From Gammaproteobacteria bacterium (GTDB lineage Bacteria > Pseudomonadota > Gammaproteobacteria > Pseudomonadales > Cellvibrionaceae), in NCBI GenBank assembly GCA_004172865.1, contig SEBV01000011.1, positions 1-64,000 on the forward strand: DNA of 64,000 bases. Direction: 5' to 3'. The notes beneath the pieces are model-generated. The model saw nothing but the letters and a program-made list of their open reading frames with translations. It was not told where the DNA came from and did no database searches. The position numbers and the translations under genes were made by a program. Shown piece by piece: positions 1-64,000 of the stretch. The stretch's first letter is position 1, and the number at the start of each line of letters is the position of its first letter.

Positions 1-700
1 GGATAAAACCTAATTATTTTTTATATTTTTTATGATTAACATTTCTAAACTTATTTTATAAAATTATTTTTTTATTTTTTAAAATAAAAATTCTATAAAG
101 CCACCACGAAGAAAAAAACAGAAGCGCCAACAAAAATCTGAAACCTATAAAAATTTTTACTGATTGAGTAAAAAACCTATTGTCATTTACCTTTTTTTAC
201 CCTACTGTGTGACACATTGCTTTTCAAGTATTTTTTTCACGCAAGAAAAAAAGATCAAAAATAAAAAAATAATAATAATGGTTATCGGTTTTTATGAAGT
301 TTTAACCTATAGGAAAACCTGTAGAACGCGTTAAAGCGATCATTGATTTATACAAGCTCTATACAAATTAAATTTAAAACCTGTTAGTTCTCAGCAACTG
401 CTGAAATCTAATTTGAATAACGGATTTGTTGCACCCGTACTAGTCGACATCAGTAAAGCAGTTGTTTAAAACACATAAAAAATATTGGCAGAAAGCCAGA
501 TAAGCTTGCTTAAAGCTCCAGAAAATAATGAATTGAACGTCAAATCTCTTGTTCGCGCTTACGCAAACAAGCTTGATAACTATCAATCTTAAGGTGTGCA
601 ACCTATGTTTTCAGCTATCGTCATCAGCGCCCAAAATTCCGGCTATCTACGTCAGCAGTTGGCCTTTCATAGTTTCCGGGAGTTTTTTACTGCCCAAAAT

Positions 701-712
701 GACAGCGCTGTC
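701..712. promoter_or_regulatory. Palindromic operator candidate, copy 1
   Basis: GACAGCGCTGTC is a perfect 12-bp palindrome preceded by AAAAT. The same 12 bases recur at 836-847. The central AGCGCT core and dyad symmetry resemble operators of LacI-family sugar regulators; for example the actinobacterial cellulase regulator CelR binds a dyad with the same AGCGCT core. The regulator here is unknown and is not encoded in the window. Confidence 0.5.
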
Positions 713-835
713 CACATTTTTTCTCCTGCGCCCCAGCAACACAACGACTCATGCTCTTTTGTCGCCCTAAGCATCACAAAAAACCTTAAAGAAAATGATT
801 CATACGACAATTCCGCGTTTTATAACAAAAAAAAT

Positions 836-847
836 GACAGCGCTGTC
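836..847. promoter_or_regulatory. Palindromic operator candidate, copy 2
   Basis: This is the second perfect copy of GACAGCGCTGTC, also preceded by AAAAT, 135 bp centre-to-centre from the first copy and about 290 bp before the GH6 start codon. Paired sites at this distance would suit a looping or cooperative repressor. Function is inferred. Confidence 0.5.
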
Positions 848-971
848 TCATTGATAACTCATTAGCCTAACGATCAACATAAACAACAACATAGCTAAAA
901 AGTTAGAACGTTTCGAATTATAAGAGTCAGCCACTAGCCGCGCTGATTCTCAACAAAGTCTGTCAGGATCG

Positions 972-1106
972 ACGCCTTTTTCGCTTAACCGCGGGAATGG
1001 AGTACAAGAAGTACCGGCGTAGTAATCCACCCGCAGTTCGCTTGGAGTAACAAATGCTTTTAAGTGAGGTGGATTTAAGAACACAAGGGCGTGCAACCCC
1101 TTTTTT
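972..1106 (+). promoter_or_regulatory. Structured 5' leader of the GH6 gene with terminator-like hairpin
   Basis: Three successive pairings are visible: ACGCC (972-976) with GGCGT (1016-1020), enclosing GTAC/GTAC; AATCCACC (1024-1031) with GGTGGATT (1068-1075), a perfect 8-bp stem; and AAGGG (1085-1089) with CCCTT (1098-1102), followed by a T-run to 1106. The last has the form of a weak intrinsic terminator, 28 bp before the start codon. GCGGG near 991-995 could instead pair with CCCGC at 1030-1034, which competes with the second stem. It resembles an attenuator or riboswitch, but no known riboswitch consensus was recognised. Confidence 0.4.
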
Positions 1107-1133
1107 AAACATTACGACTTCAGGATAAATATA

Positions 1134-3269
1134 ATGAAAACTTCAATACGCAAATCACTTGGGCTGGTATCGCTACTAGCACTTGGTGTTGCAGCGAGCC
1201 AAGCGCAAGCTGCAAGCTGTACTTATTCGGTCAATAACGAATGGAACACCGGCTTTCAAGGCACAGTAACCATCACCAACAATGGCACTACAGCCGTTAA
1301 TGGTTGGAATGTAGGCTGGACTTACACCAATAACAAAATTACCAGCTCATGGAACGCTACCTTGACTGGCAGCAACCCATATTCAGCTACTGCATTGGAT
1401 TGGAACAAAACCATTCAACCAGGCCAATCTGTAAGCTTCGGCGTACAGGGTGATAAAAACGGTTCAGCGGCTGAGATACCCACGATCACAGGTGCAGTTT
1501 GCTCAACTTCTCCAGCATCAAGCTCTACTGCAACTACCTCATCAAGCTCAAAAAGCTCGACGGCGGTAACGTCAAGTTCAAAAAGCTCTGTTGCTAGCTC
1601 AACTCCAAGCAGTGCAAGCAGCTCATCGCAACAAGCATGTGGTGCTTCACAATGTAACTGGTACGGCACAACTTACCCAAGTTGCACCAGCACTACCAGC
1701 GGTTGGGGTTATGAGAACGGCAAAAGCTGTATCGCTCCTTCAACTTGCGCCACTCAACCAGCACCATACGGTGTAGTTGCAGGCTGCCCAGTTTCATCAG
1801 CAAGCTCAAAATCAAGCTCTGTTGTAAGCTCCATATCTTCAAGCAAATCTAGCGTAAGTTCGGTTATTAGCTCTGTATCTTCAAGCAAATCCAGCGTTGT
1901 TAGCTCTGTTTCAAGTGTGAAATCAAGCTCTAGCTCTGTGGTTAGCTCTGTATCTTCAAGCATCAAATCAAGTTCTAGCTCTTCAAGCACTAGCACAAGT
2001 GCTGGCCCACGTTTGGATAACCCATTCGTAGGCGCTACCTGGTATGTAGACCCAATCTGGTCAGCTAAAGCACAAGCTGAAACTGGCGGTTCTAAAGTTG
2101 CCAAGTACAACACTGCAGTATGGATGGACCGTATTGGCGCTATCGCACCAACTGACGGCAGCTTCGGCTTGCGTGATCACTTGGATGCTGCTTTAGCCCA
2201 AGGCGCTAACCTTATCCAAATCGTAGTTTATGACTTACCAAACCGCGATTGCCATGCTCTTGCATCAAACGGTGAATTGACTCAAAACGCTGCGGGCACT
2301 GCTCGTTATCGCACTGAGTACGTAGATGCTGTTGCTGCAATCTTCGCTGATGCCAAGTACAAAAGCTTGCGTATCGTTGCGATTATTGAGCCTGACTCAT
2401 TGCCAAACCTGGTTACCAACATGAGCGATCCGGATTGTGCTATAGCATCACAAGGTCCAGATGGTTATGTGCCAAATACTCAATACACACTCAACAAACT
2501 CTATCCAATTACCAACGTGTATAGCTATGTTGATATCGGTCACTCAGGCTGGTTAGGTTGGGAAGCAACTAACATGACTGATGCAATCACCTTGATTGGT
2601 AATGCGATTAAAGGCACTACTGCTGGCGTAAACAGCATCGCAGGCTTCGTGTCTAATACTGCTAACACCACCCCATTGTCTGAACCATTCCTTGATCCGT
2701 TTGAGAAGACTGGCTTGCCAGGTAACAACGGTACTCAAGTACGCTCAGCCAAATTCTATGAGTGGAATGAGCACTTCGGTGAAATTTCATTCGTAAAAGC
2801 ATGGCGCACCAAGGCAATCGCTGCAGGCTTCCCATCTACCATCGGTATGATTATTGATACTGGCCGTAACGGCTGGGGCGGATCTGCTCGTCCAACAGCA
2901 CTTTCTACCAGCACTGATTTGGAAACTTTCGTGAACAAATCACGTATTGACTTGCGTTCACACCGTGGCAACTGGTGTAACCAGTACAGCGGTATCGGTG
3001 AGCGTCCACAAGTTATCAACGCTGATGGTATTGATGCTTACGTATGGGTGAAACCACCAGGTGAATCAGACGGCGCTGCTTCTTTAGAGTTGTCTTACGA
3101 TCCACAAGATCCAGCAAAAGGCTTCGACCGTATGTGTGACCCAACTTACAACCGTAGCGAAACGAGCGGCACTACTGGATCTGGCGCTATGCCTGATGCA
3201 CCTGTAGCAGGTCGTTGGTTCAAAGCTGGCTTCTTACAATTGTTGAAAGACGCTTACCCAGCTCTTTAA
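1134..3269 (+). CDS. cel6A: GH6 cellobiohydrolase/endoglucanase with CBM2 and CBM10
   Basis: Secreted cellulase of 711 residues acting on beta-1,4-glucan by inversion. Residues 1-26 form a Sec signal peptide ending in AQA. CBM2 (about 27-123) has the family pattern of spaced tryptophans and two terminal cysteines. A serine-rich linker leads to a CBM10 (about 167-218, CNWYG and GWGYENG motifs). A second, longer serine/valine linker precedes the GH6 domain (about 292-711). The GH6 signatures are present: the aspartate of YDLPNRDC (D372) and the proposed catalytic acid in IIEPDSLP (D421). AGGA lies about 8 bases before the ATG. The gene is monocistronic, with a terminator at 3420-3450. Both CBMs target crystalline cellulose. 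The assignment is firm; exo versus endo mode is inferred. Confidence 0.95.
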   Translation: MKTSIRKSLGLVSLLALGVAASQAQAASCTYSVNNEWNTGFQGTVTITNNGTTAVNGWNVGWTYTNNKITSSWNATLTGSNPYSATALDWNKTIQPGQSVSFGVQGDKNGSAAEIPTITGAVCSTSPASSSTATTSSSSKSSTAVTSSSKSSVASSTPSSASSSSQQACGASQCNWYGTTYPSCTSTTSGWGYENGKSCIAPSTCATQPAPYGVVAGCPVSSASSKSSSVVSSISSSKSSVSSVISSVSSSKSSVVSSVSSVKSSSSSVVSSVSSSIKSSSSSSSTSTSAGPRLDNPFVGATWYVDPIWSAKAQAETGGSKVAKYNTAVWMDRIGAIAPTDGSFGLRDHLDAALAQGANLIQIVVYDLPNRDCHALASNGELTQNAAGTARYRTEYVDAVAAIFADAKYKSLRIVAIIEPDSLPNLVTNMSDPDCAIASQGPDGYVPNTQYTLNKLYPITNVYSYVDIGHSGWLGWEATNMTDAITLIGNAIKGTTAGVNSIAGFVSNTANTTPLSEPFLDPFEKTGLPGNNGTQVRSAKFYEWNEHFGEISFVKAWRTKAIAAGFPSTIGMIIDTGRNGWGGSARPTALSTSTDLETFVNKSRIDLRSHRGNWCNQYSGIGERPQVINADGIDAYVWVKPPGESDGAASLELSYDPQDPAKGFDRMCDPTYNRSETSGTTGSGAMPDAPVAGRWFKAGFLQLLKDAYPAL

Positions 3270-3618
3270 TCGAGTTCTACAGGAATTTAAGCCCGAATCA
3301 GGATGATGAGGGCTTGGCTTAAGGATGAGCCTCGACCTTTATATCGACGGTGATAATCATTGAGGACAAGGATTATTAGCTCTATGCCGATATAAAACAT
3401 TTAGCCAACACAATATTTTACCGGCCTGTCCCTAGCAGGCCGGTTTTTTATTTCAGACCAATATCGGCTATTTCAGGGACTTCCAGAAATCAACCATATT
3501 GCACTAGGCATACCGCTCATCCATTCGCTAGCCTGCTCCTACCAGGCAGTTAGTCGGCTTCGCAGAATAATAAAACGGCGGTCATTGATTCTTAATCTTT
3601 CAAGCGAGACAACTTCCG
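3270..3618. other. GH6-GH9 intergenic region
   Basis: Contains a long imperfect hairpin just after the GH6 gene (TTATATCG near 3339 pairing with CGATATAA near 3383, with an inner TGATAAT/ATTATTA pairing), then the strong terminator at 3420-3450. The remainder carries the GH9 promoter, which could not be pinpointed. Confidence 0.5.
3420..3450 (+). terminator. Intrinsic terminator of the GH6 gene
   Basis: CCGGCCTG (3421-3428) pairs perfectly with CAGGCCGG (3436-3443) across a 7-base loop and is followed by six T. Confidence 0.9.
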
Positions 3619-6558
3619 ATGAAACATTTTCCTACGAACCACAAAACTTCTGAAAATAACTATCAAGAAATTGCGCGCACTCTGAACCCATCGAATAAAC
3701 AAAAGCCACTGTACCAATTTATTGCTGCAGGACTTTTAACCATTGCCAGCGTTTCAGCCATAGCAGAAACCGGCAACCCACGTGTTAACCAATTGGGATA
3801 TGTGCCCAATGGCGTAAAAACTGCAACTTATAAAACAGCGAGCACCAGCCCGCAGCCCTGGCAACTCAAGCAAAACGGCACTGTTGTAGCAACAGGCCAA
3901 ACAACTAATTTTGGTAGTGACGCTTCCAGCGGCGATAATTTGCAACAAATCGACCTTTCCAGCGTAACCGCAACGGGCACCGGTTTTACAATTACCGTTG
4001 GTAGCGACACCAGTTACAGCTTCGCAATCTCGCCCACTGTTTTTAAGGGCGCACTCTACGATTCCTTAAAATATTTCTACCACAACCGCAGCGGCATCGC
4101 GATTGAAACCCAATACACCGGTGGCGGTAACGGCAGCTTTGCCAGTAACAGTAAATGGTCACGCCCAGCCGGTCATTTAAACGTTGGTGCTAATAAAGGT
4201 GATGTAAATGTCCCCTGCTGGACTGGCACTTGTAATTATTCTCTAAACGTTTCCAAAGGTTGGTATGACGCGGGCGACCACGGCAAATATGTAGTTAATG
4301 GCGGTATCTCGGCGTGGACTTTATTAAACCTTTACGAACGTAATCTGTACCTCACCAGTAACGCTAGTGTTCTCGGTGATGGCAAATTAAATATTCCAGA
4401 AAGCTCAAACGGTGTGTCGGATCTACTTGATGAAGCACGTTGGGAAGTCGAATTCCTGCTTGAAATGCAAGTTCCCGTCGGCCAAGCCAAAGCAGGAATG
4501 GTGCATCACAAAATGCATGACGTGGGCTGGACTGGCTTCCCCCTTGCGCCACATGAAGATCCGCAACAACGCGCACTGGTTCCACCATCTACCGCTGCAA
4601 CATTGAATCTTGCAGCAGTTGCCGCGCAGTCAGCACGTATCTGGAAAGATATAGATTCCGGTTTTGCTGCGACTTGTTTAACAGCCGCAAAAGCTGCGTG
4701 GGATGCAGCCCAAGCTAACCCCAACGATATTTATTCCGGCAATTACGACAACGGTGGTGGCGGTTACGGCGATAAAACCGTATCCGATGAATTTTATTGG
4801 GCGGCGGCCGAACTCTATATCACTACAGGCGATAGCAAATATCTAAGCACTATTAATAACTTCAGCAGCCTTCACACTGATTTTGGCTGGGCTGATACCG
4901 ATATCGCTGGTTTGATTTCATTGGCGACGGTTCCGAGCACTCAAACAACAGGTTTACGGGCGAGCGCTCAGCAAAAAATCGTGACTTTAGCGAATACCCA
5001 TTTGGCAACCCAAAACGCATCGGGCTACCCCGCCCCCATGTCAAACCTCGAATACTATTGGGGTTCAAATGGTGGCGTTGCCAACAAGTTGATTCTGTTA
5101 GGCCTAGCGTACGATTTCACTAAAAACGATAGTTTTGCCAAAGGTGTGGGCAAAGGTTTGGGTTATCTGTTTGGTCAGAATGCTCTGTCTACCTCATTTA
5201 TCACTGGTGAAGGAACCAAAACAGCAACTCAACCGCATCACCGTTTTTGGTCTAACGCCATCAGCGCAAGCTATCCCGTTGCACCCCCAGGCGCATTATC
5301 AGGCGGGCCTAACAGCGGATTGGATGACACAACTTCTGCAGCTCAGCTATCTGCTTGCAAAACCAAACCGGCAACTTGTTGGATTGACAATATTAATGCT
5401 TATGCGGTGAATGAAATCACTATTAACTGGAATGCACCGCTAGCCTGGAGCTTGGCGTTTTATAACGATTATGCAAACGCAAGCACTACGGTAAACACGC
5501 CTCCGGTTGCCAGAGTCACACCGACATCCTTTACCACCACAACCTATGGTATGACCACAGTAAGCGCAGCTTCATCAACAGACGTGGATAGCGATGCCTT
5601 AAGTTTCAGTTGGGATTTAGGAAACGGCAGCACAGCGACCGGCTCGCAAGTGAGACTTTCTTATACAACACCCGGCAACTACACCGCCACCGTAACAGTT
5701 AGCGATGGACGCGGTGGCGTGAGCACAGCAAGTGTGGCTGTCACCGTGGTTTCCGATGTTTTAAGCTCATCTTCCAGCTCAAAATCGTCAGCACCATCGA
5801 CATCCAGTAGCTCCAAATCGTCCACTCCGTCGACGTCTAGTAGTTCGAAATCATCATTACCGTCTACGTCCAGCTCCAGTAGTTCTAGATCCAGCATTTC
5901 CAGCGCTAGCAGTATTAGAAGCTCGTCGTCATCCAGTGCGGTTTCAGGTCAACAATGTAACTGGTACGGCACGCTTACTCCGTTATGTGGGACAACCACT
6001 AGCGGTTGGGGGTATGAAAACGGCAAAAGTTGCGTAGCGCCAAGCACTTGTTCGGCACAACCAGCGCCTTATGGGATTGTGGGAGGAACAAGCCTAAGTT
6101 CAAGCAGTTCCTATTCGACCTCCACATCTGTGCCGCGCTCCAGTAGTTCAGTATCTACCAGCTCATCCGTTGCAACTAGCAGTTCTGCGCCTAGCACTTC
6201 TTCATCGGTTTCGTCGGTAAGAAGTTCATCTTCCAGTAGCTTGGCGGTTGGCGGTGGCAAATGTACCTACGTAATAAGTAACGAATGGAATACTGGCTTC
6301 ACTGGCGCAGTTCGTATCACCAATAACGGCACTAGCGCTATCAACGGCTGGAATGTGAGTTGGAGTTATACCGACGGTACCAAGTTGACTAACAGTTGGA
6401 ACGCTACCGTAACTGGCTCCAACCCCTACTCTGCGACCAACCTGAATTGGAACAATTTAATCCAACCTGGGCAGTCAGTAGAAATAGGAATTCAAGGTAA
6501 TAAAGGAAGTGGTGCGACCGCACAAATCCCGATTATTACTGGCGCTGCTTGTAACTAA
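3619..6558 (+). CDS. GH9 endoglucanase with Ig-like, PKD, CBM10 and C-terminal CBM2
   Basis: Secreted cellulase of 979 residues. The N-terminus has an unusually long polar n-region (about 32 residues) before the hydrophobic signal core and AIAE. A CelD-type N-terminal Ig-like domain (about 52-137, beginning RVNQLGY) precedes the GH9 (alpha/alpha)6 barrel (about 140-620). Catalytic signatures are [10 protein letters not shown] (D217, D220), the PHHR histidine region (H540/H541) and [10 protein letters not shown] with the proposed acid E599. A PKD domain (about 629-714), a repetitive SSSSKSS(A/T/L)PSTS linker, CBM10 (about 776-820), a second Ser linker and CBM2 (about 877-979) follow. No good Shine-Dalgarno precedes the ATG, but no alternative methionine exists before the signal core. 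The CBM2 and CBM10 closely resemble those of the upstream GH6 enzyme, suggesting module shuffling. Confidence 0.93.
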
Positions 6559-6563
6559 CCCTC

Positions 6564-6590
6564 AAAACCCCGCTTCGGCGGGGTTTTCTT
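6564..6590 (+). terminator. Intrinsic terminator of the GH9 gene
   Basis: AACCCCGC pairs with GCGGGGTT around a TTCG tetraloop; the stem is flanked by AA and TT, and a T-rich tract follows. Confidence 0.9.
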
Positions 6591-6831
6591 TTTCCACTCT
6601 AACCTCCGATCAGACCGCATAAATTTCCGTTTATCCTAACCGCTAAGCAGCCGAAGGATTTGCGCCTTCGACAGCTTGGCGCAGGATGAACATTTATCTT
6701 ATCTCTTTAATAATTCTCATAATCCCTGATCTTTCGCAGACTGCCTGTAAGCCCTTAAAGAAACAGAGGATTCCAGACCAACAATGAGCCTCGAAAAATA
6801 GTAAAGATCTTGCTGTAACCAGCTGATAAAA

Positions 6832-6868
6832 ATAAAAAAACGGCTTGCTGGTAAGGCAAGCCGTTTTT
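6832..6868. terminator. Intrinsic terminator of the GH26 gene (bidirectional)
   Basis: CGGCTTGC (6841-6848) pairs with GCAAGCCG (6856-6863). An A-run lies to the left and a T-run to the right, so it can act on both strands; the GH26 gene ends 44 bp away. Confidence 0.85.
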
Positions 6869-6906
6869 GTGGAACTAGACAATAACTCGTTATTGTCGTT
6901 TATCGA

Positions 6907-9096
6907 TTACGGAGTGAACTTCGGTAACTCATCCAGGGTAATAACGACATCGCTGTTATACACCTTGAATTTGTGTGCATTGGTGTTGTAGTACTCGCCG
7001 GTCCAGAAGTTGCCCGGATCAGATACACCTTCAGCAGTATCAACGTCATCCCATACCAGGAAGTACAACCACCAAGCGCCATCAGCCTTAATTAAATCAG
7101 GATCAGGAATATTGCTGTTCTCACTCAAAGCAGTCAGCTTAGTTTGGTGCGGATAGGATTTCGTCAGGTTGTAAGCCGAGATTTGCGACTTGTAATTACG
7201 CGCACCGTCATAAATATCGGTACTGACGATATCTACGTAAGCATCACCAGGGTACCAAGCTGCGCTTTGACCATTCCAAATCCAAATCAGATTGTTCAAA
7301 CCGTAATAGGTAGTCAAACGGTTGTACAAATATTTCCACAACACTACTTCGGCATAGGCAGGAGGAACACCATCGGTACGGTCACTACGACCCCACCAGA
7401 ACCAACCACCAGACGCTTCATGCAAAGGACGCCAAAGTACAGTAACTCCTGCAGTTTGTAGTTTTTGCAATTCAGCAGCAATCATCGCCACGTTTGCTTC
7501 AATGTGCGTGAAGCTAGGGCTAGTAGTGTCAAGTTCACCATTTTTAATGGGGATAGTAAATTTGGTTTTCTCAGTGTAGAAGTCACCGATTGCTCCAGCA
7601 GCTGCATCTGGATCGCGCCAATGCCAGTTGAACGTCACCAAACCACCGCGATTCCAATGGGCAATAGCTTCTTCAGACTGAGTAATGCCGGAAATACCAT
7701 TCCAGAATAAACCATAGTTCATGAAGTCATAACCCATGATTGCGGGAGCGCGGCCAGTATCATTAATGACACGTTGGTACTGATCGATAGCGTCTTGCCA
7801 GGTTAAATCCATTTGACCAGAGAGCGTATGAGTTCCCCAGATAGACTTAAGGTAGGTGTAAACCTTACGGGTGGTAGCATTCGCATTTGGATTAACCGGA
7901 GCGCTACCCAACGCAGTTTGGGTGTTAGAAGCCATGCCTGGACACATGCTCTTCGATAAGCACACTTTCCCGCCCTGACTTCCCCAACTGCCAGTGTCGG
8001 CAGTACACAAATCCAGTTTGGATGAACCGATTACGCAGTAAGCGAAGTTACCAACGCCCTGAGTGTCAGCTCTGGAGCCAAACACCACGCAAGAAGCGGC
8101 GTTTTCCCAGCCCCAACCATCGCCATCTGGGTCAGAATCCGCAGAACGACAGTAAGCAACACCAGCACCTGTCGCATTCGGAATCACACCGGCAGGTAAG
8201 GAGCTGCTGCTAGATGATGAACTCGCGATACTGCTTGACGATGTAGCAACTGCGCTGCTACTTGAAGACGATTTCACACTCGATGAACTACTGGAAGAGC
8301 TTGATTTAACCGAGCTTGAAGTCAAGGATGAGCTGGAAACGCCACAACTACCGCCCACTACACCGTAAGGCGCAGGTTGCGAAGCACAGGTTGAATTGGC
8401 GATACAACTTTTGCCATTCTCATAACCCCAGCCACTTGTCGTGGTAGTACAGCTTGGGTAAAGCGTGCCGTACCAATTACATTGCTGGCCGCTGCTAGCA
8501 CAAGCACTTGAGGTACTTGATGCAACACTTGAAGCCACACTCGTTGAAGAGCGGCTGCTTGAGGCTACAGACAATGAACTTGAAGAACGCACCGAGCTGG
8601 ATGAAACAACACTGGACGATGCAACACTTGATTTTGAAGAGGCCACACTAGACTTGGACGAGGAGACTACGCTGGATACAACGCTCGACTTGGACGATGA
8701 AGCCGATGAAACCACTCCACTACAAACCGCTCCCGTTACCACCGGAGTTTCAACCGCACCACTGGTCGTCACTTGCAGACCAAAGCTCGCGGTTTGACCC
8801 GGCTGCAGCGTGCCGTTCCAACTTAGGTTAGAAGCACTATATGGGTTTGCGCCCGTGATAGTCGCATTCCAACTACTGCTAATTCGGTTGTTAACGTAAG
8901 CCCAATTCACGTTCCAACCATTCAACACACTTGTACCTGTATTGGTAACTTCAATACTGGCCGTTGCACCCGCTCCCCAGGAGTTGGTAACAACATATTT
9001 ACAGGTGGCAGTTTGCGCCGCCGCCCCTTGAGCACTTGCCAGACCAACGCTAAAAAGCGCCGCCAGGCCATATCGTTTTACGCACGAAGTTTTCAT
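6907..9096 (-). CDS. GH26 beta-mannanase with CBM2, CBM10 and a Cys-rich module
   Basis: Secreted endo-beta-1,4-mannanase of 729 residues. The start is placed at 9096, where AAAGGA precedes the ATG by 9 bases; an in-frame ATG 24 bp upstream has no such site. After a Sec signal (ending near AAAQT) come CBM2 (about 29-126), a Ser linker, CBM10 (about 202-252), a second Ser linker, and an unassigned Cys-rich module (about 302-387) with GWGWENAASC. The GH26 domain (about 400-729) has the acid/base in WRPLHEASGG (E560) and the nucleophile in LSENS (E659), both in the expected order. It is convergent with the GH9 gene. Cellulose-binding modules on a mannanase are typical of Cellvibrio enzymes attacking mannan embedded in cell walls. 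Confidence 0.92.
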   Translation of the reverse strand: MKTSCVKRYGLAALFSVGLASAQGAAAQTATCKYVVTNSWGAGATASIEVTNTGTSVLNGWNVNWAYVNNRISSSWNATITGANPYSASNLSWNGTLQPGQTASFGLQVTTSGAVETPVVTGAVCSGVVSSASSSKSSVVSSVVSSSKSSVASSKSSVASSSVVSSSSVRSSSSLSVASSSRSSTSVASSVASSTSSACASSGQQCNWYGTLYPSCTTTTSGWGYENGKSCIANSTCASQPAPYGVVGGSCGVSSSSLTSSSVKSSSSSSSSSVKSSSSSSAVATSSSSIASSSSSSSSLPAGVIPNATGAGVAYCRSADSDPDGDGWGWENAASCVVFGSRADTQGVGNFAYCVIGSSKLDLCTADTGSWGSQGGKVCLSKSMCPGMASNTQTALGSAPVNPNANATTRKVYTYLKSIWGTHTLSGQMDLTWQDAIDQYQRVINDTGRAPAIMGYDFMNYGLFWNGISGITQSEEAIAHWNRGGLVTFNWHWRDPDAAAGAIGDFYTEKTKFTIPIKNGELDTTSPSFTHIEANVAMIAAELQKLQTAGVTVLWRPLHEASGGWFWWGRSDRTDGVPPAYAEVVLWKYLYNRLTTYYGLNNLIWIWNGQSAAWYPGDAYVDIVSTDIYDGARNYKSQISAYNLTKSYPHQTKLTALSENSNIPDPDLIKADGAWWLYFLVWDDVDTAEGVSDPGNFWTGEYYNTNAHKFKVYNSDVVITLDELPKFTP

Positions 9097-9589
9097 CAGG
9101 ATTTTTCCTTTGTTATTCATTATTTGTAAGAGAACGGCATTGAAGCCGAGGTAAACCTGCTGGGAACTAACAGCAACTATCGAGGAAACGCAGCGACAGA
9201 AATAGTCTGCAGGACCCTATGTTAACCCAGCTCCATAGCAGATAAACGGCTAAAACATGAGCAGAAAGATGAATTTAGCGAAACAAATCCAGATATGAGA
9301 CGAAAATCACAAACGAAAATATTTTTAAATATAAAAGATAATTTTTTTATTAAGGGGTTTTTTAAGAAGGACGTTTCAATGACTTTAGCGGTGCTTTAAA
9401 TACGTCAGCGAGTGAACAATTATTTGAAGAAATTGATTCATTAACAGCAATTATTAACGCCAATCACATTAAACAAACTTTCAAACTACATCGCGTAGAG
9501 CCAATTTCCTGCGCCCCGCTCACTTTATGCAAGCTGGCATATTTTTCGCTCATGCCCAAGACCGACTTCATTTCATTCAGGGCAGAAGC
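9097..9589. other. Divergent region between GH26 and the PLP enzyme
   Basis: About 490 bp with no recognisable gene. An AT-rich stretch at 9300-9360 is the likely promoter area for one or both divergent genes. In-frame codons upstream of 9590 exist but lack a signal or ribosome binding site. Confidence 0.4.
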
Positions 9590-10912
9590 ATGACCAATAA
9601 CAATTCACTTTCTCGACGCAGTATTCTCAAAGGTTCGCTCGGCTTGGCAGCTGGAGCCACTGCCGTTATCGCCGCCAACAACTCAATTGCACAAGAACTG
9701 ACATTACCCAAAGCGCTGAGCGGCGACTCGCTGAGTAACGCGAGCAATGAAACCTATTGGAACCAAATCGCTAACCTTTACCAGCTCTCGCCCAAGTTTA
9801 TTAATCTCGAAAATGGTTTTTACGGCGTATTGCCCAAGCCTGTATTGGCGGAATATCAACGCCAGATTTCTACCCTGAATGAAAGTAGCTCTTTTTATTT
9901 ACGCCAGAATTACGCAGCCGACGCCGACAAAATTCGCCAACAAATTGCAGCTCTTGGTGGCGTATCGCCAGATGAAATTGCTCTCACCCGCGGGGCAACT
10001 GAAGCGTTGCAAAATTTGGTAAGTAATTACACCAAACTTAAAGCAGGTGATTCAGTACTTTATTCAGACCTGGATTATGACAGCACCCAAGCCAATATCG
10101 ATTACCTCAAGGACGTACGCGGCATAAAAGTGGTAAAAATTAATATCCCCGAACCCGCCACTTACGATTCCATTCTCGACACTTATCGCAATGCGCTTGC
10201 AGCAAACCCAAGTATCAAGCTGGTATTGCTTACCCACATCAACCACAAAACCGGGCTGGCGATTCCAGTTCCAGAAATCGCAAAACTTGCCAAGATGAAA
10301 GGCATTGATGTGTTGGTAGATGCGGCCCATTCCTGGGGGCATCTGGATTTTAAAATTCCCGATCTAAACGCCGATTTCGCTGCGTTTAATCTTCACAAAT
10401 GGATTGGTGCTCCCTTAGGCGTTGGCTTTTTGTATATTCGTAAAGATCGCCTGGCCGATATTCACCCGCACCTGGTAAGCGAAACTGCAGGCTCAGACGA
10501 TATACGCTCACGCGTTCATACCGGTACGACTAATACTGCCAATGTGCTTACCATCCCCGCCGCGCTTAATTTTCATCAACAGATCGGCGCCGCCAACAAG
10601 GCCGCGCGCTTACGTTACTTGCGCGATTACTGGGTGACACGAGCGAAAAAAGAAGTGAAAGGAATTCAGATACTCACGCCGGATGACCCACGTCTTTATG
10701 GCTCGATCACATCGTTTAGGCTCGGCGGTAAAAGCTCCAAAGCGGATAATCAGGAACTCGCCAAACGCTTACGCGAGCAATACAACATTTTCACCGTCGC
10801 CCGTGGCGGCCCAGCATCTGGCGATAGCGTGCGCGTAACACCCGCCATTTTCACGCGCCCTAAAGATCTCGACCGATTAGTCGCAGCACTTAAGGAGATT
10901 GCCCAAGCCTAA
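9590..10912 (+). CDS. Tat-exported class V aminotransferase-like PLP enzyme
   Basis: Predicted fold-type I PLP enzyme of 440 residues, related to isopenicillin-N epimerase/cysteine desulfurase-like proteins. The start at 9590 puts a twin-arginine signal (SRRSILKG, then a hydrophobic alanine-rich segment and a cut near IAQE) at the N-terminus; an upstream in-frame ATG at 9527 would bury it. PLP-binding features are D244 in the VDAAHSWGH motif and the Schiff-base lysine K270 in NLHKWIGAP. Tat export implies that the protein folds and takes up cofactor in the cytoplasm before release to the periplasm. The substrate is unknown. The TonB receptor follows after 361 bp and is probably separately transcribed. 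Confidence 0.85.
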   Translation: MTNNNSLSRRSILKGSLGLAAGATAVIAANNSIAQELTLPKALSGDSLSNASNETYWNQIANLYQLSPKFINLENGFYGVLPKPVLAEYQRQISTLNESSSFYLRQNYAADADKIRQQIAALGGVSPDEIALTRGATEALQNLVSNYTKLKAGDSVLYSDLDYDSTQANIDYLKDVRGIKVVKINIPEPATYDSILDTYRNALAANPSIKLVLLTHINHKTGLAIPVPEIAKLAKMKGIDVLVDAAHSWGHLDFKIPDLNADFAAFNLHKWIGAPLGVGFLYIRKDRLADIHPHLVSETAGSDDIRSRVHTGTTNTANVLTIPAALNFHQQIGAANKAARLRYLRDYWVTRAKKEVKGIQILTPDDPRLYGSITSFRLGGKSSKADNQELAKRLREQYNIFTVARGGPASGDSVRVTPAIFTRPKDLDRLVAALKEIAQA

Positions 10913-11273
10913 AACTTCACACCAAATGGTGTTTTATTGCTAGTTATTCCTGCGCGTAAAACACCAATTGATGATGATAAAAACCCAATAACAATTTTTA
11001 GTAACGAGTTGTTTAAAGCGTCGATTTTTCTCTCTCATCTAACTCTCCTACTGCAGTACTGGAGTGACCAACCAAGCGGCCGAAAACCTGGATTTTAGCT
11101 GTTTAAGGTTTTGTCATGCCTCGCATTTCACTTTATAAAAAATTTATAACTCATTGATTATAAATAAGTATTTAATGGCACACTTCCTGCGAATAAGCCT
11201 CTGTCTCCCTAAAATCAACAGCCGTTATCGGCCGCAGGGACATTGATAACATTTTATCCAAGAGGAATTTATT
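10913..11273. other. Leader and promoter region of the TonB receptor gene
   Basis: Begins with a weak terminator-like hairpin (ACACC AAAT GGTGT then TTTATT, about 10919-10935) and carries a sigma-54-type promoter candidate at 11176-11190. No gene seen. Confidence 0.5.
11176..11190 (+). promoter_or_regulatory. Sigma-54 type (-24/-12) promoter candidate
   Basis: TGGCACACTTCCTGC has GG and GC separated by exactly 10 bases and matches TGGCAC-N5-TTGC except CTGC for TTGC. It lies about 84 bp before the GTG start of the TonB receptor, which is compatible with a short leader. Confidence 0.5.
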
Positions 11274-13727
11274 GTGACAAACCCAGGAAGAACCAATACC
11301 GTAATTGCCCTATCCAGGCACAAATTAACGGCCGCGATCAGCTCGATAATTCTCGGCGGTGTTTTAGCTCAACCAGCATTGTCAGCTGATCAACCAGTAA
11401 ACAACAGTGCGACCGCGCTAGCGCTAAATGCCAGCGATATAGATTCCGTAATCGTGACCGGCACACGCCAACTCGGCACCACGGCGCGCGAAAGCGCCAG
11501 CCCCATAGTGTCGATTTCAGCGGACACCCTAATTGAATCCGGCAAGCCCAATTTGATTGATGAACTCAATAAGCTTGAGCCGTCCTTTTACGTTCCCGCG
11601 CGTAGCGGCGATGTCGGAAACCTGACCCGCCAAATTCAAATCCGCGACCTTGGGCCGAATCAAACGCTGGTACTTATCAACGGTAAACGTCGCCACCAAA
11701 CCGCCGTGGTTAACGCATCCAGTACTTTTGCGGGTGCGACGGGCGTCGACCTTGCGCAAATTCCCGTGTCCGCGATTGATCATATCGAAGTCTTAAAAGA
11801 CGGCGCAGCTGCTCAGTACGGAACTGATGCTATTGCCGGTGTGGTGAATATAATCCTGAAAAACTCGCCGGATTCTGGCTCAGCAACCATCGACTACGGC
11901 AGCTACGGCCCGAGCGATATAAATCCGCAGCGTGACGACAAAGGCCAAACCAAACACGTGGCGATTAACAACGGCTTTGGTTTTGGCGATGAAGGCTTTT
12001 TGAATATCAGTGCTGAGTGGACCGATAAAGAACACACCAACAACTCTGGCGAAAACCCGAATATCAAATCCGCCAATGTCGCCAGCCCCGGCTGGGTTAA
12101 CCGCATTGCGGGCGAGCCAGCTTACGAACTCTACAACGTGGGTTTTAACGCGGGTATTAAATTAAGTGATGATGTAAGTCTCTATGGTTTCGGCACTGCC
12201 GGTCATCGCGACGCCGTTGCCCAACAAAATTATCGCCGCTACAACTCGGCGCCCATTCTGTTCCCCACTGGCTACGTGCCTAGCATAGGTATTTCAGAGA
12301 CCGACCGCGCCCTCACGGCAGGCTTAAAAGGCAGCTTTTTAGGCGATGGTCACTGGGACTTGAGCACAACCTACGGCACCGATGAAGCCGATGTTTTGGT
12401 GAGGAATTCCGCCAACCTCAACTTGATCGCCGATACCGGCACCAGCCCTATCAACTTTTACAACGGCACCTTTATCAATAGCCAAGCCACCACCAACTTC
12501 GACCTGAGTAAACCGGTAGATGTCGGCATTTTCGCTGCGCCTTTGAATATCGCAGGCGGCCTGGAATATCGCCGTGAAACCTACGAGCTGCAACCTGGCG
12601 ATGCAGCCTCCCGCTACAAAGCAGGCTCACAAGCATTTCCCGGATACCAAATAACCGATGCCCGCAGTGAAGATCGTCATGTTGAAGGTGTTTACACCGA
12701 ATTCTCCACTCGCTTCACGCCCGACTGGCAGATTTCATTTGCAGGACGTTACGAGAATTACAGCGAAGCAGGCGATACTGCCATCGGTAAAATTTCAACC
12801 CGCTTTGATTTCACCTCGCGCTTTGCAGTTCGTGCCACCGCAAGCACCGGCTTTCGCGCACCGACGTTGGCGGAACAAAATTTCTCGGCAACTAACGTAT
12901 CCCCTACGGTTTCCAATATTCAGTTAGCAGTGAATTCACCTGCCGCAAAATTATTGGGCGCACCGAATCTGACACCCGAAGAATCCGAAAATCTGAGTCT
13001 GGGTTTTGTGTTCGAGCCTTTTCAAGAAGTTTATGCGTCGGTTGATATTTACCAAATCAAACTGTCGGATCGCATCGTAAATACCGGTAATCTCAACGGC
13101 CCCGCGATAAAAGATGCTATCGCGGCCAACGGCATTCAGTATCAAGGCAGCGGCGCCAACCTGAGTTTTTTCACCAACGGAGTTGATACGCGTACGCGCG
13201 GAATTGATGTCGCTGTCGACTGGACAACGGATTCGAAAGACTACGGCAGCCTTAAATGGAATTTAACAGGAACCAAGATAAACACTGATGTGACTCATAT
13301 TAAAAACGCATCCGCACAACTTGGCGGCGGCCTTTTGATCACACCGGTTATTGTCTCCGGCCTTGAAGACAGCACGCCGGATTACAAAGTCGCACTGGGT
13401 GCAGACTATGCTATCGGTAAATGGAATATTAATGCGCGCGTCACCCGCTACGGCACCTCATCATTTTTATCGTCAGATGCAGGCACCGGCCTCGCACCTT
13501 TCACGCTCAACACCATAACGCCTAAAACACTGACGGATCTTTCCATCAGCTACGAATTTACCAACAGCCTCAGCGGTGCAATTGGCGCCAACAATATTTT
13601 TGACGTTCGCCCCAACAAAACCGTACCTATCACCCGCGGCTCAACGAATGCGTCTATCTACCCAACTTTCTCGCCTTACCCGGTGGACGGAGCGTTTTAC
13701 TATGCGAGGACGACGTTTAGGTTTTAG
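11274..13727 (+). CDS. TonB-dependent outer-membrane receptor
   Basis: Active-transport receptor of 817 residues in the outer membrane, energised by TonB-ExbBD. It starts at a GTG with AGAGGA about 8 bases upstream. A signal peptide (cut near ALSA) is followed by a plug domain (about 55-205) with the usual VIVTGTR start, IRDLGPNQTLVLINGKRR and GAAAQYGTDAIAGVVNI motifs. The remainder is a 22-strand type barrel ending in the aromatic signature FRF. The substrate is not evident; neighbouring polysaccharide enzymes make oligosaccharides possible, but no SusD, transporter or sugar regulator is adjacent. The sigma-54-like promoter suggests control by an enhancer-binding protein. Confidence 0.93.
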   Translation: MTNPGRTNTVIALSRHKLTAAISSIILGGVLAQPALSADQPVNNSATALALNASDIDSVIVTGTRQLGTTARESASPIVSISADTLIESGKPNLIDELNKLEPSFYVPARSGDVGNLTRQIQIRDLGPNQTLVLINGKRRHQTAVVNASSTFAGATGVDLAQIPVSAIDHIEVLKDGAAAQYGTDAIAGVVNIILKNSPDSGSATIDYGSYGPSDINPQRDDKGQTKHVAINNGFGFGDEGFLNISAEWTDKEHTNNSGENPNIKSANVASPGWVNRIAGEPAYELYNVGFNAGIKLSDDVSLYGFGTAGHRDAVAQQNYRRYNSAPILFPTGYVPSIGISETDRALTAGLKGSFLGDGHWDLSTTYGTDEADVLVRNSANLNLIADTGTSPINFYNGTFINSQATTNFDLSKPVDVGIFAAPLNIAGGLEYRRETYELQPGDAASRYKAGSQAFPGYQITDARSEDRHVEGVYTEFSTRFTPDWQISFAGRYENYSEAGDTAIGKISTRFDFTSRFAVRATASTGFRAPTLAEQNFSATNVSPTVSNIQLAVNSPAAKLLGAPNLTPEESENLSLGFVFEPFQEVYASVDIYQIKLSDRIVNTGNLNGPAIKDAIAANGIQYQGSGANLSFFTNGVDTRTRGIDVAVDWTTDSKDYGSLKWNLTGTKINTDVTHIKNASAQLGGGLLITPVIVSGLEDSTPDYKVALGADYAIGKWNINARVTRYGTSSFLSSDAGTGLAPFTLNTITPKTLTDLSISYEFTNSLSGAIGANNIFDVRPNKTVPITRGSTNASIYPTFSPYPVDGAFYYARTTFRF

Positions 13728-13810
13728 CGAAAAAGCTTGATAGTTATCGAGGAGAAATTAAATGGCAATCAGCAAGGATGCTAATTGCCCAAAAGCAGTT
13801 CTCCTAAACC

Positions 13811-14179
13811 TTAATGCTTACCCATAAACCCAAAGGGCGCCAAGGTTAAGGTCAGCACAAAAAATACGGCGACAATCAACAATACGAAACGCAAAGGCGA
13901 TAGTAAAAAATTTTGCCAGAGTGTGGGGGCTTCGCCCTGCTCTACCAAATCTGCGTAGGCTTTTTGTTGGCTGGAGGTTCGTTGCAATTGATAGGTTTTA
14001 ATTAATTCGCGGGCGCGTTCAAGGTTGGTGTCATCGGGGAGCCAAAGTGCATCCACCCCCAAGCGCCAAAAACCGGCGTGGGTTTCGTAAAAATAAATAT
14101 CGTTTTCGGCGAGAAGTTCGCGTACGTCTGCGGCTTCATCATCGGGAACATCTTTGAGTTTAAATATCAGCGTCGTCAT
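13811..14179 (-). CDS. DUF6164-like small membrane protein
   Basis: Protein of 122 residues: an N-terminal soluble ferredoxin-like region (MTTLIFKLKDVPDDEAADVRELL, read here as two short segments, with a following acidic helix) and one C-terminal transmembrane helix (about 94-118, FVLLIVAVFFVLTL). It resembles the DUF6164 family, whose function is not established. It begins 11 bp after purU on the same strand and is probably cotranscribed with it; no functional link is evident. Confidence 0.75.
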   Translation of the reverse strand: MTTLIFKLKDVPDDEAADVRELLAENDIYFYETHAGFWRLGVDALWLPDDTNLERARELIKTYQLQRTSSQQKAYADLVEQGEAPTLWQNFLLSPLRFVLLIVAVFFVLTLTLAPFGFMGKH

Positions 14180-14190
14180 TATTTTAAGAA

Positions 14191-15051
14191 CTACTTTGAG
14201 AAGACCACAGTCTTGGTGCCATTTAAAAGTACGCGATGTTCAGCGTGCCAACGCACTGCACGATTCAACACCACTGCTTCAGTATCACGACCAATTTCCG
14301 CCATGTCTTCCGGCGAATTAATGTGGGATACGCGCTCAACCGCTTGTTCGATAATCGGGCCTTCATCCAAATCTGCCGTTACAAAATGTGCAGTTGCGCC
14401 AATAAGTTTTACGCCGCGATCAAACGCCTGATGATACGGTTTTGCGCCTTTAAATCCCGGTAAAAATGAGTGATGAATATTAATTGCACGGCCATTTAAT
14501 TTTTGGCAGAGATCATCGGAAAGAATTTGCATGTAGCGCGCGAGCACTAAAAAATCTGATTGCAAATCTTGCATTAATTGCCAAAGCAACCCTTCCTGTT
14601 CTGCTTTTGTTGTAGCGGTGATGGGCAAATAGTGAAACGGCAACTCATACCATTCAGTTAAATTACGCATAACATTGTGATTGGAAACCACACCGACAAT
14701 ATCAATCGGCAGCGAACCGTTTTTCCAACTATTTAACAAAGCATTTAAGCAATGGCCCCATTGCGACACCGCAATTAATACGCGCGGTTTTACTTGGGTA
14801 TCTGAAATTTCCCAATTCATTTGATACTGTTCACCGAGCGGTTTAAACAGTGAGCGAATTTGACTAATGCTGTAGCCAACTGGGCATTCAAAAACCGTAC
14901 GCATAAAAAAACGACTTTGTTCTACATCTTCAAATTGTGAAGATTCCTTAATATTAAAACCCAGGGTCGCAAACAAAGTAGCGACAGCGGCAACTATGCC
15001 TTTGGAGTCCTGGCAGCTAAACGTGAGGACGATTTCTTTTACAGACGACAT
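14191..15051 (-). CDS. purU: Formyltetrahydrofolate deformylase PurU
   Basis: Hydrolyses 10-formyl-THF to THF and formate, supplying formate for purine synthesis and balancing one-carbon pools in the cytosol. The start chosen at 15051 (MSSVKEIVLTF) gives 286 residues, the usual family length; an upstream in-frame ATG at 15096 would add 15 atypical residues. An N-terminal ACT domain (about 1-80, TFSCQDSKGIVAAV) is followed by a formyltransferase-fold domain with the catalytic Asn/His motif (INIHHSFLPGFKGAKPYHQA) and the DEGPII aspartate. The DUF6164 gene follows 11 bp later. Confidence 0.95.
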   Translation of the reverse strand: MSSVKEIVLTFSCQDSKGIVAAVATLFATLGFNIKESSQFEDVEQSRFFMRTVFECPVGYSISQIRSLFKPLGEQYQMNWEISDTQVKPRVLIAVSQWGHCLNALLNSWKNGSLPIDIVGVVSNHNVMRNLTEWYELPFHYLPITATTKAEQEGLLWQLMQDLQSDFLVLARYMQILSDDLCQKLNGRAINIHHSFLPGFKGAKPYHQAFDRGVKLIGATAHFVTADLDEGPIIEQAVERVSHINSPEDMAEIGRDTEAVVLNRAVRWHAEHRVLLNGTKTVVFSK

Positions 15052-15186
15052 TTGTGCGTATTCCCATTCATTGACTTGGTAAAAAATAGCCGCCAAGCCT
15101 ACGTGATTGCACCTGTGTAATTCAAGTGCAGCGCTGAATAGAAGTAATTTCGAGGATTTTTGGATTAGGTCGGAAAACTGGAAAAA

Positions 15187-15219
15187 GTCGGCGATAGGCT
15201 GTTAAGCACTATCGCCGAA
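15187..15219 (-). terminator. Terminator of the giant repeat-protein gene
   Basis: CGGCGATAG (15189-15197) pairs with CTATCGCCG (15109-proximal copy at 15209-15217) across 11 bases. Read on the minus strand the stem is followed by ACTTTTTCC. Confidence 0.8.
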
Positions 15220-15246
15220 TGAGACATGAAGGAATGTAAAGATAAA

Positions 15247-15882
15247 TTAGAAATCCCAACGAGTGGAGACGCCCCACAAATTTACCGTGTCGTCTTTAAA
15301 CAGAATGCTACGAACACCGAGGCCCAAGCCAAACGATTTTGTGATCTGATAATCAAGGCGCAAGCCTACTAGTAAATCCGTATTACTTTTATCGCCGATT
15401 CTAAACTCGGCACCGTTAACCTCCACTTCTTCTTTCCATACAAAAACACCTAGCTCAGGTGAAACACTCCAATGGTTATTGAAAGGCAATTTAATGCCCT
15501 GTACCAAAGTTGCTCCACCAGCGGCATTTGGATAATGCCGCGCGAAGCCTTTTCCAAACGCGGTTTGGTCTTCAGAACCTGCAAGCCAGAGGTTGACCTT
15601 CACATCGCCAAGATCGAGATAACCTAACTCGGTGTATACATTTTCATTCCATTTGTAGCCGATGGATATTTGCGAGCCGGTGCGATTCACATCGTATTTA
15701 GTCAGGGTGAAATCGTAGCCTTCGTTAGCTAAGGCTGAATTAAATTCATACTCACTTTGGCTTCCGTTAACTTTGTAGACATCCAACCGCAGATAAGTAT
15801 TGCCGGAAAAATTAGCGGCTTGAGTATCAACAGCCACCAATAATAAGGTACCCAACGCGAATAACTTTGAACGGCGATGCAT
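15247..15882 (-). other. Possible internal start: signal peptide plus outer-membrane barrel inside the giant ORF
   Basis: At 15882 an in-frame ATG begins a segment with the look of its own Sec signal (MHRRSKLFALGTLLLVAVDT, then QA) followed by an outer-membrane barrel-like domain (alternating polar/aromatic strands, terminal WDF). GGGAGG (15893-15898 on the minus strand) sits 10 bases before this ATG. It may be an independently translated 211-residue porin-like protein nested in the giant gene, or an ancestral separate gene now fused. Confidence 0.4.
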
Positions 15883-18800
15883 AAGTAGCAAGCCTCCCAT
15901 GAGAATTAATAACGTGTAATCCACTGCACCGCCCTTACCTTTGGTTTTGATTTCTACCGGTGGTAACGCGGGCGGATTCACTGGCGGTTCAACAGGTGGA
16001 ACTACAGTAACTGCAACACTTACAGCGCCTGGGTCAACTACCGCCGAGTTCACTATGCCGTCGCCATCATTGGGCCCGCCGTCTGAAATAGTGAGCTGTA
16101 CGCAGTAACTACCTGCTACCAAACCAGATTTCCATTCAGCGCTCCCAGGTGGCGGACAGTAACCGGGATTCCCGATGGCAGAACGCAGGACGTTATCCGC
16201 ATTCTCGACAAAGTTGACCCATTGGCCTTTCTGGAATTTGCGATAAACCGCGTTAACAGGGATAGGCGCAATTTGTGGAATAGCGATATTGATGGATTGC
16301 CCCGCGGTAGGTAGATCAGCAACAGCAAAGTCAAAGATACCGCCGACGGGTGTGAAGCTGCTATCGGCCTTCAAGTTAGGAAGGGTGGCAACTTCACTAT
16401 CCAAGATTTGTACACCACCGGTGCTACTTGAAAGAGCTAGCAAGCCGAGACCACAACGCACACCTGGGTCGCATTCGATGAGGTATTTATCAGTAGTCAC
16501 CACTTTTTGCGGCAGGATATTGCTAGAGCGCATGTTATCCAGATAATCCGGAATACCATTGCCATCCGCATCGCCAGTGCCTTCAAGTTCATCGGCGATA
16601 CCGTCGCCATCGGTGTCAACGATTGCACTCAGCACCGGCAAACTTGGCACTACATGGAAATACAGCTGCGCCTGGACTTGGGCACCGCCGGAATCTGCCA
16701 CCGTAACATTTACCTGATGACTACCGGTTAAGCCTGCGGGATCAAACACGCGGGTCGCGTTGGTTAGATTCCCGTCGGTATCGGACAGCCCTGTGGTTGC
16801 GGACCAATCAAAGGTGTGAGTATCGCCAACATTTAAGTCAGTCACCCGTGCAGTCACAGTCACTGGCCCACCGTTAGGTGTGATAGTTGTGGTTGGGAAG
16901 CTGCCCTGCGTCAGGCTCAAATTCACCGTGGGCGGCACGTTCCCTTCACGAATGCTGATCGTATGGCGATTAGTTGCACCTATGTTGATATCGCCCGTTA
17001 ACCGCACCACGATCTGGCTATCACTTACGCCACTAACCGCGTTGAGCGTTACGGGTACAGCGACTTCCAATTGACCGTTGTTTGCCAGAGTCGCCGTACC
17101 GCTGGTTAGCGTGTGTTCGGCGGTTGTGGCTGTGGTGGCTTCATCCAACACATAAGAGACATTCAGCGGATACGTTGGTGAAGGTCCATTCAGGATAATT
17201 CTGAATTCAGTGTTGGTACCACGCAATGCGATTTGCGATTTGCTCAAGGACACGAGCGGACGTACATCCAACGTCTGCACTCCAGACGTTTTTATACCGG
17301 CCTGATTGGTCGCAGTCCATTTCACTTGATGACGGCCAGGCGGTAGTAGCAACGGTTGTGTTGCCGATACGCCATCTGCAATGGTGGTACAACAACTTTT
17401 GCCGCTAGTGTCAGTCGCCAGTTTGTCGAGCCCAGTATCCAATTCCGTTTGAGTACTGTTGTTTGCAAGCCGCAATAGCTGACGCAAAGTGATGGGCGTA
17501 TACAGCGCCGTTGCATCTATCTGCAAATCCGCAGGCACTGTAAGTACAGGTGCGAGTGGATCTACAGCATTTTGTGTTTCGAAAGATTGAGTGATCGTTG
17601 GTGCAGCTGCATAGACAGTATTACCCGCTTGCTCACCATTGATCGTACAGGTGCCGGCACTGAGGAGAGTCACACCCCCAAGCGACACTATACAAACAGC
17701 GGGTGTCGCCGAGGTAAAATTGACTGCTAGGCCTGAACTTGCCGTAGCTGCGAGGTTCAGCGGAACACCTACTGTTTGCGAACCGGGATTAGCAAAGGTC
17801 ACTGTTTGGGATGTCTTGGGCGTTACCGCAGTCGATGTCGCGGACGCGGTACCCGTTCCCGCTGAACTGGTTGCCGTCACCGTAAAGGTGTAAGCCACGC
17901 CATCGGTCAAACCAGTTACCACTATGGGCGATGAAGTACCCGTCGCCGTGATTCCCCCAGGACTTGAAGTAACGGTGTAACCGGTAATTGCGGAGCTTCC
18001 CGTAACCGTAGGTGCAACAAAAGTAACCGTAGCTTGGCCGCTGGTGGCAGTGACTGTTCCAATGGTTGGCGCGCCAGGTACTGCCGCTACAACACTGAAT
18101 GATCGAGTCACAGTTGTTGCAGCTTGATATGCGCCATTGCCGGCCTGACTAGCTTCGACAGTACATGTACCACTAGCGATAAGAGTGACCAATCCGCCGG
18201 AGGTAATAGTACAGACGCTGGTGGTAGTTGAAATAAAACTGACCACCAATCCCGAACTGGAGGTAGCGCTGAATGTTGGCGTCGTGCCCAAACTCTGCGT
18301 ACCTGGATCGGTAAAAGTAATGGTCTGGGTTGCGACAGGCGTAATAGCGTTGGATGCCACTGATGCTGGCCCAGTACCAACTGAATTAGTCGCCGTGACA
18401 GTAAAAGTATAGGCAACACCATTCGTTAAACCGGTCACTACAATGGGCGATGCTGGACCCGACGCGGTAATGCCGCCAGGATTCGCAGTCACCGTATAAC
18501 CCGTAACTGCAACGCCGCCATTAAATCCGGGAGTCGCAAAAGTTACAGTTGCCTGCCCATTGCCTCCTGTTGCAGTTCCAATAGTTGGGGCTGCAGGAAC
18601 AACCGCGCCAACACTAAACGTATGACTTACCGGGCTTGCAGGCAAAAAGGTGCTATTGCCTGCCTGCGAAACTGTAATCGTACAAGTTCCCACACTGATT
18701 AAAGTCACCACCCCTACAGAATTTACGGTACAAACTCCTGCTGTTGGAGTACTAAAGCCCACGGGCAAACCTGAGCTTGAAGTCGCACTTAGTGAAGGCA

Positions 18801-21800
18801 TTGAACCAAAATTCTGCGTACCCGGATCGTTAAACGTAATCGACTGACTGGCCGCGGGTGCAACGGAACCAGACACACCGGATGACGAACCTGTACCCGC
18901 TGAAGTTGTCGCCGTAACCGTAAAGGTGTAGTTCACGCCATTGGTTAAACCGGTGATCGTAATCGGCGAGCCAGTCCCGGTTGCTGTAGCACCACCGGGA
19001 CTTGCAGTAACCGTATAACCAGTAATAGATCCGCCGCCATTGGATGCTGGCGGTGTGAAAGTCACGGTCGCCTGAGTATCGCCGGGCGTTACTGTGCCAA
19101 TCACCGGCGCTCCGGGCGCAACAGCAATTACGGTAAATGAGCGACTGACGGGCGTTGCCGCAAGATAGCTACTATTCCCCGTTTGCGACGAATTAATCGT
19201 GCAGGTGCCAGTGCTTATAAACGTTAAAGCGCCGCTGCTGGTAATCGTACAAACACTAGTGGTAGACGAAGTAAATGTTGGCGTTAAACCAGAATCAGAC
19301 GTTGCTGTAAGCGTGGGTGTGGTTCCAAAATTTTGTGCGCCGGGATTACCAAAAGTAATTGTCTGAGTGGCCGCCGGTGTAATTGAATTGGTCGCCGCAG
19401 AAGCTGAACCCGTACCCGCAGAGTTGGTAGCCGTTATGGTAAATGTATAAGCAATACCGTTAGTGAGCCCGGTTACCGTGACAGGTGAATTCGACCCCGT
19501 TGCTGTAATTCCACCTGGATTGGACGTAACCGTATAGCTGGTAATGCTCGCACCGCCGTTAGATGGCGGTGCAATAAAGGTAATCGTTGCCTGAGTATCG
19601 CCTGCAGTGGCTGTTCCTACAGATGGGGCAGACGGAACCACGGCATTTACCGTAAACGACTGGCTAACTTGAGATGCGGCGGTATAAGCAGCGTTGCCAG
19701 CCTGATTCGTATTGATGGTACAGGTACCAGCAGCGATGAAAGTTAAAGCACCACCAGTGGTGATCGTACAGACGCCCGTTGTTGACGAGGTGAAAGTCGT
19801 CGTCAAACCCGAGTTAGAAGTTGCTGTAAGCGTCGGCGTAGTTCCAAAATTCTGCGCACCGGGATTTCCAAACGTAATAGTTTGCGTTGCCTGTGGTGTA
19901 ACTGAACCGCTGACAGTAGACGCGCTACCAGTACCCACAGAGTTAGTAGCAGTGACAGTAAAAGTATAGGCAGTCCCATTGGTTAAACCTGTAACAACAA
20001 TGGGTGAACTGCTACCTGTTGCTGTTATACCACCAGGACTCGACGTGACTGTATAGCCAGTGATTGACGCTCCACCTGTGTTGCCAGGTGCAGTAAAGGT
20101 AACGCTAACTTGACCATTTCCTGGTGTCGCAATTGGAGAAGTTGGTGCAGAAGGTACGGTTGGAACCGCAACTGTATGAGTTGAACCACTATTAAACGCG
20201 GCGGAATATCCATTTGTACCATTACCGTTGCCGGCAACATCGGTAATGTTGGTGGATGCTTTTAAATCCAACCTTAAGGTTCCTGTACCAGAAATCGTAT
20301 TGACTGTAACTGTCACACTTGAACCTGAACTTGCTGACACACTCGCAATAGTTGCCGTTGCCGTACCAGTGGCAGTCAGGACAAAATCATCGACAGAAAT
20401 ATTATTGGCAGACTCACCAAAGGTCACTGTAAAAGTCACGCTGGTAGCGGCAGACGTAGGCGAACCCGTTAATACAATGCTGCTCACCGAAGGCGCGACG
20501 TTATCGACAACTGTAATAGTAAAACCTTTATCAAAAGTGCCGCCCGCATTATCCGTCGTACGAATTCGAACGCTATAAGTTCCCCCAGCAAGTGACGTCG
20601 GCGTAGTTAGCCGCAATGATGTTCCGCTGATATTAAAGCTGGCGTTATTGGTGTCGCCAGCACCGGCAACTAACGAATAAGTATGGGTATTACCGGAGTC
20701 TGCATCCGTACTACTCAAGGTGCCGACAACGGCATTAACGCCTGCACTTTGATTAACGGTTGCTGCCGTGAGCGCTATATCGGTAGGAGGATTGTTGGGT
20801 GCGGCGGGTGTTATATAACCGGCAACAACACCGGTGTGATAGTAAATTGTCCAATTAGTACTGTTTTCGGATGCATACATAATTCGGTCGGCAGAAGTAT
20901 TAATCGCAAACCGGTCGTTCATATATCCATTAAGGGTGAAATCGAAGCCATCGACCCACGCACTACCATCGTAGGACGACATGAAATAGGTATTACCGGT
21001 GTAACTCACAAAGTAATTGGTGGTGCCCACCCGTTCAAAATCATCCACGATAATATCACCGTGTGTACCTTTGCTAATTGGAGTCGTAACCCAAGACCCT
21101 GAAGCATTGGTAACGTAAAAAGACGTCTTGGCATCCAGATCGGCATAGGCATAATGCAATTTATTATTGGCATCAACGGCGACCCCCGCTAACTGATACC
21201 GTTTTAGATCCCCTTTGCCGTTCAAAATAAGCGTGGGCGACGCGAAGTTATTGGTGGATGTCGCCAAGTAATAATCATCCTGAGCACTATTTTGCTCATC
21301 TTCTCGGCGATAAATCACCGATGCTTTCCCGGTACTATCGGCAACCACATAAAGATCGTGGATTTCATCCATACCGCTGTTGCTAGTAGAAAGTATGGTA
21401 GTAGTTACCCAACTGCCAGATGCATTGGTAGAGTAATAGAGAGTATTAGGCCCGAGATTTTGCGATATGTAAGCAGTGTGAACCTTGCCGTTTGAATCCA
21501 CGAAAACATCGACACTATCAACACCACCACCTGTTTCTGTGATCTTGGTAAAAGTCCAGGTAGTTCCGTTGTAATAACCAAAATAAGGGTCTCCAGTTGT
21601 AGCCATCGCCCCTTGGTACATAGAGAAAACAGCATATATTCGTCCTGCTGAATCTACTTCAAAATCCACTCGTTGCTCGTTACCCCATCCAACTCCAACC
21701 GCCCCGCTGATAGAGGCAGTTGTAATGGACGCATAATCCGTAAAACCTGAACCATTCCATTTACGAAATTTAATTGAGTTTCCACTCGCAGCGCTCGCTT

Positions 21801-22746
21801 GGGCAAGATAAAAATCTCCAGCACTGTTCGTTCTGATTTTTGGAAATTTCCAGTAAGGAACTGCATCGATAGTTCCCGTTTCAAATGCCGGATTAACTTG
21901 CACTGGCACGGGTGATAGTTGGTTACCTGAATCCTTAGCAGCCAGGTAAACAATATAATTTGTTCCTGCACTAAGGCCGGTAAATGAAAGGTTGCCTGTA
22001 GTAGTAATTGCTTGATTACCAGTCCTTACAGCGGCATTGCCACCGCCGTCCGTGCCGGCAATAACTTGTGCACTGCTTGGTGCTACTGCGGATGAATTCA
22101 CGACGACGCCATAAACTGTGCTGGCTTTGCTAGCGCTAAAATTTACTTGAAAGCTTGTAGATGTTTTGTTAGAAATCGACGGGCTGGTGATGAAGGGTTT
22201 TGTAGATGCAGGCACCCAAGTGCCGCCAAAGCTAGTGCACTTAGCTTGGTTTAACGTTGACCAGGTAGCCATGTAATACGTGCGCCCATATAGATGGCAG
22301 TGATCATTTGGGGCTTCATGCGCAAACACTTTTCGCCCTAAAATTTCACCGGAAATATCTGCACCAACCATTCCACTCGTTTTCAACAAATCATTATCAT
22401 GCAAAAATTTTAATGCCGCGTTATCGGATTCTGCTTTTACAACTTGCATTTTTTTCTGCGACTGTCCAAAACTGGAAAATGCCTGGCGTTTTGGTTTGAT
22501 CATCTGTGCAGATTGTTCTGCTTTTACATCAGAGGTTAAACTGCTCGCTGCGTTTTCAGCAACATACACAACCGCATTTCGGTTTGCCCGTCTGCTTATT
22601 GAATGGCTAGCAATTGGCGCTGCAACAGCGCTGCCGCCACCGAGCATGGCGAGCAAACCGACGTTAATCGCTTTTGAAAAAACTTTTCTCATCGATTTTT
22701 TTTCAGAAAATTCAGAGTCATTCACAGAGTTATGTTTATCTGACAT
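15247..22746 (-). CDS. Giant multidomain surface protein with FN3-type repeats, sorting-like signal and beta-barrel
   Basis: Predicted exported protein of 2499 residues. A signal peptide lies at about 19-43 (MRKVFSKAINVGLL start). Residues about 290-640 look like a propeller of repeated tryptophan/aromatic blades; a cadherin-like domain and an Ig-like domain follow. Residues about 863-1724 hold five copies of a two-part unit: an FN3-like module (YTVTSSPGGITATG, LTNGxAYTFTVTATNS) and a QTITF...C-containing module. Then come an Ig/PKD region and a calcium-loop stretch (DTDGDGIADELEG, about 2043-2069). At about 2270-2291 is a Gly-rich/transmembrane/basic motif (KGKGGAVDYTLLI...HRR) like GlyGly- or JDVT-CTERM signals. 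Unusually it is not terminal: a second signal-like segment and a 190-residue barrel-like domain ending in WDF follow. AAGGA precedes the ATG, and the start overlaps the upstream gene by 11 bp. An adhesin or matrix role is inferred. Confidence 0.8.
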   Translation of the reverse strand: MSDKHNSVNDSEFSEKKSMRKVFSKAINVGLLAMLGGGSAVAAPIASHSISRRANRNAVVYVAENAASSLTSDVKAEQSAQMIKPKRQAFSSFGQSQKKMQVVKAESDNAALKFLHDNDLLKTSGMVGADISGEILGRKVFAHEAPNDHCHLYGRTYYMATWSTLNQAKCTSFGGTWVPASTKPFITSPSISNKTSTSFQVNFSASKASTVYGVVVNSSAVAPSSAQVIAGTDGGGNAAVRTGNQAITTTGNLSFTGLSAGTNYIVYLAAKDSGNQLSPVPVQVNPAFETGTIDAVPYWKFPKIRTNSAGDFYLAQASAASGNSIKFRKWNGSGFTDYASITTASISGAVGVGWGNEQRVDFEVDSAGRIYAVFSMYQGAMATTGDPYFGYYNGTTWTFTKITETGGGVDSVDVFVDSNGKVHTAYISQNLGPNTLYYSTNASGSWVTTTILSTSNSGMDEIHDLYVVADSTGKASVIYRREDEQNSAQDDYYLATSTNNFASPTLILNGKGDLKRYQLAGVAVDANNKLHYAYADLDAKTSFYVTNASGSWVTTPISKGTHGDIIVDDFERVGTTNYFVSYTGNTYFMSSYDGSAWVDGFDFTLNGYMNDRFAINTSADRIMYASENSTNWTIYYHTGVVAGYITPAAPNNPPTDIALTAATVNQSAGVNAVVGTLSSTDADSGNTHTYSLVAGAGDTNNASFNISGTSLRLTTPTSLAGGTYSVRIRTTDNAGGTFDKGFTITVVDNVAPSVSSIVLTGSPTSAATSVTFTVTFGESANNISVDDFVLTATGTATATIASVSASSGSSVTVTVNTISGTGTLRLDLKASTNITDVAGNGNGTNGYSAAFNSGSTHTVAVPTVPSAPTSPIATPGNGQVSVTFTAPGNTGGASITGYTVTSSPGGITATGSSSPIVVTGLTNGTAYTFTVTATNSVGTGSASTVSGSVTPQATQTITFGNPGAQNFGTTPTLTATSNSGLTTTFTSSTTGVCTITTGGALTFIAAGTCTINTNQAGNAAYTAASQVSQSFTVNAVVPSAPSVGTATAGDTQATITFIAPPSNGGASITSYTVTSNPGGITATGSNSPVTVTGLTNGIAYTFTITATNSAGTGSASAATNSITPAATQTITFGNPGAQNFGTTPTLTATSDSGLTPTFTSSTTSVCTITSSGALTFISTGTCTINSSQTGNSSYLAATPVSRSFTVIAVAPGAPVIGTVTPGDTQATVTFTPPASNGGGSITGYTVTASPGGATATGTGSPITITGLTNGVNYTFTVTATTSAGTGSSSGVSGSVAPAASQSITFNDPGTQNFGSMPSLSATSSSGLPVGFSTPTAGVCTVNSVGVVTLISVGTCTITVSQAGNSTFLPASPVSHTFSVGAVVPAAPTIGTATGGNGQATVTFATPGFNGGVAVTGYTVTANPGGITASGPASPIVVTGLTNGVAYTFTVTATNSVGTGPASVASNAITPVATQTITFTDPGTQSLGTTPTFSATSSSGLVVSFISTTTSVCTITSGGLVTLIASGTCTVEASQAGNGAYQAATTVTRSFSVVAAVPGAPTIGTVTATSGQATVTFVAPTVTGSSAITGYTVTSSPGGITATGTSSPIVVTGLTDGVAYTFTVTATSSAGTGTASATSTAVTPKTSQTVTFANPGSQTVGVPLNLAATASSGLAVNFTSATPAVCIVSLGGVTLLSAGTCTINGEQAGNTVYAAAPTITQSFETQNAVDPLAPVLTVPADLQIDATALYTPITLRQLLRLANNSTQTELDTGLDKLATDTSGKSCCTTIADGVSATQPLLLPPGRHQVKWTATNQAGIKTSGVQTLDVRPLVSLSKSQIALRGTNTEFRIILNGPSPTYPLNVSYVLDEATTATTAEHTLTSGTATLANNGQLEVAVPVTLNAVSGVSDSQIVVRLTGDINIGATNRHTISIREGNVPPTVNLSLTQGSFPTTTITPNGGPVTVTARVTDLNVGDTHTFDWSATTGLSDTDGNLTNATRVFDPAGLTGSHQVNVTVADSGGAQVQAQLYFHVVPSLPVLSAIVDTDGDGIADELEGTGDADGNGIPDYLDNMRSSNILPQKVVTTDKYLIECDPGVRCGLGLLALSSSTGGVQILDSEVATLPNLKADSSFTPVGGIFDFAVADLPTAGQSINIAIPQIAPIPVNAVYRKFQKGQWVNFVENADNVLRSAIGNPGYCPPPGSAEWKSGLVAGSYCVQLTISDGGPNDGDGIVNSAVVDPGAVSVAVTVVPPVEPPVNPPALPPVEIKTKGKGGAVDYTLLILMGGLLLMHRRSKLFALGTLLLVAVDTQAANFSGNTYLRLDVYKVNGSQSEYEFNSALANEGYDFTLTKYDVNRTGSQISIGYKWNENVYTELGYLDLGDVKVNLWLAGSEDQTAFGKGFARHYPNAAGGATLVQGIKLPFNNHWSVSPELGVFVWKEEVEVNGAEFRIGDKSNTDLLVGLRLDYQITKSFGLGLGVRSILFKDDTVNLWGVSTRWDF
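17570..20165 (-). repeat. Five tandem copies of a ~516-520 bp coding repeat
   Basis: FN3 module starts fall near 20160, 19640, 19120, 18604 and 18088, a regular period of about 172 residues. Each copy pairs an FN3-like module with a QTITF(x)NPGxQ...SGL...VCTI module. Copies have diverged at third codon positions but keep the protein pattern, so duplication is not very recent; such arrays are prone to length change. Confidence 0.85.
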
Positions 22747-24040
22747 GGGGGTGATCCTTGTGAGCTAGTTCTGCGGTGGAAGAAGAAAGTGGTGGGTAAC
22801 AAAAATGGTTGCGCATGCGCGGGTGGCTGGGCTCAATAATTTCAGGAAAACTGCAATCGGCGAGCACTGCTACGTCATAAATTTGATCGACATTTCCAGT
22901 AAAACTTACGCTGCCGACGATGCTGTTATCGTCGAGGTTAACCAGCCATACACCGGAAAAAGTGTGTTCATATTTTTTTGCTAAAGGTGCAGGACTCGTT
23001 ACATCACTGGCTCGCACTCGCGATAAACCCAGCAACATAAATTGCCCGTAAAATGCAATGCCGCGTGTGAATCCTGGAACTTCAATAATAGTTTCTAACT
23101 GGCCCGTTGCAGGGTCGTAGGTACACACCTGCCCTTCACCGGAATTGCAGAAATAAACTTTGTCACGATACCAACGTGGCGAGTGCGGCATGGCCAAACC
23201 GTCTACAAGAATTTCATTGCTGGCAACATCCATTAAGGTGCCATTAAATTCTTTGCTTTTTCGCCACATGGCGCCTTCGTTGAATGTCGAGAAAGTCGTT
23301 ACATAAGCGGGCTTTCCATCGCGCAAGGTCATTCCGTTTAAATGACAACGGTCTTCAGGCACAAGCTCGCTAATAAAATGTGGTTTCCAATGGGGCACAA
23401 AACTAAAATCAGGTTCAATAGTACATAGGCAGGAAAAGCTGGAATTTACAGCCCATAAACCTTCATCGCCCCAGCCAATATCGTGAATATTAATCATGCC
23501 GGTGTAATGCGATGCGCGTGTAATAAAACAAGCGTCTACACGTTCATCCACAGGTGCATATAAAGATTCGTCGTAATCTCGCTGCTTTTTTTCCGCTTCC
23601 GTTGGCTCGTCTTTCGCCTCAGTTACCTTCTGCCCTTCAACAGTGGCTTCACTATATTTATGATCGGACTCTTTCAGTTTTATACGTGGTGCCGTGATAT
23701 CGTCTTCAATTTTTTTAAGCGGTTTTTTAATTTTTTCAAGCAGACCATCTTCACGCTGAAAATGCATAACTTGGGTAAATATCCCTAAGGTTAAACCCTG
23801 CTCTGTTGCAGATAAACCCATTGGCCTGGTGAAACTTTTAAAATTAACATCCAATTTTTTTCCATCGCTACGCACCAACATTAATCGTCCGGCTTGATAA
23901 GACGTAAAGGCAACCGAAATATTTAATTGCTTAAAAATAGCAGGCAAGTTATCGGAATATTGGCAACTGAAATCCATTTCATCGTAAAGCGCCTGATGCG
24001 CTTTCAATTGATTTTTATCGATAGACTCCTTAATTGTCAT
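22736..24040 (-). CDS. TIGR03032-like (DUF4915) protein
   Basis: Protein of 434 residues without a signal peptide or membrane segment, resembling the TIGR03032 family of unknown function. Family-like stretches are SYQAGRLMLVRSDG, FTRPMGLS, DIGWGDEGLWAVNSSFSCL, SPRWYRDKVYFCNSGEGQV and PGFTRGIAFYGQFMLLGLS, with regularly spaced W/Y-G motifs suggesting a beta-propeller. An insertion rich in Lys/Glu (about 95-150) looks disordered. It starts 14 bp after the subtilase gene and its stop overlaps the giant protein's start by 11 bp, so the three genes are almost certainly one transcript and translationally coupled. A role in processing, glycosylating or checking the giant protein is only inference from context. 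Confidence 0.8.
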   Translation of the reverse strand: MTIKESIDKNQLKAHQALYDEMDFSCQYSDNLPAIFKQLNISVAFTSYQAGRLMLVRSDGKKLDVNFKSFTRPMGLSATEQGLTLGIFTQVMHFQREDGLLEKIKKPLKKIEDDITAPRIKLKESDHKYSEATVEGQKVTEAKDEPTEAEKKQRDYDESLYAPVDERVDACFITRASHYTGMINIHDIGWGDEGLWAVNSSFSCLCTIEPDFSFVPHWKPHFISELVPEDRCHLNGMTLRDGKPAYVTTFSTFNEGAMWRKSKEFNGTLMDVASNEILVDGLAMPHSPRWYRDKVYFCNSGEGQVCTYDPATGQLETIIEVPGFTRGIAFYGQFMLLGLSRVRASDVTSPAPLAKKYEHTFSGVWLVNLDDNSIVGSVSFTGNVDQIYDVAVLADCSFPEIIEPSHPRMRNHFCYPPLSSSTAELAHKDHPHVR

Positions 24041-24054
24041 TCGTTTTTTTCCTA

Positions 24055-25305
24055 TTATTTTATGGATGCAGTTGTAAGGTGTGTGTCCACAGCATTCGCT
24101 GTCGACGCTAATTGAGTGTGTTGCTGAATTTTTTGTTCGAGCAGATTTAAATGAATTTCCGGCTGCTCACTAATTAATAAAGCGGCCAACCCAGACACAA
24201 TGGCAGCGGACAAAGATGTCCCAGAAAACGAATGGTATAAACTCTGATTTGCAGTAGATTTAACGCCAGCACCATACACAGAAACATCAACGCCTATGCC
24301 GTAATTACTGGATGCGAGCATTACGCCTTGCGCATCCAATGCTCCCACAGTGATCGCGGAATTTATGGTGGCTTCGGTATTTAGTTGAGCAATAGGTGCG
24401 CCTTCATTTCCTGCAGAAAAAACGACTGCTATACCTTTTCCATTGCGACCATAAGTTGTCAGGTCATTGACAACGTCGGCAATAGGTTCCAGCAAAAATG
24501 GTGTAGTCCAACTGCAATTAATGACATCAGCTTTCGCAAGCGCGGCGAGTTGAAAAGCTAATAACGTATTTGAAGTCCAACTATCAGGTTGGCGAATGGC
24601 GATCAACTGTGCGTCCGGTGCAATACCTTGAAATGTGTTATCTGCTTGCGTAGCAAAGATGACACCCGCGACTTGCGTTCCGTGTGAATCAATTGCAGCG
24701 CGTGGTTGTGCAGATAACTGATGGCTTTGCGTATCGTATAAAAATTCTGAATGCACCTTGGCGAGTGCGGGGTGCGTTAAATCTATACCATCGTCGATAA
24801 TGGCAACCCTTACGCCATCACCTTTTGTTCGATTCCATAACCTTGTAATACCGAGCTGTTCCAAATAAGGTTGACGTACTGCATCATTATTAACGGAGGA
24901 AGCAGATGCATTCTGCTTCAATTGCAAAATATCAGGTTGCACTAAATAAACAGCCGAATTTTTTTGCAATTCTTTCAACACAGATGAAACAGAATTAGCA
25001 GTTTTCACCTCAACTGATAAATAATTAAAGCCATGGCCCGTATATATTTTTGTCGCTTTCGTTATCCGCGAATCCAATTTCATTAAAAAATGTGGGTCCA
25101 TCGCAGAATCAGCTTTAACGATTAACTTGTTTGATAAGGTGACACGTACACCCAAATCTTTAATCAAATAATCTTGCTGCTGATCACTTAGAATAATTTC
25201 ACGAGAAAAATTTTTAAAGGTGAGATCTGATGCAGCATGTGCGCCAGACAAAAACAGAAATGAAAAAATAAGTAGCAGAACAGATAAACAAAACTTAACT
25301 GACAT
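24055..25305 (-). CDS. Secreted subtilisin-like serine protease (S8)
   Basis: Predicted S8 protease of 416 residues. The start is set at 25305, giving an immediate signal peptide (MSVKFCLSVLLLIFSFLFL, cut near AHAA); a longer frame to 25476 would place 57 residues before it. A propeptide-like region (about 25-140) precedes the catalytic domain. The triad is readable: D171 in IIDDGIDLTHP, H208 in DSHGTQVAG and S364 in SFSGTSLSAA, with the oxyanion asparagine in SAGNEG. There is no C-terminal anchor, so it is probably periplasmic or secreted. First gene of the operon with the TIGR03032-like gene and the giant repeat protein; maturation of that protein is a plausible but unproven job. Confidence 0.93.
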   Translation of the reverse strand: MSVKFCLSVLLLIFSFLFLSGAHAASDLTFKNFSREIILSDQQQDYLIKDLGVRVTLSNKLIVKADSAMDPHFLMKLDSRITKATKIYTGHGFNYLSVEVKTANSVSSVLKELQKNSAVYLVQPDILQLKQNASASSVNNDAVRQPYLEQLGITRLWNRTKGDGVRVAIIDDGIDLTHPALAKVHSEFLYDTQSHQLSAQPRAAIDSHGTQVAGVIFATQADNTFQGIAPDAQLIAIRQPDSWTSNTLLAFQLAALAKADVINCSWTTPFLLEPIADVVNDLTTYGRNGKGIAVVFSAGNEGAPIAQLNTEATINSAITVGALDAQGVMLASSNYGIGVDVSVYGAGVKSTANQSLYHSFSGTSLSAAIVSGLAALLISEQPEIHLNLLEQKIQQHTQLASTANAVDTHLTTASIK

Positions 25306-25753
25306 TATCGATTCATTACAGGCAGGATTCTTTTTATGCCGTTTAAACGAAAACCTGTAGTGAACGTTTTTTAATAAAGTAAATTCATACGACAAAAAAA
25401 AATTCAACAAAGCTCTTGCGCCGAAACACACATATAACGCGCCAACAGACCTATCGATACAAGAATTTTTTGCCAACTAGCTCACCATTTTTAACGCTCT
25501 GAATCTAGCCTAGTTGTTAACGCAAACTTATCCAAAAAATTTGGCAAATTATGTAGATATAAATCGAATATAAATAAGATGTTTAATACGAGAAGTGATA
25601 AAAATTAATGAAAGAAACTTACCGCGACAATTTATAGAAATTACTGCGCCAACCAACTCGAATAAAATTATTTACAAACCTGAATGGTTCAAAGCGAAGT
25701 TTTTTAATAGCAGGAGATAACAGGACAGCCCAAATAAATAGGCGCATTAAAAA
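25306..25753. other. Region between subtilase operon and AEC permease
   Basis: AT-rich, about 450 bp. It contains the upstream in-frame extension of the subtilase (no signal character) and presumably its promoter on the minus strand. No other gene, repeat or clear terminator was seen. Confidence 0.4.
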
Positions 25754-26638
25754 CTATAAAAGCGTGGCAAGTAAAAAAGGCAACCCAATAAATGCGATGA
25801 GAGTAGATACCAACACCGTAGCGGCAATTTCCTCTGGCGAACGGTTGTACCGCAAGGCCAACAAATAATTGAATACAGCAATCGGCATTGCTGACTGTAA
25901 CAAAACAACTGCTCTTGAAACGCCGGTTAAATCCATTGCCCAACAGACTGCATAACCGAGTAAAAGACCACCAAATACTCTCGCTAAACTGAATGCGATA
26001 CTGCGCGTTAGAAATTGAATTTTTAAAGTCGCGAGCGAAACGCCAAGTGCAATTGTCATTAGGGGAATCGCGATGCCGCCGAGTAAATCTACCGTATTAC
26101 CAATCCAGCGCGGCAAGGTGGTATGAGTGACGAGCAAAACCACCGCAATCGCCATGGCGTAAATGACGGGCTGTTTGGCAACTGATGCTAATCTCTCTCG
26201 CCAACCGCCGTCCGTTACCAACACCAAACCGACTGTGAAGGTGCCTATCATCATCACCATAAACGAGCCGAGCGCAAGGGCGAGGCCGGTTTGCCCGAAG
26301 GCGAATAAGCACAAAGGCAAACCCATGTTGCCGTTGTTGGGGAAAATCAGCGGTGGAAGGTAAGTCGCAATCGGCAATTTAATTGCCTTCAGCCATAGCC
26401 AACCGATTATTCCCATCACTGTCATTACAATCGCCGTCGCTAAAGCAACGCTGCCCATTACTGCAGGTTTTACTTCAACTTTGGCCATTACACCGATGAT
26501 TAAACAGGGTGTGCCGATGTTCATCACAATGCGTGAGATGAAATCTGTTGGAAATTCAGTGCCGCTTTTGCCCCACAAATAACCGATTCCAGTCGAAATC
26601 ATAATGGGCGCCAGAATGGCGAAGAGTTCATTTAGCAT
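25754..26638 (-). CDS. AEC-family (auxin efflux carrier-like) permease
   Basis: Inner-membrane carrier of 294 residues with about ten hydrophobic helices in two inverted halves, typical of the AEC family (PF03547). The start at 26638 (MLNELFAILAPIMISTGIGYL) puts the first helix at the N-terminus; an upstream in-frame ATG at 26707 adds 23 hydrophilic residues. Family-like features are the FPNNGNMGLPL motif (asparagine/glycine-rich crossover) in helix 4 and the related QSAMPIAVFNYLLALRY segment in the second half. Substrates in this family include malate and other small anions; none can be assigned here. It appears monocistronic. Confidence 0.88.
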   Translation of the reverse strand: MLNELFAILAPIMISTGIGYLWGKSGTEFPTDFISRIVMNIGTPCLIIGVMAKVEVKPAVMGSVALATAIVMTVMGIIGWLWLKAIKLPIATYLPPLIFPNNGNMGLPLCLFAFGQTGLALALGSFMVMMIGTFTVGLVLVTDGGWRERLASVAKQPVIYAMAIAVVLLVTHTTLPRWIGNTVDLLGGIAIPLMTIALGVSLATLKIQFLTRSIAFSLARVFGGLLLGYAVCWAMDLTGVSRAVVLLQSAMPIAVFNYLLALRYNRSPEEIAATVLVSTLIAFIGLPFLLATLL

Positions 26639-26845
26639 GGGGTACTCGGGGGATTTTATTAAGGACTTAATCGAAGATGAAACCGCCGCGCAGTCTAGCA
26701 GGCACAACTAGCTGTATTGTTAGTGGCTCGACAAATCTTAACGTTAAAAATTTTCAGACCAGTATTTAGCCCGAATCAGATGAATTAGAATCAGTCGCAA
26801 TTAAATCTAACGCAGAATGTAAGCAGAATATAAAAAGGATACAAA

Positions 26846-29281
26846 ATGACGCGATCAATTGGGAAACTTGAGAGAGGTATTGCAGCCCTGGCACTTTGCG
26901 CAAGCTTGGGCTTCAGTCACACCAGCAATGCGCTAACACCAGACTCAACCGCTCGAATTATTCCTTTGGATGATAAAGCCTGGTCAGGCAGCTCAGTTAA
27001 TGTGCTGGCCGGCGTTCACCAAAGCCTGTTTACCGAGAGCATTTACCAATACGCCGCCTATTACAACGGCGATGCTAATCTGATTCTCGCCAAGCGTCGC
27101 ATCGGTGAAGACGTCTGGCAAACCCAAAACACCGGCTTTAAAGCCAATGTGAAAGATGCGCACAACCACGTGAGTTTGGTAGTCGACGGCGCAGGTTTTC
27201 TGCATGTCAGCTGGGATCATCACAACAACACCTTACACTATGCGCGCAGCAAAACACCGGGCAGCCTCGAGCTAGGCGAACCGCAAGCGATGCTTGGCAA
27301 TCGCGAACAAAGCGTTAGCTACCCACAATTCTATCGTCTGCCCGATGGCGACTTGCTGTTCCAATATCGCGACGGCGGTTCCGGTAATGGCAATTTGGTA
27401 ATGAACCGCTACTCGTCCAAAAACCAACAATGGCAGCGAATTCAAGACACATTGATCGACGGTCAAGGGAAACGCAGCGCCTATTGGGATATGACTGTCG
27501 ATAAAAAAGGCGGCCTGCATTTGGCGTGGACATGGCGCGAAACGCCAGATGTTGCCAGCAATCATGATTTGGCTTATGCACATTCCACCGATAGTGGCGT
27601 GAGTTGGACAGGTTTGGATGGCAAGCCACTAAAACTTCCTATCACCCAAGCTAATGCCGACTACGCACTAAAAATTCCGCAAAAATCCAATCTGATGAAC
27701 CCGCCGGTCGTAGCAGCAGACAATAATGGTCGTCCGTTTATCACCTCTTATTGGTCGCCAACGCCCAGTAGCAAACCGCGTTTTAATGTGGTCTATGCCG
27801 ATAAAGGCACGTGGCAAACCATTGCTGGGCCGGAATCTGCGGAGAACTTTCAGTTAGGCGGTGAAGGAACCCTGCACCCGCCTATTTCGCGTGCCGCGCT
27901 TCTGGTGGAAACCGACTGGAAAGGCGCGTGGGTGCATTTAATCTATCGCAATAATCTCGGCCAAGTTACCGCAGCAACTATCGATAATCTCGGAAAACCT
28001 GTGTGGACCGAACACTTGCTTACTAAAGATAGCGTCGGCGCTTGGGAACCATCTTTCGATCCTGTGCAATGGAGCCGCATGGGCCAGGCGCAAATGCTGG
28101 TGCAAAACGTAGCCCAACAAAACGGCAATGACCAAACCGCTAGCCAGAGCACGTCGCCAATAGCGCTGCTCGCTTGGAGCACTAATTGGGAACGGCACCA
28201 AGCGTTACACCCTTCTCCTGAGCAGCCGATTCCAGCCAACCTGAATGAGCCGCTGCGTAAAAAAGCCATTGCCAAGATTGCGCAACAAACTGCCGATTGG
28301 CAGTGGCAACATTTTCCAACAAGCGGAGACTATGCCCCTAATGCATGGACCCTAGCGCCCTTCTATATCGGCAATTTAGCGGCGGCGACGAAAATCCCCA
28401 AGTTGGATTTAGAGCGCAAAACCCTCGCCCAAGCTGAAAAAATCAACTGGCAAGTCCATGAAAATATTTACGATGCCGATGACCATTGCATCATCCAGCC
28501 CTACTTGCATCTTTACTTGAAATACAAAGATCCCAAAATGCTCGCGCCCTCCAAAGCACGTTTGGACTACATACTCGCCAACCCCGCAACCTCATCGCTG
28601 GATTGGGCATCCCTCAATGATCGCAACCGTTGGAGCTGGAGCGATGCACTATTTATGGGGCCAATGAGTTGGCTGCTGATGTACGAAGCTACGGGCGATA
28701 AGCGCTATCTGGATTTTATGAATAAAGAATGGTGGGCGACGACCGAGCGGCTTTATCGCCCTGCGATTGGAATGTACTTCCGCGATGAATCCTATCTCGA
28801 CATGCGCGAGCGCAACGGTAAAACCATCCACTGGGCGCGCGGCACTGGCTGGTCAGTAGCAGGCTTGGTGCAAGTTCTGGAACATTTCCCCAAAGATCAC
28901 CCGGACTATTCGCGCTACCAATCGCAATTTAAAGAAATGGCCGCTGCCTTTATCAAAGCCCAACAACCTGACGGCCTCTGGCGACCCGGTATTCTAGATC
29001 CCCAAACCCATACCGCCCGCGAAACCAGCGGCACTGCGTTTATTACCTATGCCTTGGCATGGGGAATAAACCATAAAGTGCTGGACGAAAAAACCTACAA
29101 ACCCGCCATCATTAAAGGTTGGAATTCACTTACCGCCAGCGTAACCAGCGAAGGTAAACTGGAAAATGTACAACCTATCGGTGCTGCACCCCACGGCTTC
29201 GACCCAAGCAATTCCGAACCTTTTGCAACCGGTGCTTTTTTAATGGCCGCAAGCGAAGTTTATGGATTAGCGAAACGATAA
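26846..29281 (+). CDS. Secreted BNR_4 domain fused to a GH105/GH88-like hydrolase
   Basis: Two-domain exported protein of 811 residues. A signal peptide (cut near SNALT) precedes a BNR_4-type seven-bladed propeller (about 35-450) with HNHVSLVVDGAGFLHVSWDHH and SYPQFYRLPDGDLLFQYRDG; this fold also forms some polysaccharide lyases (PL24/PL25-type ulvan lyases). The C-terminal half (about 480-811) resembles unsaturated glucuronyl/rhamnogalacturonyl hydrolases: WSWSDALFMGP carries the expected aspartate, and HWARGTGWSVAGL and ETSGTAFITYAL are family-like. A chain combining lyase-like and unsaturated-uronide hydrolase domains could open an acidic polysaccharide and release its end sugar. Whether the propeller is catalytic is not shown. 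AAAAGGA precedes the ATG and a strong terminator follows. Confidence 0.82.
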   Translation: MTRSIGKLERGIAALALCASLGFSHTSNALTPDSTARIIPLDDKAWSGSSVNVLAGVHQSLFTESIYQYAAYYNGDANLILAKRRIGEDVWQTQNTGFKANVKDAHNHVSLVVDGAGFLHVSWDHHNNTLHYARSKTPGSLELGEPQAMLGNREQSVSYPQFYRLPDGDLLFQYRDGGSGNGNLVMNRYSSKNQQWQRIQDTLIDGQGKRSAYWDMTVDKKGGLHLAWTWRETPDVASNHDLAYAHSTDSGVSWTGLDGKPLKLPITQANADYALKIPQKSNLMNPPVVAADNNGRPFITSYWSPTPSSKPRFNVVYADKGTWQTIAGPESAENFQLGGEGTLHPPISRAALLVETDWKGAWVHLIYRNNLGQVTAATIDNLGKPVWTEHLLTKDSVGAWEPSFDPVQWSRMGQAQMLVQNVAQQNGNDQTASQSTSPIALLAWSTNWERHQALHPSPEQPIPANLNEPLRKKAIAKIAQQTADWQWQHFPTSGDYAPNAWTLAPFYIGNLAAATKIPKLDLERKTLAQAEKINWQVHENIYDADDHCIIQPYLHLYLKYKDPKMLAPSKARLDYILANPATSSLDWASLNDRNRWSWSDALFMGPMSWLLMYEATGDKRYLDFMNKEWWATTERLYRPAIGMYFRDESYLDMRERNGKTIHWARGTGWSVAGLVQVLEHFPKDHPDYSRYQSQFKEMAAAFIKAQQPDGLWRPGILDPQTHTARETSGTAFITYALAWGINHKVLDEKTYKPAIIKGWNSLTASVTSEGKLENVQPIGAAPHGFDPSNSEPFATGAFLMAASEVYGLAKR

Positions 29282-29311
29282 TTGTTTTAAAAAATATTGA
29301 AGATTAAAAAT

Positions 29312-29343
29312 AAAAAAAGAGCGCAAATTGCGCTCTTTTTTTG
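29312..29343. terminator. Bidirectional terminator after the BNR_4/GH105-like gene
   Basis: AAAGAGCGCAA pairs with TTGCGCTCTTT around 29326, giving an A-run on the left and a T-run on the right. It can serve both this gene and, less directly, the convergent chitinase gene. Confidence 0.85.
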
Positions 29344-29522
29344 CAGTTCACAAAAAACCTTCTTGCTCTTTTCCTTCCCAAGCTAGAGCTTGGGAGCGAG
29401 GCGAAAATTGCGCTTAGATATGAACAATCAAGAAAATAAATGGAAACTGAAAAATAATTTTCCAAAAATATTTTCAATATTTGTCTTTCTAATTTTGCTG
29501 CGCCCTAAAAATTATTCGATAT

Positions 29523-30962
29523 TTACAACTTCGTAAATTTAATCCAATTAATATTCCATCCACCTGTTGATGCGTAAATACCAAAGGTATAGGTGCCAGC
29601 ATTAATAGTTACTGTTTGTGAAACGGTTTGCCAATTTTGCCATCCACCTGTTGCCGTCACACCTACAGAAGGAAATGCGATTTGGTTGGTATTTAAATTC
29701 GCTGCAAGCACACCACCGGAAACGCTCGCGATGCGATATTCAATACGATAAGAACCGCTGCTTGGAATATTGATATTGGTGTATGACATCCAATCGCCGT
29801 TATCAATATAACCAACATTTTGGCCGCCGCCAGTATCAGACGTAGTCTCAGCCTGAACACCACTTTGATTGCTATAAGCTTCTGCTTGAATCAATAGGCT
29901 AGTGCCGCCAGTGCTGGTACCGCCGCCATTTATTTTGGTGCGAATTGCGGCGAGAAGACTATTTGATCCACTCGCATCTTGCGATAAATCCCAAATCATC
30001 ACACCTGAACCTTGGTCCATTGCCAATTGTGTTTTAGCTTGGATAGTGGGAATACCGTTGTAGGAAATGTACGCACAAGTTGCGCAACGAGTACCAACAA
30101 CATCGCTTTGTGCTTGCGCTACACCGTAGTTAGCAAGAATATCTTTGAAGGCGATTCCCGCTGGCATTCCGTTAAATCCCACGCCATAAAAAGGCACGCC
30201 AAGAATTAATTTTGCTTTTGGCAAACCACGATTCAACCAGGTTGAAATATCCGTTTGCGCTTTTGCATAAGATGAATGTTCACCGCCAACATTTCTGCCT
30301 GGGCCAGCACCGTCGTAAGACATGATATTGATAAAATCAAAATATTGGATTGAAGCAATAGGCAGCATGCCGCCATTGTAGGAGTCCGTTGCGGCCGTCA
30401 CTAATTTTCCTGGCAAGGCATTGCGTAATGCCTGAATGAATGGCGTGTAATTTCCGGCGTTATCGATTGCAGTTAACAATTCGCCTTCAAGGTCGACATC
30501 AACACCATCGAGATTCGACGAATTCACAAATGACACAATGTTATTCACCAAACCAGTTCGACTATCGCGTAACAAAGTTTTCCAATCACCCGCACACGCC
30601 GGAAGCCCGCCACCCGCAAGTGAGACCAATACTTTTGCGCCAGCGGCATGAGCTTTATTTACCACGTAAGTGATATCGCTCTTGGGAACATTTCCACCCG
30701 ATATACTCACCATACACATGGGGCCCGCACCATTACCAATGGCGCCATTAGCCGTGGGGTTTGCAAACGCAATATTCACGTGGGTGAGTTTGCTAAAGTC
30801 TGTTCTGTCTGCAACCGCCGTCATACCGGAATAAGAAGGAATGTAACCGACCAGCTTGGTTTGAGCGAATGATGCTTGCGAAAACATGCCCATCGCAAAA
30901 ACACTTAACGCGCTCATGAATACGGATTTTCGTGTGAATCTCATTATTTTATTAGCTGACAT
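29523..30962 (-). CDS. GH18 chitinase with C-terminal CBM6
   Basis: Secreted chitinase of 479 residues. The start at 30962 (MSANKIMRF) has GAGGGTG about 7 bases upstream; the open frame continues 29 codons further without a signal. A signal peptide ends at QASFA. The GH18 barrel (about 34-340) begins KLVGYIPSY and carries the catalytic DGVDVDLEG motif with the acid at E159, plus the SMAGG-equivalent SLAGGG and the MSYDGAGPG strand. A short Gly/Thr linker leads to a CBM6 (about 355-479) with the GYIDNGDWMSY and GGWNINWIKF motifs. Unlike the neighbouring cellulases it lacks poly-Ser linkers and CBM2/CBM10. Probable substrates are chitin or fungal wall chitin-glucan. Confidence 0.93.
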   Translation of the reverse strand: MSANKIMRFTRKSVFMSALSVFAMGMFSQASFAQTKLVGYIPSYSGMTAVADRTDFSKLTHVNIAFANPTANGAIGNGAGPMCMVSISGGNVPKSDITYVVNKAHAAGAKVLVSLAGGGLPACAGDWKTLLRDSRTGLVNNIVSFVNSSNLDGVDVDLEGELLTAIDNAGNYTPFIQALRNALPGKLVTAATDSYNGGMLPIASIQYFDFINIMSYDGAGPGRNVGGEHSSYAKAQTDISTWLNRGLPKAKLILGVPFYGVGFNGMPAGIAFKDILANYGVAQAQSDVVGTRCATCAYISYNGIPTIQAKTQLAMDQGSGVMIWDLSQDASGSNSLLAAIRTKINGGGTSTGGTSLLIQAEAYSNQSGVQAETTSDTGGGQNVGYIDNGDWMSYTNINIPSSGSYRIEYRIASVSGGVLAANLNTNQIAFPSVGVTATGGWQNWQTVSQTVTINAGTYTFGIYASTGGWNINWIKFTKL

Positions 30963-31394
30963 TCTAATGCACCCTCGTTTCGTTTTATAAAAAAGCACAA
31001 CGCTATTTTTGCGTTGGCATTTCTTGCAACAGGCAAGGAATATTTTCAAATCGATTTATTTGAATTAACTATCCCTGCGCTATCGCAGCCAATTTGACGC
31101 TAACACTCGAAAAAAATGTCTACAAGCGAGGGGATTAAACGAGGACCTGAATACCCTAAAGTCGTACTTGTGCGGAGAAAAGTGGAACACTGCGAGGGAG
31201 AGATCAAGATGCGAGTGGCGGCAAAATCAATAGTGCGTTAGAAAAGTAAAATCGTGAATTGGATTAACATCGCACAAAACCATAGGGGAATAAATCCCTC
31301 AAACACAATGTCCGAAAATAAGGGATCTACGTCATTTCTTCTTTCGTGTGCCAAGCGCATCATAGCCAAACTTTCCCACCCAGAGGATTTTGCA
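30963..31394. other. Divergent region between chitinase and GAPDH
   Basis: About 430 bp. The in-frame upstream extensions of both genes (to 31049 and from 31254) lack typical N-terminal sequence. No further gene, palindrome or recognised promoter was found. Confidence 0.4.
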
Positions 31395-32414
31395 ATGACA
31401 GTCAGAATAGCGATTAACGGTTATGGTCGTATTGGCCGCAATACACTGCGTGCTTTTTACGAGGCGAAGAAGAAACACGATATCAAAATAGTTGCCATTA
31501 ATGATCTTGGCAGCGCTGAAATTAATGCACATCTCACCCGCTTTGATACGACGCACGGTCGTTTTTTTGGCGAGGTTGCGGTGGAGAACGATTACTTGAT
31601 TGTGGAAGGTGATCGCATTCGCGTCTTGGCTGAGCGCGACCCGACCAAGTTGCCCTGGAAAGAATTGGATATCGATGTCGTACTTGAGTGTACTGGCCGT
31701 TTCGCGTCGAGAGATAAAGCATCTGCACATTTAACCGCTGGCGCAAAACGTGTAGTAATTTCTGCGCCCGCCGGTAAAGAAGTCGACGCGACTATCGTTT
31801 ACGGAGTAAACAACGAAGTTCTGCATGCGGATCATCGCATTATCGCTATAGGTTCATGTACCACAAACTGCTTGGGTACAGTCGCAAAACCACTTAACGA
31901 CCACATCGGGATTGTGGCGGGTACTATGACGACTATTCACTCAGTGACTAACGATCAGGTGCTGACCGACGTTTACCACGAAGATGTGCGCCGCGCGCGT
32001 TCAGCTATGCAGTCCATGATTCCCACCAAAACTGGCGCAGCGTCTGCGATTGGTTTGGTATTGCCGGAATTGGCGGGCAAGCTGGACGGCTATTCAATTC
32101 GCGTCCCCACGATTGACGTGTGCATGTTGGTATTGAGCTTCACCACCGGCCGCCCTACTTCTATCGAAGAAGTTAACAAGATAATTCTGGACGCTGCACA
32201 CGAAGGGCCGCTTGTAGGTTTGCTTAAAACCAATGATTTGCCTTTGGTTTCCAGCGATTTTATTCACAACGACGCCTCGTCAATTTTCGAACTGGGTATG
32301 ACCAAAGTAATCGGCGGCTCACATGCCACGGTTTACGCCTGGTACGACAACGAATGGGGCTTTGCAAATCGCTTGCTTGATAACGCTCTGGCATTCGGAA
32401 AATTGCCGTTGTAA
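31395..32414 (+). CDS. gap: Type I glyceraldehyde-3-phosphate dehydrogenase
   Basis: Oxidises glyceraldehyde-3-phosphate with NAD and phosphate to 1,3-bisphosphoglycerate in the cytosol. 339 residues from the start at 31395 ([16 protein letters not shown]), which has AGAGGA upstream. The Rossmann motif GxGxxG, the NAD-preferring aspartate of AINDLGS, the catalytic SCTTNC (C155) and the [16 protein letters not shown]-like [10 protein letters not shown] signatures are present. The [10 protein letters not shown] motif argues for GAPDH rather than erythrose-4-phosphate dehydrogenase, although length and N-terminus resemble Epd too. It is not beside pgk, so it may be a secondary isoenzyme. A GlxA-type regulator follows 14 bp downstream, suggesting cotranscription. 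Confidence 0.9.
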
Positions 32415-32428
32415 TTTAGGATAAAAGC

Positions 32429-33379
32429 ATGGCACTCGACATAGGCTTTCTTGTTTACCCGCAATTTCAGCTGCTGGATCTCAGCGGTCCGCTTGCTGCA
32501 TTTCAAGTAGCGGGCCGAATCGCGGGCAACAATCCCTATCGATTGCGGGTCGTCTCGCCTAGCGGCGGCCCTATCGCCAGTTCATCGGGAATAGAAGTAT
32601 TAACCCAACCGATTGACGAGTGCTTTTTCGATACGTTCATAGTAGTTGGCGGCGGGGAAACACCAACATCACCCGCCAAAGCGGCGGAACTTGCGAGCAT
32701 CGCGCAAATCTGCGCACCCAGAGCGCGGCGTGTAGGCAGTGTATGCACGGGTGCGTTTGTGCTTGCAGCTGCAGGAATTTTGGATGGTAAACACGCAACC
32801 ACACACTGGCGTTATACCGCCGCACTTCAGCGATTATTTCCGCGTGTAAAAATTGATAGTGACCGCATATTTACGAAAGACGGCGCAGTCTGGACATCTG
32901 CCGGAATTAGCGCAGGAATTGATGTTGCGCTCGCGATGATTGAAGAAGACCTCGGCTTGCAAATTTCCCGAGCGGTTGCACAAGACTTGGTTGTTTACCA
33001 CCGTCGCCCCGGGGGGCAATCGCAATTTTCAACCTTGCTTGAACTTGATCCTGAATCAGATCGCATTCGCGCTGCGTTAAGTTTTGCGCGTGAACACCTT
33101 CATGAAAAATTAACAGTTGATCGATTAGCTGAAGTCGCTTGCTTAAGTTCACGCCAATTTGCGCGCGCCTTCTTAACAGAAACAGGTGAAACGCCTGCAA
33201 AAGCGATTGAACGTTTACGTGCGGAAGCAGCGAAATTACTTATTGAAGATAGCCTTGAGCCGATAGAAGTTATTGCAAAGCAAGTTGGATTTACTGACCC
33301 GGAGAGAATGCGCCGTGCGTTCGTGAGATTATTCGGCCAGCCGCCACAAGGCGTTAGGCGCGCTGCGCGCATGAATTAA
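32429..33379 (+). CDS. GlxA-type AraC regulator with DJ-1/PfpI domain
   Basis: Transcription regulator of 316 residues. The N-terminal half (about 1-190) is a DJ-1/PfpI-like domain (ALDIGFLVYPQFQLLDLSGPL, then VGSVCTGAFVLAAAG with the nucleophile-elbow cysteine). The C-terminal half (about 215-316) has two AraC helix-turn-helix motifs (LTVDRLAEVACLSSRQFARAF without the central break, and IEVIAKQVGFTDPERMRRAF). Such proteins sense small metabolites such as betaine, carnitine or aldehydes; the ligand here is unknown. The 14-bp spacing to the GAPDH gene suggests one transcript, so it may autoregulate that unit. Confidence 0.9.
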   Translation: MALDIGFLVYPQFQLLDLSGPLAAFQVAGRIAGNNPYRLRVVSPSGGPIASSSGIEVLTQPIDECFFDTFIVVGGGETPTSPAKAAELASIAQICAPRARRVGSVCTGAFVLAAAGILDGKHATTHWRYTAALQRLFPRVKIDSDRIFTKDGAVWTSAGISAGIDVALAMIEEDLGLQISRAVAQDLVVYHRRPGGQSQFSTLLELDPESDRIRAALSFAREHLHEKLTVDRLAEVACLSSRQFARAFLTETGETPAKAIERLRAEAAKLLIEDSLEPIEVIAKQVGFTDPERMRRAFVRLFGQPPQGVRRAARMN

Positions 33380-33390
33380 ATGTATACACA

Positions 33391-33420
33391 AATAATTTCA
33401 ATTGCGGAAATTATTCTTTT
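33391..33420. terminator. Convergent terminator hairpin
   Basis: AATAATTTC (33391-33399) pairs perfectly with GAAATTATT (33407-33415) over a 7-base loop and is followed by TCTTTTC. It lies between convergent genes; AT-rich, so only moderately strong. Confidence 0.5.
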
Positions 33421-34100
33421 CTTAATCGGCGACTTAAAAATAAAGCAACGCCACCGATAAACAATAACATCGAGCTTGGCTCAGGCACTCTCACCGCCGT
33501 CAATTTTGCAAAATCCAATTGATAATAAGCTTCATAAATTGTGCGAACGGTTGGAATACCATCGCTACCTATATTAAAAAAATCTTTCGTAAATAAAATA
33601 TCTGAACGGTTCGTCGTGAGTTTGTCAGGGCCGAAATCAAATTCAGTTACTTTATCATTCGTTAGCCAATCTAATTCTGGCGGTTCCACTCCAACAAATA
33701 CAGCGGTGCGAATTCCATCTACAACTGTAGCGTCGTAAATATTAAACGCATCGTTAAAAGGTTCTGGATTATCAGGCTCATTATAGCCGTTCGCAAATCT
33801 TACAAAATCCTGATTCAAACCCACGTTGGGAGCTACATATCCCGTTACAAAATCCTGCAGGCTAGGAATAATTTTGTATTCAGAATAATAAATATCCTGC
33901 GGGTACTGATCAGCTGAAAAGTCAAGATCAAACGTTAGCTTACCGCTTACAACATTTTCAAAATCATAACCTGAAGTATGCCGATCAGTAAGATGACCAG
34001 AATATTCCAGGGAGTAAGGAACTGCGTGCGCAATGAGGGGACTTAGCAAAACAGGAAGGCAACTGGCAGCCAACAGAAACAAGCAGGAACTTCTACGCAT
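33411..34100 (-). CDS. PEP-CTERM sorting-domain protein
   Basis: Exported protein of 229 residues. A signal peptide (cut near AHAVP) precedes a beta-rich middle region beginning YSLEYSGHLTDRH, with no enzyme motif seen. The C-terminus has the tripartite PEP-CTERM signal: VPEPSS, a hydrophobic helix (MLLFIGGVALFL) and a basic tail (SRRLRKE). Established knowledge of the family says exosortase cuts at this signal, often linked to exopolysaccharide and biofilm. No exosortase gene is in the window. GAGGAG-like AGGAG precedes the ATG, and a 19-bp dyad lies immediately upstream. Confidence 0.87.
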   Translation of the reverse strand: MRRSSCLFLLAASCLPVLLSPLIAHAVPYSLEYSGHLTDRHTSGYDFENVVSGKLTFDLDFSADQYPQDIYYSEYKIIPSLQDFVTGYVAPNVGLNQDFVRFANGYNEPDNPEPFNDAFNIYDATVVDGIRTAVFVGVEPPELDWLTNDKVTEFDFGPDKLTTNRSDILFTKDFFNIGSDGIPTVRTIYEAYYQLDFAKLTAVRVPEPSSMLLFIGGVALFLSRRLRKE

Positions 34101-34112
34101 CGGGTTCTCCTC

Positions 34113-34131
34113 ACGTATTCATTGAATACGT
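34113..34131. promoter_or_regulatory. Dyad upstream of the PEP-CTERM gene
   Basis: ACGTATTC and GAATACGT are perfect inverted repeats around ATT, 12 bp before the start codon and touching the ribosome binding site. It could be an operator or a translation-blocking hairpin. Confidence 0.4.
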
Positions 34132-34544
34132 CAATATGTGGAGCATGTCGTGAATGTCGCCAAACCTTATAATCAACTTATGCTTTCGATATTTGTCGAA
34201 TCAAAGAAGACTACAAAAATTTCATTCCAATTAAGACTGAAAAATTAAACCATCCTATCCAACGAATATATCCATTTCAATGTCGAGCAACGATTCAATT
34301 GAGTGCAATTTAAATAAGTATTTTTCAAAAAATGTGAATTGATTTATTTTCTTAAGAAAATAAAGTTTTCACTAGAATCCAAGCAATTTGCGAACCAACG
34401 ACCTAAATCACTGATTTTTATAAGATAGGAATTTTGGAAAAAATAAAATCGTAAAATAATTCGACAGTAGAATTTTCAAAGCAATTATTTAAACGAGTTG
34501 AGCAGAAAATATTGATGATATAGACACGAAAAATTGCATCATTA

Positions 34545-34645
34545 ATGCGCCGCCGTAGACGCTTAAACTCTCGGTGCACCCTAATTGCAAACGCGATTGC
34601 TCAACGATGTGCACTCTTGATTCACCCTCTATTTTGGCGGCGCAT
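34545..34645. repeat. Nested inverted repeat, possible structured RNA
   Basis: ATGCGCCGCC (34545-34554) pairs perfectly with GGCGGCGCAT (34636-34645). Inside, GTGCAC (34574-34579) can pair with GTGCAC (34609-34614). The GC-rich stems stand out in an AT-rich region. No known RNA family was recognised. Confidence 0.4.
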
Positions 34646-34694
34646 AAACGCACAATTAAAGTGCCTTATGGTCAGATTAGTGATTATTGAAAAA

Positions 34695-35795
34695 TTATTT
34701 TGGTCGCGGCTTTTTCAATCGCTTATCGGGCTGGCTCAATTTGCCAAGTCGTAATTCTCCGACAGCATTGGCTACCGCTTTTGCCACATTGCTAACCTCA
34801 TCCTGAACCGCTTGGTCGCGATCTAATACTTCATGGCTTTGTGCGTAGGATTCGTAATAACCAATAAAGCGATCCAAACGAGAATTCACGCCAGCATCCA
34901 TTAATCCCATCCAATCCAACCAATCGGACAATCCGCGCCTTACGCCTTCAATTCCGGCCACATCACCGTGTACAACTAAGCCGTAGGTGCGCCCTGCGAG
35001 ATGTTTGGGATAATCCCAACCCGCTAACTCTATTGCTTTGGCTTCGGCGGCTTTTTTGCCGTGAGTTCGTGTTGGGTCTGGGTTTCCACCATCGGAACAA
35101 ACCAGGCGATCAATCATTAACTTCAATACGCTCGGCGTTTGGTACCAATAAACCGGTGTGAGAATAATTACGCCATGGGCCGCAACCCATTTTTCGTAAA
35201 TCTCCGCCATCCAATCGTTTGTTTGGCGCTCGGCATGATTGGGATAACAACTACAAGGCCAATGACAAAGAGGCATAGCGGTAGACACACAACCTTTGCA
35301 GGGGTGAATATGTTTGTCGTAATCCGATGTGAGCAAACTTAAATCAAGAATATCAACCTCAATATTTGCCGCTAATAATTCCTGCTTTGCTAATTGCGTG
35401 AGTCGCCAGGTTTTGGATATTTCCCCCGGGCAAGTGCCATCATTTCGTGCAGATGCGCAAATTAATAATACGCGTGATTGTGTCGCGGGATCTTTTTGTT
35501 TGGCTTCCGCATCGAGAAGTGTGCGACGAGTTTGTTTCCATTCCGCCGAGAGATCATAATCAGGATCAAAAAACTCCGCGCCTGCTTTTTCAGTGATGGG
35601 CGCTTTACGTCCATCCTGATAATTTTGCCAGGCTATTTCCTCAACCTTTGCCAATTCATCAACGACTGTAATAAATCGCGGGTCAATAAAAGATTTATGA
35701 AATTCCTGATGAAATGCATCACGCTCTAATTTGGATGGTGCCTGGCCAGTGCGTGGAGATAAATTTGGTGAGGCTTGTTGTTCTGATTGCGACAT
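34695..35795 (-). CDS. Flavodoxin-fold NAD(P)H-dependent oxidoreductase with Cys cluster
   Basis: Predicted FMN reductase-like protein of 366 residues. A polar N-terminal region (about 1-100) precedes the flavodoxin-like fold, which starts RVLLICASARNDGTCPGE and includes VIILTPVYWYQTPSVLKLMIDR split across the FMN-contact loop. Between them lies a compact cysteine cluster, CKGCVSTAMPLCHWPCSC (CX2CX7CX3CXC, about residues 174-191), which could bind an iron-sulfur cluster or metal, as in iron-sulfur flavoproteins, though the spacing differs. AAGGAG precedes the ATG. It is monocistronic; the OmpA terminator lies upstream. Confidence 0.82.
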   Translation of the reverse strand: MSQSEQQASPNLSPRTGQAPSKLERDAFHQEFHKSFIDPRFITVVDELAKVEEIAWQNYQDGRKAPITEKAGAEFFDPDYDLSAEWKQTRRTLLDAEAKQKDPATQSRVLLICASARNDGTCPGEISKTWRLTQLAKQELLAANIEVDILDLSLLTSDYDKHIHPCKGCVSTAMPLCHWPCSCYPNHAERQTNDWMAEIYEKWVAAHGVIILTPVYWYQTPSVLKLMIDRLVCSDGGNPDPTRTHGKKAAEAKAIELAGWDYPKHLAGRTYGLVVHGDVAGIEGVRRGLSDWLDWMGLMDAGVNSRLDRFIGYYESYAQSHEVLDRDQAVQDEVSNVAKAVANAVGELRLGKLSQPDKRLKKPRPK

Positions 35796-35927
35796 AAAAT
35801 CTCCTTCAAGCTACTCTTTGTAGCTTTCAAAATGAAATTTTAATCTGCGATAATTTTTTTATATGTTCGTTGGTACGCTTAGTATAAATGGGTAACAATA
35901 ATTGAAATTTGCTACAAATTTTAGGCG

Positions 35928-35960
35928 AAAAAAAGAGCGCATAAATGCGCTCTTTTTTTT
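35928..35960. terminator. Terminator of the OmpA-family gene
   Basis: AAAGAGCGCA pairs with TGCGCTCTTT around TAAA, with long A- and T-runs on either side, so it works on both strands. Confidence 0.88.
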
Positions 35961-35980
35961 ATTGCGTTATAAGCCAAAAA

Positions 35981-37093
35981 TTACGGGCTTACTTTACGCT
36001 CTACCACAACCTGATCGATTTCTACACGACGGTTTGGTTTCAAACATTCAATCAATGCAGCTTTTTTAGTCTCAGTACATTGAACGACTGGATCAGCTTC
36101 ACCTTTACCAACTACTTGCAAGCGGCTGGCATCAATACCTTTGCTCGCGATGTAGTTTTTAACAGAGTTAGCACGACGCTCAGATAATTTCAGATTGTAT
36201 TCTGGCGCACCAAGACGGTCAGTGTAACCAACAATAACGATTTGACGTGGGCCACCATCGGTATTCAAAGCTGCTGCAATTTCATCAAGCTTTGGCTGTG
36301 GAAGGTGCAAAGTATCGCTGTCAAAACCAAACAATTCAGTTGATGACAGAGTGTACTTTTCAAAGCGTGGTGCTGGCGGTGGTGGTGCTACAACTGGCGC
36401 AGGTGGTGGTGGAGGCAATACTGCTGCAACTGGAGCTGGAGCTGGTTTAGAGCCGAACTTATAAACAACACCGACTGAAAACAAATCTACATTGTTGTGA
36501 TCGGTAAGTGCGTTGCTAACTCTGTAACGCTCGCTTTCTAAACGGAATGCAAGGTTATCATTTACAGCGTACTGCAAACCAACACCTGCTTTACCGAAAG
36601 TATCGCGGTCGCTAAGTTTTCCGCCGAAGCCAGCTGCTGAGCCAGAACCGGTGAAAGTATCTTGTACCAACGCGTAGTTAACACCTAAACGTGCAAACGC
36701 TGAGAATTTTTCAGTGAATGGTAAGTAACCTACCAAATCCACGTTAAAACCTCTAACTTGTTGATTGGTTGTTAATAAACCATTAGGCGCAGTCAGGTGA
36801 TTGAATTGAAACTCACCCAAATCGAAATAACCAGCTTCCAACGAGAAGTTACGATTGAACTGGTAACCGCCAAAAACTTTGCCGCCGCCATCAATGGTAT
36901 TGTGATCAAGATAAGCATTAGGAACCGGAATTACGTCGTTGGCAATTTTTTGCTCATCGAGACGTGCACGCGATTGACCGATGTTACCACCAATGTACCA
37001 ACCTGCGTCGGCATCATCAGCAAATGAAACTGAACTACACATAGCTGCTGCAACTGCACATGCTAAAAGTCCGGATTTTTTTGTAAATTTCAT
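35981..37093 (-). CDS. OmpA/OprF-family outer-membrane protein
   Basis: Structural porin of 370 residues linking outer membrane to peptidoglycan. A signal peptide (cut near SFADD) precedes an eight-strand barrel (about 25-215, starting GWYIGGNIGQSRARLD). A proline/alanine-rich hinge (about 220-250) leads to an OmpA C-terminal domain (about 255-370) with VIVGYTDRLGAPEYNLKLSE and RANSVKNYI, which contain the peptidoglycan-contacting aspartate/arginine pattern. Two cysteines near the end (VQCTETKKAALIECLKPNRR, one segment) could form a disulfide. GAGGAG lies 8 bases before the ATG and a strong terminator follows. Confidence 0.94.
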   Translation of the reverse strand: MKFTKKSGLLACAVAAAMCSSVSFADDADAGWYIGGNIGQSRARLDEQKIANDVIPVPNAYLDHNTIDGGGKVFGGYQFNRNFSLEAGYFDLGEFQFNHLTAPNGLLTTNQQVRGFNVDLVGYLPFTEKFSAFARLGVNYALVQDTFTGSGSAAGFGGKLSDRDTFGKAGVGLQYAVNDNLAFRLESERYRVSNALTDHNNVDLFSVGVVYKFGSKPAPAPVAAVLPPPPPAPVVAPPPPAPRFEKYTLSSTELFGFDSDTLHLPQPKLDEIAAALNTDGGPRQIVIVGYTDRLGAPEYNLKLSERRANSVKNYIASKGIDASRLQVVGKGEADPVVQCTETKKAALIECLKPNRRVEIDQVVVERKVSP

Positions 37094-37464
37094 GTGTGTA
37101 TCTCCTCAAAACATTTTAAAAAAATCTGCAAAACTAATTTGCAAAAAATAAAATCTCCCTACTCTTGTAGCTAATGCTGTTTTAAAAACTTGCAGCACCG
37201 CTATGAGGCACACTTTATGTAAAGATTATTATCGCGTCAGTTCGTTTGCTAACATAAGGCGGGCAGTATGATGATTGAGCGGCCAGTTTGTGAGTTTAAA
37301 GCCCCATTTTTGTACAGAAAAACTTATTGGTGACAAAAGTCATTCCTAATTTGCACAACTAATGTTCAACATGAAAATGATTAAATAGTTCTTAAAGAAC
37401 CAATTAAAGATACGCGGGTCAATTAAAGATTCATAACTCTCCCAAAATTAAAAAGGCGCTTTAT
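37094..37464. other. Divergent promoter region between OmpA and hydrolase genes
   Basis: About 370 AT-rich bases serving both directions. No gene, palindrome or confident promoter box was identified. Confidence 0.4.
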
Positions 37465-38172
37465 ATGAAGAAACAGAATCTTGTTTTACTACCCGGCTTA
37501 TTAAATGACTATCGCCTTTTTGAACAACAAATTGCCTGGCTTGCAGATGTCACTATTGCAACGGTGCCCGATTTAACAAACGCAAATTCAATGAGTCAAT
37601 TAGCCGCACAAACACTTGAACAAGCACCCGAAGGTGAATTTGTATTAGCAGGCTTATCAATGGGTGGATACCTCGCGTTAGAGATTATTCGACAAGCACC
37701 TGAGCGCGTATCCGCGCTCGCCCTACTAGATACCAGCGCTCGGCCGGACACACCGGAAGCAACAGCTAATCGCAATGAATTAATAAAACTTGCTGAAACT
37801 GATTTGAATGCGGTTATCGAAAAATTAATTCCTAAATTAATTCATCCGTCACAATTGAATGATGCTCGTCAAATCAATGCGGTAAAAGCTATGGCAGATA
37901 CTCTAGGCAAAGATGTTTTTATTCGCCAACAACAGGCGATTATCGGCAGAATTGATAGCCGCCCTTATTTAAAAGATATTGAGTGCCCTACCCTAATACT
38001 TTGCGGACAAGACGATGTTATTACTCCACTTGAAGTGCATGAAGAACTGCATCAGGGAATTAAAAACTCGAAGTTAGTGACTATAGAAAACTGCGGACAT
38101 TTATCAACGATTGGACAACCGCAAGAAGTTACAGCGGCACTAAGGGATTGGTTGAAATCTATAAATCAGTGA
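37465..38172 (+). CDS. Cytosolic alpha/beta hydrolase
   Basis: Protein of 235 residues with the alpha/beta hydrolase fold and no signal peptide. The nucleophile elbow is GLSMGG (serine near 74), the acid is in CGQDDVITP, and the histidine in ENCGHLSTIGQP. The cap is short. It resembles small carboxylesterases or MhpC/BioH-like hydrolases; the substrate cannot be inferred. It is a single gene between the OmpA promoter region and a bidirectional terminator. Confidence 0.88.
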   Translation: MKKQNLVLLPGLLNDYRLFEQQIAWLADVTIATVPDLTNANSMSQLAAQTLEQAPEGEFVLAGLSMGGYLALEIIRQAPERVSALALLDTSARPDTPEATANRNELIKLAETDLNAVIEKLIPKLIHPSQLNDARQINAVKAMADTLGKDVFIRQQQAIIGRIDSRPYLKDIECPTLILCGQDDVITPLEVHEELHQGIKNSKLVTIENCGHLSTIGQPQEVTAALRDWLKSINQ

Positions 38173-38202
38173 TTTGCGAGTTATCGACCATAAGATTTTT
38201 AA

Positions 38203-38233
38203 AAATATAGCCACAAATCCTGTGGCTATATTT
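38203..38233. terminator. Bidirectional terminator between convergent genes
   Basis: AAATATAGCCACA pairs perfectly with TGTGGCTATATTT around AATCC. It serves the hydrolase on the plus strand and the thioredoxin-like gene on the minus strand. Confidence 0.85.
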
Positions 38234-38245
38234 ATATCAATTGAA

Positions 38246-38713
38246 TTATTTTTTATCTTTCCAATGCGCAATAAATTCGTTGAATTTTTTAACTGAGTAA
38301 CTTTTTCCTTCTTCTAACTTACCGGTATTTTTAACACCTATTTCTTTTCCCTTTGCATCCGTAATTATAAAATGCGGATAACCCGTTATCTTCGAAAACT
38401 GCTTAATGAATTTCTCATTATTATTCTCATCACTAAAATTGACTCTAACCACCACGAAAACATCTTCCAGTTCTTTAGTTACTTCCGCCTGCTGAAATAG
38501 AAATTGATCAAGCCTATGACACCAAATACACCAATCACCGCCAAACTCTACAAGAATTAATTTATTCGCAGCACTAGCATCCGCTTGCGCTGCCGAAAAA
38601 TCAGCAAAAGGATCGCGTGCAGGATCATATTTGGAATTGTAAGGTTTATCGCCAAGCGCAAACGTCATTTGCGGTAAAAGTAGAAATGCGATTATGTAGA
38701 AGAATTTTTTCAT
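38246..38713 (-). CDS. Exported thioredoxin-fold protein
   Basis: Periplasmic thioredoxin-like protein of 155 residues. The start at 38713 (MKKFFYIIAFLLLPQMTFA) gives a signal peptide at once. The redox motif is WCIWCH (CxxC) after VEFGGDW, and the cis-proline loop is in TGYPHFII. It resembles the DUF255/thioredoxin_7-like group that reduces or forms disulfides in the periplasm. AAGGA-like AAGGATG precedes the start. It sits 26 bp after the monooxygenase-like gene and may share its transcript. Confidence 0.88.
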   Translation of the reverse strand: MKKFFYIIAFLLLPQMTFALGDKPYNSKYDPARDPFADFSAAQADASAANKLILVEFGGDWCIWCHRLDQFLFQQAEVTKELEDVFVVVRVNFSDENNNEKFIKQFSKITGYPHFIITDAKGKEIGVKNTGKLEEGKSYSVKKFNEFIAHWKDKK

Positions 38714-38738
38714 GGCTACATCCTTAATTAACAAATAC

Positions 38739-39056
38739 TTAGTTATATTGCTGCGACTTCAAAAGATCCACTTCAACGTCCAGAAGATGCAAAACCTTAG
38801 GCTTTCCAGATTTTAACAATGCTCGCATTTTATCTCTATACACAACTAAATCATCCGGCCAAATACTTTCCTTTTCGTAAGTGTCCAAATCAGGCCACTG
38901 AGCATAAGCGATAAATTTTCCATCTTTATCTCTATGAAGCCGCGAGCCTAAACTTCCAAAGTTATCGTAAATAACGCGAGTACATTCTGTCCAACATAGA
39001 ATAAATTCTTCAGATTTTCCTTCTACAACATCAAACTCCAAAATAACCGATAGCAT
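38739..39056 (-). CDS. Antibiotic-biosynthesis-monooxygenase-like (ABM) protein
   Basis: Small dimeric-barrel type protein of 105 residues with the ABM pattern: an N-terminal strand (MLSVILEFDVVEGKSEEF), a central GSRLHRDKDGKFIAYAQWPD strand pair and a final helix. Start at 39056 with AAAGGAA upstream. Members of this fold degrade quinones or haem, or have unknown roles. It precedes the thioredoxin-like gene on the same strand. Confidence 0.75.
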   Translation of the reverse strand: MLSVILEFDVVEGKSEEFILCWTECTRVIYDNFGSLGSRLHRDKDGKFIAYAQWPDLDTYEKESIWPDDLVVYRDKMRALLKSGKPKVLHLLDVEVDLLKSQQYN

Positions 39057-39111
39057 GAATATTCCTTTTAATAATTCCAAAGTTAAAGCATTTTAAATGC
39101 GCAAGCAGGCT

Positions 39112-39495
39112 CTAAAACTTTGTAAAAATATTGTTTCTAAGAATCTCAACAGTCTTTACATCTGCGCCTGCTACCGAACCATAGACAAAAATTTTGCCGC
39201 CAACACTAGTACACTGAATTCCTGCTCGGTTATTAATAAAGTTAGCGTACAGGTAAGTTTCAGTTTCATATACTGATTTAACTATGTCCGTAAAACCCAG
39301 CATGTTTAATATGCTCTCCGCTTTAAAGGCACAGCTATCAACGGAACCAGTAAGCTCCTTATGACCAGTCCATAACTGAGGCGTCGGGACTTCTTTAATT
39401 ACGACTACATCTGGTCGTTCTGATTTTTTAGATACTGTTGGCGCAGCTGAACAGCCAGTAATTCATAAAATTAATGCAAATCCATAGGTTTTCAT
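39112..39495 (-). pseudogene. Lipoprotein gene interrupted by TGA in the signal peptide
   Basis: From an ATG at 39495 (GGAC upstream) the frame reads MKTYGFALIL, then a TGA stop at 39463-39465, then ITGCSAAPTVSKKSE and onward without another stop to 39112. The stop falls exactly in the hydrophobic core of a lipoprotein signal peptide whose lipobox would be I-T-G-C. The remaining 117 codons encode a normal-looking small protein ending VEILRNNIFTKF. Only its last 63 residues can start from an internal ATG at 39303. It is a recent single-base pseudogene, a sequencing error, or a read-through gene. Confidence 0.7.
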
Positions 39496-39604
39496 AATTT
39501 TTCGTCCAAGTTATTAGCTGATCAGTTTAAGTAATTTCTTCCTAAACTGCACTTAATAAATCTCCAAAAATAATCAGGCTTCTTATCCCGGTTATTTGAC
39601 TCTA

Positions 39605-40594
39605 TTAACCAGCAAGCAATTTACCATTAAACAGAAATTGCAGGGTTTTGAAAAATAAAACTGCTATCGCAATACTCAGCGCGGCCAGCAATATTATTGC
39701 GATCACTGTTAATGGCAAGGCTTGAACAAACATAGAATATTTCAGCGCGGCGCTTGCAAGTGCAGCCATAGGAAAGCTGATTGCCCACCAGCTGCTGGCG
39801 AACGGAATTCCTTTGCGGAACACTTTCGGAGCCATCACTAAAAATATAAATAAACCAAAATAAAATAACAGCCCGGCGAAAGTATCCACGCTGTGCGTGA
39901 AATTCGTGTAAGCGAGAAAACCCACTTCGAAAGGTGCAATTAATATCATTAACGATGGAACCATGGCAGCAGGCAAAGGCTCCTGATGAATAATGCGCGA
40001 CATAATCATCGTGAAGTACATCAACGCAATCATCGTCCCTACGGCGAGTGCGAATAAATTAACCTCATGCGCCCATTGCATTGGCATGGCTCCGCCAGCA
40101 ACGGCGATATCCAGTGTGGCAACGCCGGGAATAAACCATGCGGGAACCACATGCGCAGTATCCACCTTTCCTTTCAGCAGCCGACTCACAATTGCAAAGC
40201 AAAGTATAGGTGTCGCTAAGGTGCCCAATGCCCACATAATTTCCGACAAAGTCTGACTCGCTGGAGCAACAACCAACGAAAGTAACAAAATAGAAATCGC
40301 GATTGTGCCGAAAAAATTGCCGGAAATAGGATTCTTATATTCAGCAATAACAATCTCGGAATATTTAATCGCTTTCGATAAATAACTTACGGACAACAAT
40401 AAAAATACGGTGATGGCGATAACGCCTGTCACTTCCGAGATGAGCGGACTCACACCAAACTCTTGACTCGCCTGGCGCCACGCGAGCGACAGACCCGCAA
40501 TGCCCATCACCGACGCAAAAAGATTAACCGGCAAGTTTTTGATGGATGCCTTTTTCTGCAAAGTCGGTGTATCGAGCTTTATAAACGATGACAT
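39605..40594 (-). CDS. SLAC1/TDT-family transporter
   Basis: Inner-membrane protein of 329 residues with about ten transmembrane helices in five hairpins, characteristic of the TehA/SLAC1/Mae1 (TDT) family that conducts anions, C4-dicarboxylates or sulfite and is linked to tellurite resistance. The start at 40594 (MSSFIKLDTPTLQKK) is preferred over 40654. Helix 1 reads FASVMGIAGLSLAW, the family-typical first helix. A LysR regulator is divergent 141 bp away and is its likely regulator. Confidence 0.88.
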   Translation of the reverse strand: MSSFIKLDTPTLQKKASIKNLPVNLFASVMGIAGLSLAWRQASQEFGVSPLISEVTGVIAITVFLLLSVSYLSKAIKYSEIVIAEYKNPISGNFFGTIAISILLLSLVVAPASQTLSEIMWALGTLATPILCFAIVSRLLKGKVDTAHVVPAWFIPGVATLDIAVAGGAMPMQWAHEVNLFALAVGTMIALMYFTMIMSRIIHQEPLPAAMVPSLMILIAPFEVGFLAYTNFTHSVDTFAGLLFYFGLFIFLVMAPKVFRKGIPFASSWWAISFPMAALASAALKYSMFVQALPLTVIAIILLAALSIAIAVLFFKTLQFLFNGKLLAG

Positions 40595-40647
40595 AAATAT
40601 TCCCCAAGTTTCACTGCTAACCACAAGATCTCGTTGAGACGCGGCAC

Positions 40648-40712
40648 TTCCCAATCCATGTCATCAATAGTATCTTCTTCCACCAATGAAGATAATCAGC
40701 CTAAATTGGGAA
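40648..40712. promoter_or_regulatory. Nested inverted repeats in the divergent LysR/transporter region
   Basis: TTCCCAAT (40648-40655) and ATTGGGAA (40705-40712) enclose TATCTTC (40671-40677) and GAAGATA (40688-40694); both pairs are perfect. They lie between the divergent start codons, closer to the LysR gene, and may be an operator pair or an mRNA hairpin. Confidence 0.4.
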
Positions 40713-40735
40713 TGATATTTCCAGGAATTGAGAAT

Positions 40736-41644
40736 ATGACTGACCGCTTTGAATCAATGTCGATCCTTTTGGCTGTAGTTGAAGCCGGTAGTTTTTCGGC
40801 AGCAGCGCTTGAACTCAAAATGCCGCTGGCGACTGTCAGCCGCAAAGTAAGTGCGCTTGAAGATCACTTGAAAACGCGACTTCTTAATAGATCAACCCGC
40901 CAACTCTCGCTCACCGAAGCCGGGCAATCCTATGTCACCGCATGTCGGCGAATATTGGAGGACGTTGGCGAAGCAGAACGCGCGGCTGCAGGCGAATATG
41001 CCTCGCCCAGAGGCGAACTCGCCATTACCGCGCCCATCACGTTTGGACGCCTTCATCTCCTGCCCATCGTCAATGAATTTCTCAAATCCTATCCCGATAT
41101 AGATGTGCGCCTGGTGTTGGCTGATCGCGTTGTATCGCTGCTGGAAGAACATGTGGACGTTGCGTTGCGAATCGCGGAATTGCCGGATAGCAGTTTGATC
41201 GCAACACGTATCGGCTCAATGCGCACCGTACTCTGCGCAAGCCCCACTTACTTCGCGAAATATGGCAAGCCGACGACGCCTGCAGATCTCGCCGCGCACG
41301 CATGCATTAGTTACGAGCAGATGTCGCACCGGCAAGTGTGGAATTTTAAATCCGGCAAATTAGAAATCGCAGCGCCGGTTCGCTCTCGGCTCGCGGTGAG
41401 CACCGCTGAAGCTGCGGTCGATGCCGCCATTGCAGGAATTGGAATCACGAGGGTAAATGCCTATCAGATGGCGAATGCATTGCGTGCCGGTGCGCTTGAA
41501 ATTGTGCTCGCGGATTTCGAGCCAACACCTCGCCCGGTAAATCTTGTTCACACCGGGCAAGGAATTTTGCCGTTGAAGTTACGTGCATTTCTTGATTTCG
41601 CCGCGCCGCGTTTAAAAGTTCGCGTGGCGGACGCTGAGGTTTGA
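40736..41644 (+). CDS. LysR-family transcription regulator
   Basis: Regulator of 302 residues starting at 40736 (MTDRFESMSILLAV). The N-terminal winged helix (about 1-65) has VVEAGSFSAAALELKMPLAT and the recognition helix VSRKVSALEDHL; the rest (about 90-295) is the periplasmic-binding-like effector domain (LAITAPITFGRLHLLPIV). This sequence pattern is typical of the CrgA/DmlR-like subgroup. Divergent from the SLAC1/TDT transporter, its probable target. Confidence 0.93.
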   Translation: MTDRFESMSILLAVVEAGSFSAAALELKMPLATVSRKVSALEDHLKTRLLNRSTRQLSLTEAGQSYVTACRRILEDVGEAERAAAGEYASPRGELAITAPITFGRLHLLPIVNEFLKSYPDIDVRLVLADRVVSLLEEHVDVALRIAELPDSSLIATRIGSMRTVLCASPTYFAKYGKPTTPADLAAHACISYEQMSHRQVWNFKSGKLEIAAPVRSRLAVSTAEAAVDAAIAGIGITRVNAYQMANALRAGALEIVLADFEPTPRPVNLVHTGQGILPLKLRAFLDFAAPRLKVRVADAEV

Positions 41645-41685
41645 TTTTAAAATTTTATATTTTAATGAAAAATAAAAGTACATTA

Positions 41686-42132
41686 TTAATTTTTACACCC
41701 AGAATTATTTGCAATGCTATAAGCAATTTCGTAGCGATGCAAAAGCAATGCAATTTCCAAATCATCATCCGTGTTTAAGGGCGCATCTCCCAAGCTTGCG
41801 GTATTCAATACATCTTCCGAGTATGAAGACCATTTGCCATCTATTTCTGCATAAAGCTTTTTACAATTAAGGTCTGTGCTCAATGCAATTGCCTGGGTTG
41901 CGCGCTCGACGTTTTGGTTATACAAAGATTTAGCACCATCGTAACAAGCGTTCAGTCCGTCTGACGTAAGCTGATTACCCTCAGGCTTATGTTTCTGTGC
42001 AGCGCTAAAACATTTCACAAGATATTTTTCAACAGTCACTCTAACATCTTGAGGCTTTACCAATCCTTCTGACGATTGAGCATTCAAAGCAGTTAAACAT
42101 AATAAAAACATCAGAGTGTAAGATTTCAACAT
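41686..42132 (-). CDS. Exported hypothetical protein, 148 residues
   Basis: Signal peptide (MLKSYTLMFLLCLTALNAQS) followed by a mostly helical domain of about 125 residues with four cysteines (two pairs, at about 42, 63, 90 and 146), compatible with periplasmic disulfides. Not recognised. Its ATG directly abuts the upstream gene's TAG stop (TAGATG), so the two are translated from one message. It is AT-richer than the flanking enzyme genes. Confidence 0.6.
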   Translation of the reverse strand: MLKSYTLMFLLCLTALNAQSSEGLVKPQDVRVTVEKYLVKCFSAAQKHKPEGNQLTSDGLNACYDGAKSLYNQNVERATQAIALSTDLNCKKLYAEIDGKWSSYSEDVLNTASLGDAPLNTDDDLEIALLLHRYEIAYSIANNSGCKN

Positions 42133-42735
42133 CTAATCATGTCCCCAAAAAAATAAGCCCCTGTGCTCAACTTCTGCCTTTTGCAACACGGATTCTATGT
42201 GAATTAAATAATCAGCATGATCTGCTGGATGCTTTACCGATTTATTTAATTTACTCAGTTCTGCATGAAACTTAACAATCTCGTCATAACTTAAAACGAA
42301 ATAAGTGTCTGCACAATATCCCCAAAATTCGCATTCAGAAGGCGCATGAAAAAACCATAAAGATCTCCCATTTTCAAACAAAGAAAAAAATGTTTTGAGT
42401 TCACCGTTTGAAACTTTATAAGCGTAGTGCAATGAATCTGCCCAATAATATTCCAACCGCTTGGGTGATTCCTCATTAACCTTCAACGTGTTTGATTCTG
42501 GCGTTGGATACGCCAGAGTATTTAAAACCATCTCTATCGACTTTAATTCCGCCGTCTTCTGTAGGCTTGGGCCAAAATATTCACGAGCAAAATTATTTTT
42601 AGCATCAACCTGCTGCTTCCATTTAGTAAACTCCTTTAAATCAAAAGAGTTTACATACCAACCATAACCAGATGCATGCGCATTAAAGGATATTAACGAC
42701 GCCAAAACTATAGATAAAAAACTGAAAACCTTCAT
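42133..42735 (-). CDS. Exported hypothetical protein, 200 residues
   Basis: Signal peptide (MKVFSFLSIVLASLISFNAHA) then a polar domain rich in aromatic residues and lysine. An unusual double GGGA precedes the chosen ATG at 42735; a TTG 15 bp upstream is less likely. No family recognised. Zero spacing to the following 148-residue exported protein marks a two-gene operon of secreted proteins of unknown role. Confidence 0.6.
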   Translation of the reverse strand: MKVFSFLSIVLASLISFNAHASGYGWYVNSFDLKEFTKWKQQVDAKNNFAREYFGPSLQKTAELKSIEMVLNTLAYPTPESNTLKVNEESPKRLEYYWADSLHYAYKVSNGELKTFFSLFENGRSLWFFHAPSECEFWGYCADTYFVLSYDEIVKFHAELSKLNKSVKHPADHADYLIHIESVLQKAEVEHRGLFFWGHD

Positions 42736-42762
42736 CTTCCCTATTCCCAATTAAATGGCAGC

Positions 42763-43203
42763 TTAAGCACTGCCCTCTATATGAAACTTTACCTGAATAG
42801 ATTTCCCATCTATTGGCGCGGATGAATGTTGGTGAAATATTTTCCAATTACCATCGGCCTGACGCATATTAATTGAAACGCGATTGTTTAAATAGCGCAG
42901 CTCCTGTCCTTCTGCATCAATTGCTGCAAATCGTAGAATGGCATAGCCGACAACAATATCTCCAAATTGATGCGATTGAATTTCGCTTGCAGTCACTACC
43001 ACTTTTTCCGAATTGAGCGACGCAAACCAATTCTCCGCCATTTCTCGCCATGGTTGCAAACCTTGCAAATACCAATCATTCCACATATCGAAAATTAGAA
43101 TATCGTCACTATAGAGACTTAAATATCTATCGACATCTTTTTCGAAAATAGCAGCGCTATATGCAGATAATATTTCACTAAATGGATTTTTTGTTTGGCT
43201 CAT
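42763..43203 (-). CDS. SnoaL/NTF2-like protein
   Basis: Cytosolic protein of 146 residues with the NTF2-like cone fold: helix EILSAYSAAIFEKDVDRYLSLY, DDILIFDMW, and a C-terminal strand pair (VSINMRQADGNWKIFHQHSS) ending with the typical W-K-I-x-H-x-H-x-S. Such proteins are isomerases, dehydratases or unknown. AAGGTG precedes the ATG. It starts 17 bp after the VOC gene, probably the same operon. Confidence 0.85.
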   Translation of the reverse strand: MSQTKNPFSEILSAYSAAIFEKDVDRYLSLYSDDILIFDMWNDWYLQGLQPWREMAENWFASLNSEKVVVTASEIQSHQFGDIVVGYAILRFAAIDAEGQELRYLNNRVSINMRQADGNWKIFHQHSSAPIDGKSIQVKFHIEGSA

Positions 43204-43220
43204 AATTTCACCTTAACTTT

Positions 43221-43664
43221 TTATTTGTCACCAGACGGAGTTGCTGCAGAGTCCATCCCGACTGGGTCTATCCCGACCGGATCCATCCACATCGCGCCCC
43301 AAATATGACCGTCGGGATCTGCCATGTCGCGGCTATACATAAAGCCGAGATCCTGAACCGGATTGATGTCCGCTATTCCGCCATTTGCACCTGCCGCCGC
43401 ATTCATAGCATCCACCGCTTCGCGATTATCGCAAGACACATTAAGCGCTACCTCGCTAGAAGTTGATGGCGGAATGGGCCGAGTTGTAAATGTGCGCCAC
43501 TTTTCATGGGTGATCAACATAACCTTAATCGCCTCGCTCCACACCATGCAAGCAGCGGTAGCGTCGGTAAATTGCGGGTTGTTTGTAAAACCGAGCGCTT
43601 TATAGAAAGTTATAGATGCGTCAAGGTCGGCAACAGGCAAGCTGATGAAAATCATTTTAGGCAT
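43221..43664 (-). CDS. VOC-family (glyoxalase/bleomycin-resistance-like) protein
   Basis: Protein of 147 residues with one vicinal-oxygen-chelate domain: ISLPVADLDASITFYKALGF at the N-terminus and ADPDGHIWGAMWMDP near the end, giving a metal-ligand-like histidine/glutamate pattern only in part. The C-terminal tail carries an odd internal repeat, DPVGIDPVGMD. GGAG lies upstream. Cotranscribed with the SnoaL-like gene. Function may be lactoylglutathione-like or unknown. Confidence 0.85.
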   Translation of the reverse strand: MPKMIFISLPVADLDASITFYKALGFTNNPQFTDATAACMVWSEAIKVMLITHEKWRTFTTRPIPPSTSSEVALNVSCDNREAVDAMNAAAGANGGIADINPVQDLGFMYSRDMADPDGHIWGAMWMDPVGIDPVGMDSAATPSGDK

Positions 43665-43960
43665 GGGGGTTTCTCCAATTGGTTAAGGGCGACAATAAGT
43701 ACGCTGTCTTCAATTAGACGAATGAGGATTGGGGATTTCGACAGGTGGGGAAATATTTTTTTACTTGGCAAAGCATCGTTATAACAAATACGAGCGAGCG
43801 TTGAGCAACGGCTTTTTAATTGAGCTGAGAGTTATGACTAGTTGCACCCACTCTAGGCAACAATTTTCGAGCTTTCTGCCATTGCTATTTAAATTGGCTG
43901 ATCAATAAGGTGCCGAAGCTACTGCCGATGAAATAATAAAGAAATTTAATTTCGTGAAAA

Positions 43961-44476
43961 CTAAACCGATATTTTTATAGGATTTAATATCACCTGAAGA
44001 AAGCTGCCGACTCTCATAGATAACAAAGCTCCTAACGAAATTATTGCGCAGGAACCGCTTTCATGGCCTCCCAAAGCTTTTGTGTCATTGACGAACTCCT
44101 TATAAATTTCATCGTCGGCTTCAATTGTAACGTTATATTCGCTGAAAAAAACAGGGCATGCACCATGTGATGTAATTACCAAACGATGTATCACTGGACC
44201 ATATATGGATTTCAATGTCGCAGTGAAGAAATACTCCCCTCCGCTCAGTTCGTTAAGATAGATAGATTCCATTAGTTCAGAATACTGCTTCCCAACAAAC
44301 TTGATCTTAATGAAGTTATGTTCAAGGCCAAAGCCATTCAAGCTTGCGATGGCGCATTTTCTGGCGTCCTCTTCACTCGATATAAATTGTGAAAAATAAC
44401 TGTAAGCGAAAAAACTCAGCACAATCAAAACGGGCAAAGTAGCTAATATTAATATTTTACTGCGCTTCTTTAACAC
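43961..44476 (-). CDS. Hypothetical single-span membrane protein, 171 residues
   Basis: Begins at a GTG with GAGGGA 8 bases upstream (no better start). A basic N-terminus and one transmembrane helix (about 8-27, ILILATLPVLIVLSFFAY) anchor a periplasmic domain with an EEDARKCAIASLN helix. Cysteines at 41, 106 and 143 are present. The last 30 residues (LGALLSMRVGSFLQVILN) are hydrophobic and unlike the rest, possibly a frame change near the end. Not recognised. Confidence 0.5.
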   Translation of the reverse strand: MLKKRSKILILATLPVLIVLSFFAYSYFSQFISSEEDARKCAIASLNGFGLEHNFIKIKFVGKQYSELMESIYLNELSGGEYFFTATLKSIYGPVIHRLVITSHGACPVFFSEYNVTIEADDEIYKEFVNDTKALGGHESGSCAIISLGALLSMRVGSFLQVILNPIKISV

Positions 44477-44867
44477 CTAATTGTCCCTCACCATAAAAAT
44501 AAATTCTGTCTAAAATCGGCCAAGAGCGGATATTGAAACTTTGCTGCATCGAATTACAAGTTCCTGCGAAACGGAAGAAGACTCATATACCTCCATTTGA
44601 AGAAACGAAACTTTCCCCTTATCCACAACCGAATCAAAACTCTTGAGCTGTTCCTTGAACAAGTAAAAGCTGTTAACGCATCTTTCACGTATATATGCTT
44701 TGATACCAAATTAAAAAATTCTTGGCGTCGCTTGATGGTGACCAAGTAAATAGAAAAACACGCGGTAACTTATGTAAGAGCTTCTATTCTAAAGCCTACC
44801 GATTGAGGTAGAAACTTACGATGCCAGCGGCTGTAAAAAAGGCGCCGATGGCGCCTTTTTTCGCAAA
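44477..44867. other. Intergenic region with possible decayed coding remnant
   Basis: A 63-codon frame at 44554-44745 and an overlapping frame (stop at 44510, reading back to about 44713) each look protein-like over part of their length, as if a small minus-strand gene had suffered a frameshift. Otherwise only the terminator at 44835-44861 is seen. Confidence 0.3.
44835..44861. terminator. Terminator of the binding-lipoprotein gene
   Basis: AAAAAAGGCGCC pairs with GGCGCCTTTTTT around GAT. A strong, bidirectional stem directly after the minus-strand gene. Confidence 0.9.
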
Positions 44868-46109
44868 CTACTCAGTGATTCGAACGGTATCCAAATAACA
44901 CTGCGATACTGCTGACGAACTTCCCTGATGGGTAAACTGCCAACCGATTTTACTAACATGTTTCGCATCGAAACCGTTGTCGAAATCCTTCCCTATGTTG
45001 GCTGAAATGTTATACCACTCCCCTGACGTAAGTGACGCTGCGTTGTTCGATAATGTAGTGGCAGTCACACCGTTGATATCGGTCGCAATCATTTGATACG
45101 CGAAGCCCAGATATGTGCCTTTCCAGCAGTTTATTTGAAAGCTCGCATTTTTGGAGGTAATGTCTATTGCGCTTTCCAAACTCTTTTCAAATCGCAACGT
45201 GTCGTTGGATCCGCTCCACAGTAATGAAACAGCAGCTCCGAAAGAAGCAAAAACATTGGCCGTCGGGTTTCCTTGAACGTTAGTAAAGCTCCATTTTGAA
45301 ATGCTATCGCCATTGAAGTCTTCTTTGAAAACAACTAAAGGACCGGCCGTCACCGGAGCTCCTTTGTATAATTGAACGTTATCGATTTGGAAATGCAGAT
45401 TCGCTTGCGGTCCTTGAGGGACGAAAATCAAACTATAATTGACCTTTGAAATATCCAGCCCAGACGCAATCATTGAGCTCATCGGCAGCTCGATATGTAC
45501 CCATGTATCCAATTGTTGAACAGTTACCACCATCTCATGTGCTGCACATGGCCATAAACAATCTGTCCGCAATGCAAATACAACGCCTCCCTTCTCATTA
45601 TCGAAAGCAGAACCAAAGTTTAGTATTCGAATGTCGAATTGGATTGAGCCTGTTTGGAATTGGCTAAGGTCTTGTACTGACGCATTTTCGCCGGGATGAC
45701 CAAACGAGACCTGACCTTTGCGAGCACTATCACTAAAGGTCACGTCGAGCACCTTGTTGTGTTCACTGTTAGAGTCAAGCACAGACCATTGTACTTGCTG
45801 CGTGCTGTCGGTTTCGGTGTACTCAGAATAAGTAGGAGAATATTGGGCACCTACTACGTGGCCATAAGGAGCATTCATGCATTCAGAAAAAATGACGGCC
45901 CCATTGTTATCACATGGATTTAAGCTTGAACTGCTGCTTGAGACTGAACTGGAGACGCTTTCGACCACACTGGACGTCGCGCTAGATACCGAACTATTAG
46001 CTACTTGAGAACTGGCTGGAGATGGAGTCGTTCCGCCATTGCCGCCCCCGCCGCCACATGAACTTAATAAACCCAAAAATCCAGCGAAGAACATAATTCT
46101 GTAATACAT
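44868..46109 (-). CDS. Surface lipoprotein with two jelly-roll (CBM-like) domains
   Basis: Lipoprotein of 413 residues: signal with lipobox LSSC at about 15-18, then GGGGG, a Ser/Val linker like those of the Cellvibrio-type glycanases, and two beta-sandwich domains (about 65-250 and 262-413). The first contains QTGSIQFDIRILNFG and DTWVHIELPMSSM; the second SLTSGEWYNISANIG. Both resemble ExoP/CBM11-like galactose-binding folds found next to GH16 and GH5 domains. No catalytic domain is present. It probably binds polysaccharide at the cell surface. Terminator at its 3' end; monocistronic. Confidence 0.75.
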   Translation of the reverse strand: MYYRIMFFAGFLGLLSSCGGGGGNGGTTPSPASSQVANSSVSSATSSVVESVSSSVSSSSSSLNPCDNNGAVIFSECMNAPYGHVVGAQYSPTYSEYTETDSTQQVQWSVLDSNSEHNKVLDVTFSDSARKGQVSFGHPGENASVQDLSQFQTGSIQFDIRILNFGSAFDNEKGGVVFALRTDCLWPCAAHEMVVTVQQLDTWVHIELPMSSMIASGLDISKVNYSLIFVPQGPQANLHFQIDNVQLYKGAPVTAGPLVVFKEDFNGDSISKWSFTNVQGNPTANVFASFGAAVSLLWSGSNDTLRFEKSLESAIDITSKNASFQINCWKGTYLGFAYQMIATDINGVTATTLSNNAASLTSGEWYNISANIGKDFDNGFDAKHVSKIGWQFTHQGSSSAVSQCYLDTVRITE

Positions 46110-46325
46110 GTGTTGCTCCTATGACGTCCGTTTTACCGTGCCGTTAATATTGATTATATTTCTTCACTTCCGCTGTGCCGCTGTGTGAAGTGGCGTCATT
46201 TTAAACAGAATATAAAATTGATTCCATAGTTCGTTCTTAAGCTTGTATGCAAGAGTGGGAATATGCGCTGGTTTTTTGCATATAGGATTTAGGGAAATAA
46301 TAAACGGCCAAAGCGGACATAAGCC

Positions 46326-47231
46326 TCAGTTCGTTTTCAGCTTCAACGCATCCACGAACAAACGAAACAATGGCGATACGTTCCGGCTCGGGTAATACAT
46401 GTGATAACCGTCGTAGCTCATCGAACATTCATCAAGGACGCTGATCAGCGCTCCGCTGCTTAACTCGTTTTCTGCCATTGCTGAAGGTATCCAGGCTAAC
46501 CCCAATCCTTCCACTGCCCCTTTTACGAGTAAGTGCGCGTGATTAACAATCATGGAGGATTGAGGCCGATAGTTGATCACGTTTTGGTGATTGGTTTTGT
46601 CGTTGTTTTGAAATTCCCAACCCATGATATTTTCATGCCTTGGTAAACGCAGGGTTATACACCGGTGGTTATTTAAGTCTTTTAATGTTGTAGGTATTCC
46701 GTGAATAGCGAGGTAATCCGGTGAAGCAACTACAGCCATTTGTACATCGGGTGTGACGCGCACTGCGATCATATCTTTATCAACATCGCTGCCCAAGCGA
46801 ATGCCTATATCGAAACGATCCTTCACGATGTCAGTCAGCGCGTAGTCGGTAGTAATCTCCAACACAATATCCGGATAGTCCTTTGCAAACTTGGCAAGCT
46901 TGTCCCACAAAAGCACATTGACCACGTGTTCAGAGCTGTTGATTCTCAAGGTCCCGCGAGGGGAATCCCGGAACTCGTTTAACTTCCCCAGCTTCCGCTC
47001 AATGCCCGCAATCAGAGGCTCAATATCCTCCAGCAATCGTTCGCCTGCTTGGGTCGGTGAAACACTGCGGGTTGTGCGATTCAGTAGCTTTACCCCAATC
47101 CGATCTTCAAGCGTTTTGATCGTATAACTTAATGCTGATTGGGAAATGCCCAACTGGCCCGCTGCTTTGGTAAAACTACCGACCTGCGCGACCACAATAT
47201 ACGCGCGCAGATCATTCAGATTTTCCGGCAT
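46326..47231 (-). CDS. LysR-family regulator of the aldo-keto reductase cluster
   Basis: Regulator of 301 residues starting at 47231 (MPENLNDLRAYIVVAQV). HTH: GSFTKAAGQLGISQSALSY with recognition helix TIKTLEDRIG; effector domain from about residue 90. It is divergent from the first aldo-keto reductase with 203 bp between start codons, the classical arrangement for control of a neighbouring operon. Confidence 0.93.
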   Translation of the reverse strand: MPENLNDLRAYIVVAQVGSFTKAAGQLGISQSALSYTIKTLEDRIGVKLLNRTTRSVSPTQAGERLLEDIEPLIAGIERKLGKLNEFRDSPRGTLRINSSEHVVNVLLWDKLAKFAKDYPDIVLEITTDYALTDIVKDRFDIGIRLGSDVDKDMIAVRVTPDVQMAVVASPDYLAIHGIPTTLKDLNNHRCITLRLPRHENIMGWEFQNNDKTNHQNVINYRPQSSMIVNHAHLLVKGAVEGLGLAWIPSAMAENELSSGALISVLDECSMSYDGYHMYYPSRNVSPLFRLFVDALKLKTN

Positions 47232-47383
47232 TCTACTTTCCTCAGACTCAACTAACGCTACATTGATTATGCGATTTAGGTGACAAATGTTGCCGTACAA
47301 CTCATTAAAACACCACAAATAACTGTGATTAATCAAAATTTCATATAAATCTATGCAAAATCTAGCACCTAATCAACGTGTGA

Positions 47384-48286
<903 letters not shown>

Positions 48287-48340
48287 TTTAATTCATCTTC
48301 AAGCTGTTTCGATCAATTAAATCCAAATCAGGTACTGTCT

Positions 48341-49396
48341 ATGCAAATGAATTTTTTAAAGCCTTTGTTAATGGCAGCTGCCATTTGCGTAAATTCTTTG
48401 GCAGCTGCTGACGATAAAGCCGCAACAAATCCATTTGGCTTGGTTTACAAAGGCGCGATAACGCAAAACCAACATGGAAAAATAACTATCCATCCCGTCA
48501 GTTACAAACTCAACGGATTGGATATTGCGGCCAATGTTTATACACCTGCAAATTTTGATTCAGCGAAAAAATATCCTACGGTAGTTGTTGCTCATCCAAA
48601 TGGTGGCGTCAAAGAACAGGTTGCCGGTTTGTATGCACAACGCTTAGCGGAGCTAGGTTACATCACCATCACTGCTGATGCCGCCTATCAAGGTGCAAGT
48701 GGTGGCTTACCGCGCAATGTGGATAAGCCCACACATCGTATTGAAGATATTCATGGTATGGCTGATTTTATTACGCAATATTCTGGCGTTGATACCAGTC
48801 GTTTAGGGCTACTCGGAATCTGTGGCGGTGGCGGCTATTCGTTAAAAGCGGCGCAAACGGATAAGCGCTTTAAATCCATCGCAACACTCAGCATGTTTGA
48901 TTCAGGTTTGGTGAGACGCAATGGCTATCAAGATTCACAACTAGAAACCATTCATCAACGTTTAAAACTTGCATCCGATGCGCGCGCTCAAGAAGCGGCG
49001 GGCGGTGAAATTATGTACTCGGGCGATGCAAAGTTAACGGATGAACAAATTTCAAAATTGCCATTCGATTTATATCGTCAGGGTTTTGAATATTACGGAA
49101 AAACTCATGCACACCCAAACTCAACATTTAGATACACCACGAGCAGCCTACTCGATCTAATGCGTTTTGATGCCGCTAGCAACATGGATTTAATTGAACA
49201 GCCGTTATTAATGATTGCCGGTAGCAACGCTGACTCGCTGTACATGACGGAGAACGCATTCAAAGGCGCTACTGCTACAAAGGAAAAAGAATTATTCAAA
49301 ATTGAAGGGGCAACACATATCGAAACCTATTGGGTACCGAAGTATGTTGATCAAGCGGTGAAAAAACTTTTTCAGTTTTATGGAAAAAATCTTTAA
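48341..49396 (+). CDS. Exported dienelactone-hydrolase-like alpha/beta hydrolase
   Basis: Periplasmic protein of 351 residues. Signal peptide (cut near LAAAD), then an alpha/beta hydrolase whose nucleophile elbow reads GICGGGG, with cysteine in the nucleophile position as in dienelactone hydrolases. The acid is in AGSNADSLY and the histidine in EGATHIETYW. The oxyanion region is VVAHPNGGVKEQVA. Resembles YcjY-type hydrolases often next to aldo-keto reductases. Member of the LysR-linked cluster. Confidence 0.88.
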   Translation: MQMNFLKPLLMAAAICVNSLAAADDKAATNPFGLVYKGAITQNQHGKITIHPVSYKLNGLDIAANVYTPANFDSAKKYPTVVVAHPNGGVKEQVAGLYAQRLAELGYITITADAAYQGASGGLPRNVDKPTHRIEDIHGMADFITQYSGVDTSRLGLLGICGGGGYSLKAAQTDKRFKSIATLSMFDSGLVRRNGYQDSQLETIHQRLKLASDARAQEAAGGEIMYSGDAKLTDEQISKLPFDLYRQGFEYYGKTHAHPNSTFRYTTSSLLDLMRFDAASNMDLIEQPLLMIAGSNADSLYMTENAFKGATATKEKELFKIEGATHIETYWVPKYVDQAVKKLFQFYGKNL

Positions 49397-49438
49397 GCCA
49401 ATCTCGTTCTTCAGTACAACTAACGCAAGGAAATAAAT

Positions 49439-50584
49439 GTGAAAAAACAAATTTGTGCAGCCTTAGCCTTAGCGTTATTTTCGGATGCAGTAGTCGCCGA
49501 AGAAAAGCCGACCCAAAAAATCACAACAGTTGATCAACATATTGTGCAACAAGCTCCTGCGAATAATTTTTCGGGAGCTGCCCACTTTTCACCATTACCA
49601 GTAATGCCCGCATCGGGAAATATCGCCCCTGCAAGAGTAACTTTTTCTCCTAATACAATTACAAACTGGCATGTCCATCCAAACGGTCAATATTTAATTG
49701 TCACTGAAGGTGAAGGTCGCACCCAGGAATGGGGAAAGCCGATTCAAATTATTCAAAAAGGCGATGTGGTGTGGTGTCCGCCTGGAGTGAAGCATTGGCA
49801 TGGAGCGAGTGCTACCAGTGGAATGACTCACATTGCGCTGTCAGCCGTTGCTACCGATGAACAAAAAGTTACCTGGTTGGAAAAAGTCGAGCTACCGCAA
49901 GACGCTAAAATTAAACCAGAAGAGAAAACGCAAAAAAATTCCGTAACAGCAATTTCCCTCACACAAAAGCAATTGAGTTTAATCCCCATCGCGGCCTTTA
50001 CCGCTACAGGTGACATTGACCGCCTTAAACCTGCGCTCATTAAAGGATTGGAAAGTGATCTATCGGTGAATGAAATTAAAGAAGCCTTTGCGCATCTTTA
50101 TGCCTATGCAGGATTTCCACGTAGCCTAAATGGCATGTTGGCTTTCAAAAGCTTGCTTGAGCAGCGGCAGCAACAAGGCATTCAGGATACACAGGGGACG
50201 ACACCAACTCGTTTGGCAAGTGATACAAATTTTTATGAGTTGGGAAATAAAACAATAGCCCACCTCAATAAAATTCCGTTAGAGCAAAGCTCCTTACCCT
50301 TATTTGATAATTTTTCGCCAACAATTGATTACGCGTTAAAAGCCCATTTATTTGGCTACCTATTTAGTCGGGATAACCTGGGCTATCTGGAGCGCGAGCT
50401 AATTGTGGTAAGCACGCTCTCAGCCTTGGGTAATGTCGATGCGCAACTCAATTCACATTTACGCATTACAAAAAATCTAGGCGTAAACCCAAGCCAAATG
50501 CAAAAAATCATTTCTACGCTAGAGCATCACGTTAGTCAGGATGTTGCCCGTACTGTGCAACGCGTTTTAGAAAAATCGCAATAA
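49439..50584 (+). CDS. Exported cupin fused to carboxymuconolactone-decarboxylase-like domain
   Basis: Protein of 381 residues with GTG start (AAGGA 8 bases upstream; the overlapping ATG is followed at once by TGA). Signal peptide cut near VVAEE. The cupin (about 45-140) has metal-ligand motifs NWHVHPNGQYLIVTEGEG and GVKHWHG. The second half (about 185-381) holds two CMD/AhpD-like repeats (IKEAFAHLYAYAGFPRSLNGM, and LEREL...VDAQLNSHLRI), without the CxxC redox pair of AhpD. A secreted fusion of this kind suggests a periplasmic oxidative or decarboxylating step. Lies between the hydrolase and the Tat aldo-keto reductase. Confidence 0.88.
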   Translation: MKKQICAALALALFSDAVVAEEKPTQKITTVDQHIVQQAPANNFSGAAHFSPLPVMPASGNIAPARVTFSPNTITNWHVHPNGQYLIVTEGEGRTQEWGKPIQIIQKGDVVWCPPGVKHWHGASATSGMTHIALSAVATDEQKVTWLEKVELPQDAKIKPEEKTQKNSVTAISLTQKQLSLIPIAAFTATGDIDRLKPALIKGLESDLSVNEIKEAFAHLYAYAGFPRSLNGMLAFKSLLEQRQQQGIQDTQGTTPTRLASDTNFYELGNKTIAHLNKIPLEQSSLPLFDNFSPTIDYALKAHLFGYLFSRDNLGYLERELIVVSTLSALGNVDAQLNSHLRITKNLGVNPSQMQKIISTLEHHVSQDVARTVQRVLEKSQ

Positions 50585-50603
50585 AACCAATGAGGCAAGC
50601 ATC

Positions 50604-51785
<1,182 letters not shown>

Positions 51786-51864
51786 TACCAATATGCAAAC
51801 AAAAATTACCTTAAGCGATTCGTTGTAATGCATAAAATATTCGCACAAATCGAAGGATATAATC

Positions 51865-52950
51865 ATGACAAGATTTATATATTCAATGGTTAGAAAAAGC
51901 GTTTTGTTATTGAGTGTCACAGCCTTGCTTTCTTCCTGTGCTGTCGATGGCACCAAGTCAACACTAACAATCGCCGAACAGGGTAATTTCTCTGCGGGTG
52001 GGAGTATTGTAAAAAATACTGGCGTTTTTGACGGTAGAAAAATTACCAGTCCTGAAGGACAAACTCTTCACGGCGATCACGCGTCTGTTATTTATCAAAT
52101 TCCCGATAAAGCTCGTCCTTATCCATTAGTGTTTTTACACGGTGCAGGGCAATCAGCAAGCACCTGGGGAACAACGCCTGATGGACGCGAAGGATTTCAA
52201 AATTATTTTCTTCGCAAAGATTTCTCCGTGTATTTGGTTGATCAACCCCGCAGAGGTCGTGCAGGCCAATCGACCGTTCCTGCACAATTAACGGCAACGC
52301 CACAAGATCAAATGTGGTTCAACATGTTTCGTATAGGGCAATACCCTAATTATTTTGAGAATGTGCAATTTTCAAAAAATGCTGAATCGCTCAATCAATA
52401 TTTTCGCCAAATGACACCGAACACCGGACCCTATGATGAACAACTCATTAGCGATTCGATGGTTGAAGCGTTAAAGCACTCTGGCCCATCAATATTAATT
52501 ACGCACTCGCAAGGTGGCGGGCCCGGTTGGTGGACTGCAATTAAAACCGAACAAGTGAAAGCGATAGTGGCTTACGAACCTGGAAGCGGTTTTGTGTTTC
52601 CAGACAATGAACTTCCTGAAGACATGCCGAGCCTGACTGGCACTTTGAAAGCAACACCAGTAAAAGCTGAAGAATTTAACAAGTTAACCAAAATTCCTAT
52701 TGTTATTTATTACGGCGATAACATTCCCACTGAAGCCAGTAGTAATCCCGGTCAAGATAATTGGCGAGTGCGTTTAAAAATGGCGCGACTTTGGGCAGAT
52801 AAAATAAATCAGCATGGTGGCAAAGCAAGTGTGGTTCACCTACCTGAAATTGGCATTTATGGGAATACACACTTTCCATTTTCTGATTTGAACAACATAC
52901 AAATTGCAGAACTTATGAAAAAGTTTTTAGAAGAAAATAAGCTGAACTAA
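51865..52950 (+). CDS. Lipoprotein alpha/beta hydrolase (esterase-like)
   Basis: Membrane-anchored hydrolase of 361 residues. Lipoprotein signal with lipobox LSSC at about residue 28. Fold signatures: VFLHGAGQSASTWG with oxyanion hole, DQPRRGRAGQ, nucleophile elbow THSQGGGPGW (serine), acid in YYGDNIP, histidine in GNTHFPFSD. AAGGA precedes the ATG. Probably acts on a small ester or lactone at the outer membrane; 79 bp after the Tat reductase. Confidence 0.88.
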   Translation: MTRFIYSMVRKSVLLLSVTALLSSCAVDGTKSTLTIAEQGNFSAGGSIVKNTGVFDGRKITSPEGQTLHGDHASVIYQIPDKARPYPLVFLHGAGQSASTWGTTPDGREGFQNYFLRKDFSVYLVDQPRRGRAGQSTVPAQLTATPQDQMWFNMFRIGQYPNYFENVQFSKNAESLNQYFRQMTPNTGPYDEQLISDSMVEALKHSGPSILITHSQGGGPGWWTAIKTEQVKAIVAYEPGSGFVFPDNELPEDMPSLTGTLKATPVKAEEFNKLTKIPIVIYYGDNIPTEASSNPGQDNWRVRLKMARLWADKINQHGGKASVVHLPEIGIYGNTHFPFSDLNNIQIAELMKKFLEENKLN

Positions 52951-53013
52951 GACGCGCACAACCGACTAAATTTTTAGTGATGTATGACAATCAATAAACG
53001 GAGAATTCCAGTC

Positions 53014-53469
53014 ATGAGAAATGCGAACTTCATTATCGGCCTTACATTAGTATTATCTGCTCAGGTCTTTGGACAAGACGGAGTACTCTTTCCTAAAGGT
53101 GAAAAAGCACCGAATGCGCATCACACCGGGACGGTATGGTTGAGTGAGTTAAGTGAAGCTGACACCAATTTTAATTACAACGTTACGTACGCAACATTTG
53201 AGCCTGGTGCCAAATTAAATTGGCATACCCATCCCGGTGGTCAAATCTTGATGATTACGGAAGGTGCGGGTTACTACCAAGAACGTGGCAAACCAGTGAA
53301 AATTTTGCATAAAGGCGACGTGGTTAAATGCCTTCCCAATGTTGAGCATTGGCATGCATCTACCCCCAAAAGCAGCTTTTCCTATATTGCTACAACAACG
53401 AATCATCCCAAAGGAAGGACACTTTGGTTAGACGCAGTAACGGAAAAGGAATACTTAAACCTTGAATAG
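53014..53469 (+). CDS. Exported single-domain cupin
   Basis: Secreted cupin of 151 residues. The start at 53014 has GGAG upstream and a signal peptide (cut near VFGQD); an in-frame ATG at 52984 lacks both. Metal site: NWHTHPGGQILMITEGAGYY and NVEHWHAS. It is a paralogue of the cupin half of the 49439 fusion protein, here without the CMD domain. 34-64 bp from its neighbours. Confidence 0.9.
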   Translation: MRNANFIIGLTLVLSAQVFGQDGVLFPKGEKAPNAHHTGTVWLSELSEADTNFNYNVTYATFEPGAKLNWHTHPGGQILMITEGAGYYQERGKPVKILHKGDVVKCLPNVEHWHASTPKSSFSYIATTTNHPKGRTLWLDAVTEKEYLNLE

Positions 53470-53541
53470 GCGCGTTTAAGAAAAGAATGTTTCTCGATCT
53501 CTTACCAACAGTAAAAAGATTTTAAAACCAGGAAAACACAT

Positions 53542-54033
53542 ATGAAATATTCATCGCTCTTCAGCTCACTTAGGATGTTGACCTTCGTTTTCTGCCTTCT
53601 ATTGATCACAGCCCAGTCAGTGATGGCATCAACTACAGATACGAGCAAAGAAGCGCCCGTTACGAGTAAAGAACAGGAAATTATTGATCTCTCAAAAACC
53701 AAATGGCAATGGATGTCAGAGCGTAATGTGGATGCTCTTTCAGAACTTTTTCATGATAAAGCTGTGTTTGTTCACATGGGAGGAACAATGTCTCGGCAAC
53801 AAGAGCTTGATGTTATTAAAAGCGGAGGAATTCACTACAAGAAAGCTGACATCCATGAAGTCTCAGTAAATATCATTGGCACAACAGCAATCTGTCTTAA
53901 CAAGATTACGCTACTAGCAGTTGTTGGTGGAAATGAAGTTACCAATCCTTTCGTCGTCACTGAAGTGTATGTAAAAGAAAAAAATAAATGGAAGGTCGCA
54001 TCGCTATCATTTACAAAACTACTTACTCCATAG
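53542..54033 (+). CDS. Exported DUF4440/NTF2-like protein
   Basis: Protein of 163 residues: signal peptide (LTFVFCLLLITAQSVMAS) and an NTF2-like domain (TKWQWMSERNVDALSELFHDKAV without break at the first strand, VTEVYVKEKNKWKVASLSFTKL at the end). Last gene of the LysR-linked cluster; function unknown, probably ligand binding or a small-molecule isomerase/dehydratase. Confidence 0.85.
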   Translation: MKYSSLFSSLRMLTFVFCLLLITAQSVMASTTDTSKEAPVTSKEQEIIDLSKTKWQWMSERNVDALSELFHDKAVFVHMGGTMSRQQELDVIKSGGIHYKKADIHEVSVNIIGTTAICLNKITLLAVVGGNEVTNPFVVTEVYVKEKNKWKVASLSFTKLLTP

Positions 54034-54122
54034 GAATGACTTACGAAATTAAAGCCTAACTTGGTCTCGGCAATAGACTTGATTTAGCGGATTGGAAAAT
54101 TAGCGGAGTTATTTGATAAAAA

Positions 54123-54881
54123 TTAATGTGGCTTCTCAGCCGCCTCTTGTTTGAAGATAAATATTAAAAAAACTATCAGCATCAACAACACAGCTGAAGC
54201 TGAATAACGGCTCAATTCTAGCCCGCCTTTAGCAATAGGTTTATCTAAAAGATCACCGATTACAGCACCTAAAGGTCTTGTGAGTATGAATGCCGCCCAG
54301 AACAATAAAGTGTGCGATATTCTTGATTGGTAGTAGGCGATAGCAATACAAACAAGTGCAACACTAAAAATAATTGCGCTATATAAATAACCAACGCCAT
54401 CGGTGTCGGCAATCCAATCTCCCAGGGCAGTTCCTAGTGTTTGTGAAAACATTATTGTTATCCAATAAAAGGCTTCTGCTTTAGGTGTGGATATTGTTGC
54501 GATTGCTACTGATCCTAATGAGTAATACCAGGAAAATAATGAGGCAAGAAGTAGTGCTAGTAGCAAGACCGACCCGCCCGCGTAACCAATTCCTAGCGAC
54601 CGATCTGTAAAATCGGCGAGCGTGGTGCCTACTGTGGTGGTGGCAATAATTGTTGTCCAATATAAAACTGGATTAAATTGTTTTGCTTTTATCTGAACGG
54701 ATACAGCAAGCGCAAATATTAAAAAAAATATAACTGTGCTCACCAAATAGCCTAGCTCTACGGACATAGAAAGAGCATCGCCACCGGTTTCTCCTAGAGT
54801 TGTCGCAAGAATTTTAATCATCCAGAAAACAGCTGTAACTGCAGGAACTTTCAATGGACTTTCTTTTTCTTGCATACTCAT
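54123..54881 (-). CDS. COG4705-like membrane protein with fourfold repeat
   Basis: Inner-membrane protein of 252 residues with about eight helices arranged as four repeats, each opening with a T-(T/L)-G-x-x-x-x-D motif: TTLGETGGDALS, TTVGTTLADFTD, QTLGTALGDWIAD and RPLGAVIGDLLD. It resembles COG4705 uncharacterised membrane-anchored proteins, linked in some genomes to metal or pH stress. Four conserved acidic residues in helices hint at cation transport. Monocistronic; promoter region shared with nothing obvious. Confidence 0.75.
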   Translation of the reverse strand: MSMQEKESPLKVPAVTAVFWMIKILATTLGETGGDALSMSVELGYLVSTVIFFLIFALAVSVQIKAKQFNPVLYWTTIIATTTVGTTLADFTDRSLGIGYAGGSVLLLALLLASLFSWYYSLGSVAIATISTPKAEAFYWITIMFSQTLGTALGDWIADTDGVGYLYSAIIFSVALVCIAIAYYQSRISHTLLFWAAFILTRPLGAVIGDLLDKPIAKGGLELSRYSASAVLLMLIVFLIFIFKQEAAEKPH

Positions 54882-55047
54882 TGCAAAACTCTAATTTTTA
54901 TCACGCATTGAAAACCGGTAGCTTCAGAACTATGAATGCATACTAGGATAGAAAACTTAGGTTAGGCTTAGAGTTAAATAATATGATTTGAAAACGTCAC
55001 TACATTAAAAATATAAAAAGTAATCCAGTGAATTTTTAGATGGAGAC

Positions 55048-55989
55048 TTATTGAAGATTGGTGTCGCAGATGGTTTTGCAGGTAATAGAATTCTTTTTTT
55101 GTTGTCTCACAATTTCATGGCTTTTTGGAAACCGAAAACGATTATATTCCCACTGATATTGAGCGGGTGCCAAGCGCACGCATTGTTCGACACTTGCATT
55201 TAATCCGGTTATGGATTTGATAATGTCTTCGTTATTAATTAAATCATCTGCAGGTAAAATAATAATGTTAAAACCACCTGTAACTCGTTTTGCAAAAATA
55301 CTAATAGCGGGGCTTCGAGTTCTACTAATGAGTGAATGAACGAGACTTATTGTGAGAGTTTCATGATTGAAGAATGGCGCGAACTCGGCTCCGGCATCTT
55401 TTTTAGGAAGCTGGTCTGGGAGAATTCCAACTATGTTGTTTTGTTGTAACGCCTTTAACAACATGCACATCCCCTTACGGCTAGTAGGCGCCATATTGAT
55501 GTTGCATTTGCTTCGGCCATCCAAAATAAGTTTGTCCAGCGCGGGAATTGGAACCGGTTGATACATGGCTGTGAGGGGCGCAATGCTAGCGAGAAATGGA
55601 GCGACGACTTCCCAATTACCAAGATGCGGTGCTAATGCAATTAAGCCGCGTCCTTTCGCAAGCTCAGTGCGTAAAATAGCCTCGCCTTCCACGGAAACAA
55701 TCCTGGACTGCAACCATTCCCAGGAATTACGCCAGATAATCGCGACTTCAGCCGCTGTTTTAGCGGTTTCGATTAAGCTCTCGCGAGTTAACATTTGCAC
55801 TTCGTGAGTTGATAAATGTGGAAAGCAGGCTCGAATATTTTTTCTTGTTATGCGGTAGCTTCGCCCTTTTAGGATAAACGCGCAGCATCCAACCAATACA
55901 CCAAGCATGCGCGCGGTAGATAAAGGCAAACGTGAGAGGCATTTGAATACAGTAGGAATAACCCAGTTTTTCATGGGTATAGTTTTCAT
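55048..55989 (-). CDS. LpxL/HtrB-like lipid A acyltransferase
   Basis: Inner-membrane acyltransferase of 313 residues in the lysophospholipid acyltransferase family that adds secondary acyl chains to lipid A or related lipids. One N-terminal hydrophobic segment, then the catalytic HxxxxE motif H122-L-G-N-W-E127 in LAPHLGNWEVV, and the GMCMLLKALQQNNIVGILPDQ (two segments) and NHETLTIS motifs. The start codon has only a weak ribosome binding site; an ATG 15 bp in is also possible. Context gives no substrate. Confidence 0.88.
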   Translation of the reverse strand: MKTIPMKNWVIPTVFKCLSRLPLSTARMLGVLVGCCAFILKGRSYRITRKNIRACFPHLSTHEVQMLTRESLIETAKTAAEVAIIWRNSWEWLQSRIVSVEGEAILRTELAKGRGLIALAPHLGNWEVVAPFLASIAPLTAMYQPVPIPALDKLILDGRSKCNINMAPTSRKGMCMLLKALQQNNIVGILPDQLPKKDAGAEFAPFFNHETLTISLVHSLISRTRSPAISIFAKRVTGGFNIIILPADDLINNEDIIKSITGLNASVEQCVRLAPAQYQWEYNRFRFPKSHEIVRQQKKNSITCKTICDTNLQ

Positions 55990-56355
55990 AAAATTTCAGG
56001 GCACCACGAGTAGTAAAGCGTTGATCGGGACTTTGGCTATACCATACCCAAGAACACTTAGATGAGGCTTAGCGACTATGGAGTTATAGATCGCGGAAGA
56101 AAAATTGATGGCCTGAGGTTTAATCATTACCAGTGGATCAGAACGAAGATCAACTAAAGATTTTTAAGACTTTCGATGCCAAGCAGTCCTAATCAATAAA
56201 CCGCAGTATGCGAAACCTTGTCGAAATAACTTACACCAATGAAAATATATTTTACTCAAAACAAATCAACACCTTGATTTAGCACTCATTAAAAAATTTG
56301 GCTCACAATCTGCTTTGCCTCAGCTTCTTTAAGGAAATAAAAACGAGGTGACATT
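55990..56355. other. Region between acyltransferase and PEP-CTERM genes
   Basis: Carries a sigma-54-type promoter candidate at 56299-56314 for the following gene. No other gene or repeat was identified. Confidence 0.5.
56299..56314 (+). promoter_or_regulatory. Sigma-54 type promoter candidate of a PEP-CTERM gene
   Basis: TGGCTCACAATCTGCT keeps GG and GC 10 bases apart and matches the consensus at most positions. It lies about 40 bp before the start codon. PEP-CTERM genes in other proteobacteria are known to be RpoN-dependent through PrsK/PrsR, which supports the reading. Confidence 0.5.
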
Positions 56356-57000
56356 ATGCGACAACTTCTTTCTCTTTTACTCTTGCCTACCCTCTTCATT
56401 GCGATCAATGCCAATGCGCTTTTAATCACTGATACCTATGTTTACGAACAAAAAATCCCCCAGAATTCGTGGGCAGGACATGTATTTGAACTTATTCCTG
56501 CGGGTTATTCGCCGGAGACAGATTCGATAACGCATATCAAGTTAACTTACGATTTCACTGAAATCTGGTCGCCAGATAATCAGGGCGATGAATATCAGTA
56601 TGACGATGGGAGTTATCCTGAGAACCCCGATGAAAATTCACCGCAATATCAGGATGAATTTGTTATTTTTAGTTCATGGATGTTTATTTGGCGGGAAGTT
56701 TACGGAGATATAGACACAGGTTTGACCGTATTTGAAAAAGATTGGACACGCAATAATAGTTGCCAGTTTGCAACAGCCGCCGTTCCTGGCGATGATGACA
56801 CCGAATATTGTGTCTACAATCTCGATTTAGCAGGAACTCTAAATGCTTACGTTTATTCAGCTAGCGCTAATTTGTGGTTACATTCCATAAAACTGGAAGT
56901 TGAAGTCGACCGCGTGGAAGTACCTGAACCCAATCCCATTTTGCTTTTAGGTATTGGCTTATTTGCAATTGGTTTTTTGCGCAGCCGCAAACGCGTGTAA
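56356..57000 (+). CDS. PEP-CTERM sorting-domain protein
   Basis: Exported protein of 214 residues: signal peptide (cut near ANALL), an acidic, tyrosine-rich beta-sandwich region (YQYDDGSYPENPDENSP), and a C-terminal tripartite signal VPEPNP, hydrophobic helix (ILLLGIGLFAIGF) and RSRKRV tail. A pair of cysteines (about 136 and 156) may be bonded. GAGGTGA precedes the ATG. Probably an exosortase substrate anchored in or released from the envelope; no exosortase is nearby. Confidence 0.87.
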   Translation: MRQLLSLLLLPTLFIAINANALLITDTYVYEQKIPQNSWAGHVFELIPAGYSPETDSITHIKLTYDFTEIWSPDNQGDEYQYDDGSYPENPDENSPQYQDEFVIFSSWMFIWREVYGDIDTGLTVFEKDWTRNNSCQFATAAVPGDDDTEYCVYNLDLAGTLNAYVYSASANLWLHSIKLEVEVDRVEVPEPNPILLLGIGLFAIGFLRSRKRV

Positions 57001-57021
57001 AAAACTGAATTCTTTTAAGAT

Positions 57022-57064
57022 ATTTATGTTAACGAGAGAGACAATTTTTTTCGTTAACATAAAT
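57022..57064. terminator. Terminator-like hairpin after the PEP-CTERM gene
   Basis: ATTTATGTTAACGA (57022-57035) pairs perfectly with TCGTTAACATAAAT (57051-57064). T-rich tracts lie in the loop and after the stem. Confidence 0.55.
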
Positions 57065-57067
57065 TTT

Positions 57068-57100
57068 TCATTACATAAGCCATTGGCATTAATGTAATGA
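57068..57100. repeat. Second inverted repeat downstream of the PEP-CTERM gene
   Basis: TCATTACAT (57068-57076) pairs perfectly with ATGTAATGA (57092-57100) around a 15-base loop, three bases after the first hairpin. No role is established; it may stop the convergent minus-strand gene. Confidence 0.4.
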
Positions 57101-57135
57101 AAACTTCGATTTAACTCATCTAGCCGCGCCGCACG

Positions 57136-58353
57136 TTAATCAAAATTAAATTTCCAACCTAACTCGTAAACTCTCGTTGATTCCAAATCAAACGGGAGTT
57201 TTCCGTGGGAGTAACTTACGAAAATCCCATTGGCTGAACTTATTGATAAAGTTGCGTAGCTTAGCGTATCTATTCCCGCTGATTTTATGGCGGCGGAGGG
57301 GGATAATTCTTTCCAATATCGGTAGTCAATATTCGCAAATATTTCTTGTTGTTTGATAAAGCCTATTGGCGTTCGGAAATAAATTTCGGCTTTGGCGCGG
57401 TCAAATTTATCTTTTTCGCCGAGTGATTCGCGAACGGAATTTGTTATGGGGTCGACTTGATCCAAGCCAATTACAAATGTTGGGAAGGTTGAGCCTAGTG
57501 GTTTGAAATCTGTGTTATTACCGTAACCCGTGAGCATTCTTACAAGTGCGAAGGGGTAATCAACAATATTCCAGTTCGCGAGCGCGGATTTTTTGTTATA
57601 GGATTTTGCATCCAGCGCTACATTAAATCCGTAGGTCCATTGGCGTTCGGTAAATCGTTGGTTGGATTCAAGCCCTGCATTTAGATCGTAGTGAATATAG
57701 GTTTGTGTGGAGAAAAAATGGCTGATGATATCTTTCGTTTTTTTTCGATTCGCTTCCAGCGCTGCGCCTTCTAAATCTACTGCTTGATCATCGAGATCAT
57801 TCAATTGTTGGAATGTGGAATCAGTAGCGACTTTGGATACGCCACCGTAATCCCTAAAACCGGCGATTGAAAATCTGGTATCGAGAAAATCCTCGGGATT
57901 TATCGCACTATCAAACGCAACGTTTCCTTTTGCAGAAAAATTCCAGGCCATGCCGGTAGTGACGTGTTGATCGGGATTGTATGAATAAGCGGTGAGCGGA
58001 TTGGTTTTATTGTAGTTGTATGAAAAGCCGAAACCATTTTCATCGGTTTTGGATTCGAAGGTTTTAATTTTAAAATCTATATCTTTTAAAAATGCGAGAC
58101 CGTTTGAGCGTTCGATAATCAGGTTTAAAGCTTTGTTGATGTAATCCGGTTCTTTATTTTCTATACCGTAATAGAGCTGGCAGAAGCCAACCAGTTTTTG
58201 TACGTCATCTTTATCGACACTGAATATATGTAAATCGTAATCTTCTTCGGGCTTAACATCCTTGCATTTATCTATGACATCTGCCACTGAGGCAAGTAAC
58301 ACACTTGAATAGATGGAAATAAAAACGCCTAGAAATATTTTAAATAATTTCAT
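57136..58353 (-). CDS. Predicted outer-membrane beta-barrel protein, 405 residues
   Basis: Signal peptide (cut near LLASV), a helical N-terminal domain with two cysteines (about 30 and 59), then from about residue 110 alternating hydrophobic/polar strands (FGFSYNYNK, TTGMAWNFSAKGNVAF, QTYIHYDLNAGLE, EIFANIDYRYW) ending GWKFNFD, which lacks a final aromatic by one residue. This suggests a 10- to 12-strand barrel. Family not recognised. Its ATG lies 1 bp after the stop of the upstream gene, so the two are translationally coupled. Confidence 0.65.
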   Translation of the reverse strand: MKLFKIFLGVFISIYSSVLLASVADVIDKCKDVKPEEDYDLHIFSVDKDDVQKLVGFCQLYYGIENKEPDYINKALNLIIERSNGLAFLKDIDFKIKTFESKTDENGFGFSYNYNKTNPLTAYSYNPDQHVTTGMAWNFSAKGNVAFDSAINPEDFLDTRFSIAGFRDYGGVSKVATDSTFQQLNDLDDQAVDLEGAALEANRKKTKDIISHFFSTQTYIHYDLNAGLESNQRFTERQWTYGFNVALDAKSYNKKSALANWNIVDYPFALVRMLTGYGNNTDFKPLGSTFPTFVIGLDQVDPITNSVRESLGEKDKFDRAKAEIYFRTPIGFIKQQEIFANIDYRYWKELSPSAAIKSAGIDTLSYATLSISSANGIFVSYSHGKLPFDLESTRVYELGWKFNFD

Positions 58354-58354
58354 G

Positions 58355-58708
58355 TCATTCTCCTTCCTTGAAAAATAAATATTTGCTGTCTGCTTCGTCG
58401 GCTAGATCAGCCACAGTTTTTTCTTTATCTTTTAAAATAAGTTCCAGTGCGGTGACTGCGGCTAATTGATCGACGTCTGCTTCATAAGTAGCGCCGCGAA
58501 TCAGCCTGAATATTTTGTCCAATTGTAGTGCGAGGGATTGTGCGCGCACATCGAGAACAGCTTGCGTACCATCAATGGGGAAAAATCGTAAATCGCCGAT
58601 CTTGATAATGCCGGTAGTTTTAAAGGTTTGGCTCTCGCTAATTTGATCCAGCGCCATTAAAGTTGACCAAACAGTTTTACAGGCTCTGTTGTTGGATGAC
58701 CATGCCAT
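58355..58708 (-). CDS. Hypothetical protein, 117 residues
   Basis: Soluble, mostly helical protein with no signal peptide; begins MAWSSNNRACKTVWSTLMAL and ends with an acidic DEADSKYLFFKEGE tail. AGGG precedes the ATG at a suitable distance. Not recognised. It is the first gene of a two-gene operon with the beta-barrel protein. A chaperone or regulatory role for the barrel is only a contextual guess. Confidence 0.6.
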   Translation of the reverse strand: MAWSSNNRACKTVWSTLMALDQISESQTFKTTGIIKIGDLRFFPIDGTQAVLDVRAQSLALQLDKIFRLIRGATYEADVDQLAAVTALELILKDKEKTVADLADEADSKYLFFKEGE

Positions 58709-58899
58709 TTCTATCGCCCTATTCAGTGATGTAATAAAAATGAATCGCTAAAAAATATAAATTTTAAAACGCTCGCGTTAAATATTTATTTAACTTTTTT
58801 ACTTTAATGGCACGGCTTGAGTATTGTGGAAGTGATTACCTTTTTATTTACAGCAGTGACTACTATTTACAGCGGTAGCCTCTTTTTTTAGATAAGCGG

Positions 58900-59520
58900 T
58901 TATACCTTGAAGCCCTTCCCCACCACATAAACCTCGCGTGAACGCGGGCGCGATGCATCGGGTTTGCGGATTACCACTTTTTCGAAACTGGTGCGCACTT
59001 CTCTCACATACTCATCAAAGCCTTCGCCTTGAAAAACCTTGGCCACAAAATCGCCCTTAGGTTTGAGCACGTTGCGTGCCATATCCAGCGCTAGCTCTAC
59101 CAAATACATGGAAGCTGCTTGATCTGCGACGGCAACACCGCTGATGTTGGGCGACATATCGGAAATAACCACATCGGCCTGACTGCCGCCGAGCAGATCC
59201 ATAATTTGGTTAAATACCGATTCTTCAGTGAAATCGCCCTGAATAAAATCCACATTTTCGAGGGAATCCATCGGCAAAATATCCGACGCTACTACCCGCC
59301 CTTTCACCCCCACCATACGCCCCGCAATTTGCGACCAACTGCCCGGCGCCGAACCTAGATCCACCACCAGATTACCGGCGCGAATCAGCTTATCTTTTTC
59401 GTTCAGCTCGATAAGTTTGTAAGCCGCGCGAGCGCGATAACCGTCCACCTGCGCGCGCTTTACATAGGGATCGTTGACATGTTCTTCGAGCCAACGGTTA
59501 CTGGTTTTTGATCGAGCCAT
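58900..59520 (-). CDS. rlmE: 23S rRNA 2'-O-ribose methyltransferase RlmE
   Basis: Methylates U2552 of 23S rRNA in the 50S subunit using S-adenosylmethionine. 206 residues, normal length. Features: basic N-terminus, K in [16 protein letters not shown] (catalytic lysine region), SAM motif [41 protein letters not shown] (catalytic aspartate) and a C-terminal [14 protein letters not shown]. In E. coli and many gammaproteobacteria rlmE is followed by ftsH; here it is followed by unrelated genes and preceded 11 bp away by an antitoxin-like gene. Confidence 0.97.
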
Positions 59521-59531
59521 AAATCTTCCAA

Positions 59532-59789
59532 TTACAATAGCTTAACGCTGACTTGTAACGTGTCGTCTGCAGCGGGTGCTACATCTGGCACTTTATTAAG
59601 AGCAGCTAAAAATGCGGTTTGGTCGCCTGCGGCAGCGCGCTTATTTAAATATTCTTCAGTTAAATAGGCAGCCATTTTTTCAGCGATAGCCGAAGCCGCA
59701 AACTGATTAAAGGAAATACCATCTTTCTTGGCCAAAGCTTTCACTTGCTCATGCAGGGAATCAGGTAAACGTAAACTTAAAGTACTCAT
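59532..59789 (-). CDS. Antitoxin-like ribbon-helix-helix protein
   Basis: Protein of 85 residues with an RHH-type N-terminus ([17 protein letters not shown], then [19 protein letters not shown]), as in HicB/VapB-like antitoxins. A C-terminal acidic/Ala-rich tail may bind the toxin. Its ATG overlaps the end of the PIN gene by 4 bp (ATGA). It lies 11 bp before rlmE, so rlmE may be cotranscribed. Confidence 0.85.
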
Positions 59790-60211
59790 AGTAAACCTCG
59801 CTCGATTAAAAACTCTTTTGGCGTTAACACCTTAATACCAAAGGATTCTTCTACACCTTGAAAATCGCGCAAATTAAAAGTCACTAAATACTGGCATTGC
59901 GCGGCAAATGCAGCCTCTAACACCAAATCATCCTTAGGATCTTTTAAGAAAGGACGCCATAAAAAGAATATCTGGTGAATGCTGGCACGACTTAACAGGT
60001 AATCCAAAATAGCATCAATATTGGCTTCATTAAGATGCGGAAGTAACCCCAAGCGCTTCATTACGGACTCATATTCTACAAAGAGCGGTACCGACAAGCA
60101 GGGAAGATAATTTTCACCCTGTAATGCCTCCAACAACTTGAATGACGCCCCACTACGCGACTTTAAGGCCGCTACCAGAACATTGGTATCTAAAACGATT
60201 TTTGGCTTCAT
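59786..60211 (-). CDS. PIN-domain toxin-like protein
   Basis: Putative PIN ribonuclease of 141 residues, resembling the TIGR00305 toxin-antitoxin group. Acidic metal-binding residues: D in VLDTNVLVAAL, E in FVEYESVM, D in KDDLVLEAAFAA; the last position has N in VTFNLRDF where many members carry D. The toxin gene precedes its antitoxin, the reverse of the usual order, with a 4-bp overlap. Confidence 0.88.
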   Translation of the reverse strand: MKPKIVLDTNVLVAALKSRSGASFKLLEALQGENYLPCLSVPLFVEYESVMKRLGLLPHLNEANIDAILDYLLSRASIHQIFFLWRPFLKDPKDDLVLEAAFAAQCQYLVTFNLRDFQGVEESFGIKVLTPKEFLIERGLL

Positions 60212-60296
60212 GGAGAAATGTCTAAATCTGATATTGGTATTATAGGTGATACCATTTTTTACTCAATCAATATTTATCCGAATATAAAAGCGCAAT

Positions 60297-60332
60297 AAAA
60301 AAAGGCGAACCCTTGAGGATTCGCCCTTTTAT
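60297..60332. terminator. Terminator of the GH16/cohesin-like operon
   Basis: GGCGAA (60304-60309) pairs with TTCGCC (60320-60325), with A-runs before and a T-run after. It ends the minus-strand unit starting at 63611. Confidence 0.8.
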
Positions 60333-60362
60333 TTATCACTAACAATAACTTTTAGGGTATTG

Positions 60363-60965
60363 CTATACCGCGTTACGACGACGAATAACCAGCGCGCCGA
60401 GCGCTAATAACAGCAAACCTAAACTGCTTGGCTCAGGCACAGTGACTGATTTTTCGTTGACGGTGATGTCAGCTAAAAAGTTATCGCTGCTGAAGCTGCC
60501 AAACCATGAGTTAGCTAGAATAAAGTCGTCGATTTTTATCGAGCTAATGCCAGCATGATCGGCGCTGAACAATAAAGTGAATAACTTGAATTCGCTCGCT
60601 TGTGCAGACAAGTCCGCCAGTAGCGATAGACCTGACAGGTTCACACTATTGCTGGATATTGGGCTGGCATCCAAACCATAGAACAGCGAATCGTCTAAAT
60701 CGCTGCTAAAGGTTGTGCCTTGGTAGCCTGTTACGGCGCCGTTGAATGACAGGTTAAAATCAAAACCGGCTAGATCAAGACCGCCGAGATCATCGCTGCC
60801 GTCCAGGCCAGATACCCATAAATCCAGCGCGATGCTATCGCCCACGGTATAGTCGTGAGCAACATTGGCACCGGCATTTCCGAAAGATAAAACCGGCGCA
60901 GCCAAGGCTGAACCTGCACATAAACACAAAGCACTGGCAGCCATCATTTTCTTAAACACATTCAT
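60363..60965 (-). CDS. Cohesin-like PEP-CTERM protein
   Basis: Exported protein of 200 residues. The start is ATG at 60965 with GGAG 8 bases upstream; the frame also opens at a TTG 6 bp earlier. After a signal peptide (ALCLCAGSALA) lies one beta-sandwich of about 140 residues with cohesin-like pattern: VAHDYTVGDSIALDLWV, LAGFDFNLSFNGAVTGY, and a late SSIKIDDFILAN strand. The C-terminus is a PEP-CTERM signal: VPEPSS, hydrophobic helix, RRRNAV. Cohesin domains bind dockerins; this gene starts 30 bp after a GH16 gene whose C-terminus is dockerin-like. The two may dock the enzyme to the envelope. Not proven: similar sandwich domains exist without dockerin partners. Confidence 0.8.
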   Translation of the reverse strand: MNVFKKMMAASALCLCAGSALAAPVLSFGNAGANVAHDYTVGDSIALDLWVSGLDGSDDLGGLDLAGFDFNLSFNGAVTGYQGTTFSSDLDDSLFYGLDASPISSNSVNLSGLSLLADLSAQASEFKLFTLLFSADHAGISSIKIDDFILANSWFGSFSSDNFLADITVNEKSVTVPEPSSLGLLLLALGALVIRRRNAV

Positions 60966-60995
60966 TTTCAAACTCCTGTTTTTTTTAATCGTTAA

Positions 60996-63611
60996 TTAAC
61001 GGGCACATGCTGCTTTGGTACATTTGAGTACGCAGGCACGGGAATCCAACACATTGATCACGCCGTCCTTAACAACATCGTAAGGGTCGTTGTTGCCAAT
61101 GGCCGGTGTATTTTTGCGAGCGAGGATTAAATCAATATCGGTAAGATCAACGGTTTTACTGCCGTTGAAATCACACTGCAAAGGCGCTGCGGATGAACTT
61201 GAAGAGCTGGTCGCGCCGATACTAAAAGTTTGCCAGGGCGAATCAAACGCGCCGCCAACCAATGGGCCTACGGTGAAGAAATACTTCACGGTTGCGCCCG
61301 CTGGAATTCCTGTCAGCGTGTAGACGTTGGTGTTGTCGCCGTTATGCGTCATGCGGATATTTTGTTGACCTTCATTATTGATGATGTAGTGAATATCCAC
61401 CCATTGCGCATTGTTCGCGTAGAAATTCACGCTGGTGTTGGACAATACGGTATAGCCGTCAGCGCTTGATGCAGAGGATGCCGTTGAACTTGCAGCGCTG
61501 CCCGCAACCGAAGAACTGCTGGTGCTCGCTACTGAACTGCTCGCGGTAGTTGTTCCCTTGATGATACGGAACCAGTTAAGACTCCAACCGCCCTGCTGCG
61601 CAAAAATGCCAAGGTTAAATGAGCCGGCTGGAAGCGTAACGGTTTGCGTCAAGGTGACCCAATTTTGGTTGCCGCCAGTCGCGGGGATATCCAGGTTGCC
61701 AAGGATAATGGAGCCGCCATTCAAATCTGCAGAAAGCTGTGAAGCTACTGGGCTCGCTACGCGATATTCAATGGTGTAAGTACCTGCAGTTGGAACGGTC
61801 AGGCCGGTGTAGGCAATCCAGTTACCGGCGCCGACGTTATCCACACTTTTACCGCCGCCTACATCTTGCGCATCAATCACTTGCACGCCGGAGGTCGCAA
61901 TAAAGCTTTCCGCCTGCGCAAACCATTCAAAGCTGGTGTTGGTTGCGCTGGATGAGGAACTGCTCGCTTTCGATGACACTGAACTCGACGCCACCACAAC
62001 ACTACTTGAAGAACGGCTGCTTGCTACAGACGAACTCGCAACCGACGCACTGCTCGCCTTAGAGGATGAGTTGCTTGAAACCACAGTGCCAGTAGATGAA
62101 GTCGATGAAGACGAACCCGTTGAAGCGCAAGCTGCATCGGTACCGCAATCCCACACAATGTCATCAATCGCTATAGGGAAGTTGGCTGTTGGTTGTGGAT
62201 CAAGGCTGGCAATCATGAACAATTGCGACATGGACTGCAGGGCGTTAATGCCACGAATTGCCGAAATTGGGATGGTCGCCTGCGCCCAATCGCCATTGCG
62301 TACCAAGCCATAAGTAGTAGCGTTAGCAGGAAAATTGATCCAGCTTTCATTAGTATAGGTATCTGCAATACCAATTTTGAAACCTACGTTCGCCGGGATT
62401 TTAATTCTGAACTTCAGCGTACCATTACCAAAATTACTCATATCGCGTACTTGGCGAGAGGCGATACCCGCACCAAACCACTGCGGCGCGGTGTAATTCC
62501 AGGCGATTACATTGCTGCCTTCATAAGGTGTTGCGGTGCCGGGCGCGACTGAAGTTTGATTCCAAACCCACAAGTCTGCGCTGCCACCCAATTCTTGTTT
62601 ATCGGTGGTGTTGGCATCGCTGAATACACCAAAGGTGCCGGTTTGTTTTGGCGTTTGGTTGCCGAGCTTCACTTCACCCAAGCCATTCAATTGATAGACG
62701 CGAACATAGTCGATATACATTTTGCTTGGCAAAGGCGCGGTTACCTGGCTTTCGCTCGCAGCATCGGTAAAGTTACCGCCCACGGCCAAGTTGAATAAGA
62801 AGTAGAAGGGAGCCTGAAATTCTGATGACTCGCCACCCACCGGAATCGGCGCGGCATACATATCGTGCTCAACGCCGTTATCGACTACCGTGAAACGGAT
62901 TTGCGAATCCGTCCAATACATACGGTAAGTGACGAAGCGATTAGTTAGCGGCGTGCTCGCTACATAAGAGTTTTTAGTTTGCCATGCGGTAGATGCAGCG
63001 CAGCTTTCATTGCCGGGAACACAAGCCGCTGCCGCGTAGAAAATCGCGTTGGAGGCGGTGTAACTATTAATGTCAGAACCAAGCGGAATCATGGATGAAA
63101 GCTTATGGCCCATCTCCATAATATCCAGCTCGCCTTTTGCTGGCCAAGTGGCGAGCGTGGTGCCGAGCATCCAACCCGCAGGCCATAAACCTGTGCCGAC
63201 TTGCGGCGTACTCAACCGGAATTCGATCAAACCGTATTTAACTTGTAGCTTGCCTTCGGTGGTGATTTTGCCCGAGGTAAACGGCTTGCCGCCGTAACCT
63301 TCTCTACGCGCCTGAATCGCCAGAGCTTTGGTACCCAGCTCAAACGGAACATCATCAATGCTCAGGTTGCCGGGGCGATAGTATTCCAGCTCCTGATTGC
63401 CCCAACCGCACAAGCCAATGCTGCAGCCATCGCTATCGATGCTGTTCCACACATTGCTGTCCAGGTTATTGAAGTTTTCTTCGTATAGCAGTGGGCCAAT
63501 CACTGGGTTTAATACATCGGCCATCACAGGCGCGCCTGCACATGCCATAAGACTTGCCAAAATCGCCAATTTTGCTGTGGCGACCTGCTTCGCTTTAGTA
63601 AAGTTATTCAT
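60996..63611 (-). CDS. GH16 beta-glucanase with CBM6, CBM56-like and dockerin-like domains
   Basis: Secreted endo-beta-1,3(4)-glucanase of 871 residues. Signal peptide, then GH16 (about 35-306) with the nucleophile/acid triad ELDIME (E161, D163, E166). A CBM11/ExoP-like jelly roll (about 307-489), a Ser/Val linker, CBM6 (about 557-684), a second Ser linker and a CBM56-like domain (about 720-802, YANNAQWVDIHYIINNEG) follow. The C-terminus (about 810-871) is dockerin-like: two calcium-loop repeats (DFNGSKTVDLTDID, DVVKDGVINVLD) plus a Cys cluster (CVLKCTKAACAR). GGGTG precedes the ATG. Laminarin or fungal beta-glucan is the likely substrate. Cotranscribed with the cohesin-like PEP-CTERM gene. 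Confidence 0.92.
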   Translation of the reverse strand: MNNFTKAKQVATAKLAILASLMACAGAPVMADVLNPVIGPLLYEENFNNLDSNVWNSIDSDGCSIGLCGWGNQELEYYRPGNLSIDDVPFELGTKALAIQARREGYGGKPFTSGKITTEGKLQVKYGLIEFRLSTPQVGTGLWPAGWMLGTTLATWPAKGELDIMEMGHKLSSMIPLGSDINSYTASNAIFYAAAACVPGNESCAASTAWQTKNSYVASTPLTNRFVTYRMYWTDSQIRFTVVDNGVEHDMYAAPIPVGGESSEFQAPFYFLFNLAVGGNFTDAASESQVTAPLPSKMYIDYVRVYQLNGLGEVKLGNQTPKQTGTFGVFSDANTTDKQELGGSADLWVWNQTSVAPGTATPYEGSNVIAWNYTAPQWFGAGIASRQVRDMSNFGNGTLKFRIKIPANVGFKIGIADTYTNESWINFPANATTYGLVRNGDWAQATIPISAIRGINALQSMSQLFMIASLDPQPTANFPIAIDDIVWDCGTDAACASTGSSSSTSSTGTVVSSNSSSKASSASVASSSVASSRSSSSVVVASSSVSSKASSSSSSATNTSFEWFAQAESFIATSGVQVIDAQDVGGGKSVDNVGAGNWIAYTGLTVPTAGTYTIEYRVASPVASQLSADLNGGSIILGNLDIPATGGNQNWVTLTQTVTLPAGSFNLGIFAQQGGWSLNWFRIIKGTTTASSSVASTSSSSVAGSAASSTASSASSADGYTVLSNTSVNFYANNAQWVDIHYIINNEGQQNIRMTHNGDNTNVYTLTGIPAGATVKYFFTVGPLVGGAFDSPWQTFSIGATSSSSSSAAPLQCDFNGSKTVDLTDIDLILARKNTPAIGNNDPYDVVKDGVINVLDSRACVLKCTKAACAR

Positions 63612-64000
63612 CGTCTACACCCTTGTAGTTTGATTTTTATTGATGAGTAGTCATGGTTTGAGTAACGGGTAGAAATAGAAAGGCCGCAAGCAATCCACAT
63701 TCTCGTGATTTATTCCCCTGATTTATTGTTAGGGGGAAATTTCACTAACGCTGAGTTAGAAATAGGCTGGTGCGGGAGTCGCAGATTCTCATTACTGGCG
63801 AGCAGATTCGTCCCAGCTTTACTGCCATTTAAAACATGGGATGGGTCAGGTTTGTGCCAATAAGGTGGCACAGGCGGCTTGGCACTTGACTCATCAATGC
63901 CTTTCGCCTTAATTCTGTCACCAAGGCTTTTGAATCGACTGCCATCCTAAAAGCAAGCGGTGACGCCCACAGCCAACTCACGTAGAATTGCGCCTCTATA
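63612..64000. other. Right-edge region upstream of the GH16 gene
   Basis: Contains the GH16 promoter region and an imperfect inverted repeat TTCCCCT/AGGGGGAA (63713-63737). On the minus strand a 78-codon open frame (63713-63946, stop TAA at 63710-63712) has protein-like composition but no start codon and is preceded in frame by TAG at 63947-63949; it may be the remnant or end of a gene running in from outside. Confidence 0.35.

Follow-up and report, generated by a model that had tools for sequence, protein, structure and literature searches.

A dockerin-like tail on a GH16 glucanase and a neighbouring cohesin-like PEP-CTERM protein as a candidate one-to-one anchor in Cellvibrionaceae

The GH16 gene and its neighbour

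The window, i.e., the whole 64,000-nucleotide stretch analyzed, contains two neighbouring genes on the reverse strand (Table 1). One encodes a GH16 protein with, in order, a signal peptide, the GH16 domain, a stretch without domain match, CBM6, CBM56, and a dockerin-like tail; the other lies 30 bp away, as the initial annotation had stated, and has an alternative TTG start at 60971. Laminarinases of known structure matched the GH16 domain (best E 1.5e-30), and the motif ELDIME, presumably the GH16 active-site motif, was found within it at 63114-63131 (-). The secreted enzyme probably cuts beta-1,3-glucan. The hairpin that follows the cohesin-like gene was not listed by a consensus terminator scan.

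Table 1. Features of the gene pair in the window.
Feature	Position	Strand	Details
Terminator-like hairpin and U-run	60297..60330	-	3' of the cohesin gene; -23.8 kcal/mol, z -5.0
Cohesin-like PEP-CTERM protein gene	60363..60965	-	ATG start, 200 aa
PEP-CTERM sorting signal	60375..60443	-	Pfam PEP-CTERM 26.2 bits (cut-off 20.7); TIGR02595 30.2 (cut-off 16)
Cohesin-like domain	60441..60899	-	one copy; fold comparison
GH16 beta-1,3-glucanase-type gene	60996..63611	-	871 aa
Dockerin-like tail	60999..61175	-	two Ca-type loops and four Cys; 58-59 residues
CBM56	61239..61457	-	Pfam 76 bits (cut-off 27)
CBM6	61560..61916	-	Pfam 78 bits (cut-off 28.9)
GH16 catalytic domain	62691..63479	-	aa 45-307; Pfam GH16 24.9 bits (cut-off 22)

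The tail of the GH16 protein holds two 12-residue calcium-type loops, DFNGSKTVDLTD and DVVKDGVINVLD, and position 3 of the second is V in the window and N in the orthologues L002 and L003. The two dockerin-type loops claimed by the initial annotation are thus present, but the window tail on its own scored 12.8 bits against Pfam Dockerin_1 (PF00404), below the cut-off of 22.9; related tails did exceed it, with 24.8 bits for the ExeM/NucH nuclease L013 and 25.1 bits for the multicopper oxidase L140. Elsewhere in the window's own genome, the Pfam dockerin search gave one match of 15.7 bits, again below the cut-off. When a profile of the tails was compared with the PDB, EF-hand proteins were the best matches (5.4e-6), and dockerins were found lower in the list (2y3n_B, 1.1e-4; 5lxv_B, 5.6e-4). 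In an alignment of 63 rows, two of which are the truncated tails of L140, the Cys before loop 1 and the Cys after the D-x-R of loop 2 occurred together in 36 tails, were both missing in 27, and never occurred singly, and the two C-terminal Cys columns were filled in 58 and 59 rows. The Cys-rich form is thus common in this dockerin variant, and this column pattern led us to infer two disulfides that would clasp the ends of the tail.

A signal peptide, recognized by eye, opens the neighbouring protein; a single domain of some 150 residues and the PEP-CTERM tail make up the rest. The domain has the cohesin beta-sandwich fold, in a comparison where the VIA rows are re-alignments of Foldseek matches only, and this bears out the earlier description of a single cohesin-like sandwich with a PEP-CTERM signal. 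The protein alone gave only chance matches against PDB sequences, and a single-sequence structure prediction was of low quality (pLDDT 31.5). Pfam Cohesin (PF00963) matched neither this protein nor anything else in its genome; among relatives, it matched 14 of 18 at E <= 1 and 16 of 25 at E <= 0.01. The Pfam search put forward with the initial annotation would therefore, for the window proteins alone, speak against cohesin and dockerin, and it is the relatives and the fold that overturn this refutation.

Other genes of the window were also inspected. Between the pair and gene 58900-59520, which we take by eye to be RlmE-like, lie, at 59532-60211 (-), a PIN_3-domain gene and its HicB/CopG-like partner; in L002 and L003, the homologue of gene 58900-59520 follows the pair directly. 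Another PEP-CTERM protein is encoded near the pair at 56356-57000 (+), and the cohesin model gave no match to it. The 2499-aa product of gene 15247-22746 (-) contains several fn3 domains and, close to its end, an OmpA-like membrane stretch.

Recurrence of the pair

Within the family, the tail model gave 22 strong matches (E below 1e-25), which fall in 20 of the 144 genomes. Each of the 22 is followed directly downstream by a gene for a cohesin-like protein with PEP-CTERM or a variant sorting tail (SEPST in L034, VPLPA in L037); at one of these loci, that of G024, the assembly breaks the carrier frame. No cohesin was found beside nine weak family tails, five of which were checked to about 8 kb, or less at two contig ends. 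A search with the window PEP-CTERM protein alone found 22 matches other than itself; a tail lies upstream of 17 of them and is missing there in five (L014, L019, L021-L023). A single-protein scan of the genome contigs found no relative. The expected co-occurrence in related genomes was thus observed. One tail and one cohesin were found in the window's own genome, which therefore fits a one-to-one anchor. Of the one-enzyme docking system put forward earlier, the single pair in the window's own genome stands, but the pair is confined neither to that genome nor to glucanases.

The pairing extended beyond the family, in counts that, like the distance correlation given below, are inflated by shared ancestry. 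Among 369 genomes of the class, 13 contained a tail (E <= 1e-6) and 15 a cohesin (E <= 1e-8), the latter including all 13; once the ten of these genomes that had gone into the cohesin model, the window's own included, were removed, tails were found in three, cohesins in five, and both in three. The 398 genomes of the phylum gave 12 with tails, nine with cohesins, and eight with both, and without the model genomes these numbers were nine, six, and five. Four of the nine held-out phylum genomes with tails lacked a profile-level cohesin match. In the held-out genome G826, a lower-scoring cohesin is the neighbour of the tail, and in G767, G778, and G808, no cohesin was found within about 8 kb. G269 has a cohesin and no tail within about 9 kb of it.

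Scanning the named genomes by the tail alone yielded 37 loci. The cohesin model matched 24 of them, and a second model, trained on 16 family cohesins alone, also matched 24; the count is 22 of 35 without L119 and L135, which lie on the same contigs as the model A5 rows L081 and L077. As controls, 17 further PEP-CTERM loci from the window's own genome were compared, and neither model matched any of them; the control loci span about 3 kb and the named loci about 5-10 kb. The 24 cohesin-bearing loci belong to Gammaproteobacteria, Betaproteobacteria, Nitrospirota-type, and Deferrisomatales records, and the two Acidobacteria loci gave no match to the cohesin model. Carriers of a pair include the culturable strains Schlegelella koreensis ID0723 (L145) and Pseudorhodoferax aquiterrae KCTC 23314 (L150). 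Among the 13 loci with no cohesin, five (L130, L136, L137, L141, L147) have another PEP-CTERM family directly downstream.

Geometry, covariation, and cargo

The tail was at the carrier end facing the cohesin gene in 62 of 66 pairs, so that a C-terminal tail has the cohesin downstream and an N-terminal tail has it upstream; this tally, made on regions of up to 19 kb, would miss N-terminal tails whose carrier is about 1750 aa long and whose cohesin lies on the far side. Four cases departed from this: a C-terminal tail goes with an upstream cohesin in G181 and G466, the tail of G188 is internal and its cohesin again lies upstream, and the fourth case is the first tail of L140. Carrier and cohesin genes are still neighbours in G181, G188, and G466. 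In G385 (L163), one cohesin gene stands between two carriers, and both tails point to it. G028 and G033 have two pairs each, one GH16-type and one ExeM-type; their GH16-type cohesins are 64-66% identical to that of the window, and their ExeM-type cohesins 26-27%. Tail and cohesin distances correlated at 0.58, a figure that still includes ancestry, and the best of 2000 permutations reached 0.295.

The cargo changed from locus to locus. The carrier in the window is the GH16 protein; its C-terminal 480 residues recur in L002 and L003, where the loci read do not extend to the GH16 portions. The L013 carrier, the only one run against NF033681, is an ExeM/NucH nuclease (519.7 bits, cut-off 300), and the other family carriers resemble this nuclease by eye. 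L075 carries an IgGFc-binding protein with Big_1 and L077 a subtilase, and further cargoes were RHS/PASTA, IgGFc-binding, multicopper oxidase, metallo-beta-lactamase-fold, BNR, and propeller proteins.

The fact that the dockerin-encoding end usually adjoins the cohesin gene is explicable by co-mobility alone if both halves travel as a DNA cassette and do not bind, the tail being a calcium-stabilised cap and the PEP-CTERM protein a matrix protein unrelated to it. We regard this as unlikely, since both halves are similar to known binding partners, the pairs are found, with unrelated cargoes, in records from different phyla, and a simple cassette does not account for the adjacent but non-facing pairs of G181, G188, and G466.

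The candidate anchor and related systems

Our preferred reading, which we hold with good though not full confidence, is a monovalent cohesin-dockerin anchor that would hold the GH16 enzyme either at the envelope or within the exopolysaccharide matrix via PEP-CTERM and exosortase. The glucanase would be secreted, and its C-terminal, disulfide-clasped dockerin would bind, in a calcium-dependent manner, the one cohesin that the neighbouring protein carries. The cohesin protein would be sorted through its PEP-CTERM tail by exosortase and would then retain the enzyme at either final location.

The sorting machinery bears on a different role for the cohesin protein, which would chaperone the tail in the periplasm or take part in its export and would be held at the inner membrane by PEP-CTERM until release, rather than serving as a final anchor. 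PEP-CTERM tails sit in the membrane before processing, which suits such a role, and so does the state of the sole exosortase gene found in the window's own genome (L054 1426-2899, G000:C18), which is split into two overlapping frames, either by an assembly error or by a real break. Exosortase, which anchoring would require, was found in 76 of 144 family genomes. Of the 20 family genomes with strong pairs, 18 have it, and the remaining two are 77-79% complete, an argument against the chaperone role, which we consider slightly more improbable than co-travel without binding. Within the genus, the association of exosortase and pair is weak because the four members with no strong pair (G015, G017, G022, and G025) also carry the gene.

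The module types are the same as those of cellulosomes, in which cohesin-dockerin binding is established, and a cellulosome-like multi-enzyme scaffold was thus also considered. It is highly improbable here: the PEP-CTERM protein has one cohesin, one tail and one cohesin were found in its genome where such a scaffold would call for several cohesins and several dockerin enzymes, and the GH6 and GH9 cellulases of the window (1134-6558, +), which bear CBM2 and CBM10, gave no match in the dockerin search. This reading was therefore rejected.

Peer et al. reportedly described non-cellulosomal cohesin and dockerin modules in 2009; compared with these through citing papers only, the present modules likewise lie outside cellulosomes, and here they come as a defined pair of genes that includes a sorting signal and whose cargo varies. 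The clostridial type I pairs (1ohz, 6kgc) share with the window system the cohesin fold and the duplicated 12-residue calcium-type dockerin loops. In contrast to them, a single cohesin lies on a short PEP-CTERM protein encoded by the neighbouring gene, the dockerin variant has two covarying Cys columns, and the cargo is mostly not cellulolytic. The ExeM-GG family (NF033680), where GG presumably denotes a GlyGly-CTERM anchor, likewise comprises secreted ExeM nucleases with a C-terminal device, whereas in the genus of the window the ExeM/NucH nuclease bears the dockerin tail and has a partner gene. To our knowledge, the role of most PEP-CTERM proteins is open.

The initial annotation held that such a pair would be new in a Cellvibrio-like genome. 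The pair is also present in other genomes, and a 2008 report on the gammaproteobacterium Saccharophagus degradans already notes two dockerin-like and six cohesin-like ORFs (PMC2386152). Of two further papers, one proposes a hypothetical peptide-degrading 'planctosome' with cohesin/dockerin modules in Planctomycetes (PMC6461901), and the other describes what these modules do outside cellulosomes as unknown (PMC5244752). Among open-licence papers, none was found that mentions PEP-CTERM together with dockerin or cohesin, and a single archaeal paper mentions either module together with exosortase. The compact neighbouring pair makes both the non-cellulosomal modules and PEP-CTERM roles testable with two small domains.

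Taken beyond the GH16 enzyme, the data suggest a display module of Gram-negative bacteria that has one socket and takes exchangeable cargo, and plug-and-socket pairs beside unrelated secreted proteins may be a general way of holding secreted proteins at the cell. The broader proposal is a display system of exosortase bacteria, in which a dockerin end and a neighbouring PEP-CTERM cohesin gene are attached to either terminus of secreted proteins that are otherwise unrelated, the dockerin usually facing the cohesin gene, making them surface- or matrix-held. We give it slightly less than an even chance, having lowered our confidence because the three pairs of G181, G188, and G466 do not face. If it is true, many anonymous PEP-CTERM proteins would be receptors. 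Members of the other PEP-CTERM family, about 240-250 aa long, follow DVKVC/DIKVC-type tails (the five loci listed above and L111) and are possibly a second kind of socket. In L106 (G784), upstream of 1414-1998, a protein end looks dockerin-like by eye with no match to the tail model, and a weak cohesin-like PEP-CTERM gene comes directly after it.
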